DNA of 64,000 nucleotides from Armatimonadota bacterium (lineage in GTDB: Bacteria; Armatimonadota; Fimbriimonadia; Fimbriimonadales; Fimbriimonadaceae). The stretch is taken from NCBI GenBank assembly GCA_018268355.1, contig JAFDWR010000001.1:1141858-1205857 (forward strand), written 5' to 3'. The stretch's first letter is position 1, and the number at the start of each line of letters is the position of its first letter. Made by a program: the position numbers and the translations under genes. This document shows positions 1-64,000 of this stretch, piece by piece. Below the pieces are notes generated by a model. The model ran no database searches, was not told the DNA's origin, and saw only the letters and a list, made by a program, of their open reading frames with translations.

Positions 1-2
1 CC

Positions 3-767
3 GCTCCAACCCAGAACACGGGCTGGAACCAAGAAGCGGCGATGGACATCCAGTGGGCGCACGCGATGGCACCATCGGCCAAGATCTACCTCGTCGAGGC
101 CAACTCCCCGAGCATCAACGACCTGACGGTTGCGGTCAAAAAGGCAGCGACACTTCCCGGGGTGCGATGCGTCTCGATGAGTTGGGGTGCGACGGAGTTC
201 AGCGCGGTTTCCCAGTTCGAATCCACGTTTACGAAGTCCGGCGTGGTGTTCTTCGCCTCGTCAGGCGACATCGGCGGTCAAAAGAGCTGGCCCGCCCTTT
301 CGCCGAACGTGATTTGCGTCGGTGGGACTTCCCTAAAGCTCTCATCGGGAGTTTGGAACGACACGGTTTGGTCGGGCAGCGGCGGCGGCATCAGCAGCTT
401 CTTTAACCGGCCCAGCTATCAGAACTCGGTCTCCAGCATCGTTGGACCCAAGCGCGGCGGACCTGACATCTCCGCGGTGGCCGACCCCGCCACCGGTGCC
501 GCCGTCTATGCACCGACCTCCGCCACCAACAGTGCGTGGATGGTGTTCGGCGGGACGAGCCTCTCTGCGCCAATTGTGGCTGGCGCATACAACTTGTCAG
601 GCCGGACGACGCAATCGTCCGCTCTTGAACTCAGCATCATCTATTCCAGGATCGGAACCGCGGGCGTCCGCGACGTGGTTTCCGGGAAGGCCGGCAACAA
701 TTCGGCGCGCGCAGGTTACGACCTAGCGAGTGGAGTTGGCTGTCCGAAGGGTATCGGCGCTTTCTAG
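3..767 (+). CDS. S53 (sedolisin-like) serine-carboxyl peptidase, 5' partial
   Basis: C-terminal catalytic part of a secreted acid-active endopeptidase; the reading frame is already open at the left edge, so the propeptide and the first part of the domain lie outside the window. The sedolisin catalytic residues are visible: the Glu/Asp pair spaced four apart (E codon 33-35, D codon 45-47, in NQEAAMD), the oxyanion Asp in SSGDIGG (codon 266-268) and the nucleophile Ser in GGTSLSAP (codon 558-560). The C-terminal calcium-site signature D-V-V-S-G...GYD...G-G-C-P is present, so the 3' end looks complete. A 10-bp dyad follows the stop. Family assignment is firm; substrate is unknown. Confidence 0.9.
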   Translation, partial: APTQNTGWNQEAAMDIQWAHAMAPSAKIYLVEANSPSINDLTVAVKKAATLPGVRCVSMSWGATEFSAVSQFESTFTKSGVVFFASSGDIGGQKSWPALSPNVICVGGTSLKLSSGVWNDTVWSGSGGGISSFFNRPSYQNSVSSIVGPKRGGPDISAVADPATGAAVYAPTSATNSAWMVFGGTSLSAPIVAGAYNLSGRTTQSSALELSIIYSRIGTAGVRDVVSGKAGNNSARAGYDLASGVGCPKGIGAF

Positions 768-780
768 GCACCTCCCACGT

Positions 781-816
781 TGCACCTCTCTGGCCCATTC
801 GAGCCGGAGAGGTGCA
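781..816 (+). terminator. Hairpin after the sedolisin gene
   Basis: TGCACCTCTC at 781-790 is perfectly complementary to GAGAGGTGCA at 807-816, with a 16-nt loop. No T-run follows, so it is a weak intrinsic terminator at best or an mRNA 3' stabilising stem. It lies between the peptidase stop and the Rieske promoter. Confidence 0.45.
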
Positions 817-836
817 CAGGCCAAACGGCACACAGA

Positions 837-842
837 TACACT
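837..842 (+). promoter_or_regulatory. -10 element of a probable leaderless promoter
   Basis: TACACT ends exactly 6 nt before the ATG at 849 (TACACT-GGTGAG-ATG). It fits the TANNNT pattern repeated before several genes of this window, and would place the transcript start at or next to the start codon. Confidence 0.5.
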
Positions 843-848
843 GGTGAG

Positions 849-1928
849 ATGCCGTTCGACATCAACTCGTCCATCGCGAACGCCTCGACGCTGCCAAGTG
901 CCTTCTATCAGTCACCGGATTGGTTCGAGCGCTCCAAGGAAGCGATCTTTGCCAAGTCATGGCAGTTCGTCGGCGATGTTGACCTGGTGAAGGTCCCCGG
1001 CGCGGTCCACCCCTTTGTTCATCTCGACGGCTGCCTCGATGAACCGCTCGTCCTCACGCGGGACACGAACGACCAAGTCCACTGCCTCAGCAACGTTTGC
1101 ACCCACCGCGGCATGCTCGTAGCGGAATCCGGCGGCAACGAGCGATTCCTTCGATGTCGCTACCACGGTCGCCGGTTCGGCCTAGATGGCTGCTTCCAGT
1201 CGATGCCCGAGTTTGAAGGCGTCTGCAACTTCCCCACCGCCGCCGACAACCTCGCGAAGGTTCCTTTTGGACAATGGGGGCCGTGGCTCTTTGCCTCCGT
1301 CAACCCGTCGATGAGTCTGGAGGAGATGCTGAAACCGGTGGTCGACCGCCTCGGCTGGATGCCGTTCAACGAGTTCAGGCTCGACGCCAGTCGGTGCCGC
1401 GACTACGTCGTTCGGGCGCACTGGGCCCTTTATGTCGATAACTACCTCGAAGGCTTCCACATCCCATTCATCCATGCCGCGCTCAACCAGGCGATTGACT
1501 ATGACAACTACCTTGTCGAGCTTCTGCCGTCGGGCGTCCTCCAGCTCGCCCATGCGAAGTCGGATGAGGGCATTTTTGACCTTCCCACCTCTTCGCCCGA
1601 CCACGGTCAACGGATCAGCGCCTACTACTACTGGCTGTTCCCCAACCTGATGCTGAACTTCTACCCGTGGGGGCTGTCGATCAACGTGGTTCGCCCCGTC
1701 GGTCACGACCGAACCCGGGTGAGCTTCATCCCTTACGTCTGGCGAGAGGAGCTCCGCGGCGAAGGCGCGGGGGCCGACCTCGACCGCGTCGAGCGTGAGG
1801 ACGAAGTGGTCGTCGAGGCCGTTCACAAGGGGCTGAAGTCGCGGTTCTATGATCGGGGTCGCTACTCGGTGGCACGCGAGGACTCCGTCCACCACTTCCA
1901 CCGCCTCATCCAATCAGCCTTCGAGTAA
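849..1928 (+). CDS. Rieske non-heme iron oxygenase, alpha-subunit type
   Basis: A 359-aa aromatic-ring-hydroxylase-type oxygenase. The N-terminal Rieske [2Fe-2S] domain shows C-T-H and C-R-Y-H ligand pairs (about residues 80-105). The C-terminal SRPBCC/catalytic domain has the mononuclear iron motif DNYLEGFHIPFIH (about residues 198-210), supplying His, His and probably a later Asp. The layout resembles the choline/carnitine monooxygenase branch more than classical dioxygenases, but the substrate cannot be read. No small subunit, ferredoxin or reductase gene is adjacent, so electrons must come from elsewhere. The open frame extends upstream to 780, but the ATG at 849 fits domain length and the -10 spacing. 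Its 3' end overlaps the convergent methyltransferase by 15 bp. Confidence 0.85.
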   Translation: MPFDINSSIANASTLPSAFYQSPDWFERSKEAIFAKSWQFVGDVDLVKVPGAVHPFVHLDGCLDEPLVLTRDTNDQVHCLSNVCTHRGMLVAESGGNERFLRCRYHGRRFGLDGCFQSMPEFEGVCNFPTAADNLAKVPFGQWGPWLFASVNPSMSLEEMLKPVVDRLGWMPFNEFRLDASRCRDYVVRAHWALYVDNYLEGFHIPFIHAALNQAIDYDNYLVELLPSGVLQLAHAKSDEGIFDLPTSSPDHGQRISAYYYWLFPNLMLNFYPWGLSINVVRPVGHDRTRVSFIPYVWREELRGEGAGADLDRVEREDEVVVEAVHKGLKSRFYDRGRYSVAREDSVHHFHRLIQSAFE

Positions 1929-3038
1929 GCGGCAGACCGCGTGGCGCAGCTTGGGGCCGTTGGCATAGACGAGGATAACAAGCTCCTCGCCCGGGCCACC
2001 AAGGTCGCGCTGGAGCTTTTCGACGTCGATCTTGGCCCGTGACTTGACGACCGGGGTTCCTCCGCCGTGTGCGCGCAGCGCGGCGCGGGTTCGAGTGACG
2101 TCCGCCGCGTGGTCGACGAGCACTTCGAATCGTTTCAGCCACGGGCTTGGGGCAATCGTGTCGGCGGTGAGATAGCCGGGGGTGTCGCCAAGAGCCTCGG
2201 CCGCGAAGTGGCCGAGGGCGTGGGCGCGGATCGCCGCCGGCTTCGCTTCTGCGATGATGCCGCGCGCAGCCGTCACGGTGGGCGGGGGATCAGTCTCGGT
2301 CAGGGTCTCGCCGGTGTCAACATCGACCGCCCGGTACGGTCGGGGTTCGACCTCGGACCCCGTCCAAACGAGGGCTTCTTTGCACTGGTTTTCGTGGCCG
2401 ATAAAGTCGACCGCTTTTCCGAGGGACCGAAGCTCCGCGTCCGGCACCATCGGGCTGAGCTTGGCCGCGAAACGCCTCGCTCCCTTAAGTTCGCTGAAGA
2501 CGAGCCGCGGATCGGGAAGGTATTCGCCGATCGAGGTGATTCGCCCATTGGGATTGCGCCTCGCGGGGTCGATGAACCCGTATTGGAGGACGTCGAGGTG
2601 CTGCAAGGCGTCTCCAACGTGCACTTCACCCTGAAGGCCAAGCGCGGCAAGGTTGTGGCGAGCAAGGTGGACGGCGTCCGGGTTCAGGTCGAAGCCGACC
2701 GCCGACCCCCGGCGACAAAAGGCGATGAGATCGCCGCCAATCCCACAGGTCAAGTCGGTCACCAGCACGCCCTCGGGAAACTGGGAAGCTCGCCAGGCCG
2801 AGACCGCCTCATGGGTTGCCATCTCGAGCGCGCCGCGCTCAAAGAGCATCTGGTCCGCGCCCGCAAACTTCCGTTTGGCGCTGAGTTGGAGCGCGGGTTG
2901 AGTGGAGGCAAAACGGGCAAGCTCCGGCCCAAACCGATCAGCCAGGCGCTTCAGGTGGCCAGGGGTGATGCGGACGCCACGGCAAGCCTCGATCGCTTCC
3001 CAAAGACGGTGGTCTCCGATGAGTTCCCCTACGTCCAC
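1914..3038 (-). CDS. SAM-dependent methyltransferase with THUMP-like C-terminal domain
   Basis: 374 aa. Central Rossmann-type methyltransferase core: the SAM-binding motif I is DLTCGIGGDLIAF (about residues 95-107), followed by the acidic VGFDLNPDAV strand. The C-terminal 80 residues, with VVKSRAKIDVEKL near the end, look like the THUMP-like domain that accompanies this methyltransferase family in many bacteria; an RNA substrate is therefore likely but unproven. GTG start at 3038 with AAGGT upstream, 18 nt after the stop of the diguanylate cyclase gene, so the two are probably cotranscribed. The 3' end overlaps the Rieske gene tail-to-tail. Confidence 0.75.
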   Translation of the reverse strand: MDVGELIGDHRLWEAIEACRGVRITPGHLKRLADRFGPELARFASTQPALQLSAKRKFAGADQMLFERGALEMATHEAVSAWRASQFPEGVLVTDLTCGIGGDLIAFCRRGSAVGFDLNPDAVHLARHNLAALGLQGEVHVGDALQHLDVLQYGFIDPARRNPNGRITSIGEYLPDPRLVFSELKGARRFAAKLSPMVPDAELRSLGKAVDFIGHENQCKEALVWTGSEVEPRPYRAVDVDTGETLTETDPPPTVTAARGIIAEAKPAAIRAHALGHFAAEALGDTPGYLTADTIAPSPWLKRFEVLVDHAADVTRTRAALRAHGGGTPVVKSRAKIDVEKLQRDLGGPGEELVILVYANGPKLRHAVCRLLEG

Positions 3039-3056
3039 GAAGTAGCTTTTACCTTG

Positions 3057-4946
3057 TTAGGCTGCTTTCGGGTCGTCGAAGATGAGGGCAAGCTCGGAGT
3101 CCAGCTTCGGAACTTCCTGCGTCCGGTCGAACTCAAAGATCGCCTGGGCCACCCGAGTGAGGAGCGGCGGTCGCGGGCTTCCCTTGAGGATCGCCTCAAG
3201 GTGGGGCAGTACGACGCGGTAGACGTCCTTTTTGCTTAGGGCTTGCAGCTTCGAGGCCTGTCCCTTCGACGCCATCTTTTCATACAGCGGAACGAGCCAG
3301 ATCAGCGTGCGCAGAATCTCGGTTTGCTGGGGGCTGAAGTCGAGTCGCAGACTGGCGCGAGCAATCCACGGCGCGAGGCGGGCCAATCGATGGTCGCCTT
3401 CTTCAAGCTCGGACTTGGGAGCCCAATCCCGAACTTCGCCAAGCCAGTTGGCCATCGTCGCCGCAGGTTGTTCCTCGCGGTACATGGTCACCCGGTTTCG
3501 TCCTGCACGCTTGGATTCATAGAGGGCGATGTCCGCCGCCTTGATCAGCCGCGAGCTCTCGAGTCCGTCCTTCGGGAAGACCGCCGCGCCAAACGAGGCG
3601 GTGATCTGCCGGGTTCGGCCCGACTTGGTGACGTAATAAATCGCTTCGATTCGCTGGCGAAGTCGCTCGGCGGTGGCTTCGACCGCCGCCCTGCTCGCGC
3701 CGGGCAAGACGAGGCAGAATTCCTCGCCACCATAGCGACCGGCAAGGTCGTACGGTCGGAGGCCGTCCTTGAGTTCGGCCGAGACCAGTCGCAAAACTTC
3801 GTCGCCCGCGTCGTGGCCTTCTTCCTCGTTGAAGGACCGGAAGTGGTCCACGTCGACCATGATCACGCCAAGCTCAACGTTGGTCCGCTGGGCTTCTTCA
3901 AGGCGTTGCTCCAGGTACTCGTGCAGCCGGCGGTGATTCGCAATCCCAGTCAGCGGATCGTGGGTCGCGAGCCTTTCGACATTCTCAAACAGGATTGAGG
4001 CGTTCAAGGCCAGCGCGACATGCTCAGCAATCGTCTCGAACAGCTCAAGGTTCTCTTCGAAGTGCGGGTCGCTGTCCCGTCCGACGAGTTCCATCACGCC
4101 AAGCAGGCGATCTTGGATCACGAGCGGGTGGACACTGATGCCCTTCGGCTTCAGGTAGCAGAACTTCGCCTCAAGCTGGGCGGTCATTGCGGTCTGGCTT
4201 ACGTCGGGGCCAAAGTAGGCCTCACGTCGCTCGGCGACAAGCTCCGCAATGCAGGTACTGCGCGAATTCGGCGAAAGTCGCTGGAGTGACTGGATTGCCG
4301 ACCGGTTCACGCCAACGCTGGCGGAAAGGTCGAGCCAGTCCCCTTCTGGATTGATGGTCCAGAGCAAAACCGCGGCAAGCTCGGTGGACGAGGCGATCAC
4401 GTGGGCCGACGACACCGCAAGGTCTTCACGACCCGCGTTCATCGAAAGCGACTTGCCCAGCCTCTTGAGGGTGTTCGCCATCCGACCGCTACGACCAGCT
4501 TGGCGCTTGGCCGACCGCTCATCGTGGGCGTTGACGACAAGAACGTAGAGGTCGGAGATCGCGGGCGAACTCACGCCGCCGCTGAAGTAGCGATAACCGT
4601 CCAGATAGAGCGACCCGTAGTTGCCGCGATAGCTGCTCTCGAGCAAGGGACCGAGTTCCGTCGGTAAGAGTGTGTCGTGACGGCGGAAGAAGGGAACCCT
4701 GCGGGCCAGCCCCCACGTCTGCTTAACGTAGCCCAACGAATCGAGAATCGCGAGTCCGATTTGATCGGGATCCAAGTGCGTCAGAATCGAAGGTGCGGGC
4801 AAATCCAGAACGAGGGTCTGGCCGTCATCGAGAGGCAGTGCCACGGGAAACCCGGTGCCACTCAGAGGCAAGCCATCTGCGTTTGTTCTCACGCCGAGTT
4901 CGCGCAGTAGGCCGACCAGTCGCTCATACGTACTGGATTCGTTCAA
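3057..4946 (-). CDS. GAF-GGDEF diguanylate cyclase
   Basis: Makes the second messenger c-di-GMP from two GTP. A GAF-like sensory domain lies at about residues 170-315 and a GGDEF domain at about 330-490, with active-site GGEEF (about residue 404). An RPYD inhibitory I-site sits exactly five residues before GGEEF, so product inhibition is expected. The N-terminal 150 residues and the helical C-terminal 120 residues are unassigned. No ATG lies near the domain start. I chose TTG 4946, because the frame continues upstream to 5138 only by overlapping the divergent lipoprotein gene. No transmembrane segment is seen, so it is probably cytoplasmic. Confidence 0.85.
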   Translation of the reverse strand: MNESSTYERLVGLLRELGVRTNADGLPLSGTGFPVALPLDDGQTLVLDLPAPSILTHLDPDQIGLAILDSLGYVKQTWGLARRVPFFRRHDTLLPTELGPLLESSYRGNYGSLYLDGYRYFSGGVSSPAISDLYVLVVNAHDERSAKRQAGRSGRMANTLKRLGKSLSMNAGREDLAVSSAHVIASSTELAAVLLWTINPEGDWLDLSASVGVNRSAIQSLQRLSPNSRSTCIAELVAERREAYFGPDVSQTAMTAQLEAKFCYLKPKGISVHPLVIQDRLLGVMELVGRDSDPHFEENLELFETIAEHVALALNASILFENVERLATHDPLTGIANHRRLHEYLEQRLEEAQRTNVELGVIMVDVDHFRSFNEEEGHDAGDEVLRLVSAELKDGLRPYDLAGRYGGEEFCLVLPGASRAAVEATAERLRQRIEAIYYVTKSGRTRQITASFGAAVFPKDGLESSRLIKAADIALYESKRAGRNRVTMYREEQPAATMANWLGEVRDWAPKSELEEGDHRLARLAPWIARASLRLDFSPQQTEILRTLIWLVPLYEKMASKGQASKLQALSKKDVYRVVLPHLEAILKGSPRPPLLTRVAQAIFEFDRTQEVPKLDSELALIFDDPKAA

Positions 4947-4991
4947 ACTAATCTTGTTTTCGGCAAATGAAATGCAGGAGCTTAGCAAGCG

Positions 4992-6743
4992 ATGATACGA
5001 GCCTTTGGAATCTGGTCCCTGATGGTGTTCACCGCACTGCTTTGCCTCATCGGATGCGGTGGAAGCGGAGGCGGGCTCAATGCCGTCCGATTCTTCGTCA
5101 CACCGAACTGGACGGGGTCGGGCGGGATCGCCGGTCAATCCCTTGAGGCGAGATTGGTCAGGCTCGACGGAACGACCTACCTTGGGCCGGAGCTGATCAA
5201 CCGCACAGGTGGCCCGACGGAGATCGCCTTTGATGGCGTTACGCCCGGGATCTACCGCGTTGAATTGAAGCTTTATGCCGGGAGTGATGGCCTCGGCGGC
5301 ATTGCCGGCGTTTGCAACATCGTCCAGAACGTGAACTCCGAGCAGCGGCTACGACCGGTGGTTGGCGCGGCAGCTACGGCAGTCACGGTCACGCCATCCA
5401 GCTCGCAGATTCAAGTCCCGCGCGCCACTCGCTATGCCGCGGCCGGAAAGACCTCGACGAACGCGCTGACCTTCCTTCCGCTAAACGGGCTGACCTGGAG
5501 CAACACCGGACCCGCAACGATTTCGGCAGACGGCTGCCTTGCCCCGACCGCGGCTGGTGCCGGTCAGGTTCGGGCCACCCTCGGGGCAACCCAGGGAACG
5601 GCGAACTTCAACGCCTCCAACTCGACCCCCAAGCAAACTCGCTGGACGGTGCTCGTCTACATGAACGCGGCGAACGACCTTGAGCAGTTTGCGGAGAACA
5701 ACGTTGACCAGATGGAGCGCGTCGCTGGCACCGACAACGTTCGCTTCGTCGTGCAATGGAAGGAGTCGACCAATGCCCAGCCTGGGTCCGATTTCAACGT
5801 CACCCGCCGCATGGTTCTTGAAGGAAACAACGTGCAAGGCGTTCAATCGCCCACCGTCCAGAACCTCGGGAGCGGCGTGGACATGGGCAGCGCGCAAACG
5901 CTCCAGAACTTCATCGCCTGGGGCAAGGCGAACTACCCGGCGGATAAGTATTGCCTCGTGTTTTGGAATCACGGTCGCGGTTGGCGACGGCTCTCGGCTG
6001 AATCTGAGCTGCGGCCTCTCGGCGTGAGCTATGACGACGAGACCGGCAACGCCATTCAAACCCACGAGCTGAGTCTCGCGGTCGGCCCCGGCAACTTCGA
6101 CATCATCGCCTTCGACGCGAGCCTCATGCAGATGCTCGAGGTCGCCACCGAGCTTCGGAACAAGACGCCCTATGTGGTCGGCAGCGAAGAAAGCCCTCCC
6201 GGAGGCGGCTACCCGTACGACGTCATCTTTGCGAAGTTCAAGAACACGCCGAACGCCACGCTCCTCGACCTCACCAAGTCGTTCTGCGATGGTCTCGTTG
6301 ACCTTCCCGCTTATGCGACCTCGAAGCTCACCCAGAGCTCGATCGAGACCGCCAAGCTGGGGCCGGTGATCACGTCGGTGAACAACCTCGCGACCGCGAT
6401 GCTCGCCGAGCGCGCCAACCTGCAGACCATCGTTCCTGCGGCGAGGCTCGCCGCCCAAGGCTACGGATCACGCACCTACCGCGACCTTTGGGACCTGACT
6501 CTGAAGATCGAGAATTCGGCGGGTTGCCCGACCACGGTGAAGACCGCTTGCGCCCAGGTTCGGGTGGCTTTGTTCGACGCGATTGCCTACAACCGCAACA
6601 ACAATCGCTCGCCCAATAGCTTTGGCCTTGCGATTGAGTTCTCAGCCTCGGGTCCTTACACCTCGCTGCTCGCAGCGGATTACGGCCTCTTGCAGCTGGC
6701 CCAGCTCACGGCTTGGGACGATTGGCTTGCCCTCGCCCCCTGA
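4992..6743 (+). CDS. Clostripain-like (C11) lipoprotein with Cys-to-Ser active site
   Basis: 583 aa. Lipoprotein signal peptide with lipobox LIGC (Cys22), then a Ig/BIG2-like region (about residues 125-205), then a C11 clostripain-type domain beginning at WTVLVYMNAANDLE (about residue 218). The catalytic His is present in FWNHGRGW (about residue 325). The family's catalytic Cys in the FDACLM motif is Ser here: FDASLMQM, Ser377, codon AGC at 6120-6122. The enzyme is therefore probably inactive as a cysteine peptidase, or uses Ser. AGGAG lies 11 nt upstream of the ATG. It is divergent from the diguanylate cyclase gene. Confidence 0.85.
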   Translation: MIRAFGIWSLMVFTALLCLIGCGGSGGGLNAVRFFVTPNWTGSGGIAGQSLEARLVRLDGTTYLGPELINRTGGPTEIAFDGVTPGIYRVELKLYAGSDGLGGIAGVCNIVQNVNSEQRLRPVVGAAATAVTVTPSSSQIQVPRATRYAAAGKTSTNALTFLPLNGLTWSNTGPATISADGCLAPTAAGAGQVRATLGATQGTANFNASNSTPKQTRWTVLVYMNAANDLEQFAENNVDQMERVAGTDNVRFVVQWKESTNAQPGSDFNVTRRMVLEGNNVQGVQSPTVQNLGSGVDMGSAQTLQNFIAWGKANYPADKYCLVFWNHGRGWRRLSAESELRPLGVSYDDETGNAIQTHELSLAVGPGNFDIIAFDASLMQMLEVATELRNKTPYVVGSEESPPGGGYPYDVIFAKFKNTPNATLLDLTKSFCDGLVDLPAYATSKLTQSSIETAKLGPVITSVNNLATAMLAERANLQTIVPAARLAAQGYGSRTYRDLWDLTLKIENSAGCPTTVKTACAQVRVALFDAIAYNRNNNRSPNSFGLAIEFSASGPYTSLLAADYGLLQLAQLTAWDDWLALAP

Positions 6744-6767
6744 TCGGGGACCCTGAAAAAGGAAAAA

Positions 6768-6790
6768 GGGCCGGATGGCGAAACCGGCCC
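6768..6790 (-). terminator. Minus-strand-oriented intrinsic terminator
   Basis: GGGCCGG (6768-6774) pairs with CCGGCCC (6784-6790). Read on the minus strand the stem is followed by TTTTTCCTTTTT, a good U-tract; on the plus strand no T-run follows. No minus-strand gene is recognised to its right before 7512, so what it terminates is unclear. Confidence 0.5.
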
Positions 6791-6924
6791 AGGGCTGGAG
6801 GGTTATGTGGAGGAAGGACTCTGGAATCCTTCACCTTTCTGTCATCTCACTCGCTTGCGCGGTTCGACATGGGGTGTGTTCCCCTTCGAATGCGAAACCT
6901 AAACGGCGAAATTGCTGTGGTCGA

Positions 6925-6972
6925 AGAATCCTCGCATTCATGCCCGGAGTGGCAGAGTCGAGGATGGATTCT
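6925..6972 (+). repeat. Inverted repeat upstream of rpsR
   Basis: AGAATCCTCG (6925-6934) matches CGAGGATGGATTCT (6959-6972) as an inverted repeat with two extra bases. It sits directly upstream of the TATAGT -10 candidate, so it is more likely a protein-binding dyad than an mRNA leader structure. Confidence 0.35.
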
Positions 6973-6974
6973 GG

Positions 6975-6980
6975 TATAGT
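6975..6980 (+). promoter_or_regulatory. Candidate -10 element of rpsR
   Basis: TATAGT, 32 nt before the rpsR ATG, which would give a leader of about 25 nt. No good -35 is visible. Confidence 0.4.
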
Positions 6981-7012
6981 CTCGTTTCGCCCCAAAAGAG
7001 GCATCACCGATC

Positions 7013-7450
7013 ATGAGTGAAGAAACCCAGACGCCGCAAAATACCGAGACCGCCGGTTTTGCCGCAGGAGACCAAGGCAGCCGGTCCGTAATGTCCAAGA
7101 GCGAGAAGGAAATGGTTCTCGCCGAAGGAACGCGATTTAAGTCAAAGCGACGCCGCAAGGTCAGCTACCTGACGATCAACAAGATCGACACCGTCGACTA
7201 CAAGGACGTGGCTCTTCTCCGCCGCTTCCTCAATGATCGCGGCAAGATCCAGCCTGCTCGACAGTCGGGCAACAACGCCAAGCAGCAGCGCATGGTCGCT
7301 GAGGCGATCCGACGCGCTCGAGAAATGGCCCTTCTTCCGTTCGTGGTCACCGAAATGAACGACCGACGCGAAGCCCCGATCCGCCGCGAGCGACGACCGG
7401 AGCCGGTGGAAGTTCAGGCCTCCGAACCGAAGGCTGAATCGGCAGAATAA
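7013..7450 (+). CDS. rpsR: 30S ribosomal protein bS18 with terminal extensions
   Basis: Small-subunit ribosomal protein. The conserved core runs from INKIDTVDYKDVALLRRF to RAREMALLPFV (about residues 54-112) and matches bS18 in its GKIQPAR and AIRRARE segments. At 145 aa it is nearly twice the usual length of about 75. It has an N-terminal extension of about 45 residues and an acidic/basic C-terminal tail of about 30 residues. It stands alone here: the usual partners rpsF, ssb and rplI are absent. A strong terminator follows the stop. Confidence 0.93.
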   Translation: MSEETQTPQNTETAGFAAGDQGSRSVMSKSEKEMVLAEGTRFKSKRRRKVSYLTINKIDTVDYKDVALLRRFLNDRGKIQPARQSGNNAKQQRMVAEAIRRAREMALLPFVVTEMNDRREAPIRRERRPEPVEVQASEPKAESAE

Positions 7451-7472
7451 TTCCTGCTGCGAGATTGAAAAC

Positions 7473-7505
7473 CTTGGCCCTTGCTGGAATCCAGCAAGGG
7501 CCAAG
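7473..7505. terminator. Bidirectional terminator between rpsR and gpsA
   Basis: A perfect 15-bp stem (7473-7487 with 7491-7505) with a 3-nt loop, followed by a T-rich stretch on the plus strand. It lies between two convergent genes and can serve both. Confidence 0.85.
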
Positions 7506-7511
7506 TTGCTT

Positions 7512-8510
7512 TTAGTCGGTCTCTTCTTCTTGGAAGTCGGCGAGCCGCACTTCCTTCTCCATGAGCATCGCCACCGCGCGTTGCGGCGTGATCCGACCCT
7601 GGATGATCGAGTCCACCGCGGTGAAGACGGGGAGGACGAGGCCGTGCTGGCGGGCCAGCCTTCCCACTGCCTCGGAGGTGAGGACACCCTCGGCAACCTG
7701 GCCAAGCCGGTCGGCCGCTTCGCGGACGGTAAAGCCTTGTCCGAGGTCAAAACCAAGCCTGAAGTTTCGCGAGAGCTTGCTGCTCGCGGTGGCAAAGAGG
7801 TCGCCGACGCCGGCGGGTCCGAGGAAGGTCTCCAGCCTCGCGCCGAGTTGCTGGCCGAGGGTGGCCATCTCCATCAAGCCCCGAGAAAGGAACGCGCCCT
7901 TCGTGTTATCACCGAATCCAAGCCCTTCCGCGACGCCAGCGCCAATGGCGAGCACGTTCTTCAGTGCACCGCCGAGTTCAACACCCGCGACGTCGTCGCT
8001 GATCGAGACCCGGAACGTGTGACTGGTGAAGGCATCCTGGACGACCCGGGCGAAGTTGCGCTCCACGTTGGCGGCAATCGCCACGGTGGGCACGCCACGC
8101 GCGATCTCAACCGCGAGGTTCGGCCCTGAAAGCGCGCTCACCTTCACATGCGGCCAGCATTCAGCGGCAACCTCGGTCATCAGCTTACCGGTGGAGGTCT
8201 CCAGTCCCTTGCTCGCAACGACGACGTGGCCCGCCCGGGGAGGGATCGCCGCCATCACTTCGCGCACGGCGTGGCTCGGCACGGCAACGACAACAAGGTC
8301 GTATTCGCCCTCGACTTCAGTCAGAAATCCTGCGGTAACCCCTTCGGGCAAGACGAAGCCGGGCAAAAAGCGTAGATTCTCTCGGTGATCGCGAAGATGG
8401 CTGACCTCTTCGGCGTCTCTGCCGAAGATCTGCACTTCATGACCCATGCGTCCCAAAAGAAGCGACAAGGCAGTGCCCCAGCTTCCAGTTCCGAGAACGG
8501 CGATTCGCAT
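7512..8510 (-). CDS. gpsA: Glycerol-3-phosphate dehydrogenase [NAD(P)+]
   Basis: Reduces dihydroxyacetone phosphate to sn-glycerol-3-phosphate for phospholipid synthesis; cytoplasmic. 332 aa, normal length. The N-terminal dinucleotide-binding motif is VLGTGSWGTA. The substrate/catalytic region shows SGPNLAVEIARG and the Lys of GALKNVLAIGAG, followed by GDNTKGAFLSRGL. An in-frame TTG lies one codon upstream (8513), but ATG 8510 is preferred; TAAGTT lies 8 nt upstream of it and may be its -10. It is divergent from the E1 gene. Confidence 0.95.
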   Translation of the reverse strand: MRIAVLGTGSWGTALSLLLGRMGHEVQIFGRDAEEVSHLRDHRENLRFLPGFVLPEGVTAGFLTEVEGEYDLVVVAVPSHAVREVMAAIPPRAGHVVVASKGLETSTGKLMTEVAAECWPHVKVSALSGPNLAVEIARGVPTVAIAANVERNFARVVQDAFTSHTFRVSISDDVAGVELGGALKNVLAIGAGVAEGLGFGDNTKGAFLSRGLMEMATLGQQLGARLETFLGPAGVGDLFATASSKLSRNFRLGFDLGQGFTVREAADRLGQVAEGVLTSEAVGRLARQHGLVLPVFTAVDSIIQGRITPQRAVAMLMEKEVRLADFQEEETD

Positions 8511-8541
8511 CAAAAGTCAACTTACCACGGGGGCCCACCGG

Positions 8542-8547
8542 TATACT
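8542..8547 (+). promoter_or_regulatory. Candidate -10 element of the E1 gene
   Basis: TATACT in the divergent gpsA/E1 intergenic region, about 60 nt upstream of the E1 ATG. Confidence 0.45.
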
Positions 8548-8608
8548 TTCGGCCGGCGGGGTGTCCACCCCATTTCAACGTCGAAAGAGGTTCCCAAAGA
8601 GCAAACTC

Positions 8609-10570
8609 ATGTCCGCCATTCCCGCAGATATTGCAACCAACAAGAAAGCATTTCTTCGCCTCATGATGCTGAGTCGCGAAGGCGACCGCCGTGAAGGCAT
8701 CCTCCTGCGCCAGAGCAAAGGCTGGTTCCAGGTCAGCGGCATGGGCCACGAAGCGCTCGCCGCGATGCAGTGGAGCCTCCGCCCCGACGACTACATCTTC
8801 CCGTACTACCGTAGCCGTGCGCTCATGCTGGCGCGAGGCCTCTCGAACTACGAGCTCGCCCTTGCCTACTTTGCCAAGCGCGAAAGTAGCAGCGGCGGAC
8901 GCCAGATGCCGGGCCACTATTCCAGCCGGGAGCACAACGTGTTCAGCGTCTGCACCCCGACCGGTGGTTCGCTCCTTCCCGCGTGCGGCACCGCCTGGGG
9001 CATGAAGCTCAGCGGAACCGACAGCGTCTGCGTGGCCAGCGTCGGTGACGCCGCAAGCCGCCAGGGCGAATACTACGAAGCCCTCGCCTTTGCCGTCCAG
9101 GAGAATCTGCCCGTCATCTTTGTCATCGAGGACAACAAGTACGGCATCTCGACCCCGACCGACAAGTTCTTCCCCTACAACTTCGGCGGCGTGCTCAGCA
9201 ACGACCACGTCGTGAAGGTTGATGGCCGCTACCCCGAAAAGGTTCACGCCGCGATGTCGGAAGCGGTCGCCAAGGCTCGACGAGGCGACGGTCCCACCGT
9301 TCTTTGGTGCGACATCGACCGACTCAGCTCGCACACGTCGTCCGACGACCACCGCGTCTATCGCCCGCTCGACGAGATCGAAGCGATGCAGCTCCGCGAC
9401 CCGATCCGCCTTCTCAAGGAAGAGCTGATCGCCGCCGGACAGCTCACCGAAGCCGAGTACGAAGCGATGATGGAAGAGGTGGTCAAGGAAGTTGACGCCG
9501 ACTACATCAACGCCGAGAAGGCAGAGGATCCGCGCGCTGAAGAGACCCTCGACCACACCTGGGGCGAGTCGCGACCGGCCGAAAAGCCGCCGCTTGAGCC
9601 CGGTTCGATGACGATGGTTGACGCGATCAACAAGATGATGCACAAGGGCCTCGAAAACGACCCCAACGTCATCTTCTTTGGCGAGGACATTGAAGACCCC
9701 AAGGGTGGCGTCTTCAAGCTCACCGCCGGTTGCAGCGAGAACTTCCCCAAGCAGGTTTACAACTCGCCGCTCGCCGAAGCGACGATCATGGGTGTCGCGG
9801 TCGGCATGGCTGCCTATGGCATGAAGCCGGTCTTCGAACTCCAGTTCGTTGACTTCTTCCCGCCCGGATGGAACCAGATCATCAGCAACATGAGCACCCT
9901 TCGCTGGAGGACCTTCGGCGAATGGAAGTGCCCGCTTGTGATCTACGCTCCCTACGGTGCCTACCTGCCGGGTGGTTCGCTCTGGCACTCCCAGGCGAAC
10001 GAGGCGTTCTTCGCCCACACGCCGGGCCTCAAGGTTGCCGTGCCGAGCACGCCGGAGGACGCCGCTGGCCTCTTCTGGACCGCGATGCACTCCGACGATC
10101 CCTGCTTCATCTTCATTCCGAAGCACATCTTCCGAAAGCGCGTCGAGGTGAAGGACGTCAAGCCGGTCGACTTTGGCACCTCGCGCATTGTCCGCGAAGG
10201 CACCGACGTCACCATCGTCACCTTTGGCAACACGCTTGAGCTCGCCGAAGAAGCCGCCTCGAAGGTCAACGCGAGCGTCGAGATCATCGACCTGCGCTCG
10301 ATCGTCCCCATCGACTACGACACGATCGTGAAGTCGGTGGACAAGACGGGCCGACTCGTGGTCGTCCACGAGGACACCCACACCTGCGGCATCGGCCAGG
10401 CGATCATTGCCGAGATGGTGCGCGTTCCCGAGCGGTTCAACCTGTTCCTCTCGCCGCCCCAGCTCGTGGCGCGACCGGACGTCCACATCGGCTACAACCC
10501 GATCTACGAATACGCCGCACTGCCTTCGACCGAGCAGGTCATCCAGGCGATCAACACGACGCTGGCCTAA
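8609..10570 (+). CDS. Fused E1 alpha-beta of a 2-oxoacid (branched-chain type) dehydrogenase
   Basis: Thiamine-diphosphate-dependent decarboxylating component of a 2-oxoacid dehydrogenase complex, with both subunits in one 653-aa chain. The alpha half (residues 1 to about 320) carries the ThDP motif starting VGDAASRQGEYYEAL (about residue 145) and ending EDNKYG. The beta half begins near SMTMVDAINKMM (about residue 330) and includes FGEDIEDPKGG and PYGAYLPGG. Such fusions are typical of 2-oxoisovalerate dehydrogenase-like E1. No E2 (lipoyl transferase) or E3 gene is adjacent. ATG 8609 has AAGAG about 9 nt upstream; a GTG at 8561 is also in frame but less likely. Confidence 0.88.
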   Translation: MSAIPADIATNKKAFLRLMMLSREGDRREGILLRQSKGWFQVSGMGHEALAAMQWSLRPDDYIFPYYRSRALMLARGLSNYELALAYFAKRESSSGGRQMPGHYSSREHNVFSVCTPTGGSLLPACGTAWGMKLSGTDSVCVASVGDAASRQGEYYEALAFAVQENLPVIFVIEDNKYGISTPTDKFFPYNFGGVLSNDHVVKVDGRYPEKVHAAMSEAVAKARRGDGPTVLWCDIDRLSSHTSSDDHRVYRPLDEIEAMQLRDPIRLLKEELIAAGQLTEAEYEAMMEEVVKEVDADYINAEKAEDPRAEETLDHTWGESRPAEKPPLEPGSMTMVDAINKMMHKGLENDPNVIFFGEDIEDPKGGVFKLTAGCSENFPKQVYNSPLAEATIMGVAVGMAAYGMKPVFELQFVDFFPPGWNQIISNMSTLRWRTFGEWKCPLVIYAPYGAYLPGGSLWHSQANEAFFAHTPGLKVAVPSTPEDAAGLFWTAMHSDDPCFIFIPKHIFRKRVEVKDVKPVDFGTSRIVREGTDVTIVTFGNTLELAEEAASKVNASVEIIDLRSIVPIDYDTIVKSVDKTGRLVVVHEDTHTCGIGQAIIAEMVRVPERFNLFLSPPQLVARPDVHIGYNPIYEYAALPSTEQVIQAINTTLA

Positions 10571-10592
10571 AAGAGCAAGGCAGCAAAAGCAA

Positions 10593-10623
10593 AAGTGGGT
10601 TCGGACATCGTCCGACCCCACTT
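10593..10623. terminator. Terminator between E1 and msrB
   Basis: A 14-bp stem with one mismatch and a 3-nt ATC loop, followed by TCTTTAT on the plus strand and preceded by an A-rich run that serves the minus strand. The two flanking genes converge on it. Confidence 0.8.
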
Positions 10624-10642
10624 TCTTTATGAGCCGAAGCGC

Positions 10643-11215
10643 TTAGTGCGACTTACCCTTCTTCGGGTCCCACTTGGCGTTCTCGACATCATCTTGCGAG
10701 ATCTTGCCGTTCTTGCCTGCCTTGAGCTCCATGAAGTTGAGCACCATGCCGTTCATGCAGAACCGCATGCCCGTCGGTCGGGGGCCGTCATTGAAGACGT
10801 GGCCGAGGTGTCCGCCGCAGGTGGCACAAAGGATCTCGGTGCGGACCATGCCATAGCTGGTGTCGCGGACATAGAGCACGCGGTCGCTCTTGATCGGCTG
10901 GAAGAAGCTCGGCCAGCCCGTTCCCGAGATGAACTTCTCGTTCGACGTGAAGAGCGGAGTGTCGCAGCCAACGCAGAAGTAGACGCCGGGCTTCTTGTTG
11001 TCGTGGAATCGACCGCAGAAGGCGGGCTCGGTGCCCGACTGGCGCAGGATCTTGTACTGCTCGGGGGTCAAACGCTTCTTCCACTCGGCCTCGGTGCGCT
11101 GCACGGGATAGGGCTTGCCATCGGGGCGAAGCAGGGGCTTGTCGGGGCCGCCAGCGAAGGCGGTGATCGCGGAGCAAACGGTCACCAACGAAAGGAGGAT
11201 TGGACGAAACTGCAT
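10643..11215 (-). CDS. msrB: Peptide-methionine (R)-S-oxide reductase, exported
   Basis: Reduces methionine-R-sulfoxide in oxidised proteins. 190 aa with an N-terminal signal peptide (cleavage probably after AITAFA), so it acts outside the cytoplasm. Two zinc-binding CxxC pairs are present (CVGC, CATC), as are the GTGWPSF motif and the catalytic Cys in RFCMNGMVLNF. The usual RFCINS is changed at two positions after Cys-Met-Asn, and a possible resolving Cys lies in EPAFCGRF. GAGGAG lies upstream of the ATG. There is no fused MsrA. Confidence 0.92.
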   Translation of the reverse strand: MQFRPILLSLVTVCSAITAFAGGPDKPLLRPDGKPYPVQRTEAEWKKRLTPEQYKILRQSGTEPAFCGRFHDNKKPGVYFCVGCDTPLFTSNEKFISGTGWPSFFQPIKSDRVLYVRDTSYGMVRTEILCATCGGHLGHVFNDGPRPTGMRFCMNGMVLNFMELKAGKNGKISQDDVENAKWDPKKGKSH

Positions 11216-11253
11216 AGTAGTCCTAACTCCTCAAGGTGGGGAAATGTCGTCAG

Positions 11254-11297
11254 GAAAAAATGAACATTGCCCCACATTCTGCTGAATGTGGGGCAAT
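11254..11297 (-). terminator. rplA terminator
   Basis: A perfect 14-bp stem (11266-11279 with 11284-11297) and a 4-nt loop, followed on the minus strand by GTTCATTTTTT. It is the expected transcript end for rplA. Confidence 0.85.
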
Positions 11298-11319
11298 GCA
11301 GGTTGGTCAAACCGGAGGG

Positions 11320-12066
11320 TTAGCCAGCGATCTTGGATGCCTGAGCCGGATCGACGGGAATGCCGGGGCCCATCGTCGCGCTGACGGTGATGGTCTCAAC
11401 GTAGCGGCCCTTCGCGCCCGACGGCTTTGCCTTGAGGACGGCACCGAAGCCAGCGAGGAAGTTCTCCATGAGCTGCTCGTCGGTGTAGGTGACCTTGCCG
11501 ATCTGAAGGTGGACGACGCCCGCCTTGTCGGCTCGGTACTCGACGCGGGTTGCGCCCTTGATTTCCTTCACGGCTGCGCCGATCTGGTTGGTGATCGTTC
11601 CGTTTCGCTTGTTCGGCGTCTTCGGTCCGAGCATTCGGCCGATCTTACCGATCGAAGGAGCCATCTCTTCGGTGGCGAGAACGACGTCGAAGTCGCGGAA
11701 GCCGCCTTGAATCTTGGTGATGAGGTCATCGCCGCCAACAACGTCCGCGCCGGCTGCTTCAGCCTGGGCGGCCTGGTCGCCGCGAGCAAGAACCGCAACC
11801 TTGCGGACCTTACCGGTGCCGTGGGGGAGCTGGGTGATGCCGCGAACGTTCTGGTCGCTCTTTCGGGGGTCAATGCCGAGTCGGATCGCGAGGTCAACGC
11901 TCTCCGTGAACTTGGCGGTCGCGGTCTTCTTCACCAGCGCAAGCGCTTCGGCGACTTCAAGAGTGGTGTCGGGATTGACGGTCTTCGCGAGGGCCTCGTA
12001 GCGAGGCGAATGCTGATTCTTCTTCGTGTTCTTTCGCAATGTGTTCACCAGTGGTGCGGTCGGCAC
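11320..12066 (-). CDS. rplA: 50S ribosomal protein uL1
   Basis: Large-subunit L1-stalk protein and, in many bacteria, a translational repressor of its own operon. The core from RYEALAKTV to the C-terminus is full length, with the signature MLGPKTPNKRNGTI. The start is unclear because no ATG is available. GTG 12066 has GGGAGG about 11 nt upstream, but GTG 12048 and TTG 12039 would give a length closer to the family's usual 230 aa. It is not preceded by rplK nor followed by rplJ/rplL, unlike the usual order. It is divergent from the S41-like gene. Confidence 0.92.
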   Translation of the reverse strand: MPTAPLVNTLRKNTKKNQHSPRYEALAKTVNPDTTLEVAEALALVKKTATAKFTESVDLAIRLGIDPRKSDQNVRGITQLPHGTGKVRKVAVLARGDQAAQAEAAGADVVGGDDLITKIQGGFRDFDVVLATEEMAPSIGKIGRMLGPKTPNKRNGTITNQIGAAVKEIKGATRVEYRADKAGVVHLQIGKVTYTDEQLMENFLAGFGAVLKAKPSGAKGRYVETITVSATMGPGIPVDPAQASKIAG

Positions 12067-12133
12067 TCCAAGAAGCGCCTCCCACGGGATATGCAGAAGA
12101 TACCCGAGACTTGTCCTCAGATTCAAATTTCGC

Positions 12134-12139
12134 TAAGCT
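12134..12139 (+). promoter_or_regulatory. -10 element of a probable leaderless promoter
   Basis: TAAGCT lies 6 nt before the GTG start at 12146. A -35-like TTGTCC at 12111-12116 is separated from it by 17 nt, so this is one of the better-supported promoters in the window. Confidence 0.6.
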
Positions 12140-12145
12140 GGAAGC

Positions 12146-13291
12146 GTGATTCTGAGCATTCCCGTCGCCCTCGCCCTCCTTCAGACCGCGCCTGACCTCC
12201 CCGCTACCTGGGGCGAAATTCGCAATGCGATCTCCCGGACCTACTACGGACGCGAGGGCGATGGCCAAAAGAGGATGAATGCCCTGCTGGAGAAATACGA
12301 CAAGCCGGTGAAGGGGGCGAAGTCGGTCAGCGAGTTCGCGAAGCTCGTCAACACGATGATCACCGAGTTCGGCGACTCCCACTTCGCCTTTCTCACCCCC
12401 TCGGACCAGGGGTTCTACATGATGGATGGCCTCACCGCCGGTCGGACCCGCGAAGCCAAGGCGATGCCCTATATCGGAGCCTGGTTCCGGCCCGCGAAAG
12501 GCGGCGGCTATGAGATCCAGATGCTGCTGAACCACACCTCGGCGGCGGACGCGGGCCTGCGCAAGGGCGACGTTATCGAGAAGGTGAATGGTCAGCCCTT
12601 CACCCCGATTGACTCAATTGCCAATGCTGACGGGACCGTGGAGCTCACCGCTCGCCGCCAGTCCAAGACCTTGACCGTGAAGGTGGAGGTCTCAAAGACC
12701 ACCGCTCTCGGCGCGTTCCTCGAGGCCTCGAAAAAGAGCGCTTCCGTGCTAGAAATCAAGGGCAAGCGCCTCGCCTACTTCCACCTTTGGACCCAGGCAA
12801 ACGCCGACTTTCGCACCGCGCTCGAAGGCGTAATCTACGGGAAGCTGAAGGAGACCGACGGCTTCATTCTCGACCTGCGTGACGGCTTCGGCGGTCGACC
12901 GGAGGGCTTTGCCGATCCGTTCTTCCGACCGGGAGTCGATCTGGAATGGGGCGGTGTGCCGACGATCTTCGGTTACGGCAAGCCGCTCGTCGTCCTCATC
13001 AATGAGGGCTCGCGCTCGGCGAAAGAAGTGCTCAGCTACATCCTCAAGAAGTCGGGCCGAGCGACGCTCGTCGGGGTCAACACCGCGGGAGCGGTCCTCG
13101 GCACCACGCCGCGATCGGTGGGCCGCTGGGCGTATCTCGAGGTCCCGATGATTGAGGTGCTCGTCGATGGCAAATCGTTAGAGAAAGTCGGCGTTGCGCC
13201 GAACGTCTCCGTTGCCAAGGAGTTCGACGATGAAGGCAACGACCTCATTTTGCAAAAGGGAATCGACACCTTAATCGAAAAGCTCAAATAA
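12146..13291 (+). CDS. Secreted S41-type (C-terminal-processing-like) peptidase with PDZ domain
   Basis: 381 aa. A short N-terminal hydrophobic stretch is probably a signal peptide. A PDZ domain (about residues 110-185, with SAADAGLRKGDVIEKVNG) is followed by an S41 catalytic domain. The likely nucleophile Ser is in NEGSRSAKEVLSY (about residue 293). The GVNTAGAVLG segment takes the place of the GxxTxGKG motif and lacks its Lys. The active site is thus closer to the tricorn/S41B type, or impaired. GTG start with a leaderless-type promoter. Substrate unknown; probably periplasmic. Confidence 0.75.
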   Translation: MILSIPVALALLQTAPDLPATWGEIRNAISRTYYGREGDGQKRMNALLEKYDKPVKGAKSVSEFAKLVNTMITEFGDSHFAFLTPSDQGFYMMDGLTAGRTREAKAMPYIGAWFRPAKGGGYEIQMLLNHTSAADAGLRKGDVIEKVNGQPFTPIDSIANADGTVELTARRQSKTLTVKVEVSKTTALGAFLEASKKSASVLEIKGKRLAYFHLWTQANADFRTALEGVIYGKLKETDGFILDLRDGFGGRPEGFADPFFRPGVDLEWGGVPTIFGYGKPLVVLINEGSRSAKEVLSYILKKSGRATLVGVNTAGAVLGTTPRSVGRWAYLEVPMIEVLVDGKSLEKVGVAPNVSVAKEFDDEGNDLILQKGIDTLIEKLK

Positions 13292-13309
13292 TCGCCGCGC
13301 CGATGTGTC

Positions 13310-13315
13310 TATACT
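13310..13315 (+). promoter_or_regulatory. Candidate -10 element of the riboswitch transcript
   Basis: TATACT placed so that transcription would start near 13322, just before the 5' strand of aptamer helix P1. Confidence 0.5.
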
Positions 13316-13321
13316 GATCTT

Positions 13322-13440
13322 GCCTTCGTGAGCTTGGGGTCGTACCAAGCCTCGTAAGGGGAAGTCCGGTGAGATCCCGGCACTGTGCCGCAACGGTAAT
13401 GGAGCCCGCTCCGAGTCCGAATGCCTTATCACGGAGCACC
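13322..13440 (+). ncRNA. Cobalamin (B12) riboswitch aptamer
   Basis: The conserved B12 core is visible: GGGGAAGUCCGGUGAGAUCC, then a CCGGCAC...GCCGCAACGGUAA segment (B12-box region), and later GAGUCCGAAUGCC. A possible closing helix P1 is CGTGA at 13327-13331 with TCACG at 13429-13433; a local stem forms at 13332-13350. No U-tract terminator follows. Translational control near the downstream Shine-Dalgarno site therefore seems more likely than intrinsic termination. The regulated genes are the pseudopilin and PEP-CTERM pair, which is unusual for this riboswitch. Confidence 0.85.
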
Positions 13441-13473
13441 TTGTCGCATGAGCCTACGAGCATGGGCCACGCT

Positions 13474-13555
13474 GAGAGCCAAGCCTTCTTGGCCCTCGAC
13501 GAACTCCCTGCATCCTAAGTTCTCGACCTAGGTTACGACAAAACCTAGTGGAGGA
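13474..13555 (+). promoter_or_regulatory. Riboswitch expression platform and ribosome-binding region
   Basis: It contains a hairpin at 13474-13497 (GCCAAG/CTTGGC core) and a 7-bp stem CTAGGTT (13528-13534) with AACCTAG (13542-13548) that ends one base before the GGAGG Shine-Dalgarno (13550-13554). The second stem is well placed to influence access to the ribosome-binding site. Which structure forms with ligand bound cannot be decided by eye. Confidence 0.45.
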
Positions 13556-13562
13556 ATGATGC

Positions 13563-14309
13563 TTGAACAACTTAAGAAGAACTAGAGGGTTCACCCTGAT
13601 TGAACTCCTCGTGGTGATCGCGATCATTGCGATCCTATCCGCGATTCTGTTCCCCGTCTTCGCCCAGGCCAAGGAGGCCGCGCGAAAGACCACGTCGCTC
13701 TCCAACCTACGCCAGCTCGGACTCGCTTGGACGCTCTATGCGGGCGACTTCGATGATGCCGCCGCTCGGACCCTCACAATGGGTTCATCTGGTCGCCTCA
13801 TCTATTGGTGGGGCAGCTGGGACGGGACCATCCTCCGCGAGGAGGAGGGACCGCTCTTTCCTTACACCAAGGGGAAAGGGATCCAGTCCGACCCGAGCTT
13901 CCCAAACCGCCTTCGCACTGCGGTTGGGTTCACCGGCTATGGCTACAACTATGCCTACCTTTCGCCCAGCGGTCGAGCCGCGGTCCTAACCGAGGCCGAA
14001 GGGCCCGCGAAGACGGTGGCATTTGCCTCCTCGGCGCGCATCAATAACTGGGACTATGCCACGCCGACCCTGGAGGCGAACCCCTATCTCGACCCGCCCT
14101 CGAGCAACTTCCCTGGCTTCCAGGGGCGGCACTCGGCGGTCGGCACCATTGTGTGGATCGACACCCATTCCAACGCCCGTCGGCCGGTCTTGCGGCTCAC
14201 CGATTTTGGCTTTGGATTCCGGGCCGACGACTTCCGGCGGGCCAACCTTGGCGACATTGACGAGGACAACAACCCCCTCACCGACGAACTCTTTTCCCTT
14301 ATAAAATGA
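13563..14309 (+). CDS. Type IV pilin-like / T2SS pseudopilin
   Basis: 248 aa. The class III (prepilin) signal [16 protein letters not shown] begins at residue 9, cleavable by a prepilin peptidase before Phe with Glu5 conserved. It is followed by the [14 protein letters not shown] segment typical of the many pseudopilins of Armatimonadota and planctomycete-like bacteria. The globular domain ends in an Asp-rich region (GDIDEDNN) like DUF1559-type proteins. The start is TTG 13563, 8 nt after GGAGG; the ATGs at 13556 and 13559 are in another frame that stops after a few codons. Its stop overlaps the next ATG (ATGA), so translation is coupled. It is controlled by the B12 riboswitch upstream. Confidence 0.85.
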
Positions 14310-14944
14310 ACAAACTCACCACTTCTTTCCTCGTCCTCGCGCTCAGTTCGCTCGGTTGGTCGTTCGGATTCTCCGACGTCCAGTTTTGGGTCGGCAGCGG
14401 CTCAAACCAGGCGGCCCTTGCCGTTCAGTGGAACGATGGCCAAACCCCGCAAGCCCTCGTTTGGGGCTATCGCTGGGACGGCACCGCCAACACCGAGACC
14501 ATGCTCCAGGCGATTGATTCGGCCGACGCGCGGCTCTTCAAATACGCGGGAACGCCCGGACAGTTTGGCCTCCCGCTCTACGGCATCGGCTACGACACGA
14601 ACTCGAGCGGCGTGACCGGCGCGGGCTTCACTAATTCGACGTCCGTCCCCGACAATGCGACCGCCAACGATCCGACCGACCGCTGGAAGGTTGGCTGGAC
14701 CTCGCTCGGCTTCTGGGAGCTGTATGAGGGTGCGAACGGCACCACGGCGGGCGGATGGGCTGGTGCCCAGACCGGCGTCACCGGTAGCACGATCGCCAAC
14801 AACGACTGGCGAGCCCTGAGCTTCGCGCCGGGGTTCAGCAGCCAGGGGGTCGGAACGCTCACCGCCGCGCCGGTCCCTGAGCCAGCGACCCTGCTCTTCG
14901 TCGGGTTGGGACTCGCCGCGCTCGCCAAGCGTCGCCGCGCCTGA
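14306..14944 (+). CDS. PEP-CTERM secreted protein in the B12-riboswitch operon
   Basis: 212 aa. N-terminal signal peptide, then an extracellular domain with repeated Trp/Gly motifs ([35 protein letters not shown]). The C-terminal PEP-CTERM sorting signal is VPEPATL, a hydrophobic helix and the tail KRRRA. Export and processing by an exosortase elsewhere in the genome is expected. No enzyme family is recognised. Coupled by an ATGA overlap to the pseudopilin gene, it is the second gene under the cobalamin riboswitch. A role in capturing cobalamin or another corrinoid at the surface is an inference from this control only. Confidence 0.8.
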
Positions 14945-15002
14945 CAAAAGTGGAGGGGAGCTGGCCAAAGGCCAACTCCCCAACTCTCCCTTCGCATCCT
15001 TT

Positions 15003-15887
15003 TCAGGCTCGGATGAGCATGACCGAGTATTCTTCGGCCACGACTTGGTGGAGGGCCACAGAGCCCACCAAAACCCTCTCAAAGAACCCGTGTCCTTGGG
15101 CGCCGATGACCAAGAAGTCGGCCTTGGTCGTTCGCATCGCCTCGTGGATCGCGGTGTTCGGGTCGTTGAACAGAATCTGCGCACTGGCGGCATAGCCGGC
15201 GCGGCGGATCTTCTCGACCGCAGCGGCGTTGCGCGCTTCAACCTCTTCGCGAACGTGCTCGTTCACCTTTCCGTCCAGCATCGGCAACGCTCGGTTCAGA
15301 ACGTCGCTCGTCCATTCGTTCAGGTTGATCGCGCTGATGACGTGGATGGTCGAAACGCCCTGGAGGCCCATGCTGAGGAAGCGATCCAGTGCACGGTCGG
15401 CATACGGCGAGTGATCGGTGGCAAAGACCGCGGTGTAGCCATCATGCTTCGGCGCTTCGTCCCCTTTCACGATCAGCACGTTGGTCGGGCATCCCAGCGC
15501 AAGGGCGCGGCTGATGCTACCGAGGAAGGTGTGGCTCCATCGACCTTCATGGGTGGCGCGGACGGCGACAAGTTCTGCCTTCTCCGATTCGGCGGCGGCG
15601 ATCAGCGACGCGGCAGGCGAACCAAACATCAAAAGCATCTTCGGCTTCATGTGGTGGTTGCAGGCATCGTCGACCGCGCGGTCGAGCGCATCTCGCCCGA
15701 TGTTCTCCATCGCGTTGGAGTAGCTGGCGACCTGCGAGGCCTCGAAGGCACCGAAGGAGGGCATCGGCAGATTGGTGTCGGCCGCGTGGACGAGAGTGAC
15801 TTGGGGCTGGGGAACCTTCAGACGATGCAGAAAGCACATCGCCGGTGAGTAGTCGCCCTTTGCATCGATTCCGAGAATGATCTTCAT
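15003..15887 (-). CDS. Tandem universal stress protein (UspA family)
   Basis: 294 aa comprising two Usp domains. The C-terminal domain keeps the ATP-binding pattern G-x2-G-x9-G-S (GAQGHG to VGS, near residues 270-285); the N-terminal copy, ending LGCPTNVLIVKG, is more divergent. Cytoplasmic; the role is stress tolerance, with exact function unknown. It starts 18 nt after the hsp20 stop on the same strand, so the pair is probably one stress operon. Confidence 0.9.
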   Translation of the reverse strand: MKIILGIDAKGDYSPAMCFLHRLKVPQPQVTLVHAADTNLPMPSFGAFEASQVASYSNAMENIGRDALDRAVDDACNHHMKPKMLLMFGSPAASLIAAAESEKAELVAVRATHEGRWSHTFLGSISRALALGCPTNVLIVKGDEAPKHDGYTAVFATDHSPYADRALDRFLSMGLQGVSTIHVISAINLNEWTSDVLNRALPMLDGKVNEHVREEVEARNAAAVEKIRRAGYAASAQILFNDPNTAIHEAMRTTKADFLVIGAQGHGFFERVLVGSVALHQVVAEEYSVMLIRA

Positions 15888-15905
15888 GGTGAGGTTTCCT
15901 TGGGT

Positions 15906-16298
15906 CTAGAGGTTGGGACGAGCGCTGAGCGGTTCGCCTTCGTCGCCGAGGGGGTGTGAGCGTCGCACGGGCACTCGAACTTTGAGCACGCCGCGCTTGT
16001 AGCGCGCGGTCGCGTGATTCGCCATCACGCTAGCACCGAGCGGAATCTGCAATCGGAATCGCCCGTAGGGTCGTCCGATCGACAGAAACTCCTCGGCGTC
16101 TTCGAGGTCGTGCTCAAACTCTCTGGTGCCGCTGATCAGCGCACACGAGTCTTGGAAGTCGATCTCAACGTCGTCCTCGTCGATCCCGGGAAGGTCGATC
16201 AGGATGCAGCACTCGCTTTGCGTGAGCTTGACGTCGAAGTCGGGCGTCCAAGGGAGGATGTGGTGGTGATTCGATTCTGAGTGGATTGGATTTTGCAT
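15906..16298 (-). CDS. Small heat shock protein (Hsp20/alpha-crystallin)
   Basis: 130-aa ATP-independent chaperone. The alpha-crystallin domain spans about residues 20-115, with the DLPGIDEDDVEI strand and the terminal A-x-Y-x-x-G-V-L motif as ARYKRGVLKVRVP. ATG 16298 is preferred over the longer frame (16352), because GGAGG lies just upstream and the N-terminus then fits the family. First gene of an hsp20-usp pair. Confidence 0.92.
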   Translation of the reverse strand: MQNPIHSESNHHHILPWTPDFDVKLTQSECCILIDLPGIDEDDVEIDFQDSCALISGTREFEHDLEDAEEFLSIGRPYGRFRLQIPLGASVMANHATARYKRGVLKVRVPVRRSHPLGDEGEPLSARPNL

Positions 16299-16673
16299 CG
16301 CCCTGCCTCCTCGCTTGATGAGAAGGATAGGCCAGGATCGGACCCCATTCAAGTCGAAATCTTCACGTCAATGGAAACCATGACAGGCTGAAAAATTAGG
16401 GCCCCGCCGAGGCAACTTCGGACGGGGCAGGTGGCTGTGCGGAACAAAATCGGGCTGAGATGGAAAAGAGGATTCGTTGCCAGAAGCCTCTGAGTTCTCA
16501 ACGGGTTTTGGATTCCGCCGCGAGTCGACGACTCTTAACAATGGATTGTCTGAATTCAGGCAAGTTGTGACAGGTCCCGTCTGCTACCGAACAAAATTCC
16601 CGCGTCGTAGAGGTTAGGGGAACAGGTAAACTTCCTGACATCTTTTCCCACGAAGTAGGTTCAACGAAGAAAC
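16299..16673. other. Intergenic region between hsp20 and citrate synthase
   Basis: 375 bp of divergent promoter region without a convincing gene. It holds a GC-rich hairpin at 16401-16428 (GCCCCG with CGGGGC, inner CCGA stem) without a T-run, a small dyad GAGTCGACGACTC near 16522, an 18-bp near-perfect palindrome at 16546-16563, and a TAAACT -10 candidate at 16627-16632 about 42 nt before the citrate synthase ATG. Confidence 0.5.
16546..16563. promoter_or_regulatory. Palindromic operator candidate upstream of citrate synthase
   Basis: TTGTCTGAATTCAGGCAA is an 18-bp inverted repeat with a single mismatched pair, about 65 bp upstream of the TAAACT -10 candidate. Size and symmetry suit a dimeric regulator of hsp20-usp and/or citrate synthase. 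The regulator is unknown. Confidence 0.45.
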
Positions 16674-17825
16674 ATGAGTGCGCCCATCACCGAGAAATAT
16701 CCGAATTACAGCCCCGGCCTTGAAGGCGTCATTGCGGGCATCAGCACGATCTCTGAGATCGACAGCGACCGCAGCAGCCTGCAATATCGCGGCTACGACG
16801 TTCACGACCTGGCCGAACAGGGTTGCTTCGAGGAGACCTGCTATCTCCTTCTGAACAAGAAGCTCCCGACGGTCGCCGAACTGGCCGCATTCAAGAAGAC
16901 GCTTGCCGACGAGTACGAGGTGCCCAGCCACATCTACGACGTCCTCAGGGCGCTGCCGAAGACCACGCACCCGATGGACATGATCCGAACCGCGTACTCG
17001 GCACTCGCACCGTTTGACCCCGATTACGATGCTCCGTCGACCGACGGCGATGCCAACCTCCGCAAGGCGATTCGCATCGTGGCTAAGGCCGGCACGATGG
17101 TCGGAAACGGCCACCGAATCCGAATGGGTCAAGAGCCTCTCGCTCCCCGAAAGGACCTCGGCGTCGCCGCCAACTTCCTCTACCTCGTCAATGGCACCGA
17201 GCCCGATGCAAAGACGGTTCAGGTCATGGACGCTTCGCTCACGCTCTACGCTGAGCACGGCTTCAACGCTTCGACCTTCGCCAACCGCGTGACCGTCGCC
17301 ACCTTGAGCGACCTTTACAGCGGCATCGTGACCGGCATCGGAACTCTCCGAGGCCCGCTCCACGGCGGTGCGAACGAAGAGGCGATGCGCATGATCCTTG
17401 AGATCGGCGAGCCCGAGAACGCTCAGGCCTGGATCGACGACGCGCTTGCGACCAAGAAGAAGATCATGGGCTTTGGCCACCGCGAGTACAAGAAGGGCGA
17501 CAGCCGCGCTTTCTACCTCACGAAGATCGCCAAGGAGCTCGGCATTGAGAAGGGCAACACGAAGTACGGCCAGATCGCGGACATCCTCGAGAAGACCATG
17601 CTCGAGCGGAAGAACCTGTTCCCGAACGTGGACTTCCCCGCAGCCTACGCTTACTACCTGCTCAACATCCCGATCGACCTCTACACCCCGATCTTCGTCA
17701 TCGCTCGTGTCAGCGGTTACTCCGCCCACGCGATGGAGCAGCTCGCCAACAACCGATTGATCCGCCCGACGGTCATCTACGAAGGCGACAAGAACCTCGA
17801 GTACACCCCGATCGAGAAGCGCTAA
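16674..17825 (+). CDS. gltA: Citrate synthase (possibly 2-methylcitrate synthase)
   Basis: Condenses oxaloacetate with acetyl-CoA, entry to the TCA cycle. 383 aa, the short dimeric type shared with 2-methylcitrate synthases. Catalytic residues are visible: His in LHGGANEEAM, His in MGFGHREYK and Asp in NVDFPAAY. The sequence alone does not separate citrate from methylcitrate synthase; a methylisocitrate-lyase-like gene lies about 18 kb away at 35902. Monocistronic, ending in an exceptionally long palindromic terminator. Confidence 0.9.
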   Translation: MSAPITEKYPNYSPGLEGVIAGISTISEIDSDRSSLQYRGYDVHDLAEQGCFEETCYLLLNKKLPTVAELAAFKKTLADEYEVPSHIYDVLRALPKTTHPMDMIRTAYSALAPFDPDYDAPSTDGDANLRKAIRIVAKAGTMVGNGHRIRMGQEPLAPRKDLGVAANFLYLVNGTEPDAKTVQVMDASLTLYAEHGFNASTFANRVTVATLSDLYSGIVTGIGTLRGPLHGGANEEAMRMILEIGEPENAQAWIDDALATKKKIMGFGHREYKKGDSRAFYLTKIAKELGIEKGNTKYGQIADILEKTMLERKNLFPNVDFPAAYAYYLLNIPIDLYTPIFVIARVSGYSAHAMEQLANNRLIRPTVIYEGDKNLEYTPIEKR

Positions 17826-17837
17826 GCGCCTAAAGCC

Positions 17838-17880
17838 AAGGCGGGGGAGTGATCAGCTGATCACTCCCCCGCCTTCTTTT
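17838..17880 (+). terminator. Long palindromic terminator of citrate synthase
   Basis: A 38-bp perfect inverted repeat (19-bp arms, 17838-17875) with no formal loop, followed by TCTTTT. It is unusually long and strong for an intrinsic terminator. Confidence 0.85.
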
Positions 17881-17903
17881 GTGGCTGCACCTCGCACAAG
17901 AAA

Positions 17904-17935
17904 ACAGGGGCACGTTCTGAAGAACGTGCCCCTGT
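17904..17935 (-). terminator. Terminator of the PEP-CTERM gene at 17950
   Basis: A perfect 14-bp stem with a 4-nt loop; on the minus strand it is followed by TTTCTT. It sits just downstream of the minus-strand stop at 17950. Confidence 0.8.
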
Positions 17936-17949
17936 CAATGTTGAAGGAG

Positions 17950-18747
17950 TTACTTGCTTCGGCGGCGACGAATCATCGCTGCGGCACCAAGGCCAAGCAC
18001 CGCGAGGGTGGCAGGCTCGGGGACCGGCGTGATCGCGGCCTGGAAGTTATCGAAGTAGCCGACATCGAAGCCGTCCGACGTTCCACCGATGCCAACGCGG
18101 GTGGTCGAAAGACCAGGGTCGAAGGCTCGGGTGAGGATCAGGTTGTTGTTGATGTAGGCACTCGCCGTGTTGGTGCCGAAATCGAGATCAAGTCGAACGC
18201 GGTTCCACTGCGATTGCGGATAGACGAAGACCGGAGCCGACTGGGTCAAGAATCCGAAAGCACCGCCCGACCGGGTTCCGAGATCAACTTCCTCAGGGAA
18301 GGTCGAATCGGGTCGGTAGATGAGGAACTGTGCGAGTCGAGTTTCTGCGCCGAGAACCGTCGTGCTGACGACGAGGCTATAGCCCGAAGAGCCATCCGGA
18401 TCGGCGGTGTTGACGCGCGGGCCGATGAAGAGATCGGACGAGATGCTCAGCACGCCCGAGTTGATCGCACCGACGCTGCGGACAGCGTACTGGCTTGTTG
18501 CGAGCGGTGAGGTGTCGATGTAAGCCGACTGCGTTCCGCCGTTGGCCTGGTTCGTCGAAACCGTAAACGGGGTGGTGGTCGTTGCAAACGCACTCGTGGT
18601 TGCTGCCCAACCATCCTGAGCGTTGATCGACGTGCCCGCTCCAGCCGAACCCGTGTAAGTCGGGGCTTCAAAGCCGGTCGAGTAGATGACTTGAGCGAAT
18701 GACGAGGACGCCGCGACGGCGAACAGCAAGGTAACTGACTTCTTCAT
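17950..18747 (-). CDS. PEP-CTERM secreted protein
   Basis: 265 aa. N-terminal signal peptide MKKSVTLLFAVAASSSFAQ, a beta-rich extracellular domain with the opening pattern STGFEAPTYT...DGWAATT, and a C-terminal VPEPATL signal, hydrophobic helix and RRRRSK tail. The fold is probably a jelly-roll lectin-like domain, as the second PEP-CTERM gene upstream shares the same D/GFE-P-T...GW opening, but no ligand can be inferred. ATG 18747 is chosen because the signal peptide starts there. It lies 81 nt downstream of a paralogous gene, separated by a hairpin. Confidence 0.8.
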   Translation of the reverse strand: MKKSVTLLFAVAASSSFAQVIYSTGFEAPTYTGSAGAGTSINAQDGWAATTSAFATTTTPFTVSTNQANGGTQSAYIDTSPLATSQYAVRSVGAINSGVLSISSDLFIGPRVNTADPDGSSGYSLVVSTTVLGAETRLAQFLIYRPDSTFPEEVDLGTRSGGAFGFLTQSAPVFVYPQSQWNRVRLDLDFGTNTASAYINNNLILTRAFDPGLSTTRVGIGGTSDGFDVGYFDNFQAAITPVPEPATLAVLGLGAAAMIRRRRSK

Positions 18748-18784
18748 AAGGAACACTCTGAAACCAGAGAGAGGAAAAACAACT

Positions 18785-18810
18785 CTGGGGCCGGACACTT
18801 CCAGCCCCAG
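18785..18810 (-). terminator. Hairpin between the two PEP-CTERM genes
   Basis: CTGGGGC (18785-18791) pairs with GCCCCAG (18804-18810). On the minus strand it is followed by AGTTGTTTTT. It probably attenuates or terminates transcription from the upstream PEP-CTERM gene. Confidence 0.6.
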
Positions 18811-18828
18811 AAAATCGAACTGAGTTGG

Positions 18829-19608
18829 TTACTTGGAGGCCTTTCGTCGGCGGCGAAGCATCGCAGCACCAAGACCGAGAATGGCAAGGGTTGCGGGCTC
18901 AGGCACCGGGGTGAGCTGAACAAGCATGTTGTCGAAGTTTGCACCGACCGTTCCCGACGTTCCGAAATTGAACGTGTAGAGCGCGACTTCGCTGAAGTTT
19001 CCGACCGAAGCGGGGTTGCCCGCGAAGAGGCCGTTCACCGAGATCGAGTTGGTGATCGCGGCGTTGTTCAGGAAGTACTGGATGCTGGCAACGCCAGGGC
19101 TGCTGTAAGTGACGTCGTAGCGGAACTTGTTCCAAGCGTTGGTCGTGACCGAAGCGCCTGCGACATCGACGAACGTGCCGAGGACGGTTCGGCGGACGAG
19201 GCCGCTGCTGCTGGCGACGAGGCCTGCAATGCGGTCGTTACCGATGCGACCGGTGATGCCGTAGAACACGGTCGAAGCCGAGGTGCCGTCGATCCAGACG
19301 TCAGCCGAAACGCTGATGACCGGGTTCACGCCACCGCCGAAGGGCGTCGAGAGCGTCTTGTAGGCCTCGATGCTCAGGGCGTTCGAACCGATGCGAACCG
19401 ACTGCGTGCCGCTACCCGCGCTGCGCGAGTTGTTGACGACGTAGTTGCCGGTGCCCGGAAGCGATGCGCCGTCGTCGGCCCATCCCTGCTGACCGTCGAG
19501 ATTCGCGGCCGTGAAGGTCGGCGACTCAAACGTGTCGTTAAAGATCACCTGCGAGTGAGCCGTACCGGCCAGGAGCAACGCTCCCACAAAAACCAAAGAC
19601 TTATTCAA
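18829..19608 (-). CDS. PEP-CTERM secreted protein
   Basis: 259 aa, paralogous in layout to its downstream neighbour: signal peptide (ending GTAHSQ), a beta-rich domain opening FNDTFESPTFT...GQQGWADDG, and C-terminal VPEPATL, hydrophobic helix and RRRRKASK. The start TTG 19608 is chosen because GGAGGAG lies 7 nt upstream; the open frame from TTG 19629 would include the Shine-Dalgarno itself. Function unknown; expected to be sorted by an exosortase outside the window. Confidence 0.8.
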   Translation of the reverse strand: MNKSLVFVGALLLAGTAHSQVIFNDTFESPTFTAANLDGQQGWADDGASLPGTGNYVVNNSRSAGSGTQSVRIGSNALSIEAYKTLSTPFGGGVNPVISVSADVWIDGTSASTVFYGITGRIGNDRIAGLVASSSGLVRRTVLGTFVDVAGASVTTNAWNKFRYDVTYSSPGVASIQYFLNNAAITNSISVNGLFAGNPASVGNFSEVALYTFNFGTSGTVGANFDNMLVQLTPVPEPATLAILGLGAAMLRRRRKASK

Positions 19609-19697
19609 AGAAAAACTCCTCCAACTCAATTGGATGCTTCCAGTTTACTGCAGGTTCATGCCATTTCCCAATATTGGGACAGGTATTCCTGCTAGTT

Positions 19698-20219
19698 CTA
19701 TCGCGGGGTTTTCACCCGAACGGAGCGAATTCGGTCGCCCTTCTTGATTCCGTCAACAACGTCCATGCCTCGGGTCACCATTCCGATGATCGCGTACGAG
19801 CCGTAAAGGTACAGCCGATCGCCCTTCAGGATGAACAGCTGGGAGTCACCGCCGAGCTGCAAACCTTCGCTTGCCACGCCGACTACGCCGCGGACAAAGT
19901 CGCGGTCGCAACCTTCAAACGGGAGCGAAACTCCAGATCCGCCGTCAAGCACGGCATTGTCGGTCAGTGGCTTGGTCTTCGAGGCGGGCGCGCCCCACTG
20001 GGTGACCCAATATTCGACCCGGTGGAACCGCTGTTGGTCATAAAATCCCTGCTTCACGAGGTCGATGATCCGGGCGACCGTCTTGGGGGCGAGCTTGGGC
20101 GCCATCTGCATCGTGAACGAGCTCCCCTTCTCCAAGGTGAACTCGACCTTGGCCCCGTCGGGTGCAAATCGGGCAGGATAGTCGCCAAGCATCAGCCCGG
20201 CAATGAGCGTTGTCAACAT
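19698..20219 (-). CDS. Cyclophilin-type peptidyl-prolyl isomerase, exported
   Basis: 173 aa. Short N-terminal hydrophobic stretch (MLTTLIAGLMLG), then a cyclophilin domain with FHRVEYWVTQWGAP, the GDSQLFILKG strand (family S-Q-F-F) and IIGMVTRGMDVVD. Several canonical active-site residues (the R-F-Q-G run) are changed, so catalytic strength is uncertain. It probably assists folding outside the cytoplasm. ATG 20219 is supported by TATGCT exactly 6 nt upstream. Confidence 0.85.
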   Translation of the reverse strand: MLTTLIAGLMLGDYPARFAPDGAKVEFTLEKGSSFTMQMAPKLAPKTVARIIDLVKQGFYDQQRFHRVEYWVTQWGAPASKTKPLTDNAVLDGGSGVSLPFEGCDRDFVRGVVGVASEGLQLGGDSQLFILKGDRLYLYGSYAIIGMVTRGMDVVDGIKKGDRIRSVRVKTPR

Positions 20220-20225
20220 GAGTTC

Positions 20226-20231
20226 AGCATA
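20226..20231 (-). promoter_or_regulatory. -10 element of a probable leaderless promoter (cyclophilin gene)
   Basis: On the minus strand TATGCT-GAACTC-ATG: a TANNNT hexamer 6 nt before the ATG. Confidence 0.5.
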
Positions 20232-20303
20232 ACGCAAGAGAAGTTGAATCGATGAGGTGCTAGAATGGCTCTTAGAACGTCACTTTTCCAAGGAGGGAGA
20301 TCG

Positions 20304-22019
20304 ATGGTCAGGAAAGCCACCTTATTGCTCGCGCTCGCGCTTGTCGCCGCACCCGTTTTTGCCCAACACAACCCGTTTGTTGCCCGGAAGCCCCGTCTGA
20401 AGCCTGGAGTCCAGGCGAAGCCTAGTCCCGGACCACAAGGACCACGGACCACGCCCGAGCGGAACACCACGCCGACTGAGACTTCGAACGACTCGTCGCC
20501 CGTCATTTCCCCCCTTCGGACGAACAAGCCCACGACCACGTCTTCCACCGCGAAGCCGAAGGACAAGGGCCAAACCGAACGACTCTTCTCTGACGACGAG
20601 CGAAACGCGATCATGGGCTTTTGGGCCAAGGAAGGTCGCTACGTTTCCACGCCGCCCGACGACGTCACCCAAAAGGGCCTCTGGCAAGTGCGGCTGAGCG
20701 TCCCCGGTTCGATCTGGTTCCGCGAATACAACCGCGCCCGAAAGGTCAGCGCCCCTCCGACCCAAAACGCGAAGCCCCAAACTCCCGAGCAGGAAGAATG
20801 GGAAAAGTGGGTCGTCCAGAAGCTGAACCGCGACCGATGGGAGGCCTTCCAGCAGGCCAAGTTGAACAACAAGAAGATGTTCAACGTCGATGCACCCGCG
20901 GCGGACAAGACGATCCCCGCGACCGAGCCGCCCCGCCCCGGACCCATCCCGCGCGAACTGCTGGCCCTCGTGAAGATCAACCCGCCCGCTTTTGCGGAAG
21001 CGGTAGTCCCGATGAGCCATGTGATTGCGTTCGACGACATCACGCTCACCTATCGCGACAACGTTCGACTCTCTAACCCGCGCTACCTCTACTACCGATT
21101 CGAGAAGGGCGTGAACAGCGAGGGCATCTCGATGAAGAGCATGAGCCGCGAGCAGATCAACCGTCTGTTCAAGGCGTCCGGCATGTCGGGCCGCGAATCG
21201 CGCGTCATGCGAGCAGTCAGCGAACTCGAAGGCGGCTTTGACGCGGTCAACACCTACGACACCGGTTACGTCTCGGTGGGCTTCATCCAGTTCGCGACGC
21301 TCGCCGAAGGCGACAACTCGCTCGGTTCGTTCCTCGCTTCCTACAAGCGCGACGATCCCGACAACTTCAACCGCGACATGCGCGCCTTTGGCATCGACGT
21401 CACGTCGGATGGCAAACTGGCGGTCCTCGACCCGGTCACCGGGGCCGAACTTTCGGGTTCCGATGCAACCCTGAAGACGGTTTCCGACCGACGGCTCATC
21501 GCGATCTTCCAGCGCGCAGGACTCAAGTCGGATGCGTTCAACGCCGCCCAGATCCGGTCGGCCAAGGCGCAGTTCTGGCCCGAGTTCGACAACGTCTCGG
21601 TGGAGCTTGCGAGCGGCAAGAAGATCACCGGTCGCGTGTCCGACTTCGTGAAGAGCGAGGCCGGCATTGCCACTCTCATGGATCGAAAGGTCAACACGGG
21701 CAACATCGCGAAGCTCGCGAGCGTGCTCGATCAGCTTGCGCCCCGGGTTCGCCCGACCTCGATGGCCGACTACGCGCCGTATGAGGGCGAGATCATCCGC
21801 CTCATGACCTACCGCAGGAACTTCCTTGAGGACCCCGAGCTCAGCAAGCCGGGCGGCATCGCCGGTCGCGAGCCGAGCGGTCCCAGCCGCGTGGTCCCGC
21901 CGAGCACGACGGACGACGTCAAGGTTCCGCCGCCCAGTGACACCAAGCCGAAGCTGACCGGTCGGAAGAAGAACTCAGCCCCCCAAAAGGGCAACCGCTG
22001 GAACATCCCACCCCGCTGA
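20304..22019 (+). CDS. Secreted protein with a putative lysozyme-like domain
   Basis: 571 aa. Signal peptide (MVRKATLLLALALVAAPVFA), a Pro/Thr-rich linker of about 80 residues, a middle region and a conserved-looking block at about residues 280-490. That block contains SELEGGFDAVNTYDTGY, then VSVGFIQFA. A Glu followed by GGF-D and a G-F-I-Q-F segment recalls lysozyme/chitosanase-type glycoside hydrolases, but this is a weak resemblance. The C-terminus is Pro/Lys-rich. ATG 20304 with AGGAGG upstream is preferred to the earlier ATG at 20265. Function unproven; a cell-wall hydrolase is one possibility. Confidence 0.7.
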   Translation: MVRKATLLLALALVAAPVFAQHNPFVARKPRLKPGVQAKPSPGPQGPRTTPERNTTPTETSNDSSPVISPLRTNKPTTTSSTAKPKDKGQTERLFSDDERNAIMGFWAKEGRYVSTPPDDVTQKGLWQVRLSVPGSIWFREYNRARKVSAPPTQNAKPQTPEQEEWEKWVVQKLNRDRWEAFQQAKLNNKKMFNVDAPAADKTIPATEPPRPGPIPRELLALVKINPPAFAEAVVPMSHVIAFDDITLTYRDNVRLSNPRYLYYRFEKGVNSEGISMKSMSREQINRLFKASGMSGRESRVMRAVSELEGGFDAVNTYDTGYVSVGFIQFATLAEGDNSLGSFLASYKRDDPDNFNRDMRAFGIDVTSDGKLAVLDPVTGAELSGSDATLKTVSDRRLIAIFQRAGLKSDAFNAAQIRSAKAQFWPEFDNVSVELASGKKITGRVSDFVKSEAGIATLMDRKVNTGNIAKLASVLDQLAPRVRPTSMADYAPYEGEIIRLMTYRRNFLEDPELSKPGGIAGREPSGPSRVVPPSTTDDVKVPPPSDTKPKLTGRKKNSAPQKGNRWNIPPR

Positions 22020-22024
22020 GGTGT

Positions 22025-22216
22025 TTATCTGGCTCTCGGGCGACCCGTCGCCCGAGAGTTCACCAGCTTCTCGCGGTGGTCATTGAAAACGCAGATGGAA
22101 CGCAATCCGATGAACTGGGCCGCCGAGAATGCCTGCTCCCACGTTTGGGGATTAATCTTTCCATCCTTGCACTTGCCTAACTCGGCAGAGAATCGGGGAC
22201 AATCTCGACAGTCCAT
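22025..22216 (-). CDS. Small four-cysteine protein, unknown function
   Basis: 63 aa. Cys pattern CRDCPRF...KCKDG...ICVF: a CxxC near the N-terminus, a third Cys near residue 16 and a fourth near residue 42. This suggests a zinc or Fe-S site or a disulfide-rich fold. It has a Trp and few low-complexity residues, unlike a chance frame. The last codons overlap a 12-bp hairpin (22033-22058). Convergent with the preceding gene and divergent from the next. No family recognised. Confidence 0.6.
   Translation of the reverse strand: MDCRDCPRFSAELGKCKDGKINPQTWEQAFSAAQFIGLRSICVFNDHREKLVNSRATGRPRAR
22033..22058. terminator. Hairpin after the putative lysozyme-like gene
   Basis: CTCTCGGGCGAC (22033-22044) pairs perfectly with GTCGCCCGAGAG (22047-22058). 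No T-run follows on the plus strand. It also lies inside the 3' end of the small four-cysteine gene on the minus strand. Confidence 0.5.
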
Positions 22217-22225
22217 CGCTCACCT

Positions 22226-23188
22226 ATGGTAGACGTACTTTTACCCTTTTTGGCTTCGGCCTTGGTCGGACAAACGTCGATCACGAAGAAAGGTGACGCC
22301 TTCTTCGTCGGCGGCGAGAAGCTGATCTCCTTCAAACGGTCGCTTCCCGACGGCGTCGGCTACAACGTCGGCTCCAAGTATGCGGTCTGGGACCGGCGCG
22401 GCCTTACCGTGCGATTTGGAAGCAAGGTGGTCAATTCCCGCTTCCCAGACTTCCCCACGCACCCCAAGTTCTTCAATCGCAATGAGATCCGCGAGAACTT
22501 GAAGTTACTGCGCTCGGGACTCTTCACGCGCAATGCGTCGGCGCTCAGCGGTTCGACCAAGATCGGCAACCGGGTGTACTTCCTCGTGCGGTGGACCCAG
22601 CGAGGTTCGTCGGCGGCGTGGATCGAGGCCCTTGTCGAAGTCGACTTTGAGGCCAAGAAGCCGGAGATGCGGTTAATCCAGCGCCTCATCGGCACCACTG
22701 TGGCCGAGGGCCAGGTGGACACCGAACTCTTCACCCAAGGCAATAAGCTCGGCGCCCTCGTCCGGACCAAATCGGAATGGGGCTATGCGAGCGTGAACCC
22801 GAAGTCGGGAATCACCGCTTTTGTGCCGCTGGGCAAGAACCTCGTCAGCTATCGCCGCCTCTTTGGCACCGTCGTCGCCTTCGTCGAGCGAACGCCGCAG
22901 AACACCTACGTTGTTGGGCGGACCGAGCTTGGCAACCAGTTCCGCCGCGACCTCATGGAGACCACCCAGAGCGTCTACCTGCTGCCCCAAGCCTCACCGC
23001 TCCTCGCCGTGCTGCGTGAAAGCAAAGACCGTGTGATCCGCAACATCGACTCGGGGGCAGAAGCGCCTCTGCCGCGCGAAGTGACGCTCTACAAGGGTCG
23101 TGACGGCTTGCTCGTGGTCGACGGGGGTCGATCCGCCAAGTACCTGGGCTTTGAGCGGCTTAACGAACTCGCAAGCTGGAAGAAATAA
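22226..23188 (+). CDS. Secreted protein of unknown function
   Basis: 320 aa. N-terminal hydrophobic segment (VDVLLPFLASALVGQ) that may be a signal peptide; the rest is rich in short beta-type stretches without transmembrane segments or catalytic motifs I recognise. A repeat-based beta structure (for example a propeller) is possible. Its 3' end overlaps the convergent metalloprotease gene by 29 bp. Function cannot be inferred. Confidence 0.7.
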   Translation: MVDVLLPFLASALVGQTSITKKGDAFFVGGEKLISFKRSLPDGVGYNVGSKYAVWDRRGLTVRFGSKVVNSRFPDFPTHPKFFNRNEIRENLKLLRSGLFTRNASALSGSTKIGNRVYFLVRWTQRGSSAAWIEALVEVDFEAKKPEMRLIQRLIGTTVAEGQVDTELFTQGNKLGALVRTKSEWGYASVNPKSGITAFVPLGKNLVSYRRLFGTVVAFVERTPQNTYVVGRTELGNQFRRDLMETTQSVYLLPQASPLLAVLRESKDRVIRNIDSGAEAPLPREVTLYKGRDGLLVVDGGRSAKYLGFERLNELASWKK

Positions 23189-23861
23189 GCCTACGCCGCT
23201 CTTGTAGGGCGGCGCGCAAGGCGAGAAGCGTCTTGATCTCGGCTGCGTCGGGCTTGCAGACTGGCCGTCCTTCGCGCATCGGACCCATGAGTCCGGAGTC
23301 TCGGTCATCGAGGCCCAGAGCGTGCCCCAGCTCGTGAGCAAGGACCTGGACGAGCTCGTCTTCGGTGAGCTTCCGACCCCCGATCTCGGGCCGGATCATG
23401 AGCGTACCGGTGTAGGTGTAGCTCGGCCCTGAACCCCATCGAAAGGTGCGCGTGGACCGAAGCTCGGCTTGATGCCCCTTACCCATCTCGGGCGAACTGC
23501 CAAACACAATATCGATCTTGCCGACCTTCGGCCCCGGCTCGCTGACCACTGGAGAGTCTCCCAGGGCGTCGATCCAGACCTTGAGGGCGCGCTGACCCAC
23601 GCGCTGGAGATTCTTGGGCAGCTCCTCCAGATTGAAGGTGATGCCGTCGGTGAGGAGGTAGCCGTCAAGTTGGGCTTGCAGCTTCTCGCGGTCCCACGGA
23701 TTCGTAGGAAGCTTTTCCTCAAGCAATTGCAGAACGGCCGGACTTCTTGGAACGAGTCCGGTCGTTTCTTCGGCAACGGTCAGGGTATGTACGGTCAGGC
23801 CAACCAAAACAGCCAGCATCTTTACTCGGATTCTATGCGCTATCCGAGCAAATTGCGGCAT
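23160..23861 (-). CDS. Matrixin-like zinc metalloprotease, secreted
   Basis: 233 aa. N-terminal signal-like segment, then a small metzincin catalytic domain. The zinc motif is HELGHALGLDD (HExxHxxGxxD) with the Met-turn GLMGP soon after. An N-terminal segment with LDGYLLTDGITFNL and IDIVFGS matches the matrixin fold. The start is uncertain: ATG 23861 gives a positively charged n-region before the hydrophobic stretch, while ATG 23819 has a TAGAAT hexamer 10 nt upstream. Target proteins unknown. Confidence 0.8.
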   Translation of the reverse strand: MPQFARIAHRIRVKMLAVLVGLTVHTLTVAEETTGLVPRSPAVLQLLEEKLPTNPWDREKLQAQLDGYLLTDGITFNLEELPKNLQRVGQRALKVWIDALGDSPVVSEPGPKVGKIDIVFGSSPEMGKGHQAELRSTRTFRWGSGPSYTYTGTLMIRPEIGGRKLTEDELVQVLAHELGHALGLDDRDSGLMGPMREGRPVCKPDAAEIKTLLALRAALQERRRLISSSLRVR

Positions 23862-23944
23862 GAGAAGTTGCGCTTGTGACCGCAAGGGCAACTTTGAACC
23901 TGAGTTGTGCAAAACTTTGTCGTTTTGAACTTCAAGAGAGTTGC

Positions 23945-24278
23945 ATGAGTCGGCCTGTAAGCCGGATTCTGTCTTTGTGCGACGATTTATCTAAGCGATC
24001 AACCCGGAGGGTCGGCGGGCAGCGTCAACCCCTCCCTATTTGACCTTGCTTCAAGTGGGGTTTGCCCGGCCCGCGAGTTACCTCTACGGCCGGTGAGCTC
24101 TTACCTCACCATTTCACCCTTACCAGCAGACCGAGGCCCACTTCGGCGGTATGTTTCTGTGGCACTTTCCGTCGGGTCGCCCCGCCCTGGCTTGCGCCAG
24201 GCACTTTGCCCTTTGAAGTCCGGACTTTCCTCCCCACGCCCACAAGGAGCTTGGAGCCGTCGCCCGGCCGACTCGACT
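23945..24278 (-). ncRNA. rnpB: RNase P RNA (bacterial class A)
   Basis: Catalytic RNA that matures the 5' ends of tRNAs. On the minus strand the universal elements appear in order: GAGGAAAGTCCGGACT, ACAGAAA, GGTAAGGGTGAAA, GGTGAGGTAAGAGCTCACC, and near the 3' end AGAATCCGGCTTACAGGCC. Helix P1 is formed by GAGTCGGCC at the 5' end (complement of 24266-24274) and GGCCGACTC at the 3' end (complement of 23947-23955). Ends are approximate. Confidence 0.97.
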
Positions 24279-24318
24279 AGAAGGATACTCGCTCGACTCT
24301 AGTAAACTATTCGACAAC

Positions 24319-26082
24319 GTGCAAACCGGGCTCGAAGAGGTTCAATCTGAAACCGCTGCTGGGGCCACCGCCTTGGTGACCCACCTTCGACGTAACCCAG
24401 CCGACGTGCGCCGCCCCGTTTCTGAACTCGCCAAAGAGTTCAACCTTCCCGAGTCCTTCGTTCGAACGGTGATCGAAGGCGTCTCTCCCCGGCGGATCGC
24501 CGCGGTGCATCGCGTTAATCTCTGGGAGACCTTTGGTGCCTGGTTCAGCCGCACCAAGAAGGGGATTTCCACCGCCTGGGAGGCGTTGGTCCGCTATCCG
24601 CTCGCGTTCTTCGCGGCGGTGTTGGTCCTTGGCGTCCTCATCCAATGCTTCGTGATTCCGTACGTTGCGAAGGGGCGGGTACCGCTCCCAGAATGGCTCT
24701 CGTTCGGTTCGCAGTCCTCAGTTTCGGCCTACACGATTGCCACCCTCATCACCTGGGGCGTGGTGGTGGTTCTCAAGCTGGCGTGCATCGCGCGGCTGGG
24801 CCAGGTCCGGTTTGCCGCATGGTCGAGCTTCTTCACCGCCTTGGCGATTGGGTCGGCAATTGCTCTGAGCGACTCCACTCCGAGCCTTCCCAGCGCGATC
24901 TTTGCGTTCATCAGCGCGATGTTCCTCACCATCCCCTATCTCGGAATGGCGGTGCTCTTCGCGGTGGTCGGTGGCTACACCCAGATCAAGGGCCGGAAAC
25001 AGTACGTGACGTCGCTCTCGCGATTGGAGCTCCTCACGACGTACTTGAACCTCTCGGCACGCCTGAACTACCCGCGAGCCGACTGGTCCGCTCCCGCTGA
25101 ATGGAAGCCGTTCCTCTGGTTCCGCGCGAAGCCGCTCCACTGGATCCTCATTCCGAGCATCATCACGAGCCTCCTCATCATGGGGTTCGCGGTCACGATT
25201 ACGATGCTGCGAACTGGCCCGGTGACGAGCGTGATCCAGGCGGTTCTCGGCATTTCGATCCTTGCCGTTTGGCTGGGAGAACTCCTCCTGGTGGGCCTCG
25301 TCGCGACCCAGATTCGGAGCGTGCCGCGGGCTTGGCTCTTTGCCCTGTACTCCGCGGTGGCAAGTTGGGCGGTGGGGCTCATCCCCCTGCCTGACTATGG
25401 CCCCCACAAAGCCTTCTCGCTGGCCGGTCTGATCGGCATGGTCTTCACCACCGTTCTCCATGGCGTGATCATGACGATCGGCGTTGTCGGCGGCCAGATT
25501 CAATACGACAAGCGGCGGCGGATGCTCCTGGAAGTCAACGACCCCGCCACCCTCGCCAGCGAGATGCTCCAGGTTCAGATGCTGCTTTCGCAAGGTTCGA
25601 CGATGGTCACCGTCCTCGTGATCGACGCCGCCAAGAGCTCGCAGATGAAGGCGTCGGCCGACCCACTCGTCGCCGAGTTCTCCTTCCGGGCCTATCAGGC
25701 GTTCATTCAGCGTCACTGCTCTGTCTGTGCGGGGCGCGTCCACGCAACCGCCGGCGACGGCGCGGTGGTGGCCTTCGACTCGCCCGCCGAAGCAATGGCA
25801 GCCGCCGAGGCGATGCTCGCCGACCTTGACCGCTTCAACCAAGAGGAAAACCGGCTGAAATCGCCGTTCCTCGTCCGCATCGGCATTCACTCGGGTGAAG
25901 TTGTTGCCGACCTCGACAAGGTCGTCTTCACCGAAGTCATCGACATTGCTGCTCACATCGAGGGGGCCGCGCCGGTCGGTGGCATCGCCGTCAGCGAGCC
26001 GGTCACGTCGCAGTTTCCCCATCGCCACTTCGAGCTCATCCACCCCAACGTTGATGGCTTCCGGGTTTACGCACTCAAATGA
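24319..26082 (+). CDS. Membrane protein with a degenerate class III nucleotidyl cyclase domain
   Basis: 587 aa. A short N-terminal cytoplasmic helical region is followed by at least six hydrophobic segments (about residues 95-395) and a C-terminal class III adenylate/guanylate cyclase domain (about 428-587). The two metal-binding Asp positions appear kept (Asp436 in VLVIDAAKSS, Asp480 in TAGDGAVVAF). The base-specifying Lys before T-x-G-D is Ala (residue 476), and the transition-state Asn and Arg of the V-N-x-A-A-R motif are Asp542 and His546. It is therefore probably not an ordinary cyclase. GTG start; its stop overlaps the lipB ATG. Confidence 0.78.
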   Translation: MQTGLEEVQSETAAGATALVTHLRRNPADVRRPVSELAKEFNLPESFVRTVIEGVSPRRIAAVHRVNLWETFGAWFSRTKKGISTAWEALVRYPLAFFAAVLVLGVLIQCFVIPYVAKGRVPLPEWLSFGSQSSVSAYTIATLITWGVVVVLKLACIARLGQVRFAAWSSFFTALAIGSAIALSDSTPSLPSAIFAFISAMFLTIPYLGMAVLFAVVGGYTQIKGRKQYVTSLSRLELLTTYLNLSARLNYPRADWSAPAEWKPFLWFRAKPLHWILIPSIITSLLIMGFAVTITMLRTGPVTSVIQAVLGISILAVWLGELLLVGLVATQIRSVPRAWLFALYSAVASWAVGLIPLPDYGPHKAFSLAGLIGMVFTTVLHGVIMTIGVVGGQIQYDKRRRMLLEVNDPATLASEMLQVQMLLSQGSTMVTVLVIDAAKSSQMKASADPLVAEFSFRAYQAFIQRHCSVCAGRVHATAGDGAVVAFDSPAEAMAAAEAMLADLDRFNQEENRLKSPFLVRIGIHSGEVVADLDKVVFTEVIDIAAHIEGAAPVGGIAVSEPVTSQFPHRHFELIHPNVDGFRVYALK

Positions 26083-26705
26083 AAGTCGTCGACCTTGGGC
26101 TGATGCCCTATGAGCCGTGCGCCGAGCTCCAAGCCACGACGCTCGAGGATGTGGTGGAGGGTCGCGAGCAGCCCACCCTCTACTTTGTCGAGCACCCACC
26201 CGTGCTCACCCTGGGGGCGAATTTTCACGAGTCGAACCTGCTTTTGACCCCGGCCCAGTACGAGGAGCGCGGGATCCAGGTCGTGCGCACCGCGCGCGGG
26301 GGCGACGTCACCTACCATGGGCCGGGTCAGTGCGTCATCTATCCCATTTTTCCGCTCACAATGTCGGGCAAGGACCTCCACCGGTGGATGCGCGACCTCG
26401 AGGAGACGATGATCTTGACCGCCTCTTCTTTTGGCCTCATTGGGCGGCGATTCCCGCCCCACACGGGCGTTTGGATCGGTGATCTCAAGCTCGCGGCGAT
26501 CGGCGTGAAGGTTCGGCGATGGGTTTCGATGCACGGCATCGCGATCAACTGCAACAACTCACTCGAGGCCTTTTCGACGATCATTCCGTGCGGGATTCAA
26601 GGCTATGGGGTGACTTCGCTAACGCAAGAACTCGGACGCGATGTGACGGTCGCCGAGGCTAAGCCGGTCATCGAAGCGGCGTTTAGGACGGTCTTTGGTG
26701 CTTGA
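26079..26705 (+). CDS. lipB: Octanoyltransferase
   Basis: Transfers octanoyl from acyl carrier protein to lipoyl-dependent enzymes, the first step of lipoate attachment; relevant to 2-oxoacid dehydrogenases such as the E1 at 8609. 208 aa. Conserved motifs: RGGDVTYHGPGQ, the Lys of AAIGVKVRRWVSMHG and the acyl-thioester Cys in IIPCGIQGYGVTSL. ATGA overlap with the upstream cyclase-like gene and overlap with rnhB downstream. Confidence 0.96.
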   Translation: MKVVDLGLMPYEPCAELQATTLEDVVEGREQPTLYFVEHPPVLTLGANFHESNLLLTPAQYEERGIQVVRTARGGDVTYHGPGQCVIYPIFPLTMSGKDLHRWMRDLEETMILTASSFGLIGRRFPPHTGVWIGDLKLAAIGVKVRRWVSMHGIAINCNNSLEAFSTIIPCGIQGYGVTSLTQELGRDVTVAEAKPVIEAAFRTVFGA

Positions 26706-27276
26706 GCACGTCGAAGGCGGCATCGGCCTCGACGAGGCCGGGCGCGGGCCGCTCGCGGGTCCCGTCGTGGCGGCGGCGGTGCTCATTCCGACCGGCGTGG
26801 TGCTGAAGGGCCTTAATGATTCAAAGAAGCTGAGCCCGGGCCAGCGAGAATCGCTGGAGGTTCAGATCAAGGAGTCTTGCCGCTGGGCACTCGGCCTCTG
26901 CAGCCCTGCCGAGATTGACCGGTTCAACATCCTTGAGGCGAGCATGGAGGCGATGCGGCGCGCGCTCGCCGTCCTGGGCCAGGAGGGCACGGTTTGGATT
27001 GATGGCAACCGCGTGCCGCGCGGGCTGGTTGGCACCGCGGTCATCAAGGGCGACGGCAAGCTTGCGTGCATCGCAGCGGCGAGCGTCCTCGCCAAGACGG
27101 AGCGTGACCGGCAGATGGTCGCCTATGCCGCCGAATTCCCGCATTACGGCTTCGAGCGAAACTTTGGCTACCCGACGCCGGACCACCTGGAGGCGCTCGG
27201 CCAGCACGGCCCTTGTGCCCTTCATCGACGGTCGTTTGCACCCGTCGCCGCCTGGGACCAGGCGACACTTTTTTAG
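26698..27276 (+). CDS. rnhB: Ribonuclease HII
   Basis: Removes RNA from RNA-DNA hybrids and excises misinserted ribonucleotides. 192 aa. Active-site acids are in GLDEAGRGPLAGPVV (D, E) and WIDGNRVPRG (D), with KTERDRQM and HYGFERNFGYPT as expected. Start GTG 26698 (TTG 26695 also possible) inside the end of lipB, so it is translationally coupled. Last gene of the cyclase-like/lipB/rnhB unit. Confidence 0.95.
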   Translation: MLEHVEGGIGLDEAGRGPLAGPVVAAAVLIPTGVVLKGLNDSKKLSPGQRESLEVQIKESCRWALGLCSPAEIDRFNILEASMEAMRRALAVLGQEGTVWIDGNRVPRGLVGTAVIKGDGKLACIAAASVLAKTERDRQMVAYAAEFPHYGFERNFGYPTPDHLEALGQHGPCALHRRSFAPVAAWDQATLF

Positions 27277-27296
27277 TGGTATAGAATCGCCATTCG

Positions 27297-27312
27297 TGGT
27301 GTATAGTCACCA
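27297..27312. promoter_or_regulatory. Promoter -10 framed by a perfect palindrome
   Basis: TGGTG-TATAGT-CACCA: perfect 5-bp inverted repeat arms enclose a -10-like TATAGT (27302-27307), 8 nt before the TTG start of the AraC-type gene. Binding of any dimer here would block RNA polymerase, so autoregulation is a natural suggestion. Confidence 0.5.
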
Positions 27313-27315
27313 AAA

Positions 27316-28092
27316 TTGCGATACTTTCATGTCGAACTGGGCGGCATCGCGCCGTGGATGTGGGCCAATTTTGGCGAGATCAGCCCGTTGCAACAGCGGT
27401 TCACCCAGCAGCCCGACCACTGGACCCTGACGCTTTATGAGCACGACGGCGAGATCCTCGTCAACAACCGATTGATTGAGTATCGGGCGGGAAACGTCGG
27501 CCTCATCGTGCCGGGAACGCGCGTCGAGTTCCCTCGCCTGGCCGCCGGCCAGCGGGCCTGCCAGCTCACCTTTGGACTTGTGCGGCGAAAGGAAACCGTC
27601 ATCATCCCCGCCATTTTTGACCTTGGAGCGCGCACGGAAACCGTCCGCGAGGACTTCCAGCAAAGCGTGGACTGGCTCCACCGTTCGATCATGCGGGGGC
27701 TGGCCTGCGCCTTCAACACCCTCTGGCTGATGGCCAAGCCGCCCGGATCGATGCAGAAGTCAGACCTCGTCTATGAGGCCGAAGCCATCATCATGGCTCG
27801 CCTGCATGAGCGCATCGATATTGAGAAGCTCGCTGCCGAGCTTGGACTGAGTCATTCCCACATGCTCAGGCTCTTCCGAGAGGCCCACAACTCCACGATC
27901 CAGGAGTTCATCCGGACGAAGCGAACCGACATCGCCCGGCAGATGATTACCCAAACTGACGAAAGCCTCAAAGCGATCGCGACCAAGGTCGGCATTCCCG
28001 ACCTCCAAGCGTTCAACAAGATCATCCGCATCGCCACCGGACTCTCGCCTCGCGCCTTGCGACAACAGGCCAAAACAAAGACGCTCCACTAG
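27316..28092 (+). CDS. AraC-family transcriptional regulator
   Basis: 258 aa. The N-terminal half is a small cupin-like sensor (about residues 1-100). The C-terminal half has the double helix-turn-helix of AraC/XylS proteins (about 155-250), including IDIEKLAAELGLSHSHMLRL and a second helix pair ending IATGLSPRALRQQ. The start is TTG 27316; no ATG or Shine-Dalgarno is nearby, and a TATAGT 8 nt upstream suggests a leaderless or near-leaderless transcript. Effector and targets unknown. Confidence 0.85.
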   Translation: MRYFHVELGGIAPWMWANFGEISPLQQRFTQQPDHWTLTLYEHDGEILVNNRLIEYRAGNVGLIVPGTRVEFPRLAAGQRACQLTFGLVRRKETVIIPAIFDLGARTETVREDFQQSVDWLHRSIMRGLACAFNTLWLMAKPPGSMQKSDLVYEAEAIIMARLHERIDIEKLAAELGLSHSHMLRLFREAHNSTIQEFIRTKRTDIARQMITQTDESLKAIATKVGIPDLQAFNKIIRIATGLSPRALRQQAKTKTLH

Positions 28093-28159
28093 TTAAATTT
28101 CATACCAGTCCGAAATCTGCGATTTGGAATCCTTGATCGCGCGCAGGCACAATGCCCGC

Positions 28160-29515
28160 ATGCTTGCCACTCTTGCCTGCTTGGCCGCCACCCAGGCGGT
28201 TGGTCCGTTCAACTTGCGCGGCAGATTTGTTGACCTCGCCCCCGAAGGAGTCGCCTGGGGATCGGCACTCCCGGGGGTCCTTTCCACGGTGACCATCGAG
28301 TCCGGCAAGGTGACCGGACCGGCCGAATTCAAGCTCGCCGCCAATCGTTGGACGGGCCCTTGCGCCCTCAAACTCGCCAACCTTTCCTATGCCAATGGAA
28401 CCCTCACCTGCTCACCTAGCCTCACCAACGGCTCGGGCAAGGACCTCACCGGGGTGCGCTTTGACATCGTCAGCGCGACCGAAACCTATGAGGGCAAGGA
28501 CAAGGACGGCAAGCCCGTCATGATGACCCGGTCGATGGCGGTGGCCGAAGATAGCCCCATTCTGTTTGGCGAGATGCCCGCAGGAACCGATGCGGGCGGC
28601 TTTTCGATTCAAGCGACCGGGCTGGGTTGGAAGCCGGAGACGCGCAAGATCGAGGTCCAGGTTCAAACGAGCGGGTTCACCTTCCAGCGACAGCTGTTCA
28701 AAGACCACACGAATTGTCACGTTGCCACGGATCGGAAGGGCCGACTTCTGATCGGCAGTGGCCAGGTAGGGACGATCTATCGCGCCAACCCGGATAACGG
28801 CGAAATCGAGTCGGTTGGCACCGTGCCCGACTATCGCGTCAGCTTCGCGGTCGATCCGACCACCGGGAATCTCGCCGCCTCCTGGATGGGCGCAAATAAG
28901 TTCAAGTTGCTGGGTCCGGGAGGCGACGAGATCGCCGAAATCCCCCAGGCTGACGGTGAACCCGGCCGAACGGGCTGGGCGGGCGATTGTGCCTTCGACG
29001 AACTCGGACGGCTCTACCTAAACTTCGGAACTTCCCTCGCTCGGTTCAAGGGTTCGACGATGACCGAAGTGGTGCCGCCGCCAGCCGATATCACCGACTG
29101 GGGCATCATCCGATTCGCCGTCGAGGGCAAGGGCACGGTCTATCTCGCCAATCGCAGCACGGTCTATCGCATTGGCGAGGATGGGAAGTCAAAGAAGGTT
29201 CTCTTCGGGCCAGATTGGCGTCCTGGACGGCTCCATGGCGTCGATGCGATCTGGATCGACAAGGCGACCCAAACCCTCTATGTCGGTAGCGACCACGAGA
29301 GTGGCTACTATGCGCGAGTCGATGCGTTCGACCTGAATGGCAAGTATCGGTTCACCCTTGGGCGCGGGAACACGAAGCCAAATGAAGCGGCCGAGCGATG
29401 GGATGGCCAAATCCTCGCGCCAGTCAGCGGCGTGGTCTCGCCTAACGGCACGCTGTTCGTCGGGGTCTATGACACCTATGCCGGCGTCATGGAGTACTCG
29501 CCGATCCGGCCCTAA
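28160..29515 (+). CDS. Secreted beta-propeller (NHL/SMP-30-like) protein
   Basis: 451 aa. Signal-like N-terminus (MLATLACLAATQAVG), then an N-terminal beta domain of about 170 residues, then a repeated propeller region. The repeats include VATDRKGRLLIGSGQVGTI, AVDPTTGNLAAS and GTVYLANRSTVYRI, each resembling blades of NHL-type propellers. The ligand or enzymatic role is unknown. ATG 28160 is preferred to the upstream in-frame ATG at 28124 because it begins the signal peptide. The 3' end touches the convergent small gene (4 bp overlap). Confidence 0.75.
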   Translation: MLATLACLAATQAVGPFNLRGRFVDLAPEGVAWGSALPGVLSTVTIESGKVTGPAEFKLAANRWTGPCALKLANLSYANGTLTCSPSLTNGSGKDLTGVRFDIVSATETYEGKDKDGKPVMMTRSMAVAEDSPILFGEMPAGTDAGGFSIQATGLGWKPETRKIEVQVQTSGFTFQRQLFKDHTNCHVATDRKGRLLIGSGQVGTIYRANPDNGEIESVGTVPDYRVSFAVDPTTGNLAASWMGANKFKLLGPGGDEIAEIPQADGEPGRTGWAGDCAFDELGRLYLNFGTSLARFKGSTMTEVVPPPADITDWGIIRFAVEGKGTVYLANRSTVYRIGEDGKSKKVLFGPDWRPGRLHGVDAIWIDKATQTLYVGSDHESGYYARVDAFDLNGKYRFTLGRGNTKPNEAAERWDGQILAPVSGVVSPNGTLFVGVYDTYAGVMEYSPIRP

Positions 29516-29820
29516 AGCCCGGCCTTCACTTGATTGAGGAACGCTTCCGCCGCCGCGCAGTGCCAGGCGATGTGGCGGAACTCCTCCTTGAGGCGATCCA
29601 GGGTTTCGTGGCTCGGGTTGGCGATCGCCTCGGGGACAAGCGTCGACTCAAGCCTCTGGGCGGCCTGGAGCAGGTCGTGGATGTCCACCGCGATGCCTTC
29701 GACTGTCGGGCTCTCATAGCCGGTCGCCACGAGTGCGTCCTGGAGGTCTTCGCCGAGCCGCCAGTATTCCGGCTCAATCGGGTCGATCGACCCCTCGTTC
29801 GGATCTGGACCGTCGATCAT
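29512..29820 (-). CDS. Small helical protein coupled to prfA
   Basis: 102 aa, acidic and predicted largely helical (IAVDIHDLLQAAQRL, LDRLKEEFRHIAWHCAAA). No family recognised. Its ATG overlaps the prfA stop (TGATG), so it is almost certainly translated by reinitiation after RF1. Context suggests a translation- or housekeeping-related role, but that is only a position argument. Confidence 0.65.
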   Translation of the reverse strand: MIDGPDPNEGSIDPIEPEYWRLGEDLQDALVATGYESPTVEGIAVDIHDLLQAAQRLESTLVPEAIANPSHETLDRLKEEFRHIAWHCAAAEAFLNQVKAGL

Positions 29821-30884
29821 CACGCTGCGTCGACCTCGCTGAGTCGGCGCGCCTGCTCGTCTTGGACGAGCGCGTCGATCATGTCCTGAATGTCGCCATC
29901 CATGAAGGCGATCATGTTAAAGCTGTCTTTGCCGATGCGGTGGTCGGTGATTCGCCCCTGCGGGAAGTTGTAGGTGCGAATCTTCTCGCTGCGGTCGCCG
30001 CTGCCGATTTGACCCTTGCGAAGGCCAGCGCGCTCGGCCTGCGCCTTTTCCTGCTCCATCTGGAGGAGCTTGGCGCGGAGGACGGTCATCGCCTTGATCT
30101 TGTTTTGGGCCTGGCTGCGCTCGTCCTGGCAGGTCGAAACGAGTCCGGTCGGCTTGTGAATGATTCGGATCGCGGTCTCGTTCTTCTGCATGTGCTGTCC
30201 GCCCGCGGACGAGCTGCAGAACGTGGTGATTTCGAGCTCCTTGGGGTCGATGTGGAGTTCAACTTCCTCAGCTTCGGGGAGGACCGCCACCGTCACCGTA
30301 CTCGTGTGGATCCGGCCGCCCGACTCGGTGGCAGGAACGCGCTGGACGCGGTGGACACCGCTTTCATGCTTGAACTGCGAAAAGGCACCGACCGCGTTCA
30401 CCGAGAACACCGCGCGGGCAAGTCCGCCGATGCCGAGCTCTTCGTGCTCGACAATCTCGGTCTTCCATCGCCGCCGCTCACAATAGCGAAGGTACATCCG
30501 GAACAGCTCGGCGGCAAAGAGGGCGGCTTCGTCGCCACCGGCGGCGGGCCGGATTTCCACAATGACCGACTTCTCGTCGTTTGGGTCCTTGGGGACGAGC
30601 ATCATCTTTAGCTGCTCTTCGTAGCCCGCGATCTTGGCTTTCAGCGGATCGAGTTCAGCCTGGGCGAGCTCCCGCATCTCGGGGTCGTTCAACAGCTCTT
30701 CGGCCTCAGAGAGACTCTGGATCGCCTTCTTGTAGTCGCGAATCACGAGAACAATTGGCTCGAGTTCTGCCCGGAGCTTGCCGAGGCGCTGCAGCTCCTT
30801 CGGGTTGGTCACAACGGCAGGATTGTTGTAATCCTCTTCAATTCCGTTGAACCTGTTTAAGATGTCCTCGAGTTTTTCTCGCAT
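29820..30884 (-). CDS. prfA: Peptide chain release factor 1
   Basis: Recognises UAA/UAG and releases the finished peptide. 354 aa. The PAT stop-codon-reading motif (in RVPATESGGR) identifies RF1 rather than RF2; the catalytic GGQ lies in SSAGGQHMQKNE. The residues after GGQ (HMQKNETA) differ from the common HVNKTDSA. No prmC methylase gene is adjacent; the SAM methyltransferase at 1914 is not its homologue. Cotranscribed with the small gene downstream. Confidence 0.95.
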   Translation of the reverse strand: MREKLEDILNRFNGIEEDYNNPAVVTNPKELQRLGKLRAELEPIVLVIRDYKKAIQSLSEAEELLNDPEMRELAQAELDPLKAKIAGYEEQLKMMLVPKDPNDEKSVIVEIRPAAGGDEAALFAAELFRMYLRYCERRRWKTEIVEHEELGIGGLARAVFSVNAVGAFSQFKHESGVHRVQRVPATESGGRIHTSTVTVAVLPEAEEVELHIDPKELEITTFCSSSAGGQHMQKNETAIRIIHKPTGLVSTCQDERSQAQNKIKAMTVLRAKLLQMEQEKAQAERAGLRKGQIGSGDRSEKIRTYNFPQGRITDHRIGKDSFNMIAFMDGDIQDMIDALVQDEQARRLSEVDAA

Positions 30885-30923
30885 TTGGAGTCTAAAATTT
30901 TACCGTTAGCTTAGGTCAAGCCG

Positions 30924-32927
30924 ATGATTGAATTTCTTGTTGCCGCCGCGCTCTCGGAAAAGCCCCGACTGGTCACCTTTGAATACGCCCCTCCGACGCC
31001 ACTTTCTTCCTGCTACATCGTCGGAACGTTCAACAACTGGGATCGTTCGCAGTATCCGTTGACCAAATCGACCGATGGCCGAACCTGGCGCGTGACGGTG
31101 CCGATCAAGCCCGGCGTCTACGAATACCTCTACATCGAGGACGGCAAGCGCTGGGTGCCCGACCCGAAGGTCGAGCAGGTCGAGGACATGAACAACAATC
31201 GAAACTCGATTGTCGTCGTCCAGCCGCCCGAGTTTGATGCCCTTCCCGGCAAGCTGGGCGACGGAAAGGTCACCACTGCGGCCGTCCTCCACCGCACCAC
31301 CCGCGCGGACGTTATCCGATACAACGAGACCGACTTTGGCTTCCGCATCAGGACTCGCCACCAGGACGTCGAGCAGATTTGGGTTGAGGTCAATGGTGAG
31401 CGGCGCGCGGCAAGGATCACCCAATCCACCCCGCTCTTTGACACCTGGATCGTCCGCACCACGGGTTCTAAGGCGAAGTTCAAGTATCGCTTTGTGCTCA
31501 TCGATGGCGACAAGGAATTGGCCTACCCGAAGGATGGCTTCACGGTGAACCCCGCGAGCTATCCGCTGCCGAAGATTCCCGCCTGGATCAAGGACCAAGT
31601 CTTCTATCAGATCTTCCCCGACCGGTTCGCGAACGGCAATCCCGCCAATGATGGCCCGAACGTTTCGCCCTGGGGAGCCAAGCCCACCGCGACCAACCGA
31701 ATGGGCGGCGACCTCGCTGGAGTGCGTTCAAAGCTGGGTTACCTTCAGGACCTCGGGATCACCGCGATCTACTTCAATCCGATCTTCACGGCGGGTTCCA
31801 ACCACGGCTACGACACCTATGACTACCGCCAGATCGACCCTCGATTTGGCACGAACGAGGAGTTCAAGTCACTGGTCAAGGAGATGAATGCAAAGAGCAT
31901 GAAGGTCATGCTCGATGGCGTCTTCAACCACAGCGGGGTCGGATTCTTCGCGTTCAAGGACCTCGTCGCCAAAGGCGCGAAATCGGCCTACCGCGATTGG
32001 TACACGACTTACAAGTTCCCGCTGAAGGTGGAAGAGGGCCAGAAGACGTACCTCGGATGGTTTGGCGCGTGGACGCTTCCCCGACTCGCGACCGAGAAGA
32101 AGCCGGTCAGAGACTTTATCCTCGACGTCGCGTCGATGTGGATCAAGGATTACGGCATCGCGGGTTGGCGCCTTGATGCCGCTGACCAGGTGGGCCACCC
32201 GTTCTGGAAGCTCCTGCGCAAAGGCGTGAAGGCGACCGACCCGAACGCCTGGATCGTCACCGAAGTCTGGGGCGATGCCCACGAGTACATCCAGGGCGAC
32301 GAGCAAGACAACTCGATGAACTACCGCTGGCGGCTCGTCGCGCTGCGGTTCTTCGGCTCCAAGACCCTCAGCGCCCCCGGCGCGGTTTCGGAGCTGGAGC
32401 GTATCGACCTCGACGTTCCTGATGCCGCCCGGCTCACCCAATTGAACCTGCTCAGCAGCCACGACACCGAGCGGCTCGCCACGATGATGCAAGGCGATCT
32501 GAACAAGATGAAGCAGGCGGTGCTCTTCCAGTTCATGTCCCCCGGCGTGCCGTCGGTCTACTACGGCGACGAGGTGGGCCTCGAAGGCGGCAAGGACCCC
32601 GATTGTCGGCGCTGCTTCCCGTGGGACCCGAAGGACCAGAATGCGGACCTCCGCGCTTGGACGAAGACTCTCATCGCCTTCCGCCGCAAGCACAAGGAGC
32701 TCCGAGAAGACCCCGCGGTCTATGAGACGAAGGGCGACCGCGTCCTTGCGCTACGAAGGGGCAAGTTCCTCGCGATCTTCAACACCGGCACCGACGAGCT
32801 CAAGTTCTCGAAGCCTTACGAGATCTTCGAGTTCGGGCACCTCGCGTCGAAGTCGTCGATCAAGCCGGGCGGATGCGCGGTTTACGAGGTTGAAGAGGAC
32901 GACGACGACCTTCGAATCTTGCCGTAA
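30924..32927 (+). CDS. GH13 alpha-amylase/cyclomaltodextrinase-type glycosidase
   Basis: Hydrolyses alpha-1,4-glucans or cyclodextrins. 667 aa. A CBM48-like early beta domain (about residues 15-95, VGTFNNWDRS) and a second beta domain (about 125-205) precede the (beta/alpha)8 barrel. Catalytic residues: nucleophile Asp in GWRLDAADQV, acid/base Glu in VTEVWGD, and the stabilising Asp in SSHDTER; also MLDGVFNHSG. It has a short hydrophobic N-terminus but no convincing signal peptide. The C-terminus is Asp-rich, overlapping the convergent lnt gene by 46 bp. Confidence 0.92.
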   Translation: MIEFLVAAALSEKPRLVTFEYAPPTPLSSCYIVGTFNNWDRSQYPLTKSTDGRTWRVTVPIKPGVYEYLYIEDGKRWVPDPKVEQVEDMNNNRNSIVVVQPPEFDALPGKLGDGKVTTAAVLHRTTRADVIRYNETDFGFRIRTRHQDVEQIWVEVNGERRAARITQSTPLFDTWIVRTTGSKAKFKYRFVLIDGDKELAYPKDGFTVNPASYPLPKIPAWIKDQVFYQIFPDRFANGNPANDGPNVSPWGAKPTATNRMGGDLAGVRSKLGYLQDLGITAIYFNPIFTAGSNHGYDTYDYRQIDPRFGTNEEFKSLVKEMNAKSMKVMLDGVFNHSGVGFFAFKDLVAKGAKSAYRDWYTTYKFPLKVEEGQKTYLGWFGAWTLPRLATEKKPVRDFILDVASMWIKDYGIAGWRLDAADQVGHPFWKLLRKGVKATDPNAWIVTEVWGDAHEYIQGDEQDNSMNYRWRLVALRFFGSKTLSAPGAVSELERIDLDVPDAARLTQLNLLSSHDTERLATMMQGDLNKMKQAVLFQFMSPGVPSVYYGDEVGLEGGKDPDCRRCFPWDPKDQNADLRAWTKTLIAFRRKHKELREDPAVYETKGDRVLALRRGKFLAIFNTGTDELKFSKPYEIFEFGHLASKSSIKPGGCAVYEVEEDDDDLRILP

Positions 32928-34342
32928 ATGATCCAAACGGGGACGGAGAGCAGCGCAAATGCCGGGAAGACGAAGATCCCAACAAACGCGGTGCGGCCGT
33001 CCCCCGGGCGGACCTCGATGAGGCGCGTTTCGTCCTCGCCAGGGGTGAGGCGGATCAGCTCCTCGCCGGTGGCGGCAAACGCCCCCGAGATGCCCAGCGA
33101 ACCCACTCGGATGACAGGCGTGCCCGATTCGACCGCTCGAAACGCGGCGACCTGATACAGCTCGGTCATCACGAACGAACCCTGGTACCAATCGTCGATC
33201 GAGAGAATCGAAACCAGGTTGGAGCCCGCCTGAGCTTGGCGAATCGCGAGGTCCGGGAATTGGCCCTCAAAGCAAAGCAGCGGCCCCACCGTCAGGTTTC
33301 CGACCGACAACTGGCCGAGCTTCTCGCCCGGAGCAAGGTCGCCGCTCGGAAGGTTGAACGACTGCAGAAACTTCAACTGGTCGCGAAGGGGGACGAACTC
33401 GCCGAATATCACGAGCCGCACCTTGTCGGCATAGCTGTACTTGCCCCGGTCATAGGCAAGCGCCGATTGGTGAGCCTGGTTGTCCTGTCGCTGCGCCCCG
33501 TAGACCGCTGCGATCTCGATACCATCGCCCCAGGGCGGCGGCCCTGAAGGAGTACCGAGGGACGTCGTGATCCCCTCCGGAAGGAACAAGATGTCGGCCT
33601 GGTCGGCCTTGGCGCGTTTCGCCGCGCGCTGGGTGGCGGCCATGAGCTTGGTCCGGAGAACGTCCTTGGCGGTGTACGCCTGATCCACGCCGATCTGGCC
33701 AATCGCGACTCGAATCGGCGGACGCTGGCCCGGACGGGGCCACAAAAGGCCAACCAGGAGCAGCACGACGAACGCACCGCCATAACGCATCGCTGGGCCG
33801 TGATTCCGGGCTCGCACCGTCGCCGCGACCGCCACCGCGGGGAGACAAACCCACGCAGAAACGAGGAAAACGGTCCCGAAGCGGGCAAGGCCGATGAGAT
33901 GCGGCGCGGTACTTAGCGGATTCGCGAGCAGCGCGAAGGGAAACGCAAGGACCGGGAAATAGCTCCGCGCGACCTCGATGCCGGCCCAAAGCAGCGGCAC
34001 CAACCACGGTTTTCCGTCCCGAAATGCCCGCGCGGCCAGCCCGCCAAACAAGGCGAACCAAGGCGCGCTCAGCGCAATACAGAGCACCCAGGGAATGAGC
34101 GCCAGAGCGAGGCTGCCGGTCCAACGCTCGACAAAGCTGATCATGAAGATAAACCGGAAGCCCATGAAGAGCACGCCGAAAACCCAGCCGCTCCGTGCGC
34201 CGCGGGTTCCCTCCTGGCTTAGCGAGAAGAACCACGGGATGAGCGCGAGGAGGGCAAACTCGGAGATCCCCACCGGCGGGAAGGCGAGCGAAAGCAGCAA
34301 CGCCGACAGCGCGGGGGGCCACGCCCTAGCGATGGACGCCAT
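32882..34342 (-). CDS. lnt: Apolipoprotein N-acyltransferase
   Basis: Adds the third acyl chain to bacterial lipoproteins in the inner membrane, a diderm feature. 486 aa. Six or so N-terminal membrane segments, then a nitrilase-like domain. Catalytic Glu is in LFLPEGITT (about residue 256), Lys in DKVRLVIFGEF (about 306) and Cys in GPLLCFEGQ (about 357), matching the Glu-Lys-Cys triad. A last membrane helix ends in a Ser-rich tail produced by the overlap with the amylase gene. ATG 34342 is preferred; the frame opens upstream to 34384. It overlaps the phosphatase 3' end. Confidence 0.93.
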   Translation of the reverse strand: MASIARAWPPALSALLLSLAFPPVGISEFALLALIPWFFSLSQEGTRGARSGWVFGVLFMGFRFIFMISFVERWTGSLALALIPWVLCIALSAPWFALFGGLAARAFRDGKPWLVPLLWAGIEVARSYFPVLAFPFALLANPLSTAPHLIGLARFGTVFLVSAWVCLPAVAVAATVRARNHGPAMRYGGAFVVLLLVGLLWPRPGQRPPIRVAIGQIGVDQAYTAKDVLRTKLMAATQRAAKRAKADQADILFLPEGITTSLGTPSGPPPWGDGIEIAAVYGAQRQDNQAHQSALAYDRGKYSYADKVRLVIFGEFVPLRDQLKFLQSFNLPSGDLAPGEKLGQLSVGNLTVGPLLCFEGQFPDLAIRQAQAGSNLVSILSIDDWYQGSFVMTELYQVAAFRAVESGTPVIRVGSLGISGAFAATGEELIRLTPGEDETRLIEVRPGDGRTAFVGIFVFPAFALLSVPVWIIYGKIRRSSSSSSTS

Positions 34343-34967
34343 CAAGGTTGCCTCCGAGGGTGTTGATTCGGTCGAGGTGGGCAATGTCGCTCAGGCGGTG
34401 GAGCCGCCACGAGCCTTCGGGCAGCCGGTGAAGCTCGGTCACCGACGCGTTGTGAAAACTGAACGCCCGCGCGGTGACGAGGCTCCCGCCGATGAGCTTG
34501 GCGAGAACGAGCGACAAGGTCCCGCCGTGGGAGACAATCGCGACCGGCTGTTGCGCTTTGGCGATCAGCTCGGGAAGAGGCGAAAGTCGGTTCCACACGT
34601 CGCGGATCGATTCTCCGCCCGGAGGCCTCACATCGGCTTTGTGGACGCCTTGGGCGACCGACGCCTCGTCAATGTTGGACCCGATTTCTCGAAAGTGCAG
34701 CCCCTCCCACTCGCCGAAGCTCCGCTCGCGGAGCAGCTCGACGGTCTTGAGCGTTGCCCCTACCGAGAGGGCGACCGGCTCGGCGGTTTGCATCGCCCTG
34801 AGAAGGTCGCTCGACCAGACTTCATGGATCTCGTGCGTCGCGAGGTGTTCGGCAAGGGCCTGAGCCTGTTGTTGCCCGACGTCGTCGAGCGGAATATCGG
34901 CGTGGCCCTGGGCGCGGTGAGCGGCATTCCACTCGGTTTGTCCGTGTCGAATGAGCAGCAGCCGCAT
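34326..34967 (-). CDS. Histidine phosphatase family protein
   Basis: 213 aa, phosphoglycerate-mutase-like phosphatase fold. The active-site motif RHGQTEWN has the phospho-accepting His; the second His is in VSHGGTLSL; Glu is in ERSFGEWEG. The substrate is not readable; relatives act on phosphosugars, nucleotides or alpha-ribazole phosphate. ATG 34967 has TATAAC 6 nt upstream, compatible with a leaderless start. Its 3' end overlaps the lnt start by 17 bp, so the two are cotranscribed. Confidence 0.88.
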   Translation of the reverse strand: MRLLLIRHGQTEWNAAHRAQGHADIPLDDVGQQQAQALAEHLATHEIHEVWSSDLLRAMQTAEPVALSVGATLKTVELLRERSFGEWEGLHFREIGSNIDEASVAQGVHKADVRPPGGESIRDVWNRLSPLPELIAKAQQPVAIVSHGGTLSLVLAKLIGGSLVTARAFSFHNASVTELHRLPEGSWRLHRLSDIAHLDRINTLGGNLDGVHR

Positions 34968-34973
34968 CCCTCG

Positions 34974-34979
34974 GTTATA
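34974..34979 (-). promoter_or_regulatory. -10-like element 6 nt before the histidine phosphatase ATG
   Basis: Minus strand TATAAC-CGAGGG-ATG. It departs from TANNNT only in the last base; spacing matches the other leaderless candidates. Confidence 0.4.
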
Positions 34980-34982
34980 CCG

Positions 34983-35891
34983 TCAGGCCTGCCACGGCTT
35001 GAGTTCGCCGAGCTCGTTTCCGGTCGGGCCAACGCCGAGCGCGCCCACTCGGAGCGTCTTCACCGGCACCGGCTTTTCGGCGGGCGAAAGAAGGTGGACC
35101 ACGCCGACCTCAAAGTCGATCCGGTCAAGAATCGCCATGCAGATCTCTTCGTTGCTCGCCTTCGCGAGGGCAGCGAGTCGACGAGCGTATCGATCCGGCG
35201 GGGCGACCAGCAGCCGCTGGCAGTGGAAGTGGTCAAGCGCTCGCGAGGCAAGGGAATCCTCAATTTCGCCGTCTTGGATGATGAAAAGCGTGCTGCCCTG
35301 GACCTCGACCCGGAGCGCGTCGCGCAGACCCACCCCATGCGCCTCGGTGGGCCGGATCAGCTCGCCCGACCCGAGTCGAACGCCCTCGAGGGTCAGGTTG
35401 GTCAACAGCTCTTCGTGCGGGGTCGATTCGTCGATCAGTTTCATCCACTGCGCCTTGCGCTGGGAGATCTGAATCGCGAGGGGGAAGGCGGACTCAACCT
35501 CGACATGCTCGGCGAGGCAGGGCAGGTGGTCCACGTCAATCGGGGTTCCATCCGCCACGATCACCCGCTCGGGCCGAAGCAGCTCGATCAGAAGCAGGAG
35601 CGACTGGAACCCGAGCGGCGACGGTCGATAGGGCGGGAGTAGGACAGTATCGCCGGGTTGCACGAGGGTCGCGGCGGCCAGCAGCACCACATGGGGCGCG
35701 GACATCGCCTGGAGCGAGCCGAAGAACCGCGAACCGACGAGCTTGCCGCCCTCGTTGCGCCAGAACCGTCCGGGACAGGTCTGGGTCGCTTCCGCAGGAT
35801 CAAGACACACGAGCCCTTCGCCCTTGGCGATGCATTCGCGCAACCAAGACTTCCATTGAACGCCGTCATGTCCAAGGAGAAGGACGCACAT
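34983..35891 (-). CDS. Conserved-looking protein of unknown function
   Basis: 302 aa, cytoplasmic by appearance. It starts like a nucleotide-binding protein (MCVLLLGHDGVQWKSWL) but the expected Walker A Gly-Lys-Ser/Thr is absent. The middle contains hydrophobic strands (VVLLAAATLVQPGDTVLLPP; LLLLIELLRPERVIVADG). No catalytic motif is recognised. It lies between the phosphatase gene and the methylisocitrate-lyase-like gene on the same strand, 10 nt after the latter's stop, so cotranscription is likely. Confidence 0.7.
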   Translation of the reverse strand: MCVLLLGHDGVQWKSWLRECIAKGEGLVCLDPAEATQTCPGRFWRNEGGKLVGSRFFGSLQAMSAPHVVLLAAATLVQPGDTVLLPPYRPSPLGFQSLLLLIELLRPERVIVADGTPIDVDHLPCLAEHVEVESAFPLAIQISQRKAQWMKLIDESTPHEELLTNLTLEGVRLGSGELIRPTEAHGVGLRDALRVEVQGSTLFIIQDGEIEDSLASRALDHFHCQRLLVAPPDRYARRLAALAKASNEEICMAILDRIDFEVGVVHLLSPAEKPVPVKTLRVGALGVGPTGNELGELKPWQA

Positions 35892-35901
35892 GAGGGGAAC
35901 C

Positions 35902-36789
35902 TCAGAACTTCAGAGCCTGGTCGCGCTCGGCATAAGCCTCGTAGTCGAGGGTGGCGTAAAGCTCCTTTCGAGTGCGCATCTTGTCCATGTATCCGGCCTG
36001 GGTGCCCGTGGCGAGTAGCTCGGCGTAAAACTCCTCGATCGCTTTCAGCATCACGCGCAGGGCGGTGACCGGGAAGATCACCATGTTGTAGCCCAGCTCC
36101 TCGAACCTCGCCGCGCTGATGAGCGGCGTCTTTCCAAACTCGGTCATGTTCGCGAGAAGAGGCACCGAGATCGCATCGCGGAACGCGGCAAACTCGCCCT
36201 CGTCGATCAGCCCTTCGGGGAAGATCGCGTCCGCGCCCGCATCGATGTAGGCCTTTGCCCGTGCAATCGCGCCGTCGAGACCCTCGATACCGCGAGCGTC
36301 CGTCCGAGCGACGATCATGAACGAGCTGTCGCGCTTGGCGTCGACCGCCGACCGGACCTTGCTGCACATGTGCGCGGTGGGGATGACGTCCTTGCCGTCA
36401 AGGTGGCCACATCGCTTTGGGCTGACCTGGTCTTCGATGTGAATCCCCGCGAGGCCTGCCCGCTCCATCTCGATCACCGTCCGAACGACGTTCCAGGTTT
36501 CCCCAAACCCGGTGTCGGCATCGCTGAGGATCGGAATTGGCGCAACTGTGGTGGCTTGGCCTGCGACTGCCGCCATCTCGTTGAGCGTCATCAGGGCGAT
36601 GTCGGGCACCCCGAGGACCTGGTTGGTCATCGCTCCCCCGCTGAGATAGACCGCCCTTGCGCCCTGCTTGTAGGCCGCGAGTGCAGACAAGGCGCTGAAC
36701 GCTCCCGGCATCACCACAATCCCCGACGACATGAGGTCTCGGAGGACCTGACCTGGGCGATGAAGGGGAGGTTGGATCATGGAAACCAC
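35902..36789 (-). CDS. prpB: Methylisocitrate lyase-like (isocitrate lyase/PEP mutase family)
   Basis: Probably cleaves 2-methylisocitrate to pyruvate and succinate in propionate breakdown. 295 aa. Family motifs: SDADTGFGE (metal site), IEDQVSPKRCGHLDGK with the catalytic Cys, VARTDARG, and the PrpB-typical ANMTEFGKTP. No prpC or prpD is adjacent, although the citrate synthase at 16674 is of the type that can include 2-methylcitrate synthase. The start is GTG 36789 (TAGCAT 8 nt upstream) or ATG 36780. First gene of a unit running into the unknown gene at 34983. Confidence 0.82.
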   Translation of the reverse strand: MVSMIQPPLHRPGQVLRDLMSSGIVVMPGAFSALSALAAYKQGARAVYLSGGAMTNQVLGVPDIALMTLNEMAAVAGQATTVAPIPILSDADTGFGETWNVVRTVIEMERAGLAGIHIEDQVSPKRCGHLDGKDVIPTAHMCSKVRSAVDAKRDSSFMIVARTDARGIEGLDGAIARAKAYIDAGADAIFPEGLIDEGEFAAFRDAISVPLLANMTEFGKTPLISAARFEELGYNMVIFPVTALRVMLKAIEEFYAELLATGTQAGYMDKMRTRKELYATLDYEAYAERDQALKF

Positions 36790-36861
36790 ATGTGCTAATG
36801 CTAGGATTTTGAATCTCGAGCTAAGGAACGGCCCTTAACGTGCTGATTTTACAAGGTAACG

Positions 36862-37455
36862 ATGTCGATCTTTCTGTGCATCACGCTGATCTTGATTGTG
36901 GCGGTAGCCGCTTGGCTACGAATGCGCCACCTTGCCAAGGTGCGTGCGAGCGTGAAAGTCGTCGAGGTCGCCGGGCCGAGTCTGGAAGACGGTCTCGCAG
37001 AGATTGCCGCTGAGCTTGAGCGGAAGATCCTAGAGATTGAGGCTTCGGGAATGGCTCTCACCGGAAAGAACGTGAACATCGTTTGTGCTCAGGGTCACGT
37101 TCACGTTTACAACGAATTCCTCCGCAACCGGTCCAACGACAGCGTCCCCGACCGCGGTCTCTTTGTTGACCAGTTCAACAAGGCCTTTTGGGATCCCAAC
37201 CTCGGTTATCGCGGCCCCAAGCATCAGCACCTGACTCCTGGGCAGGGCATGGGATGGGTTCCGACCTCGTTCGGCTGTCCGGACTGCGGCGAGCGACACC
37301 ACAGTTTTGAGAACTTTGAGATGGTGAGCTACACCACCTGCGGCGCGCACCTTGTTCGCCGCGGCGTGAACGAATGCCCGATCTGCGCGGCGATTCACGA
37401 AGCCAGCCTTGCCGAGTTTCAGCTTCGCGCCAAGCAAACCCGTCGATCGGCCTAA
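36862..37455 (+). CDS. Membrane-anchored protein with a Cys/His metal-binding C-terminus
   Basis: 197 aa. One N-terminal transmembrane helix (SIFLCITLILIVAVAAWL), a helical segment (about residues 25-65), then a domain rich in His and Trp. A C-terminal zinc-ribbon-like region has CPDCGERHH, CGAHLV and CPIC, four to five Cys in pairs. AAGG lies before the ATG. No family recognised. It sits 38 nt upstream of uvrB in the same direction, possibly in the same transcript. Confidence 0.68.
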   Translation: MSIFLCITLILIVAVAAWLRMRHLAKVRASVKVVEVAGPSLEDGLAEIAAELERKILEIEASGMALTGKNVNIVCAQGHVHVYNEFLRNRSNDSVPDRGLFVDQFNKAFWDPNLGYRGPKHQHLTPGQGMGWVPTSFGCPDCGERHHSFENFEMVSYTTCGAHLVRRGVNECPICAAIHEASLAEFQLRAKQTRRSA

Positions 37456-37493
37456 CGAACTGCTCCGGAGTGGAGTAGGCTTTAGGTAGACGA

Positions 37494-39563
37494 ATGGCGA
37501 TTGTTCAGTACGACTACCCGTTGCGCCTTGCGCAGGATTTTTCGCCAAAGGGTGATCAGGCGACCGCCATCGCGGGCCTGGTGGATGGCCTTGAATCGGG
37601 CTACCGATTCCAAACCCTCCTCGGTGCGACGGGAACAGGAAAGACCTACACGATGGCCTCGGTGATTGCGCAGTCGCAACGACCTGCGCTCATCCTTGCC
37701 CACAACAAGACGCTTGCCGCTCAGCTTTGCCAAGAGTTCCGAGCCTTTTTCCCCGAGAATTCGGTTCAATACTTTATTAGTTATTACGACTACTATCAAC
37801 CGGAAGCCTACGTTCCCGGAACCGACCTTTACATCGAAAAGGACTCCAGCGTGAACGAGGAAATCGAGCGACTACGGCACGCCGCCACCCACGCGCTGCT
37901 TGAACGACGGGACGTGGTTCTCGTGGCCAGTGTGTCGTGTATCTATGGCCTGGGTAGCCCTGACGAGTACTCCGAGGCCGTCGTCACCTTCAAAAAGGAC
38001 GAGGTCTTTGACCTTCACACCGTCACCGAGAAGCTCGTCCAGATGCAGTTCACGCGGAACAACATCGCGCTGGAGCGCGGCACCTTCCGGCTGCGCGGCG
38101 ACACCCTTGAGATTCAACCTAAGGACGAAGAAGTCATCACGCGCATCGAGTTCTTCGGCGATACGATTGAGCGCATCCGACTCCTCGACCCACTGACCGG
38201 CGAAGTCATCGACGAGCCGTCGCAAGTCAGCGTCTTCCCCGCCACTCACTACGTCACGCCGTGGGAGCGGATGGATGAAGTCATTGAGCAGATCAAGGAA
38301 GAGCTCGACCAGCAAGAGGAGTACTTCAAGGCCCAGGGCAAGCTGCTTGAGGCGCAGCGGATTCGTCAGCGCACTGAGTTTGACCTCGAGATGATGCGCG
38401 AGGTCGGCTATTGCACGGGCATTGAGAACTATTCCCGCTACTTTGATGGTCGCGAGCCGGGCACCGCGCCGTTCACCCTTCTCGACTTCTTGCCGTCAGA
38501 TGCGATCGTCTTCATTGACGAGAGCCACCAGACGCTGCCGCAGATTCGCGCGATGTACAACGGCGACCGACAGCGTAAGTCGGTGCTCGTTGACTACGGG
38601 TTCCGGCTCCCTTCAGCGCTCGACAATCGGCCGCTCAAGTTCGAAGAGTTCCTTGAGCGCGTGCCCCAGGTTGTCTTCGTCTCCGCGACGCCGGGGCCGT
38701 TCGAGAAGGAAGTCCAGAACCAAGTGGTTCAGCAGATCATTCGCCCGACCTATCTGGTCGATCCCGAAGTCGACATCCGACCCACCAAGGGCCAGATCGA
38801 TGACCTCATGCATGAGATCAAGGAGGTTGTCGCGACCGGCAAGCGCGTCCTCGTTACCACGCTGACGAAGAAGATGGCGGAGGACCTCACCGGCTACCTC
38901 CAGGACCTTGCGATCAAGGTGCAGTACATCCACTCGAACGTCCACTCGCTCGACCGCCCCGAGATCCTGCGGGACCTGCGGCTTGGCGTCTACGACGTGG
39001 TCGTCGGGGTGAACCTCCTGCGTGAAGGTTTGGACCTTCCCGAAGTGGCGTTGGTCGCGATTTTGGATGCGGACAAGGAAGGCTTCCTCCGATCCGAAAC
39101 CTCGCTCATCCAGACCATCGGTCGTGCCGCTCGAAACGTCGAGGGTCGAGTTATTATGTACGCTGATCATATCACGGGCTCGATGCAGCGCGCGATCGAT
39201 GAGACAAACCGCCGCCGCGAGACCCAGCTTGCCTACAACCGCGAGCATGGCGTTTCGCCGTACACCGTGCAAAAGAGCGTTCGCGAGACCGTGCGGTCGT
39301 ACGATGCGGTGGCCGAGGTCACCGCGCAATACAACTCTGAGGTGGCCTCCAAGCTGGGCGAGGGCGAAGTCCGATTGGAAGACCTTCCGATGCTGATCGG
39401 CTCGCTGGAGAAGCAGATGAAGGACCTCGCGAAGTCGATGGAGTTTGAGCAGGCGGCGAAGGTCCGCGATGAGATTCTTGAGCTGCGCAAGCTGATGGGG
39501 ACGAGCGACGGCAAGCTTGGCCAGGAGAGACGACGACTGCCGGGTGCAAGGTCGCGACGATGA
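37494..39563 (+). CDS. uvrB: UvrABC excinuclease subunit B
   Basis: Damage-verifying helicase-like subunit of nucleotide excision repair. 689 aa. Walker A GATGTGKTYT (about residue 45), the beta-hairpin YYDYYQPEAY (about 95), DESHQTLPQ (about 342), helicase motif VI QTIGRAARN, and the C-terminal UVR domain that contacts UvrC (LEKQMKDLAKSMEFEQAAK). Full length. ATGA overlap with deoA downstream. Confidence 0.97.
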   Translation: MAIVQYDYPLRLAQDFSPKGDQATAIAGLVDGLESGYRFQTLLGATGTGKTYTMASVIAQSQRPALILAHNKTLAAQLCQEFRAFFPENSVQYFISYYDYYQPEAYVPGTDLYIEKDSSVNEEIERLRHAATHALLERRDVVLVASVSCIYGLGSPDEYSEAVVTFKKDEVFDLHTVTEKLVQMQFTRNNIALERGTFRLRGDTLEIQPKDEEVITRIEFFGDTIERIRLLDPLTGEVIDEPSQVSVFPATHYVTPWERMDEVIEQIKEELDQQEEYFKAQGKLLEAQRIRQRTEFDLEMMREVGYCTGIENYSRYFDGREPGTAPFTLLDFLPSDAIVFIDESHQTLPQIRAMYNGDRQRKSVLVDYGFRLPSALDNRPLKFEEFLERVPQVVFVSATPGPFEKEVQNQVVQQIIRPTYLVDPEVDIRPTKGQIDDLMHEIKEVVATGKRVLVTTLTKKMAEDLTGYLQDLAIKVQYIHSNVHSLDRPEILRDLRLGVYDVVVGVNLLREGLDLPEVALVAILDADKEGFLRSETSLIQTIGRAARNVEGRVIMYADHITGSMQRAIDETNRRRETQLAYNREHGVSPYTVQKSVRETVRSYDAVAEVTAQYNSEVASKLGEGEVRLEDLPMLIGSLEKQMKDLAKSMEFEQAAKVRDEILELRKLMGTSDGKLGQERRRLPGARSRR

Positions 39564-40852
39564 GCTTTTCGATTGCCCATTTCCTCGCCGAACGGCGCGA
39601 CGGCGCGGTCCATCGACGGGAAGACCTCCTGGATTTTGCCCGCCTGGCCGGTTCAAAAGAGCTTCCGGACTACCAAATCTCGGCATGGCTGATGGCGGCC
39701 TACCTGAATCCCCTGAGCCTAGAAGAGACAGTCGGGCTGACCCTGGGCATGGCGGAAAGCGGCGAGCGGCTCGACCTTGCAGGCCTCCCGAAGCCGTGGG
39801 TAGATAAGCACAGCACGGGTGGCGTGGGCGACAAGACGACGCTGGTTCTTCTTCCCCTTCTCGCCGCCTGCGGCCTCACCATGGTGAAGATGAGCGGTCG
39901 TGGACTAGGAATCACGGGCGGAACAATTGATAAGCTCGCTTCTATTCCTGGATTTCGGACCGACCTTTCGAGCCAGGAGATGATTGAACAAGCGAGTCGG
40001 ATCGGGCTTGCCCTCACCGGCCAAACGCCCGCCCTTGCCCCCGCGGACGGCGTGCTCTATGGCCTTCGCGATGTCACCCAGACCGTCGCCTCAATCCCTC
40101 TCATTGTCAGCAGCATCCTCAGCAAGAAGATCGCAGGTGGGGCGGAAGTGATTGGCCTTGACGTGAAGTGCGGCTCGGGCGCCTTCATGCCCACCGCCGA
40201 GGCCGCAGAGGAGCTCGCAACCTGGCTGTCAAAGGTCGGAAAGGCATGCGGACTCAGTCTCCACGTCACGATCACCGACATGGACCAGCCGCTCGGACAG
40301 GCGGCGGGCAACTTGATCGAGGTACGAGAGGCCTTCCGGGTCCTGTCGCGCCAAGCCCTGAGTCCGAACGAGAAGCGGTTTGAGAACTTGTGCATCGAGC
40401 TCGCCACTGAGACCCTCGAAGCGGTCGGGCAGCACGACGCCAAGGCGGTCGTGGAGAAAGCCCTCGATGAAGGCAAGGCCCTCGAGAAGGCCCTCGAATG
40501 GACAACCGGGCAGGGCGCAACCACCTCCCCGCTTGACCTCTCCGTCGCCGAACCCCGACAGACGATCACGGCAAACCAAAGCGGCTATGCCCAACAAGTC
40601 AGTGCGCTTAGGGTCGGCGAAGCAGTGCTTGAGATGGGCGGCGGAAGGAAGAAGAAAACCGACGTGATTGACCTCACGGTGGGCGTGGAAACCCTCGTCC
40701 AAGTGGGTGACAAGATCGACGCTGGCCAGGCGCTCTTTCACCTCCACGGGAATGCCGATCAGTGCGCGGCGGCGGCAGCCGTGCTCCAAGATGCGGTGAC
40801 CGTGGTGCAAACCCCCGTCGAGCCGAGACCACTGATCCTCAAGCGACTCTAA
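39560..40852 (+). CDS. deoA: Pyrimidine-nucleoside/thymidine phosphorylase
   Basis: Phosphorolysis of thymidine or uridine for nucleoside salvage. 430 aa. Phosphate-site motif KHSTGGVGDKT and base-site residues RDVT...SSILSKK are present. The common SGRGLGHTGG motif reads SGRGLGITGG: the His implicated in base binding in E. coli thymidine phosphorylase is Ile118 (codon 39911-39913). Specificity may differ. Translationally coupled to uvrB; the stop overlaps the convergent corA stop. Confidence 0.92.
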   Translation: MSFSIAHFLAERRDGAVHRREDLLDFARLAGSKELPDYQISAWLMAAYLNPLSLEETVGLTLGMAESGERLDLAGLPKPWVDKHSTGGVGDKTTLVLLPLLAACGLTMVKMSGRGLGITGGTIDKLASIPGFRTDLSSQEMIEQASRIGLALTGQTPALAPADGVLYGLRDVTQTVASIPLIVSSILSKKIAGGAEVIGLDVKCGSGAFMPTAEAAEELATWLSKVGKACGLSLHVTITDMDQPLGQAAGNLIEVREAFRVLSRQALSPNEKRFENLCIELATETLEAVGQHDAKAVVEKALDEGKALEKALEWTTGQGATTSPLDLSVAEPRQTITANQSGYAQQVSALRVGEAVLEMGGGRKKKTDVIDLTVGVETLVQVGDKIDAGQALFHLHGNADQCAAAAAVLQDAVTVVQTPVEPRPLILKRL

Positions 40853-41811
40853 AGCCAGCGCTTGCGCTTGAAGATCCAAATGACCAGCAGTCCGCCCACC
40901 ACCATGAGCCCAATGGCCATCGGGTAGCCATATTGCCAGTCCAACTCCGGCATGGACTTGAAGTTCATCCCGTAGATGCCGGCGATAAGCGCACCGACCA
41001 TCAGAACCGTGCTGATGACGGTCATCTTCTTCACGACCTCGTTGAGGTTATTCGAGACGTTGCTGAGGTGAACGTCTAGCATCGAAGCCAGCGTTTCCCG
41101 GTTGGAGTCGATGAGATCAGAGAGTCGCAGGCAATGGTCGTAAACATCCTGGAAGTAGCGCTTCACCTCGTCGGTGAGGATCGGGTGCTCATGCCGCAGG
41201 AGCTGGTTGAGCACGTCTCTGAGCGGCACCACCGCGCGCCGTACGCTCCGAAAGCGCCGCTTCAGACCCAGAAGGTCGCGCACCTTGGTCAGGCTACCGT
41301 TGTAAATCTCATCGGCGACGTCGTCGACCGCGTCTTCCAGATCGTCAATGAGCGGGAAATAGGCGTCCACGATGCCATCAATGAGGGTGTGGAACAGCAT
41401 GCCAAGAGCCTCGGATCGATGCTTGCCGAGTGACTGCTTGCTCAGAGCCTCGATGCAATCCACCCGATGCTCGGCAACCGTGATCAGGCAGTTGCCCTTT
41501 GCAAAGAAGGCGATCTCTTCAAAGGCTTCGTCATGCGGAGCAGTCGCAACGAGGAAGAGGGTGCCGTCGAAGTCGGACATCGAGGGCCGTTCGTCGTGGC
41601 TAAGAGAGTCCTCGACCGCGAGCTCATGAAGGCCGAGGACCTCCATCATCATTTTTCGAGTGGCGATGCGGTCGCGGACCTGAATCTGAACCCATTGGGC
41701 GGTGGCCGCCGAGTCGAGCATCTCTCGAACCGCTTCCGGGCTGACCTCTGACCATTGATGCCCTTCCAAAACGGCAAGGGCTCGAATCTCATACGGTGCG
41801 GCTACGTCCAC
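40849..41811 (-). CDS. corA: CorA-type magnesium/cobalt transporter
   Basis: Inner-membrane divalent cation channel. 320 aa. Large N-terminal cytoplasmic domain and two C-terminal membrane helices, the first followed by the signature YGMNFKSMPEL (GMN). The basic tail KRKRWL is typical. The start is chosen as GTG 41811, because TAAACT lies 7 nt upstream and the longer frame (TTG 41838) begins inside the terminator of the upstream gene. No ATG is available near the N-terminus. Confidence 0.92.
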   Translation of the reverse strand: MDVAAPYEIRALAVLEGHQWSEVSPEAVREMLDSAATAQWVQIQVRDRIATRKMMMEVLGLHELAVEDSLSHDERPSMSDFDGTLFLVATAPHDEAFEEIAFFAKGNCLITVAEHRVDCIEALSKQSLGKHRSEALGMLFHTLIDGIVDAYFPLIDDLEDAVDDVADEIYNGSLTKVRDLLGLKRRFRSVRRAVVPLRDVLNQLLRHEHPILTDEVKRYFQDVYDHCLRLSDLIDSNRETLASMLDVHLSNVSNNLNEVVKKMTVISTVLMVGALIAGIYGMNFKSMPELDWQYGYPMAIGLMVVGGLLVIWIFKRKRWL

Positions 41812-41818
41812 GCCCCCT

Positions 41819-41824
41819 AGTTTA
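41819..41824 (-). promoter_or_regulatory. -10 element of a probable leaderless promoter (corA)
   Basis: Minus strand TAAACT-AGGGGGC-GTG: spacing 7 nt. It overlaps the end of the upstream gene's terminator region. Confidence 0.45.
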
Positions 41825-41836
41825 GATCGGGCAGAC

Positions 41837-41868
41837 AAAAAAAGGGCCGGCGTCTCACGGCCGACCCT
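41837..41868 (-). terminator. Terminator of isocitrate dehydrogenase
   Basis: On the minus strand AGGGTCGGCC... pairs with GCCGGCCCT (one mismatch), followed directly by seven T. Located 22 nt after the icd stop. Confidence 0.8.
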
Positions 41869-41889
41869 GATGCTTGTCCTCTTGCGGTC

Positions 41890-43371
41890 TTATTGTCCTT
41901 GTCCGAGCGAAAAGCCCGGCAGCCCATTAAACAGGCAAAGGTTCTCTGTTTTTATGAAGTCCAAGCCTGCGGCGTCGAACTTCTTGAGTAGGTCTACGAT
42001 GTGACCATGCGGAAGATTGGCAAGAGAATCAGATTTCATGAATCTGCATCGAAAATGGTCTGAAGTTCCCGTTTCCGGCACGCCGCCGGGATAGACCTTG
42101 ACCCCTCGATTGGTGATCATGACGAGAGAAACGTCCTCATTCCCGAGCGCGGTAACGCGGTCGCCGAGCTCGTTGGGGTCGCCGTCAAAGTTGACAAAGA
42201 TGTCGACGCCGACAAGGGTCTTCTCCTCTTTGGGTCGATCCTTCAGGTGGCTGAAGTCGAGGTTCATCGGCACCTCAGCGGCAACCTTTGCCTTCGGCAA
42301 GATGCTGGGCGATTGGCCAAGGCGAGCGATCACGGCATCGGCAAAGCCGTCGGTGCCGACCTTCTCCTTGCTCGTTCCCGGAACGTAGATGTCGCCGGTG
42401 TGCACACCATCCTCCATCGTCTTGAGCCACGCGTTGTGGATCTTGGCCGCGCATTCGCCTTGGCCAAGGTGCGAGAGCATCATCACCGCGGCAAGAAGGA
42501 GGCCGGACGGATTCGCGATTCCCTTGCCCGCGATGAGCGGCGCGCTGCCGTGGATCGCCTCAAACATCGCGCACTTCTCGCCGATGTTCGCGCTCGGCGC
42601 GAGGCCGACCGAGCCTGCAATCTCCGCGACGACGTCGCTCAAGATGTCGCCGTAGAGGTTCAAGGTGACGATGACATCAAAGTCCGTCGGTCGCTTGGCG
42701 ACGCGAGCAATACCGATGTCGATGATCAGGTGCTCCTTCTCAATCTCGGGGTACTCGGCACCAATCTCGTCGTAGACCTTGTGGAACAGGCCATCGGTGA
42801 GCTTCATGATGTTGTCTTTGCTGAGACAAGTGACCTTGCGCCGACCGTGGCTGCGGGCATATTCAAAGGCGTAGCGGACGATCTTCTCGCAGCCCATCCG
42901 GGTGATGAGCTTGAGACACTGGTAAGCGTCCTGAGTTTGGCGGTGTTCGATGCCCGCGTAGAGATCCTCTTCGTTCTCGCGAACGATGACGATGTCCATG
43001 CCGGGGTGGGCGGTCGCGACCACGGGGTCGTAGCTGGCGCAGGGCCGAACGTTGGCATAGAGGCCGAGAGTCTTGCGAACGGTGACGTTCAGGCTCTTAT
43101 AGCCGCCGCCTTGCGGAGTCGTGATCGGCGCCTTGAGGAAGATCTTGTTTCGTCGTAGGATGTCCCACGACGATTGGTCGATGCCCGAGGTCTGTCCGCG
43201 AAGGTAGACGGCCTCGCCGATCTCGATCGTGTCATAAGCGAGCTTGGCGCCGGCCGCGTCAAGAATCTTGAGCGTAGCCGCCATGATCTCGGGGCCAATC
43301 CCGTCTCCGTGGGCAATTGTCACGCGGGGATAACCCGATTCGCCGGTAGATGTGCTAAGTTCTTGCTGCAT
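41890..43371 (-). CDS. icd: NADP-type isocitrate dehydrogenase, long (Thermus-like) form
   Basis: TCA-cycle oxidative decarboxylation of isocitrate. 493 aa, the long form with a C-terminal extension of about 140 residues, as in Thermus and Rickettsia, rather than the 416-aa E. coli form. Motifs: AHGDGIGPEI, the substrate loop with SLNVTVRKTLGLYANVRP, NLYGDILSDVVAEIAGS and the cofactor region EAIHGSAPLIAGKGIANP. Cofactor choice (NADP versus NAD) is by family only. AAAGAGA lies before the ATG. Monocistronic; divergent from a small regulator. Confidence 0.92.
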   Translation of the reverse strand: MQQELSTSTGESGYPRVTIAHGDGIGPEIMAATLKILDAAGAKLAYDTIEIGEAVYLRGQTSGIDQSSWDILRRNKIFLKAPITTPQGGGYKSLNVTVRKTLGLYANVRPCASYDPVVATAHPGMDIVIVRENEEDLYAGIEHRQTQDAYQCLKLITRMGCEKIVRYAFEYARSHGRRKVTCLSKDNIMKLTDGLFHKVYDEIGAEYPEIEKEHLIIDIGIARVAKRPTDFDVIVTLNLYGDILSDVVAEIAGSVGLAPSANIGEKCAMFEAIHGSAPLIAGKGIANPSGLLLAAVMMLSHLGQGECAAKIHNAWLKTMEDGVHTGDIYVPGTSKEKVGTDGFADAVIARLGQSPSILPKAKVAAEVPMNLDFSHLKDRPKEEKTLVGVDIFVNFDGDPNELGDRVTALGNEDVSLVMITNRGVKVYPGGVPETGTSDHFRCRFMKSDSLANLPHGHIVDLLKKFDAAGLDFIKTENLCLFNGLPGFSLGQGQ

Positions 43372-43397
43372 TCTCTTTATTGTGTTTTAGCGGCGTG

Positions 43398-43724
43398 ATG
43401 AATATGACATCCATTAGCCATGAATCTCGCGAAGAAAAGGTCAGCTGGACCTTTCTCACCAATCACTCTCATGTTCTCGTCTGTTTAGCCCGGAACCCTG
43501 ATCTTCGTCTACGCGATTTATCGTGGAAGGTTGGCATCACGGAGCGCGCGATCCAGCGAATCGTCAATGATTTGGAGGATGCCCGAGTCATCCACCGGAT
43601 CAAAGAAGGTCGCCGGAACCGATATGAGGTCAACCTTGATGCCGTCATGCGGCACCCGGTCGAGGGCCAGGTTCCAATCCGGCAGGTGATCTCACCAATT
43701 CTGGCGATGCCCGAATCGAACTGA
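43398..43724 (+). CDS. Winged helix-turn-helix transcriptional regulator
   Basis: 108 aa. A compact winged HTH: WTFLTNHSHVLVCLARN, LRDLSWKVGITERAIQRIV (recognition helix) and the wing around IHRIKEGRRNRYEVN. The layout resembles MarR/ArsR-like or Lrp-type DNA-binding domains without a sensor domain. ATG 43398 is preferred, though ATG 43404 is also possible. Divergent from icd, of which it could be a regulator; that is inference. Confidence 0.75.
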   Translation: MNMTSISHESREEKVSWTFLTNHSHVLVCLARNPDLRLRDLSWKVGITERAIQRIVNDLEDARVIHRIKEGRRNRYEVNLDAVMRHPVEGQVPIRQVISPILAMPESN

Positions 43725-43746
43725 TCTAAATATTTCAACAGCTTTC

Positions 43747-43782
43747 GGCCATCTTGTCTTGATTTTTCAAGCAAAGGTGGCC
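43747..43782 (+). terminator. Hairpin after the winged-HTH gene
   Basis: Nested stem: GGCCATC (43747-43753) with GGTGGCC (43776-43782), and inner CTTGA/TCAAG with a TTTT loop. A short T stretch follows. Probably the 3' end of the regulator transcript. Confidence 0.45.
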
Positions 43783-43848
43783 TTTCGCGTGACGATTCTT
43801 TAGTTTCGCCTAGGTCCAATGGCCTTCAACATTTGGGGTTGGCCGACG

Positions 43849-43854
43849 TATACT
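43849..43854 (+). promoter_or_regulatory. -10 element of a probable leaderless promoter (response regulator)
   Basis: TATACT-TGCGCC-ATG: consensus-like hexamer 6 nt before ATG 43861, with a loose -35 TTCAAC 18 nt upstream of it. Confidence 0.55.
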
Positions 43855-43860
43855 TGCGCC

Positions 43861-44517
43861 ATGCCACCACGCACCCGTCTTGTCATCGCGGAAGACGAAG
43901 AAATGTATCGAAAGGCCCTCCAGAAGACGGTGGGCCTCATGACGGAAGTTGAAATTCTCGCCGTCTGCAAGGACGGCCAAGAGGCTCTCGACATGTGCTT
44001 GGCGGACCCGCCCGATGTCCTCCTCACTGACATCAACATGCCGCGGCTCAGCGGGATCGAGCTCATCCGCAAGCTCCTGAAGCAAGAAAAGGACGTGCGG
44101 GTCGTGGTGCTCACGATCAACGAGCAGGACGATGTCGTCTACGACGCCTTTCGCGCCGGTGCCCTCGGCTACCTGCTGAAGACCTCAACGCCGCAGGATG
44201 TGATTGAGTCGATCCGCCTGGCCATGAAGGGAGAGGCAAAGATCACGCCGAAGATCGCCTCCAAGGTCATTGCCGACTTCCGAAGGGTCCGCGAGGACAA
44301 CGACATTGTCGACGACGACCTCTTTGTGCTCAGTGACCGCGAGCAGGAGATCCTCGACCTCGTTGCCCAGGGACTCCGAAATAAGGAGATCGCCAACCGG
44401 CTGAGCATCGCCGAAAAGACGGTGAAGAACCACGTGAGCAACATTCTGAAGGCGCTTCAGGTGAACTCACGCACCGAGGCCGCGATGAAGGCGGTTCGGG
44501 CTCGCTCCGCTGAGTAA
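43861..44517 (+). CDS. NarL/LuxR-type response regulator
   Basis: 218 aa. An N-terminal receiver domain has the acidic pair IAEDEE, phospho-acceptor Asp in LLTDINMPRLSG (about residue 57), Thr in VVLTINEQ and Lys in YLLKTSTP (about 105). A C-terminal LuxR-type HTH (about 155-210) has LSDREQEILDLVAQG and EIANRLSIAEKTVKNHVS. No sensor kinase gene is adjacent, so it is an orphan. ATG 43861 is supported by the -10 spacing; the frame opens upstream to 43819. Confidence 0.93.
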   Translation: MPPRTRLVIAEDEEMYRKALQKTVGLMTEVEILAVCKDGQEALDMCLADPPDVLLTDINMPRLSGIELIRKLLKQEKDVRVVVLTINEQDDVVYDAFRAGALGYLLKTSTPQDVIESIRLAMKGEAKITPKIASKVIADFRRVREDNDIVDDDLFVLSDREQEILDLVAQGLRNKEIANRLSIAEKTVKNHVSNILKALQVNSRTEAAMKAVRARSAE

Positions 44518-44522
44518 CGAGC

Positions 44523-44568
44523 AAAAAAAGAAGAGGGCAAGCACATCGTGCTTGCCCTCTTTTCTTTT
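44523..44568. terminator. Bidirectional terminator between the response regulator and atpC
   Basis: A perfect 14-bp stem (44531-44544 with 44548-44561) with a 3-nt ATC loop, flanked by seven A on the left and TTTCTTTT on the right. It serves both convergent units. Confidence 0.9.
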
Positions 44569-44580
44569 GCGTCCGGTGCC

Positions 44581-44991
44581 TTAGCGCTGGACGAGACGAG
44601 CGGCGCGGAGGCGCTGAATCGCTCGCTCAAGAACCTCGCTGGCTTCTTCGGTCGGCATGTCCGACGATTCGCCGCGAAGGACTCGCCGGGCCGATTCGAG
44701 TTCGGCTTCAGTTCGTGCGATGTCGATCTCCTGGGCAGGAGCGGCGTCATCGGCGAGGATGGTCACACCCGTGCCGACTTCTGCAAATCCACCGCCCACG
44801 TGAACGTAGTGGCGATTTCCTGCAGGATCGACGTATTCGAGCAAGCCCGACTTGAGGCCAGCGATGAGGGGCTCGTGCCCCGCCATCACGCCAAAGTAGC
44901 CATCCATGCCCGGGGCGACGACGGAAGTGACTTCCGTTTCGACCACCGATCGGTCCGGTGCAACCACAGAGAGGTGGAATTCCCGTGCCAT
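44581..44991 (-). CDS. atpC: ATP synthase F1 epsilon subunit
   Basis: Rotor-stalk subunit coupling F1 to Fo. 136 aa, normal length: N-terminal beta sandwich (FHLSVVAPDRSVVETEV, PGMDGYFGVMAGHEPLIAGL) and a C-terminal helical hairpin. It follows atpD by 4 nt. No other atp gene is in the window. Confidence 0.95.
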   Translation of the reverse strand: MAREFHLSVVAPDRSVVETEVTSVVAPGMDGYFGVMAGHEPLIAGLKSGLLEYVDPAGNRHYVHVGGGFAEVGTGVTILADDAAPAQEIDIARTEAELESARRVLRGESSDMPTEEASEVLERAIQRLRAARLVQR

Positions 44992-44995
44992 GGAC

Positions 44996-49093
<4,098 letters not shown>

Positions 49094-49117
49094 GCCGAGG
49101 CCTGTCTTGGGGTCGCC

Positions 49118-49888
49118 TCATCCCACCTGCTTCGGCGGGGTGGGGATGAACTCCAGCGAGACCTTCATGTTCACCGTTACCGGCGGGAGGCCACCCGGGC
49201 CGTAGAACCGGACCTCGCGGTCATCTTCCACCGTGAACCGCTTCGCAGTCTCCGGCAGTTTGCCGGTCCAGAAGGTGAGGTCGGTGTCCTTCTTCGCCTT
49301 CACCCGGGCAAAGCTCGCAAAGGGGATCGTCGAGATCGTCGGCGAACCAAGCTCCTCGTCGCCGTCGCTGTTCAGTCGGGAGATCGCGCTCTCAATCACC
49401 ACCCCCGAGCCTGCGCGCTGACTCGCGATGGGCAGGTAGAGGTGCCATTCGGCCTTCGCGGCGTCAAAGTCGAAGTACGCGGTTTCCTTTTCGGGATAGA
49501 GCATCTTGCCCTTCCCCGCCACCCCGTAAACCTGGCTGATCCGCGTTCGGAGCGGCTCGGTCCACTTCTCGTCGGTCTCAAAGAAGAGCGGCGTGGTTGC
49601 ATTGAGGTCGAGGGTGTAGCCATAGAACGAGGTTTTGGCCTCCGACTGCGGTCTTCCGAGGGCAGCCATCTCCGCGCTGATGTTGCGCTTGGGACCCCAA
49701 ACGGGTTCGCGCTCGCCTTCCAGCAAGAGGCTGCCAAAGAGGCTCCGCTTCTTCACGTTGGCGACCACCGACCGATCGCCGCCCGACAGATAGACGCCAA
49801 CCACTTCCGCCGACCAGTTCACCTTCCAACTCGGGGTCCGATAGAAGCTAGTGGGGTCAAACGCAAGCAGGGCGGCAACGATCATCAT
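49118..49888 (-). CDS. Secreted protein of unknown function
   Basis: 256 aa. Short N-terminal hydrophobic stretch (MMIVAALLAFDPTSFY), followed by a beta-rich domain without recognised motifs (GDRSVVANVKKRSLFGSLL, SFYGYTLDLNATTPLFF). ATG 49888 is chosen because TAATAT lies 7 nt upstream and the long upstream frame runs antisense through the fucosidase gene. No function can be assigned. Convergent with the GspE-like gene and divergent from the fucosidase. Confidence 0.68.
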   Translation of the reverse strand: MMIVAALLAFDPTSFYRTPSWKVNWSAEVVGVYLSGGDRSVVANVKKRSLFGSLLLEGEREPVWGPKRNISAEMAALGRPQSEAKTSFYGYTLDLNATTPLFFETDEKWTEPLRTRISQVYGVAGKGKMLYPEKETAYFDFDAAKAEWHLYLPIASQRAGSGVVIESAISRLNSDGDEELGSPTISTIPFASFARVKAKKDTDLTFWTGKLPETAKRFTVEDDREVRFYGPGGLPPVTVNMKVSLEFIPTPPKQVG

Positions 49889-49895
49889 CGACTTG

Positions 49896-49901
49896 ATATT
49901 A
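49896..49901 (-). promoter_or_regulatory. -10 element of a probable leaderless promoter
   Basis: Minus strand TAATAT-CAAGTCG-ATG, spacing 7 nt, before the gene ending at 49118. Confidence 0.45.
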
Positions 49902-49933
49902 CGAAATAGAACCCAAACCTCGCTCCCATCGCC

Positions 49934-49939
49934 TAAACT
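49934..49939 (+). promoter_or_regulatory. -10 element of a probable leaderless promoter (fucosidase)
   Basis: TAAACT-TTTCCC-ATG, spacing 6 nt; no Shine-Dalgarno is present, which supports leaderless translation. Confidence 0.5.
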
Positions 49940-49945
49940 TTTCCC

Positions 49946-51196
49946 ATGCCGGTTGCTCTCGGCCTCCTTGCCCTCATGTCGTTGCCCCTCCCCTCTCCCG
50001 CCCAGGCCGAATGGCTTCGGCACGACTATTACGCCTTTGTCCACTTCGGACCCAACACGTTTAGCGGCCTTGAATGGGGCCACGGCACCGAAGATCCGAA
50101 GTCGTTCAACCCGAAGAAGCTCGACTGTCGTCAGTGGGCGCGCGCGTTCAAGTCGGCGGGGATGACGGGCGTGATCATCACCGCCAAGCACCACGACGGC
50201 TTTTGCCTTTGGCCGACCAAGCTCAGCACCCATTCCGTGAAGGCTTCGACCTGGCGGGATGGCAAGGGCGACGTCCTCCGCGAGCTCAGCGACGCTTGCC
50301 GAAAGGAGGGCCTCTCGTTTGGCGTTTACCTTTCGCCGTGGGACCGAAATCATCCGCAGTACGGCACCCCGGGCTACAACGACGTCTTCGTTTCGATGCT
50401 CGACGAGGTCCTCACCCGCTACGGCAAGGTCTTTGAGGTCTGGTTCGACGGCGCGAACGGCGAGGGCCCGAACGGGAAGAAGCAGGTTTACGACTGGCCT
50501 CGATTCATCGCCAAGGTTCGCGAGCGCCAGCCTAAGGCGGTGATCTTCAGCGACGCGGGTCCCGACGTTCGATGGGTCGGCAATGAGAACGGCATCGCGG
50601 GCGACCCCAACTGGCTGACCATCCGCCGCGACCGCTACGTCCCTGGCACGCCGCTCTACGAAGAGCTCACCAAGGGCGACGCCGACGGTCCCGACTTCGT
50701 CCCCAGCGAGTGCGACGTCTCGATCCGGCCCGGCTGGTTCTGGCGCGCCTCGGAGGACAAGGCGGTCAAGTCACCCGAGGCCCTCTTCGACCTCTATCTC
50801 AAGAGCGTGGGCCGCGGCTCGCCGCTGCTGCTCAACGTGCCGCCGAATGCCGACGGCCTGATCAGCGACGCCGACATCCGCGCCTTGGAAGGCTTCCGTC
50901 GCCTCCGCGACGAACACCTGGGCCATGCAGTTCGGCTGCGCAAGCGAGGCGACACCTTTTCTGCGCCCGCGCCGGTCGATGCGGCCTACCTGGAGCTGCG
51001 CGAAGACCTTCGCCAGGGCCAGCGCGTCCGGCGGGTGCAGGTCTTTGATGGCGAGACAAAGCTCGCCGAGTTCGAATCGGTGGGCAAACGGCGGATCGTC
51101 GCGTTGCCTACGGGCGTGCGGACAAAGCTGCGGCTGGTGGTGACGACGGTCGCCGGACCCGAAAACATGACGGCTTGGCTCCACCCGAAGCGGTGA
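49946..51196 (+). CDS. GH29 alpha-L-fucosidase, secreted
   Basis: Releases alpha-linked L-fucose from glycans. 416 aa with a signal peptide (cleavage probably after SPAQA). GH29 motifs: HFGPNTFSGLEWGHG, TAKHHDGFCLWPT and the nucleophile Asp in VWFDGANGEG; the acid/base Glu is not conserved in sequence and is not assigned. The last 90 residues form a small beta domain. Close to aldose epimerase and esterase genes, suggesting glycan use. Confidence 0.9.
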   Translation: MPVALGLLALMSLPLPSPAQAEWLRHDYYAFVHFGPNTFSGLEWGHGTEDPKSFNPKKLDCRQWARAFKSAGMTGVIITAKHHDGFCLWPTKLSTHSVKASTWRDGKGDVLRELSDACRKEGLSFGVYLSPWDRNHPQYGTPGYNDVFVSMLDEVLTRYGKVFEVWFDGANGEGPNGKKQVYDWPRFIAKVRERQPKAVIFSDAGPDVRWVGNENGIAGDPNWLTIRRDRYVPGTPLYEELTKGDADGPDFVPSECDVSIRPGWFWRASEDKAVKSPEALFDLYLKSVGRGSPLLLNVPPNADGLISDADIRALEGFRRLRDEHLGHAVRLRKRGDTFSAPAPVDAAYLELREDLRQGQRVRRVQVFDGETKLAEFESVGKRRIVALPTGVRTKLRLVVTTVAGPENMTAWLHPKR

Positions 51197-51214
51197 AACC
51201 AAGCCGATCAGTGA

Positions 51215-52342
51215 CTACTTCGCGCTGAACTGATAGACCGTCGTCGAGCGCATCACCTGGCCCTTCTTCAGCAAGGTGGTCGGGAAGTTCGGCTGGTTCG
51301 GCGAATCCGGGAAGTGCTGGGTCTCGAGGCAGAAGCCATAGCGGAACGGATAGTGGGTGCCGCCCTTGCCCACCAGCGAGCCATCGAGGAAGTTGCCGGT
51401 ATAGAACTGCACGCCCGGCTCGGTGGTCATCACCGTCATCAGGCGACCCGTTACCGGTTCGAAGACCTCGGCGGCGGGGCGGAACTTGCCAAACGTGCCG
51501 TTCACCACGAACGTGTGGTCAAACCCGCGCCCATAGCCGAGTTGCTCGTGGGTCATGTCGATGCGCGAGCTAATCGGCGGGCGATTGCGCAGGTCGAACG
51601 CCGTGCCTGCGACGTCCATGAAGCTTCCCGTCGGGATGAGGTCCGAGGTGACGGGGACGATCTTGTCGGCGAAGATGCGGACTTCGTGGTCCATGCAATC
51701 GCGCGCGCCCGCTCCCTGCAAGTTGAAGTAGCTGTGATTGGTGAGGTTGGTGACGGTGTCCTTGTCGGTGCGCGCCTCGATGTCGATGCGCAGGCCGTTC
51801 GCCTTCGTGAGGGTGTAGACCACGCGGACCTTTAGGTTGCCGGGATAGCCTTGGTCGCCGTCGGGGCTCGTCATCGTGAACTCAACCGCGGGTTCGGCGC
51901 CGCTGCTCAGCACCTTCCCTGCCCAAATCGCCTTGTCGAAGCCCACCTTGCCGCCGTGGAGGCTGTTCGGCCCGTTGTTGACCGGCACCTGATAGGTCTT
52001 GCCGCCGATCTTGAACTGCCCCTTCGCGATCCGGTTGCCGTAACGGCCAACGATGCACCCAAAGTACGGGCTCTTGCCCGGGTAGTCCTCGATTCGGTCA
52101 AAGCCGAGGACGACATCGTCCCAACGGCCGCTTCGATCCGGGGCGGTGAGCCGGGTCACCGTCGCGCCATAGGTCGCGATGTCCGCCTCCATGCCGTTCC
52201 CATTCTTCAACTGGAAAAGGGTCACGCGCTTACCGCCGACCGAGCCAAAAGGGCGCGAGGCGACGCTCGCCACGCAAGCCGACGAGAGGAGAACCGCAAG
52301 GGCGGTGACGACCGCCGAAGGTGAGACACACATGGGCCTCAT
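51215..52342 (-). CDS. galM: Aldose 1-epimerase, exported
   Basis: Interconverts alpha and beta anomers of hexoses. 375 aa: signal peptide (VVTALAVLLSSACVASVA), then a galactose mutarotase fold. Motifs: GRYGNRIAKGQF, NNGPNSLHGG (His), TNLTNHSYFNL (catalytic His), and a terminal PEPGV-like TEPGVQFYTGNF with downstream Glu in CLETQHFPDSPN. ATG 52342 starts the signal peptide; the open frame upstream runs into the esterase gene. It lies 31 nt downstream of the esterase, probably cotranscribed. Confidence 0.9.
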   Translation of the reverse strand: MRPMCVSPSAVVTALAVLLSSACVASVASRPFGSVGGKRVTLFQLKNGNGMEADIATYGATVTRLTAPDRSGRWDDVVLGFDRIEDYPGKSPYFGCIVGRYGNRIAKGQFKIGGKTYQVPVNNGPNSLHGGKVGFDKAIWAGKVLSSGAEPAVEFTMTSPDGDQGYPGNLKVRVVYTLTKANGLRIDIEARTDKDTVTNLTNHSYFNLQGAGARDCMDHEVRIFADKIVPVTSDLIPTGSFMDVAGTAFDLRNRPPISSRIDMTHEQLGYGRGFDHTFVVNGTFGKFRPAAEVFEPVTGRLMTVMTTEPGVQFYTGNFLDGSLVGKGGTHYPFRYGFCLETQHFPDSPNQPNFPTTLLKKGQVMRSTTVYQFSAK

Positions 52343-52373
52343 GCTACAACTTCTCGCGCTCGGCGACAAGCCA

Positions 52374-53087
52374 CTAGCGCGAATGGGCGACGAGAAATTC
52401 GACCGCCTCGCGGAAAACGTCACCGCCGGGGCCATGACCGCCGTCATAGACCCGTAGAACGCGCTCTGGCGATGCGGTCAGCTTGGTGAGGCCCGCCTTC
52501 GCCGGAATCGTCGTGTTCCCACCCGCGACCTTCTCGGCGAGCCGAATCACGTTCTTGGTCGGGATCAGGTTGTCTTCGGTCCCCGTCGCCATGAAGAGGC
52601 TGGGGAGCTTGTCCTTGGGCGCACCCGCAAGGTCGAGCCCGCAAAGCGGGGCCATTGCGCGGAAGGTGCCGGGTCGCTCCTTTGAAAGCAGCCAACTGAA
52701 GAACGCCCCGTTCGAATGGCCGATCACGGTCACCCGGCGCATGTCGCCACCTTGGCTCTTTGCCCAGTTCAGGAGGGCATCCACGTACTTGAGGTCGCGA
52801 TCATCGACCTGTCCGGGGCGGACTTGCCATCCCCTGCGCTTGCCGAGGAACTCGATGCCATGCCCATAGATCACGAGGGCATCGGGCGCGACCTTCTCGA
52901 CGCGCGCCTGGAACCGGAACGAGGTCATCCCGCCTCCGAGGCCGTGGAAAGCAAGGATGACGGGCGGGGCCTTGGTCTTCGCTGCAGGTCGGACGACCAG
53001 CGCCTCGCGCTCAAGGCCATCGACCTTCAGCTTGAGGGTTTCCGCGTTTCCCTGTTGACCAACGGCGAGCAGCGCAATGAGGACCAT
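52374..53087 (-). CDS. Secreted alpha/beta-hydrolase esterase (PHB depolymerase/feruloyl esterase-like)
   Basis: 237 aa with a signal peptide (MVLIALLAVGQQGNA). Alpha/beta hydrolase features: oxyanion HGLGGGM, nucleophile Ser in IGHSNGAFFS, Asp in TGTEDNLIP and His in YDGGHGPGG. It belongs to the LpqC/polyhydroxybutyrate-depolymerase-like esterases; the substrate may be a plant cell-wall ester or a polyester. ATG 53087 begins the signal peptide. Upstream of galM on the same strand. Confidence 0.82.
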   Translation of the reverse strand: MVLIALLAVGQQGNAETLKLKVDGLEREALVVRPAAKTKAPPVILAFHGLGGGMTSFRFQARVEKVAPDALVIYGHGIEFLGKRRGWQVRPGQVDDRDLKYVDALLNWAKSQGGDMRRVTVIGHSNGAFFSWLLSKERPGTFRAMAPLCGLDLAGAPKDKLPSLFMATGTEDNLIPTKNVIRLAEKVAGGNTTIPAKAGLTKLTASPERVLRVYDGGHGPGGDVFREAVEFLVAHSR

Positions 53088-53128
53088 GAGGCGCACATAC
53101 GCTTCCTGCCGCCAGAGGTTCACTGGTC

Positions 53129-56100
53129 CTACTGATTGCCGATCTTCGCCGACCCCGTGCGGGCGAGCTTGCCCCAGCCGCCTCGGCGACCGGTGACCGC
53201 CTGGAACAGCGAGCGAAGCATCACCCAATACAGCAGTTGCCGGTAGCAGAACCGCTGCACGATGAGCCACCGAAGCGGCCTCGGCGATTCACCTTCCCAC
53301 CGGTAGCTCAGCCAGCCAACCAGCATCTCCATCGCGGTGAACACGGTGAAGAGGATCAGCATCGACGACCATTGGTGCAGCGCCTGTTGGTACGGCTGCC
53401 AGTCCTTCGTGTACGCCGATTCGTGGCGCGCGGTCAGGAGCAGCCCAATTGTCGAGGTGAACAGCTGCAGGTCGATGAGCGGGGCAAGAATCTGGAAGGC
53501 GACTTGGAAGATCCAAAGCATCGGGAGCGCGAGCCAGCCAAACCAGCCATAACGGAAGAGCGCGCCGCGATGCTTCCATAGGCATTGGAAGGTGCCCATC
53601 GACCATCGGAATCGCTGCTTGACGAGCGCGCCGAGCGTTTCGGGTGCTTCGGTGTAGGCCTTCGACCGCGATTCGGTCCGGATCTCGTAGCCCGCGCGGT
53701 GGAGTCGCCACGTGAGGTCCATGTCCTCGGCGAGGGTGTCGGTTTGGTAGCCTCCGACCTCTTCGACCGCCGACTTTCGCCATGCGCCAATCGCGCCAGG
53801 AACGACGGTGATCGAGTCCAGAAGGTCGTAGGCACGGCGGTCCAGGTTTTGGCTCGTGGTGTATTCCAGCGACTGCCAGTCGGTCACCATCGTGCCCGCG
53901 TTCCCAACCTTCACGTTGCCGGCGACCGCGCCGACCTTGGGGTCGGCAAAGTGGTCCACAAGGCTCGAAACCGCATCCTTCGCGAGGAGGGTGTCGGCGT
54001 CGACGCAGAAGAGGATTTCGCCCTTGGCCTCCTTCAGGCCGAGATTGAGGGCAGCGGCCTTGCCGCCATTCGGAACCGTGATCAGGCGGACGCGCGGGTC
54101 GTCGCCATAGGCCTTCTTCACTTCCTCCGAGGTGCCATCTTGGCTGCCGTCGTCAATGACAATCAACTCGTCGGGCGGGGGATCGCAGGCAAGGATGCTC
54201 TCCAGCGTCTTGACGATCACCTTTTCCTCGTTGTAGGCGGCGACCAATGCGGTGACCTTGGGGCGCGGTTGAATCGGCGCGGGAGCCGGTCGCCGACGGT
54301 GCAAAAGAGCCAGCGGCGTAATCAGCAGCATCCGCAGGATGCCGATGAGAATTGCCGCGCTGAAGCCAGCGGCGAGGATCCACTGAATCACGTAGGTCGC
54401 GGTGAACCAAGCCTTGTCGAGACCGACGAGGGCCAGGTCCTTCGCGGAAACCGCAGGCATCACCGCTTCGCGGTTTGAGTTCATCAGCGCGGAAACCGTG
54501 ACGAGTTGGATGCCCTTTTTCTTCAGGAGCGGAATGGCGATCTTCAGCGCGGCGACGGTCGCGGTGCGGTCGCCCCCCGCATCATGGAGCAACACGCAGT
54601 TGCCACTTCCTTTCTCCGCCGCCTTGAGGATGACCTCGACGATGTGGTCGACGGTGACTCCCGGTTGCCAGTCGGTGGGGTCGATGGACTCGCCGACCGT
54701 CACATAGCCGAGCTTCGCGGAGTCGAGGAGCGGCTTCACTTCTTCGTAGCTCGTCGGTTCCGAGTCCGCGTTATAAGGGGGCCGGAAGAGGATCGTCGAA
54801 CGACCGAGGATCGATTGGATGATCCGCTGGGTGGCGTTCAGTTCCAGTTCGACGCGCAGGCTCGACTCACGACCGAGGTTCGGGTGGGTGTAAGTGTGCG
54901 AACCGACTTCGTGACCCTCGTTCCACATCCGGCTGACGAGGGCGGGGTATCGCTCGGCATTTTCACCAACGATGAAGAAGGTTGCAGGGACGCCGTTCTC
55001 CTTCAGCACATTGAGGATGTCGCCGGTGTAGGCGGGATCGGGTCCGTCGTCAAAGGTCAGCGCGATCTGGCGCTTCTTCTTCCCTTCTCGCTCGATCGTG
55101 ATCGGCCTCGCCCAACTCTCCTCGGCCATGTAGACGATCAGCCCACTTTCGGGGTCAATCTCCAGGCTGCGCTTGCCGGTGGCGGGCTCACTCTTGACCT
55201 TGAGGATCTCGCCCTCGCCCTCATAGTCAACCGAGTAAGGGTAGCTGACCTCCTTGAGGTCGTCGGCGGCATCGGGTGAGAAGGCTTTCCAATAGGTGGG
55301 GTCTTCGCTGCCGAGCACCCAGAGCGCGGTCTGGTCAACCCCGAGCCGCTTCGCGATGGCGATCTGGTTGTAGGCCGACATCGCGTCGAGCAGCCAAACG
55401 TCGTGGGAGTCGCCCTTGTCGTCTTCATAGCTGAACTTGCGGTTCAGTGCCTTGGGATCAACCTGAATGACGCTTTCGGGGTCTTCGTCCTCGTGGTTGT
55501 CCATCGCGATTGTCATCGCTTCTTGGAAGGTGATCGCGTCGGCATTCGTGGAGCCTCGCTTCCAGTCATAGGCATAGCTGCCAATGCCAATGACCAGCTT
55601 CCCCTTCGGCACGGTCTCTAGGGCGGACTCGATCCGAGCGAGCGACCAGTCCGCGCTGGCGATGGGACCGGCGGGGCCCGTCTCCCAGTGCTCGTCATAG
55701 GTCATGAGGACGACGTGATCCACGCGCGCGGCAATCGCGGCCCGAGGCACCTCTTCGCGACCCGCTTCCAAGGTGATCTCGACCGACTTGCCCGGAATCG
55801 CCTTTCGGTAGGCGTCGAGGAAGGCAGGAACCTTGGCCCAGTCCTCATCCTCCAGGCTCTCGAAGTCGAACAGAACGCCGGGGAAATTGTTCTTGGTGAG
55901 GAAGACTTTGAGCTTTTCAAAGAACTGCTGTTGCACCGGGCCGGGCTGGAGGAGGGGCCGCGCGCGCTTGGCCTGGAAGTCGCCTTCGATGGCGTTGTCG
56001 ATCATCGGGATGATCGTCAGGCCGGTCGTCTTCGCGATGTCGAGGACGTCCTTGTTGTGGGGCGTGATGTCGGGGTCCCAGTCGCGGAAATCCAGCTCGC

Positions 56101-56512
56101 CGGGTTGGTTGGAAAGGTGGAGCCATGCCGAATAGAGCCGATTGATCTCGCTCGCGTGGGCACGGAGGGAGTACAGACCGGTCTCCTGCCACGGCGCATA
56201 GAACGCGGCCTTGACTGCCCCACCGCGTGGTTCGATGACCGGCTTGGTCACCGCCGAGAGCTTCTTGAGCTGGCTCACCGCCGCATCGGACTTCGAGATC
56301 AGAATCGCTCGTTGTCGGGAGATGGGTGGCGTCGTTCGTTCCGAGCGATGGCGGAGGAGGTGGTCGCTGAGAAGGGGGATTTCGGGCTTGGAGAAGAGGC
56401 TGTAGCAGAAGAGTCCGCCCGTCACGATCACCACAAGGAACAGGACCCGGAGGACGTTGACGACGACCTTCTGTCGCTTCCCCGTCGGGTCAAAAAAGAC
56501 GTGCGAACTCAT
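53129..56512 (-). CDS. Trifunctional GH18-like / NodB deacetylase / GT2 glycosyltransferase
   Basis: 1127 aa. An N-terminal membrane helix (about residues 15-38) precedes a GH18-type barrel with VLFDFESLE (about 210-220), keeping D-x-E of the chitinase DxxDxDxE motif. Next is a NodB polysaccharide deacetylase with TFDDGPDP (about 487), SHTYTHP (about 539) and FRPPYNAD. After a membrane helix comes a processive family 2 glycosyltransferase with VAAYNEE, IDDGSQDG, CVDADT, EDMDLTW (about 932) and QRFRW (about 967), plus C-terminal membrane helices. Probably makes, deacetylates and trims an N-acetylglucosamine-type exopolysaccharide. Confidence 0.9.
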   Translation of the reverse strand: MSSHVFFDPTGKRQKVVVNVLRVLFLVVIVTGGLFCYSLFSKPEIPLLSDHLLRHRSERTTPPISRQRAILISKSDAAVSQLKKLSAVTKPVIEPRGGAVKAAFYAPWQETGLYSLRAHASEINRLYSAWLHLSNQPGELDFRDWDPDITPHNKDVLDIAKTTGLTIIPMIDNAIEGDFQAKRARPLLQPGPVQQQFFEKLKVFLTKNNFPGVLFDFESLEDEDWAKVPAFLDAYRKAIPGKSVEITLEAGREEVPRAAIAARVDHVVLMTYDEHWETGPAGPIASADWSLARIESALETVPKGKLVIGIGSYAYDWKRGSTNADAITFQEAMTIAMDNHEDEDPESVIQVDPKALNRKFSYEDDKGDSHDVWLLDAMSAYNQIAIAKRLGVDQTALWVLGSEDPTYWKAFSPDAADDLKEVSYPYSVDYEGEGEILKVKSEPATGKRSLEIDPESGLIVYMAEESWARPITIEREGKKKRQIALTFDDGPDPAYTGDILNVLKENGVPATFFIVGENAERYPALVSRMWNEGHEVGSHTYTHPNLGRESSLRVELELNATQRIIQSILGRSTILFRPPYNADSEPTSYEEVKPLLDSAKLGYVTVGESIDPTDWQPGVTVDHIVEVILKAAEKGSGNCVLLHDAGGDRTATVAALKIAIPLLKKKGIQLVTVSALMNSNREAVMPAVSAKDLALVGLDKAWFTATYVIQWILAAGFSAAILIGILRMLLITPLALLHRRRPAPAPIQPRPKVTALVAAYNEEKVIVKTLESILACDPPPDELIVIDDGSQDGTSEEVKKAYGDDPRVRLITVPNGGKAAALNLGLKEAKGEILFCVDADTLLAKDAVSSLVDHFADPKVGAVAGNVKVGNAGTMVTDWQSLEYTTSQNLDRRAYDLLDSITVVPGAIGAWRKSAVEEVGGYQTDTLAEDMDLTWRLHRAGYEIRTESRSKAYTEAPETLGALVKQRFRWSMGTFQCLWKHRGALFRYGWFGWLALPMLWIFQVAFQILAPLIDLQLFTSTIGLLLTARHESAYTKDWQPYQQALHQWSSMLILFTVFTAMEMLVGWLSYRWEGESPRPLRWLIVQRFCYRQLLYWVMLRSLFQAVTGRRGGWGKLARTGSAKIGNQ

Positions 56513-56552
56513 GCATCCAGTGCAACCGGTTCTAACCTAGCGTCGGTTCCGA

Positions 56553-57161
56553 TCAACTGAGTTGCAGAAGGGCATCTTCGCCCTGATACGACCAGTGATT
56601 GACCTTGGGGGTCACGGAGAAGCCGACCATTTCCGCCTCGTCAAACGGTCCCGGGACTTCGGCGTCCTTGAGCCAGTGGTCGACTTCGCCGGGCAAGAGC
56701 ATGCAGGGCATTCGGTCGTGGACCTCGGCCACGGTCTGGTTCGGGCCGGTTGTGAGGATGACAAAGTGGACCTGGCCCTTGTCGTCCTCATCGTAAACCC
56801 CGGCGAACGCGAACGGCTGGGCACCTTTCCGTTGGAAGAGCCGGGGGAGCTTCTGCGAGCCTTCCGTTTTCCATTCAAAGAACCCGGTGGCGGGGATCAC
56901 GCATCGCTTCGACTTCGCGAGGGGCGCAAAGGTGCGGGTGGTGGCGAGGGTTTCGCTTCGCGCGTTGATGAGGAGGCGCTTCGGGTCCCATTTCGCGGTC
57001 AAGCCCCACTCGGCGGGTACGAGATGGTGGTTGGCGAGCAAGATCGGCATGACCTGCTTCGGCGCGATGTTCACCCGTGGCTCGAACTCAAAAGCGTCAA
57101 CGATGTCGAAGAGGCTCTTGAGCTGTTGCTCGTTGGCAATCAAGCTGTAGCGCGCGCACAT
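56553..57161 (-). CDS. yedK: SRAP-family abasic-site protein (YedK/HMCES type)
   Basis: Forms a covalent crosslink with abasic sites in single-stranded DNA. 202 aa. The N-terminal MCARYS provides the crosslinking Cys2; NARSET (Asn), GFFEWK (Glu) and HDRMP (His) complete the active site. The ATG overlaps the TolC-like gene stop (TGATG), so it is the fourth gene of the efflux operon, an unexpected partner. Confidence 0.93.
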   Translation of the reverse strand: MCARYSLIANEQQLKSLFDIVDAFEFEPRVNIAPKQVMPILLANHHLVPAEWGLTAKWDPKRLLINARSETLATTRTFAPLAKSKRCVIPATGFFEWKTEGSQKLPRLFQRKGAQPFAFAGVYDEDDKGQVHFVILTTGPNQTVAEVHDRMPCMLLPGEVDHWLKDAEVPGPFDEAEMVGFSVTPKVNHWSYQGEDALLQLS

Positions 57162-58519
57162 CAGTTCAGGATAGTGCCCATCGCCCTTTGGAGGGCGATT
57201 TTCGCGCGAAAAACGTCGATCGCAGCCACGGCGAGGTTTCGCTCTGCACTCACGAGCTGGCTCTGGGCATCGGTGATCTCGAGGAACTGTCCGACGCCGC
57301 CCTCATAGCGGCCGTTTGAGATTCGGACCAGCTCACGGGCGTTCGCGACGCCGACTTCAGCGGTTTGCTTGCGCAGGGTCGCGTTAGAGAGGTCGAGTCC
57401 CGCCTGGATGACATCCGAGATGACGAGCTGGGTCGATTGGGTCAGATTAGCGACCGCCGATTGGAAGTTGCCGAGGGCGACCGCAGTCTGGCCGCGGGTC
57501 GCGCCACCGTCGCCGAAGGTCCAATTCAGGAGCACTGCCAGGCTGCCACTCCGACTCGAAAAGGGGTCGCCGACGCCGCGACCCGAATAGGCCGCGACAA
57601 GAAGGAGGGTCGGCACGTTGGTTTTCTTGGCCACATCGAGGGCGTAGCGGGCTTGGTTCAAGTCGGCCCTCGCCGAGCGGAGCTCGGGGCGATTCTTCAG
57701 GGCAAGGTCCATCCTCGCCTGGGGATCGGCGTCCACGTCGTCCACCTGGGCGTCGCCGATCGAGAGCTTTTGCCGTGGGTCGGCGCCCATCGAAAGGAGC
57801 AGATTGACCTCCGAGGCAAGCTCATCAGCCTGGGCGTTGGTGAGCTGCGCAACGGCGTCGGCAAGGGTGGCCTTCGCGCGGACCATGTCGCTGGGCGCGC
57901 CGAGCCCAACCGCCACGCGAGCCTGGGACAACCCCAGCTGACTCTGGCGATTCTTGACGTTGTTCTCCGCGATCACCACGAGCTGCTTGGCGAGGAGAAC
58001 CGTGTAGTAGGCGTTCGCGACCCGGAAGGCGACGTCTTGGCGCACCCGGGCAAGGTCCGCCTCGGCGGAGCGGACGCCTTCGGTCTGGGCCTTCACCAGC
58101 GAGGGCGTGCGGCCGAAATCATACAGCAGTTGGTTCGCGGAGAGGCCGAGACTGCTGCGCCATCCCACGCCGCCCCCGTTCACGCTGGTGAAACTTCCGC
58201 CCAGGCTCGCCGAATTGGTGAACGAGAGGTTCAACCCGACGGTCGGATTCAGGCCGGTTTGGGCAAGTACTCGACGACCTTGCGCCGCTTGCAAGAACCC
58301 GCGCGACGAAAGGACCAATGGCTGGTTGATGAGAGCAAAGTCGATCGCGCTCTTCAGCGAGAGCTCGCCCGCGGGGAGCTTCGCCCCACCGACCGCGAGG
58401 TCTGGAAGCACGAGCGGCGGCGGGAGCTTGACGTCGGGCGTTTGGGGCACCTTGGCCGGGGTTTGCGCCGCACTCCAACCCACGACGGCAAGGGCAAGAA
58501 CAGAGAAACCAAGCTTCAT
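57161..58519 (-). CDS. TolC-family outer membrane efflux protein
   Basis: Outer-membrane channel of a tripartite efflux system. 452 aa with signal peptide (ending GWSAAQ), followed by two related halves of long amphipathic helices and beta strands: NQLLYDFGRT and VLLNWTFGDGGATR as membrane-strand regions, ARVAVGLGAPSDMVRA and GRYEGGVGQFLEITDAQ as the paired helix starts. ATGA overlap with the RND pump gene upstream. Confidence 0.92.
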   Translation of the reverse strand: MKLGFSVLALAVVGWSAAQTPAKVPQTPDVKLPPPLVLPDLAVGGAKLPAGELSLKSAIDFALINQPLVLSSRGFLQAAQGRRVLAQTGLNPTVGLNLSFTNSASLGGSFTSVNGGGVGWRSSLGLSANQLLYDFGRTPSLVKAQTEGVRSAEADLARVRQDVAFRVANAYYTVLLAKQLVVIAENNVKNRQSQLGLSQARVAVGLGAPSDMVRAKATLADAVAQLTNAQADELASEVNLLLSMGADPRQKLSIGDAQVDDVDADPQARMDLALKNRPELRSARADLNQARYALDVAKKTNVPTLLLVAAYSGRGVGDPFSSRSGSLAVLLNWTFGDGGATRGQTAVALGNFQSAVANLTQSTQLVISDVIQAGLDLSNATLRKQTAEVGVANARELVRISNGRYEGGVGQFLEITDAQSQLVSAERNLAVAAIDVFRAKIALQRAMGTILN

Positions 58520-61500
58520 TCGCTCACCTCGCGACTGGCCACCGCGCCCACCGTCGGTTCAACACCGAGCGCGGGAGCGAGGTCCATCGGCTGGCCGCCC
58601 TTGCCCTTGGTGACGAGGTCATCCACGACGACATAGACCGCCGGAACGATCAAGAGGGTGAGAAGAGTCGAGCTGATCAAGCCGCCAATCACCGCAGTGG
58701 CGAGCGGGACATAGAGCTCGGAGCCTGAGCCGAGGCTCAGGGCGAGCGGCATCATGCCGAGGATCGCGGAAAGGGTCGTCATGAGGATGGGGCGAAGTCG
58801 GTTGGGTCCTGCGCGGAGCAGCGCCTCGTCGCGCGGCACGCCTTCGGCGCGCATCTGGTTCGTCGCCTCGACGAGCAGGATGCCGTTTTTCACGACGATA
58901 CCAATGAGCATGAGCAGCCCGATAAACGCGGTGAGGCCAAACGAACGTCCGGTGAGGAACAGCGCGAGGACGAGCCCAATCACGCAAAGCGGCGCGGAGA
59001 CGAGCACGACAATCGGGAAGACAAACGACTCGAACTGCGTCGCGAGCAGCATGTAGATGAGCGCGATGGCAAGGACGACGGCGAGTCCGAGACCTGAGTA
59101 TTCCTTCGCCTTCTGCTGCTGGTTTACGCCGAACTGCCAATACGTGCCCGTGGGGAACGAGACCTTGCTGAGCGCCTTTTCGACATCGGCTTGGACCTCG
59201 CTCTCAGGTCGGTCGAGGAGCTGGCCACCGACGTTGATCATGCGCTGGCGATTCTGGCGCGTGATCTGGTTCGGGCCGACATCGAACTTTGCATTGGCGA
59301 CCTGGCCGAGGGTGATCGCGGGCTCGGTGCGGCCGTTCGTGATCGGCAGGTTCCTGAGGTCATCGAGGCTTTGCCGTCGCTCAAACGGGACCTGGACATA
59401 GATCGGAATCTGGAAGCCCTTTTCTTGATAGTAGGAGCTGAGCTGGCCGGTGGTGGCCGCGTTGATCGTCGCCGCAACGTCGGCAAAGTCCACTCCGAGC
59501 ACGCCGGATTGGGTTCGGTCGATCTCCCAGCGAATCTCAGGAAGCGCGTCTTGAACCTGGAGGTCCACGTTTTGCAGACCAGGGATATCGCTGATTGCGG
59601 CTTGGGCTGAGCGCGCCGCCTTCGTCAGCTCTTCGAGGTCGGTGCCGTAGACGTCGATGCTAAAGCCAGTGTTCGCGCCGAGGACGTTCTGGACGACGTC
59701 GAGCGTGCTCACCTGGACCCGCGCACCCGCAATGCTGCCGAAGGACCGCTGGAGTCGCTTCACCACGTCGGCAGTGCTCGACTTACGATTCGCCTTGAGG
59801 CGGATCGTCGCCGAACCTTCTTGGGGTGGTGCGCCGCCGCTGCCACGAAGGCCAATGTTTGCTCCCGCACCGGCGAGGATGGTGTCGACGTCGGGATCCT
59901 TAGCCAGGATCGCCTCAACCGTGCGCATGGTGGCGTCGGTCTTCTCAAGCGTGGTGCCGATGGGCAGCTTCAGGCGGACGTTGATGTTGCCGCTGTCGGT
60001 CGCGGGGAACTGCTCCTTCCCCACCAGCGGCCAGATCAGCCCCGCCGCGCCAAGGGTCAGAATACCGAGCCCGATGACCCACCACCTTCGGGGAAGCACC
60101 CAGGTGAGGGTGCGTCGATAGGCGTGGTCAAGTCGATCAATCCGCGCGCCAACCTTGTCGAAGGCTCGCACGAGCAGGCTAACCTTTCCGGTTCGGAGTT
60201 CGGGGTGGAACTCCTCGCGGACTTCCTTTTCGGAGATCATCCGCGCCGCGAGCATCGGGACAATCGTGGTCGCGTCGAGGAGCGAGACCGCGATCGAGAA
60301 GATCACGACCATCGCGAACTGGGTGAAAACCTGACCCGATTGGCCCTTGATGAGGAGCAGCGGCAGGAACACGATCATGACCGTGAACGTGGACGCGAGG
60401 ACCGCGCTGAGGATCTCCTGGGTGCCCTTCACCGCTGCTTCTGCCGCGCGCATGTTGTCCTTTTCGATGTGCCGATAGATGTTTTCGAGCACGACGATGG
60501 CGTCATCAACGATAAGACCAGTGGCAAGCGCAAGGCCCGACAGCGAGATGGAGTTCAACGTGTAGCCGCAGAAATAGAGCAGCGAGAACGTCGAAACGAT
60601 CGAGATCGGGATGGAAAGCGCGACAACGAAGGTGCTGCGCAGGTTGCGGAGGAAGAAGGTGATGATGATGACCGCGAGCACGCCGCCGATGACCGCGGTT
60701 TCTTTCAGGTCATCGATGGAACGCTCGACGAAGCCCGCCTGGTCATAGATGAGGTTGAACTTCAGGTCTGGGTTGCGCGACTCAATACTACGCAGCACGT
60801 CCTGGACGGCGCGGCTGGTCTCAATCGTGTTTGCGTCGCTCTGCTTGGTGACGCTGAGAACGACGGCCGGCTTACTATCGAGCCTGGTGTAGCTGGTGAT
60901 CTCGGGGGTGGCGTCGCGGACGGTGGCGACTTCGGCGAGGGTGATCGGCTTGCCGTTGACGGTAGAAATCGGCACCTTGCGGAGGTCATCCAGCGACTTG
61001 AAGTAACCATAGCTGCGCAGGTTGTAGCGCGTCTTTCCCTGAATCGCGGAACCCGCCGGTAGGGCGAGGTTTTCGCTTTGAAGCTTGCGGCTGACGTCGG
61101 CGAGGGTCAAGTTGTAGGCGCGCAGCTTCTCAGGCGTGATTTCAACCAGGATCGCACGGTCTTGTGAGCCCGAAATCGTGACCGAGGCCACGCCGCCCGC
61201 CGCTTCGATCTGTGGGCTCAGCTCGTTGTTCATCCGCTCGCGGAGCTTAACGAGGTCGCCGTTCGCGGGGACCACGCCGTAGATCAGGATCGGCTGGGTG
61301 CTGGGGTCGAACTTGAAGATCGTCGGCGAGCTGATGTTCGGGTCATTCGGGAACCGCCCCTGGGCTCGCTGGACCTGCTGGAAGACGTCAATCGATGCCT
61401 TGTCGACGTCGACGCCATAGTTGAACTGCGCTCGCACGAAGACCGAGCCTTGACTCGCTGTCGTTGAGACCAGGTAGAGGCCACGGACGGTGCTGAGCGA

Positions 61501-61707
61501 CTGCTCGAGCGGACGCGCGATGCGGGCCTCCATCTCCTCGGGCGAGGTGTTCGGCCAGTTCACGTTGACCGCGACGGTGGGGATATCCACCTTCGGCAGC
61601 AAGTCGACCGGGAGTCGAAGCAGACAGATAAATCCAAGCAAGACGAGCGCGGCGATGCGCATCGTCACCGCGACGGGACGAGTGACGGCAAATTTGCCGA
61701 CGTTCAC
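58516..61707 (-). CDS. RND efflux pump, inner-membrane permease
   Basis: Proton-driven exporter of the AcrB/MdtB (HAE1) type. 1063 aa with about 12 membrane helices and two periplasmic porter loops. The proton-relay Asp residues lie in LSGLALATGLIVDDAIVVLE (helix 4), and the second half has GLLMLIGIVVKNGILLVEA. It has a hydrophilic pattern suitable for drug rather than metal export. Overlaps both neighbours by 4 bp (ATGA), forming a tightly coupled operon. Confidence 0.94.
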   Translation of the reverse strand: MNVGKFAVTRPVAVTMRIAALVLLGFICLLRLPVDLLPKVDIPTVAVNVNWPNTSPEEMEARIARPLEQSLSTVRGLYLVSTTASQGSVFVRAQFNYGVDVDKASIDVFQQVQRAQGRFPNDPNISSPTIFKFDPSTQPILIYGVVPANGDLVKLRERMNNELSPQIEAAGGVASVTISGSQDRAILVEITPEKLRAYNLTLADVSRKLQSENLALPAGSAIQGKTRYNLRSYGYFKSLDDLRKVPISTVNGKPITLAEVATVRDATPEITSYTRLDSKPAVVLSVTKQSDANTIETSRAVQDVLRSIESRNPDLKFNLIYDQAGFVERSIDDLKETAVIGGVLAVIIITFFLRNLRSTFVVALSIPISIVSTFSLLYFCGYTLNSISLSGLALATGLIVDDAIVVLENIYRHIEKDNMRAAEAAVKGTQEILSAVLASTFTVMIVFLPLLLIKGQSGQVFTQFAMVVIFSIAVSLLDATTIVPMLAARMISEKEVREEFHPELRTGKVSLLVRAFDKVGARIDRLDHAYRRTLTWVLPRRWWVIGLGILTLGAAGLIWPLVGKEQFPATDSGNINVRLKLPIGTTLEKTDATMRTVEAILAKDPDVDTILAGAGANIGLRGSGGAPPQEGSATIRLKANRKSSTADVVKRLQRSFGSIAGARVQVSTLDVVQNVLGANTGFSIDVYGTDLEELTKAARSAQAAISDIPGLQNVDLQVQDALPEIRWEIDRTQSGVLGVDFADVAATINAATTGQLSSYYQEKGFQIPIYVQVPFERRQSLDDLRNLPITNGRTEPAITLGQVANAKFDVGPNQITRQNRQRMINVGGQLLDRPESEVQADVEKALSKVSFPTGTYWQFGVNQQQKAKEYSGLGLAVVLAIALIYMLLATQFESFVFPIVVLVSAPLCVIGLVLALFLTGRSFGLTAFIGLLMLIGIVVKNGILLVEATNQMRAEGVPRDEALLRAGPNRLRPILMTTLSAILGMMPLALSLGSGSELYVPLATAVIGGLISSTLLTLLIVPAVYVVVDDLVTKGKGGQPMDLAPALGVEPTVGAVASREVSE

Positions 61708-63302
61708 TTCTTGCCCTCGGGCGCCTTGGCGTCGGGGCCCTTGCCCTTCGGTTCGGGGAGCCGAACCGCCATGCCATCCTTCAGCGGCGAATAGGTCAGC
61801 GTGACCACCTTGTCACCCGCCGAGATGCCCTCGATCACTTCGACCAGCTTGTTGTTTGCAAGGCCGACCTTGACCGCCTTGCCGGTGACCGTGTTGTCCG
61901 CGCCCATCACGAAGACGGTGGGGACATCCTTGACGGTGACAACCGACTCCTTAGGCACCGCAACCGCCACTTGCCGGCTTTGAATCAGGAACGTGGCGTT
62001 GCCGGTCTGGCCGGGCAGCAGCTTGTGGTCGGCGTTTTCCAGTCGGATGCGGATGCCGACCTGGCGCGATGCAGGGTCAGCGGCAGCGTTGACGAGCAAT
62101 ACATTGCCTTTCACCGCTCCCGACTTCAAGTTGATCGTGACCTGCATGCCAGGTGTGATTTGGGGTGCGACATCAACCGGAACCGAGCAGTTGAAATAGA
62201 GCCAATCGAGGAACTGGACGATGAGGATCGCTGATCCGGGCGAACCGAGCGCGCCGGGGTCGGCATTGCGCTGAGTCACGGTGCCATCAACCGAGGAACG
62301 GAGGGCGGCATTGCCTCGACGGGCAAGCGCCTGGGCAAGGTTGGCCTTCGCCGCATCCACGCTTGCACGAAGGGCACGGAGGTTCTCCTCGTAGGCAGGG
62401 TTCTGGGCTCGGTTTGCCCGTGCGAGCTTGAGCGCGGACCGGACCTGGGCCGACTTCGCGCGAGCGGCGATCAGGTCGGCTTCCACCCGGCGGCGAACGA
62501 TGTTCAGGTTCTCGCGGGCGTTGGCGACGAGCGATTGGCTCGAGGCGGCGTTCTGCTTGGCGACTTCGACTTGCGCGGCAGCGACGGCGACGTTGTCGGT
62601 CTGGGCTTGGACCTGGGTCTTGGCGTCATCAACGTCTTGGGCGGCGATGTAGCCCTGGCGATAGAGCTCTTCCACGCGGGCGAGCCTTGCCTTTGCATTG
62701 TCCAAGTTGGCGGACTCGCGGTCTTTGTTCGCCATCGCGCTCTTCACCTGGGCAGCGACGCCCTTCGCGCGAGATTCGGCATCGTTGAGCGCGTTTTGCG
62801 CGGTGGCAATCTGTGCCTGGAGGGTTCGTTCGGTTTGGGTCTGCTCAGCGAGGGCGGTTTCCAAGGCGGCTTGCTGTTGGTCGATTTGGCCTTGAACCTG
62901 AATGCCGGTGGATCCACGCGTTAGGGCCGCCTGGGCGAGCCTCGACTGGGCTTCGGCAACCTGGGCCTTGGCTGCGGTGACCTGAGCATCGGCATCGGCG
63001 GGGTCAAGCTGGACAAGAATCTGGCCCTTCTTCACCGCTTCGCCCTCGCGGGCGTTGATGCTTAGAATTCGACCCGAGAACTGGGGCGAAAGCTGAACCC
63101 GGTAGGGCGATTCGAGCGAGCCGGCCGCCTGGAGTTCGGCATCGATGGTGGCAGGTCCGGCAACGCCGACCTCAACCAGGGGAGCAGGGCGCTTGGCACC
63201 CGGCTTTGGACCGCCTTCGCTTTGGCCTCGGAGCATTAGTCGGTAGCCGCCCCAGCCCGCGAGTGCCGCTCCACAAATTGCCCATCCAACCCAGCTTTTC
63301 AT
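61704..63302 (-). CDS. RND periplasmic adaptor (membrane fusion protein)
   Basis: 532 aa. N-terminal anchor (WVGWAICGAALAGWGGY), lipoyl/barrel halves flanking a very long alpha-helical hairpin (about residues 95-330), rich in Ala, Gln and Lys, and C-terminal beta domains. The hairpin is longer than in AcrA-type adaptors. First gene of the adaptor-pump-TolC-SRAP operon. ATG 63302; a TAAATT hexamer 3 nt upstream is too close to be its own leaderless -10. Confidence 0.9.
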   Translation of the reverse strand: MKSWVGWAICGAALAGWGGYRLMLRGQSEGGPKPGAKRPAPLVEVGVAGPATIDAELQAAGSLESPYRVQLSPQFSGRILSINAREGEAVKKGQILVQLDPADADAQVTAAKAQVAEAQSRLAQAALTRGSTGIQVQGQIDQQQAALETALAEQTQTERTLQAQIATAQNALNDAESRAKGVAAQVKSAMANKDRESANLDNAKARLARVEELYRQGYIAAQDVDDAKTQVQAQTDNVAVAAAQVEVAKQNAASSQSLVANARENLNIVRRRVEADLIAARAKSAQVRSALKLARANRAQNPAYEENLRALRASVDAAKANLAQALARRGNAALRSSVDGTVTQRNADPGALGSPGSAILIVQFLDWLYFNCSVPVDVAPQITPGMQVTINLKSGAVKGNVLLVNAAADPASRQVGIRIRLENADHKLLPGQTGNATFLIQSRQVAVAVPKESVVTVKDVPTVFVMGADNTVTGKAVKVGLANNKLVEVIEGISAGDKVVTLTYSPLKDGMAVRLPEPKGKGPDAKAPEGKK

Positions 63303-63380
63303 CGAAATTTAGTCCCGTATGGAGTTTGGTGAATCTGGTCCCTCAATTTCTACGCGTAACCCTCCCGGATTGCGACCGTC

Positions 63381-63386
63381 TAGAAT
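63381..63386 (+). promoter_or_regulatory. -10 element of a probable leaderless promoter (SLH protein)
   Basis: TAGAAT-GCTGACT-ATG: spacing 7 nt to ATG 63394. This hexamer overlaps an alternative in-frame ATG at 63385. Confidence 0.5.
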
Positions 63387-63393
63387 GCTGACT

Positions 63394-64000
63394 ATGCCAA
63401 TCTTGTCCGCTGCGCTCGCTACAATCTCCATCCTCCACGGTGCTCACCTCCAGGGTCCGACGCCGTTCAACCCGAAACTTGGACCGAGCGGCGCGCCAGC
63501 GATCTCGGTGACCGATTTCCAGGACATCACTCCAAACGACCGCTGCTACGAGGCTCTCCAGAGTCTGTCCGAGCGCTACGGCATTGTCGGCCCGCTGAAA
63601 GACAAGAAGTTTCATCCTGAAATGGCCATGACGTGGGCGGAGGGCTATTTGACCACCTATCGCCTGTTAAATACCGCAGCAAAGTTCTTCCGCGATCCCG
63701 ACTCTGGGCCTGGGAAGGCGTTCTACGATGGCCTCAAGCGGCGAAACAACAAGCCGGTGAAGGATTTGAAGGCCCTCGAGAAGTCGCTGAAGGGGTCGGA
63801 ATACGGGTACATGGTCGTCGGGCTTGCCGACTTCTACAAGTGCTACCTGGGCCCGAACCCGATGGCGATCAAGATCAACGCCGCGATGACCCGCGCGGAG
63901 GCTGTCGACTTCTATCTAAAGGTCTTTGCTCCGAAGGCGATCACGTTCCCCTGGGATTCCAACTCGAAGGCGGAGATGTCGAAGGTCATCTCACGGGGCG
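63394..64000 (+). CDS. SLH-domain secreted protein, 3' partial
   Basis: The frame is open to the right edge (about 202 codons visible). Signal peptide (PILSAALATISILHGA), then an S-layer-homology repeat with VTDFQDITPND, ALQSLSERYGIV and FHPEMAMTWAEGY. A second, partial repeat follows with AAMTRAEAVDFYLKVF. SLH domains tether proteins to cell-wall polymers or, in diderms, link outer membrane to peptidoglycan. ATG 63394 is preferred over ATG 63385 because of the upstream TAGAAT. What follows the SLH repeats lies outside the window. Confidence 0.8.
   Translation, partial: MPILSAALATISILHGAHLQGPTPFNPKLGPSGAPAISVTDFQDITPNDRCYEALQSLSERYGIVGPLKDKKFHPEMAMTWAEGYLTTYRLLNTAAKFFRDPDSGPGKAFYDGLKRRNNKPVKDLKALEKSLKGSEYGYMVVGLADFYKCYLGPNPMAIKINAAMTRAEAVDFYLKVFAPKAITFPWDSNSKAEMSKVISRG

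Follow-up and report, generated by a model that had tools for sequence, protein, structure and literature searches.

A surface-anchored relative of clostripain that occurs throughout the Armatimonadota carries Ser in place of the catalytic Cys of peptidase family C11, and its conservation pattern suggests, with a probability of about 0.5, a selected active site in which a Ser-His pair takes the place of Cys-His. We found the gene in a 64,000-nucleotide stretch of DNA from a member of the Fimbriimonadaceae (the window, to whose numbering all positions refer). A working Ser-His site is favored by the strictness of the Ser, by the intact His, Gly and Asp around it, by a coupled change in the substrate pocket, and by returns to Cys at one and the same locus. 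The first-pass annotation had set a binding-only pseudo-enzyme beside a serine-nucleophile variant; of this pair the overall pattern favors Ser-His, and what the annotation missed is that the change is phylum-wide, ancient and coupled to a second site.

The gene and the domains of its product are as follows.

4992 to 6743, plus strand: gene for a Ser-type C11 lipoprotein of 583 amino acids (ORF translation; PF03415, E = 3.1e-43).
4992 to 5057, plus strand: signal peptide with lipobox LIG-C22 (translation).
5370 to 5627, plus strand: Ig-like (Big_2-like) domain, residues 127-212 (AlphaFold2 model; VIA-align 2).
5631 to 6740, plus strand: C11 (clostripain-fold) domain, residues 214-583 (PF03415; model against 9cip_B).

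PF03415 (Peptidase_C11) is the sole Pfam match of the product, covering residues 222-524 at 149.1 bits (gathering cut-off 25.8), and PF03415 matches nowhere else in the genome that the window comes from; the clostripain equivalog TIGR02806 of NCBIfam scores 60.4 bits, below its required 550 bits. In an AlphaFold2 model built from 51 sequences (mean pLDDT 91.5), residues 214-583 superimpose on clostripain 9cip_B with Z 39.6 and rmsd 2.5 over 350 aligned residues, and VIA-align 2 also matches the model to 6mzo (Z 34), 6n9j (Z 35), 6nag and PmC11 (3uws); both the clan CD fold and the C11 C-terminal extension are present. Residues 127-212 match the Big_2-CBM56 structure 7quz (Z 11.5, rmsd 2.2, 82 aligned), and the lipobox Cys22 is among the positions conserved in at least 90% of rows in one family alignment. 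The product is a C11 homolog that lacks the catalytic Cys, in its Ala-Cys motif, by which C11 cysteine peptidases are recognized.

Three residues make up the core of its active site.

5970 to 5972, plus strand: His327, dyad histidine, present in 130/130 Ser rows, 18/18 Armatimonadota Cys rows and 53/53 outside Cys rows.
6114 to 6116, plus strand: Asp375, equivalent to Asp177 of PmC11, its S1 aspartate (PMC4850288), present in 130/130, 18/18 and 53/53 of the same rows.
6120 to 6122, plus strand: Ser377 (AGC), nucleophile position, occupied by Ser in 130 Armatimonadota rows, by Cys in 18 and by Pro in 1.

Positions 6111-6131 read ttc gac gcg agc ctc atg cag, or F374-D-A-S377-L-M-Q, in the frame of the 4992-6743 ORF, and phmmer and profile alignments place Ser377 in the column of the catalytic Cys (FDAC) of solved C11 structures. 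The first-pass annotation had likewise read FDASLM for an expected FDACLM, with AGC at 6120-6122, and had held that the His of FWNHGRGW and the fold are kept; both readings stand, the first in the 583-codon reading frame, the second with His327 present and PF03415 matched at the E-value given above.

A first scan of genome contigs with the single protein as query gave no match; a search of 201 relatives gave matches in 154 genomes. Beside the window's own locus we took 147 loci among the matches listed, leaving out two contig-end fragments of one genome (G098), and aligned their six-frame ORFs with MAFFT. The resulting 150 rows plus the window have 131 Ser, 19 Cys and 1 Pro at position 377, and 150 His and 1 Thr at position 327. 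Once two duplicate ORFs were removed (those of L048, at the same place as L014), 149 Armatimonadota rows remained, window included; position 377 is Ser in 130 of them, Cys in 18, Pro in 1, and Ala, Gly or Thr in none. In one genome two C11 genes lie in tandem (L014 and L048); one is of Ser type with an SPP loop, the other of Cys type with an LTP loop. A further locus, L130, has a second C11 domain adjoining its Ser-type domain, degenerate, in which Thr stands for the His and Pro for the nucleophile; this second domain is a picture of decay within the Ser-type C11 family.

These counts bear directly on whether the Ser is an accident. AGC lies one base from TGC, as a sequencing error or recent decay would have it, yet Ser stands in 130 of the 149 rows, drawn from many families of Armatimonadota, and the prospect raised by the first-pass annotation that close relatives all have Cys proved untrue. 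Its proposed alignment of related genomes returned the same Ser in 129 of 148 aligned relatives, and because of this recurrence chance or error is excluded; sequencing error and recent loss are ruled out. The annotation had also allowed for another catalytic Cys, and here the Ser rows offer no conserved Cys column: C321, the best-kept Cys of the window protein, is Cys in 25/130 of them, and at column 503, the commonest Cys column (57/130), the window protein has none. Position 376, directly before the Ser and so adjoining the site, is Cys in 23/130 Ser rows (DCSLM), which is the one point in favor of a role passed to another Cys; the window protein has Ala there, and a shift of the nucleophile to an adjacent or distant Cys is ruled out as well. 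Taken together, error, recent decay or replacement by another Cys is a very improbable account of Ser377.

The Ser form appears to be confined to one phylum. Relatives named in a genome contig scan (80 named loci) belong to the Fimbriimonadaceae, Fimbriimonadales, Chthonomonadales and other Armatimonadota, where all have Ser except L187 and the Cys form L165, and loci named Elusimicrobia, Bdellovibrio, Oligoflexia or WOR-3 all have Cys. Every one of 53 domains from outside the Armatimonadota has Cys at position 377. A further, non-exhaustive survey of overlapping genome sets (Elusimicrobiota, Bdellovibrionota, WOR-3 and seven plasmid-borne homologs) gave 104 matches: 97 Cys, 6 with a gap at the site and 1 Ser. 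That Ser domain (L242) comes from the same genome (G206) as L152, whose locus fits the window's family; a Ser variant from outside the Armatimonadota was not found among the 53 outside domains and the 104-match survey. One Elusimicrobia genome (G201, that of L199) has 20 PF03415 matches, several of them in tandem.

Within the Ser rows the active site is tightly constrained. The His-Gly motif H327-G328 is present in 130/130 Ser rows, Gly328 being invariant, and the residues invariant in all 130 include H327, G328, G330, D375, S377, L378, S401, P402, P403, G406 and Y409. Fourteen of the 22 invariant positions of the Ser rows fall within four active-site segments (hypergeometric p 2e-8), against 10 of 26 in the outside Cys rows, and the Ser site is therefore at least as constrained as that of the Cys enzymes. 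Codon usage bears on what is being conserved: in the 151-row alignment, duplicate included, the Ser377 codons of 130 Ser relatives are AGC 65, AGT 12, TCG 38, TCC 8, TCA 6 and TCT 1, making 77 AGY and 53 TCN with 8 changes of class on the tree. Judged from these codons, Ser itself is held at position 377 by selection, both codon families being used. The switching of codon class speaks for selection for Ser and is not proof of catalysis, because other conserved serines of the C11 domain switch similarly (5 to 12 class changes).

The main rival is a conserved pseudo-protease, in which the Ser-His pair together with a Pro-rich pocket would hold a peptide or partner but leave it uncut, and Ser would be kept for a hydroxyl hydrogen bond to His327 or to a ligand. 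There are precedents: the trypanosome metacaspase TbMCA4, of the same clan and reported to have the same Cys-to-Ser replacement, is called a catalytically inactive pseudopeptidase in a review (PMC6657590), and bacterial pseudo-orthocaspases with a Tyr-Ser pair are described as presumed inactive although their acidic pocket is conserved (PMC6426788). Replacement of Cys by Ser usually cripples cysteine proteases, by a reported factor of about 10^4 in TEV (PMC4576821). The Tyr-Ser proteins have, however, lost the His, whereas all 130 Ser rows of the window family keep His, Gly and Asp unchanged, and Ala, Gly or Thr never occurs at position 377. A functional Ser-His pair is favored because only Ser occupies the site, and because an Arg of P1 type is kept in relatives. 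The pseudo-protease nevertheless stays a close rival because of the TbMCA4 precedent, the cost of the exchange in TEV and the fact that activity is a prediction; we hold it to be a tentative explanation, and a serious one.

A second site has changed together with the nucleophile.

6192 to 6200, plus strand: Ser401-Pro402-Pro403, S1-pocket loop coupled to Ser377, invariant in 130/130 Ser rows.

The loop motif is SEESPPG, with S401-P402-P403 in all 130 Ser rows. At residue 402 the 18 Armatimonadota Cys rows have T in 6, E in 6, V in 5 and P in 1; the 53 outside rows have E in 52 and A in 1, with Pro402 in 0/53; and the Cys rows of the further survey have E 85, I 3, T 2, V 2, D 1, S 1 and a gap in 3. 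Profile alignment combined with published residue numbers equates residue 402 with Thr204 of PmC11, 403 with Met205 and 405 with Asp207. The acidic pocket of PmC11 is described as formed by Asn50, Asp177, Thr204, Gly134, Met205 and Asp207, with Thr204 lining the S1 pocket (PMC4850288). Because Pro402 tracks Ser377, and because residue 402 corresponds to this S1-pocket Thr204, the nucleophile and the pocket wall have changed jointly. A pair test on the tree found 6 independent starred-branch pairs; on average 5.8 of them join Pro402 to Ser, and none shows the opposite (median p 0.031); an earlier pair test had 5 independent pairs (p 0.0625). A wall altered together with the nucleophile also suits the pseudo-protease. 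L149 is the sole Cys row with a Ser-Pro-Pro loop, and it is possible that it represents an intermediate state.

The place of autoprocessing in PmC11 gives a further view of substrate preference.

6012 to 6023, plus strand: R341-P-L-G344, at the place of the PmC11 Lys147/Ala148 autocleavage site (model alignment).

Residue 344 of the model aligns with residue 148 of 3uws_B, in a loop with pLDDT of about 63. The R341 column has Arg in 125/130 Ser rows, nearly always directly before the Gly or Ala at 344. In the window protein the Arg stands two residues further from Gly344 (R-P-L-G), and the canonical Arg that relatives have directly before Gly344 is missing; because of this shift the window protein may not cleave itself at the R341-G344 place, and loss of the canonical P1 Arg is a point for the pseudo-protease. 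The same residues weigh on whether a Ser-type enzyme would be a peptidase at all. Ser nucleophiles are suited to esters, and a coupled pocket change would fit a new substrate, as expected if the protein hydrolyzed esters or served on the cell surface as a transferase of the acyl- or transpeptidase-like kind. Retention of both the S1 Asp and the processing-place Arg points instead to basic peptides and makes such a non-peptidase improbable. If the Ser-His site is active, the protein is probably an Arg-directed surface hydrolase.

The history of the exchange was examined with quick IQ-TREE searches, using an 83-row tree that left out near-identical and short rows; the degenerate domain of L130 was included in the first tree without a state and left out of later ones. 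Ser rows alone as a clade were rejected on the 83-row quick tree (p-AU 0.0001). A clade that joins eight nested Cys rows to the Ser rows, defined after the first trees had been seen and with its Cys rows chosen by hand, had a likelihood 55 log units above that of the free quick tree (p-AU 0.925). Because the Ser-only clade is rejected and the clade with nested Cys rows is better, the simplest reading of the trees would be one Cys-to-Ser switch in the Armatimonadota followed by about five returns to Cys. The return groups are L014; L053, L069, L085 and L100; L120; L122; and L142, each without Pro402. Two or more Cys-to-Ser origins, for which the AGY and TCN codons and the first free trees might speak, are unneeded, since the single clade has the better likelihood; nor does the codon split call for separate origins, because codon class switches at other conserved serines too.

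The genomic setting links the Ser and Cys forms.

3057 to 4980, minus strand: GAF-GGDEF (diguanylate cyclase) gene, start codon approximate (Pfam GGDEF 9.5e-45, and GAF).

By tblastn over 197 Armatimonadota loci, many with short flanks and some represented twice, 74 loci have a match to a GAF-GGDEF gene, and in 73 of these it lies upstream of the C11 gene in divergent orientation. Among L003-L150, 55 loci have this neighbor, 51 with Ser and 4 with Cys (L053, L085, L100 and L120), and these four are single C11 copies in their own genomes among the matches listed. Since the four nested Cys forms share the GAF-GGDEF neighbor and are single copies, Ser and Cys forms interchange at one locus. That Cys should come back several times at one locus, with the neighbor unchanged, would be odd for a dead enzyme and tells against the pseudo-protease; shared neighbor and Cys returns are no proof that the Ser forms are active. 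We place a little short of even odds the fuller scenario in which an ancestral Armatimonadota switch from Cys to Ser, with the Ser-Pro change in the S1 wall, was reversed several times at the same locus, giving interchangeable active Ser and Cys enzymes beside a gene for c-di-GMP synthesis. A surface hydrolase linked to c-di-GMP is plausible. Elsewhere in the window, positions 42-767 (plus strand) encode the C-terminal portion of a protein resembling subtilases (Peptidase_S8, 1.3e-10) whose start lies near or before the window edge, and 13563-14309 (plus strand) a pseudopilin-like protein with an 18-letter prepilin methylation motif, as read from the ORF list.

We propose that the active Ser-His protein would be a lipid-anchored, outward-facing hydrolase of the C11 fold, with Ser377 rather than Cys as nucleophile; activated by His327, it would attack the carbonyl of the substrate. 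Asp375 would shape the S1 pocket for a basic P1 residue, giving a putative specificity for Arg or Lys, and the re-formed wall of Ser401-Pro402-Pro403 would fit the pocket to serine chemistry or to an altered substrate. Relatives would process themselves, and the whole may be tied to surface events under c-di-GMP control.

With clostripain and PmC11 (C11, clan CD) the window protein shares PF03415, the whole-domain fold, the His-Gly motif and the S1 Asp, and its relatives share with them an Arg or Lys at the processing place; it differs in Ser for the catalytic Cys, in the S401-P402-P403 loop, and in being a lipoprotein with a preceding Ig-like domain. Clan CD is described as a clan of cysteine peptidases (PMC12445089); the available text of two accounts names no Ser-type family in it (PMC12445089, PMC4357240), the word 'serine' being absent from the main text of the second. 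We found no Ser-type C11 in the open-licence literature on clostripain or peptidase C11, Armatimonadota, Fimbriimonas, serine nucleophiles and pseudoproteases. TbMCA4 resembles the window protein in its clan, its Ser for catalytic Cys and its reported link to membranes, and differs as a single trypanosome protein of family C14 that is reported inactive; we know of no phylum-wide coupled pocket change in its case. The bacterial pseudo-orthocaspases share Ser for Cys and a kept acidic pocket, and differ in belonging to family C14 and in having Tyr for His, unlike the window family with its His327 in 130/130 rows (PMC6426788).

It has long been asked how a protease can exchange its nucleophile and avoid an inactive intermediate; answers have so far been sought in the PA clan and through the directed evolution of TEV. 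The Cys/Ser switch among the chymotrypsin-like proteases of the PA clan, and the evolution of TEV-Ser, likewise exchange the nucleophile within one fold, although that fold is a different one and the TEV case was made in the laboratory. The family described here combines Cys relatives outside the Armatimonadota with, inside that one phylum, a majority of Ser forms, returns to Cys nested among them, the Cys row L149 with its Ser-Pro-Pro loop, and a second site that is coupled to the first. Active Ser forms would give the caspase fold a second catalytic type and make it wrong to annotate such genes as 'cysteine peptidase' or 'pseudo-enzyme'; inactive ones would amount to a very large family of pseudo-proteases, strictly conserved and linked to a diguanylate cyclase. 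We suggest that this surface-anchored clostripain relative of the Armatimonadota would be either a natural serine-type protease of the caspase fold or an unusually well preserved pseudo-protease.
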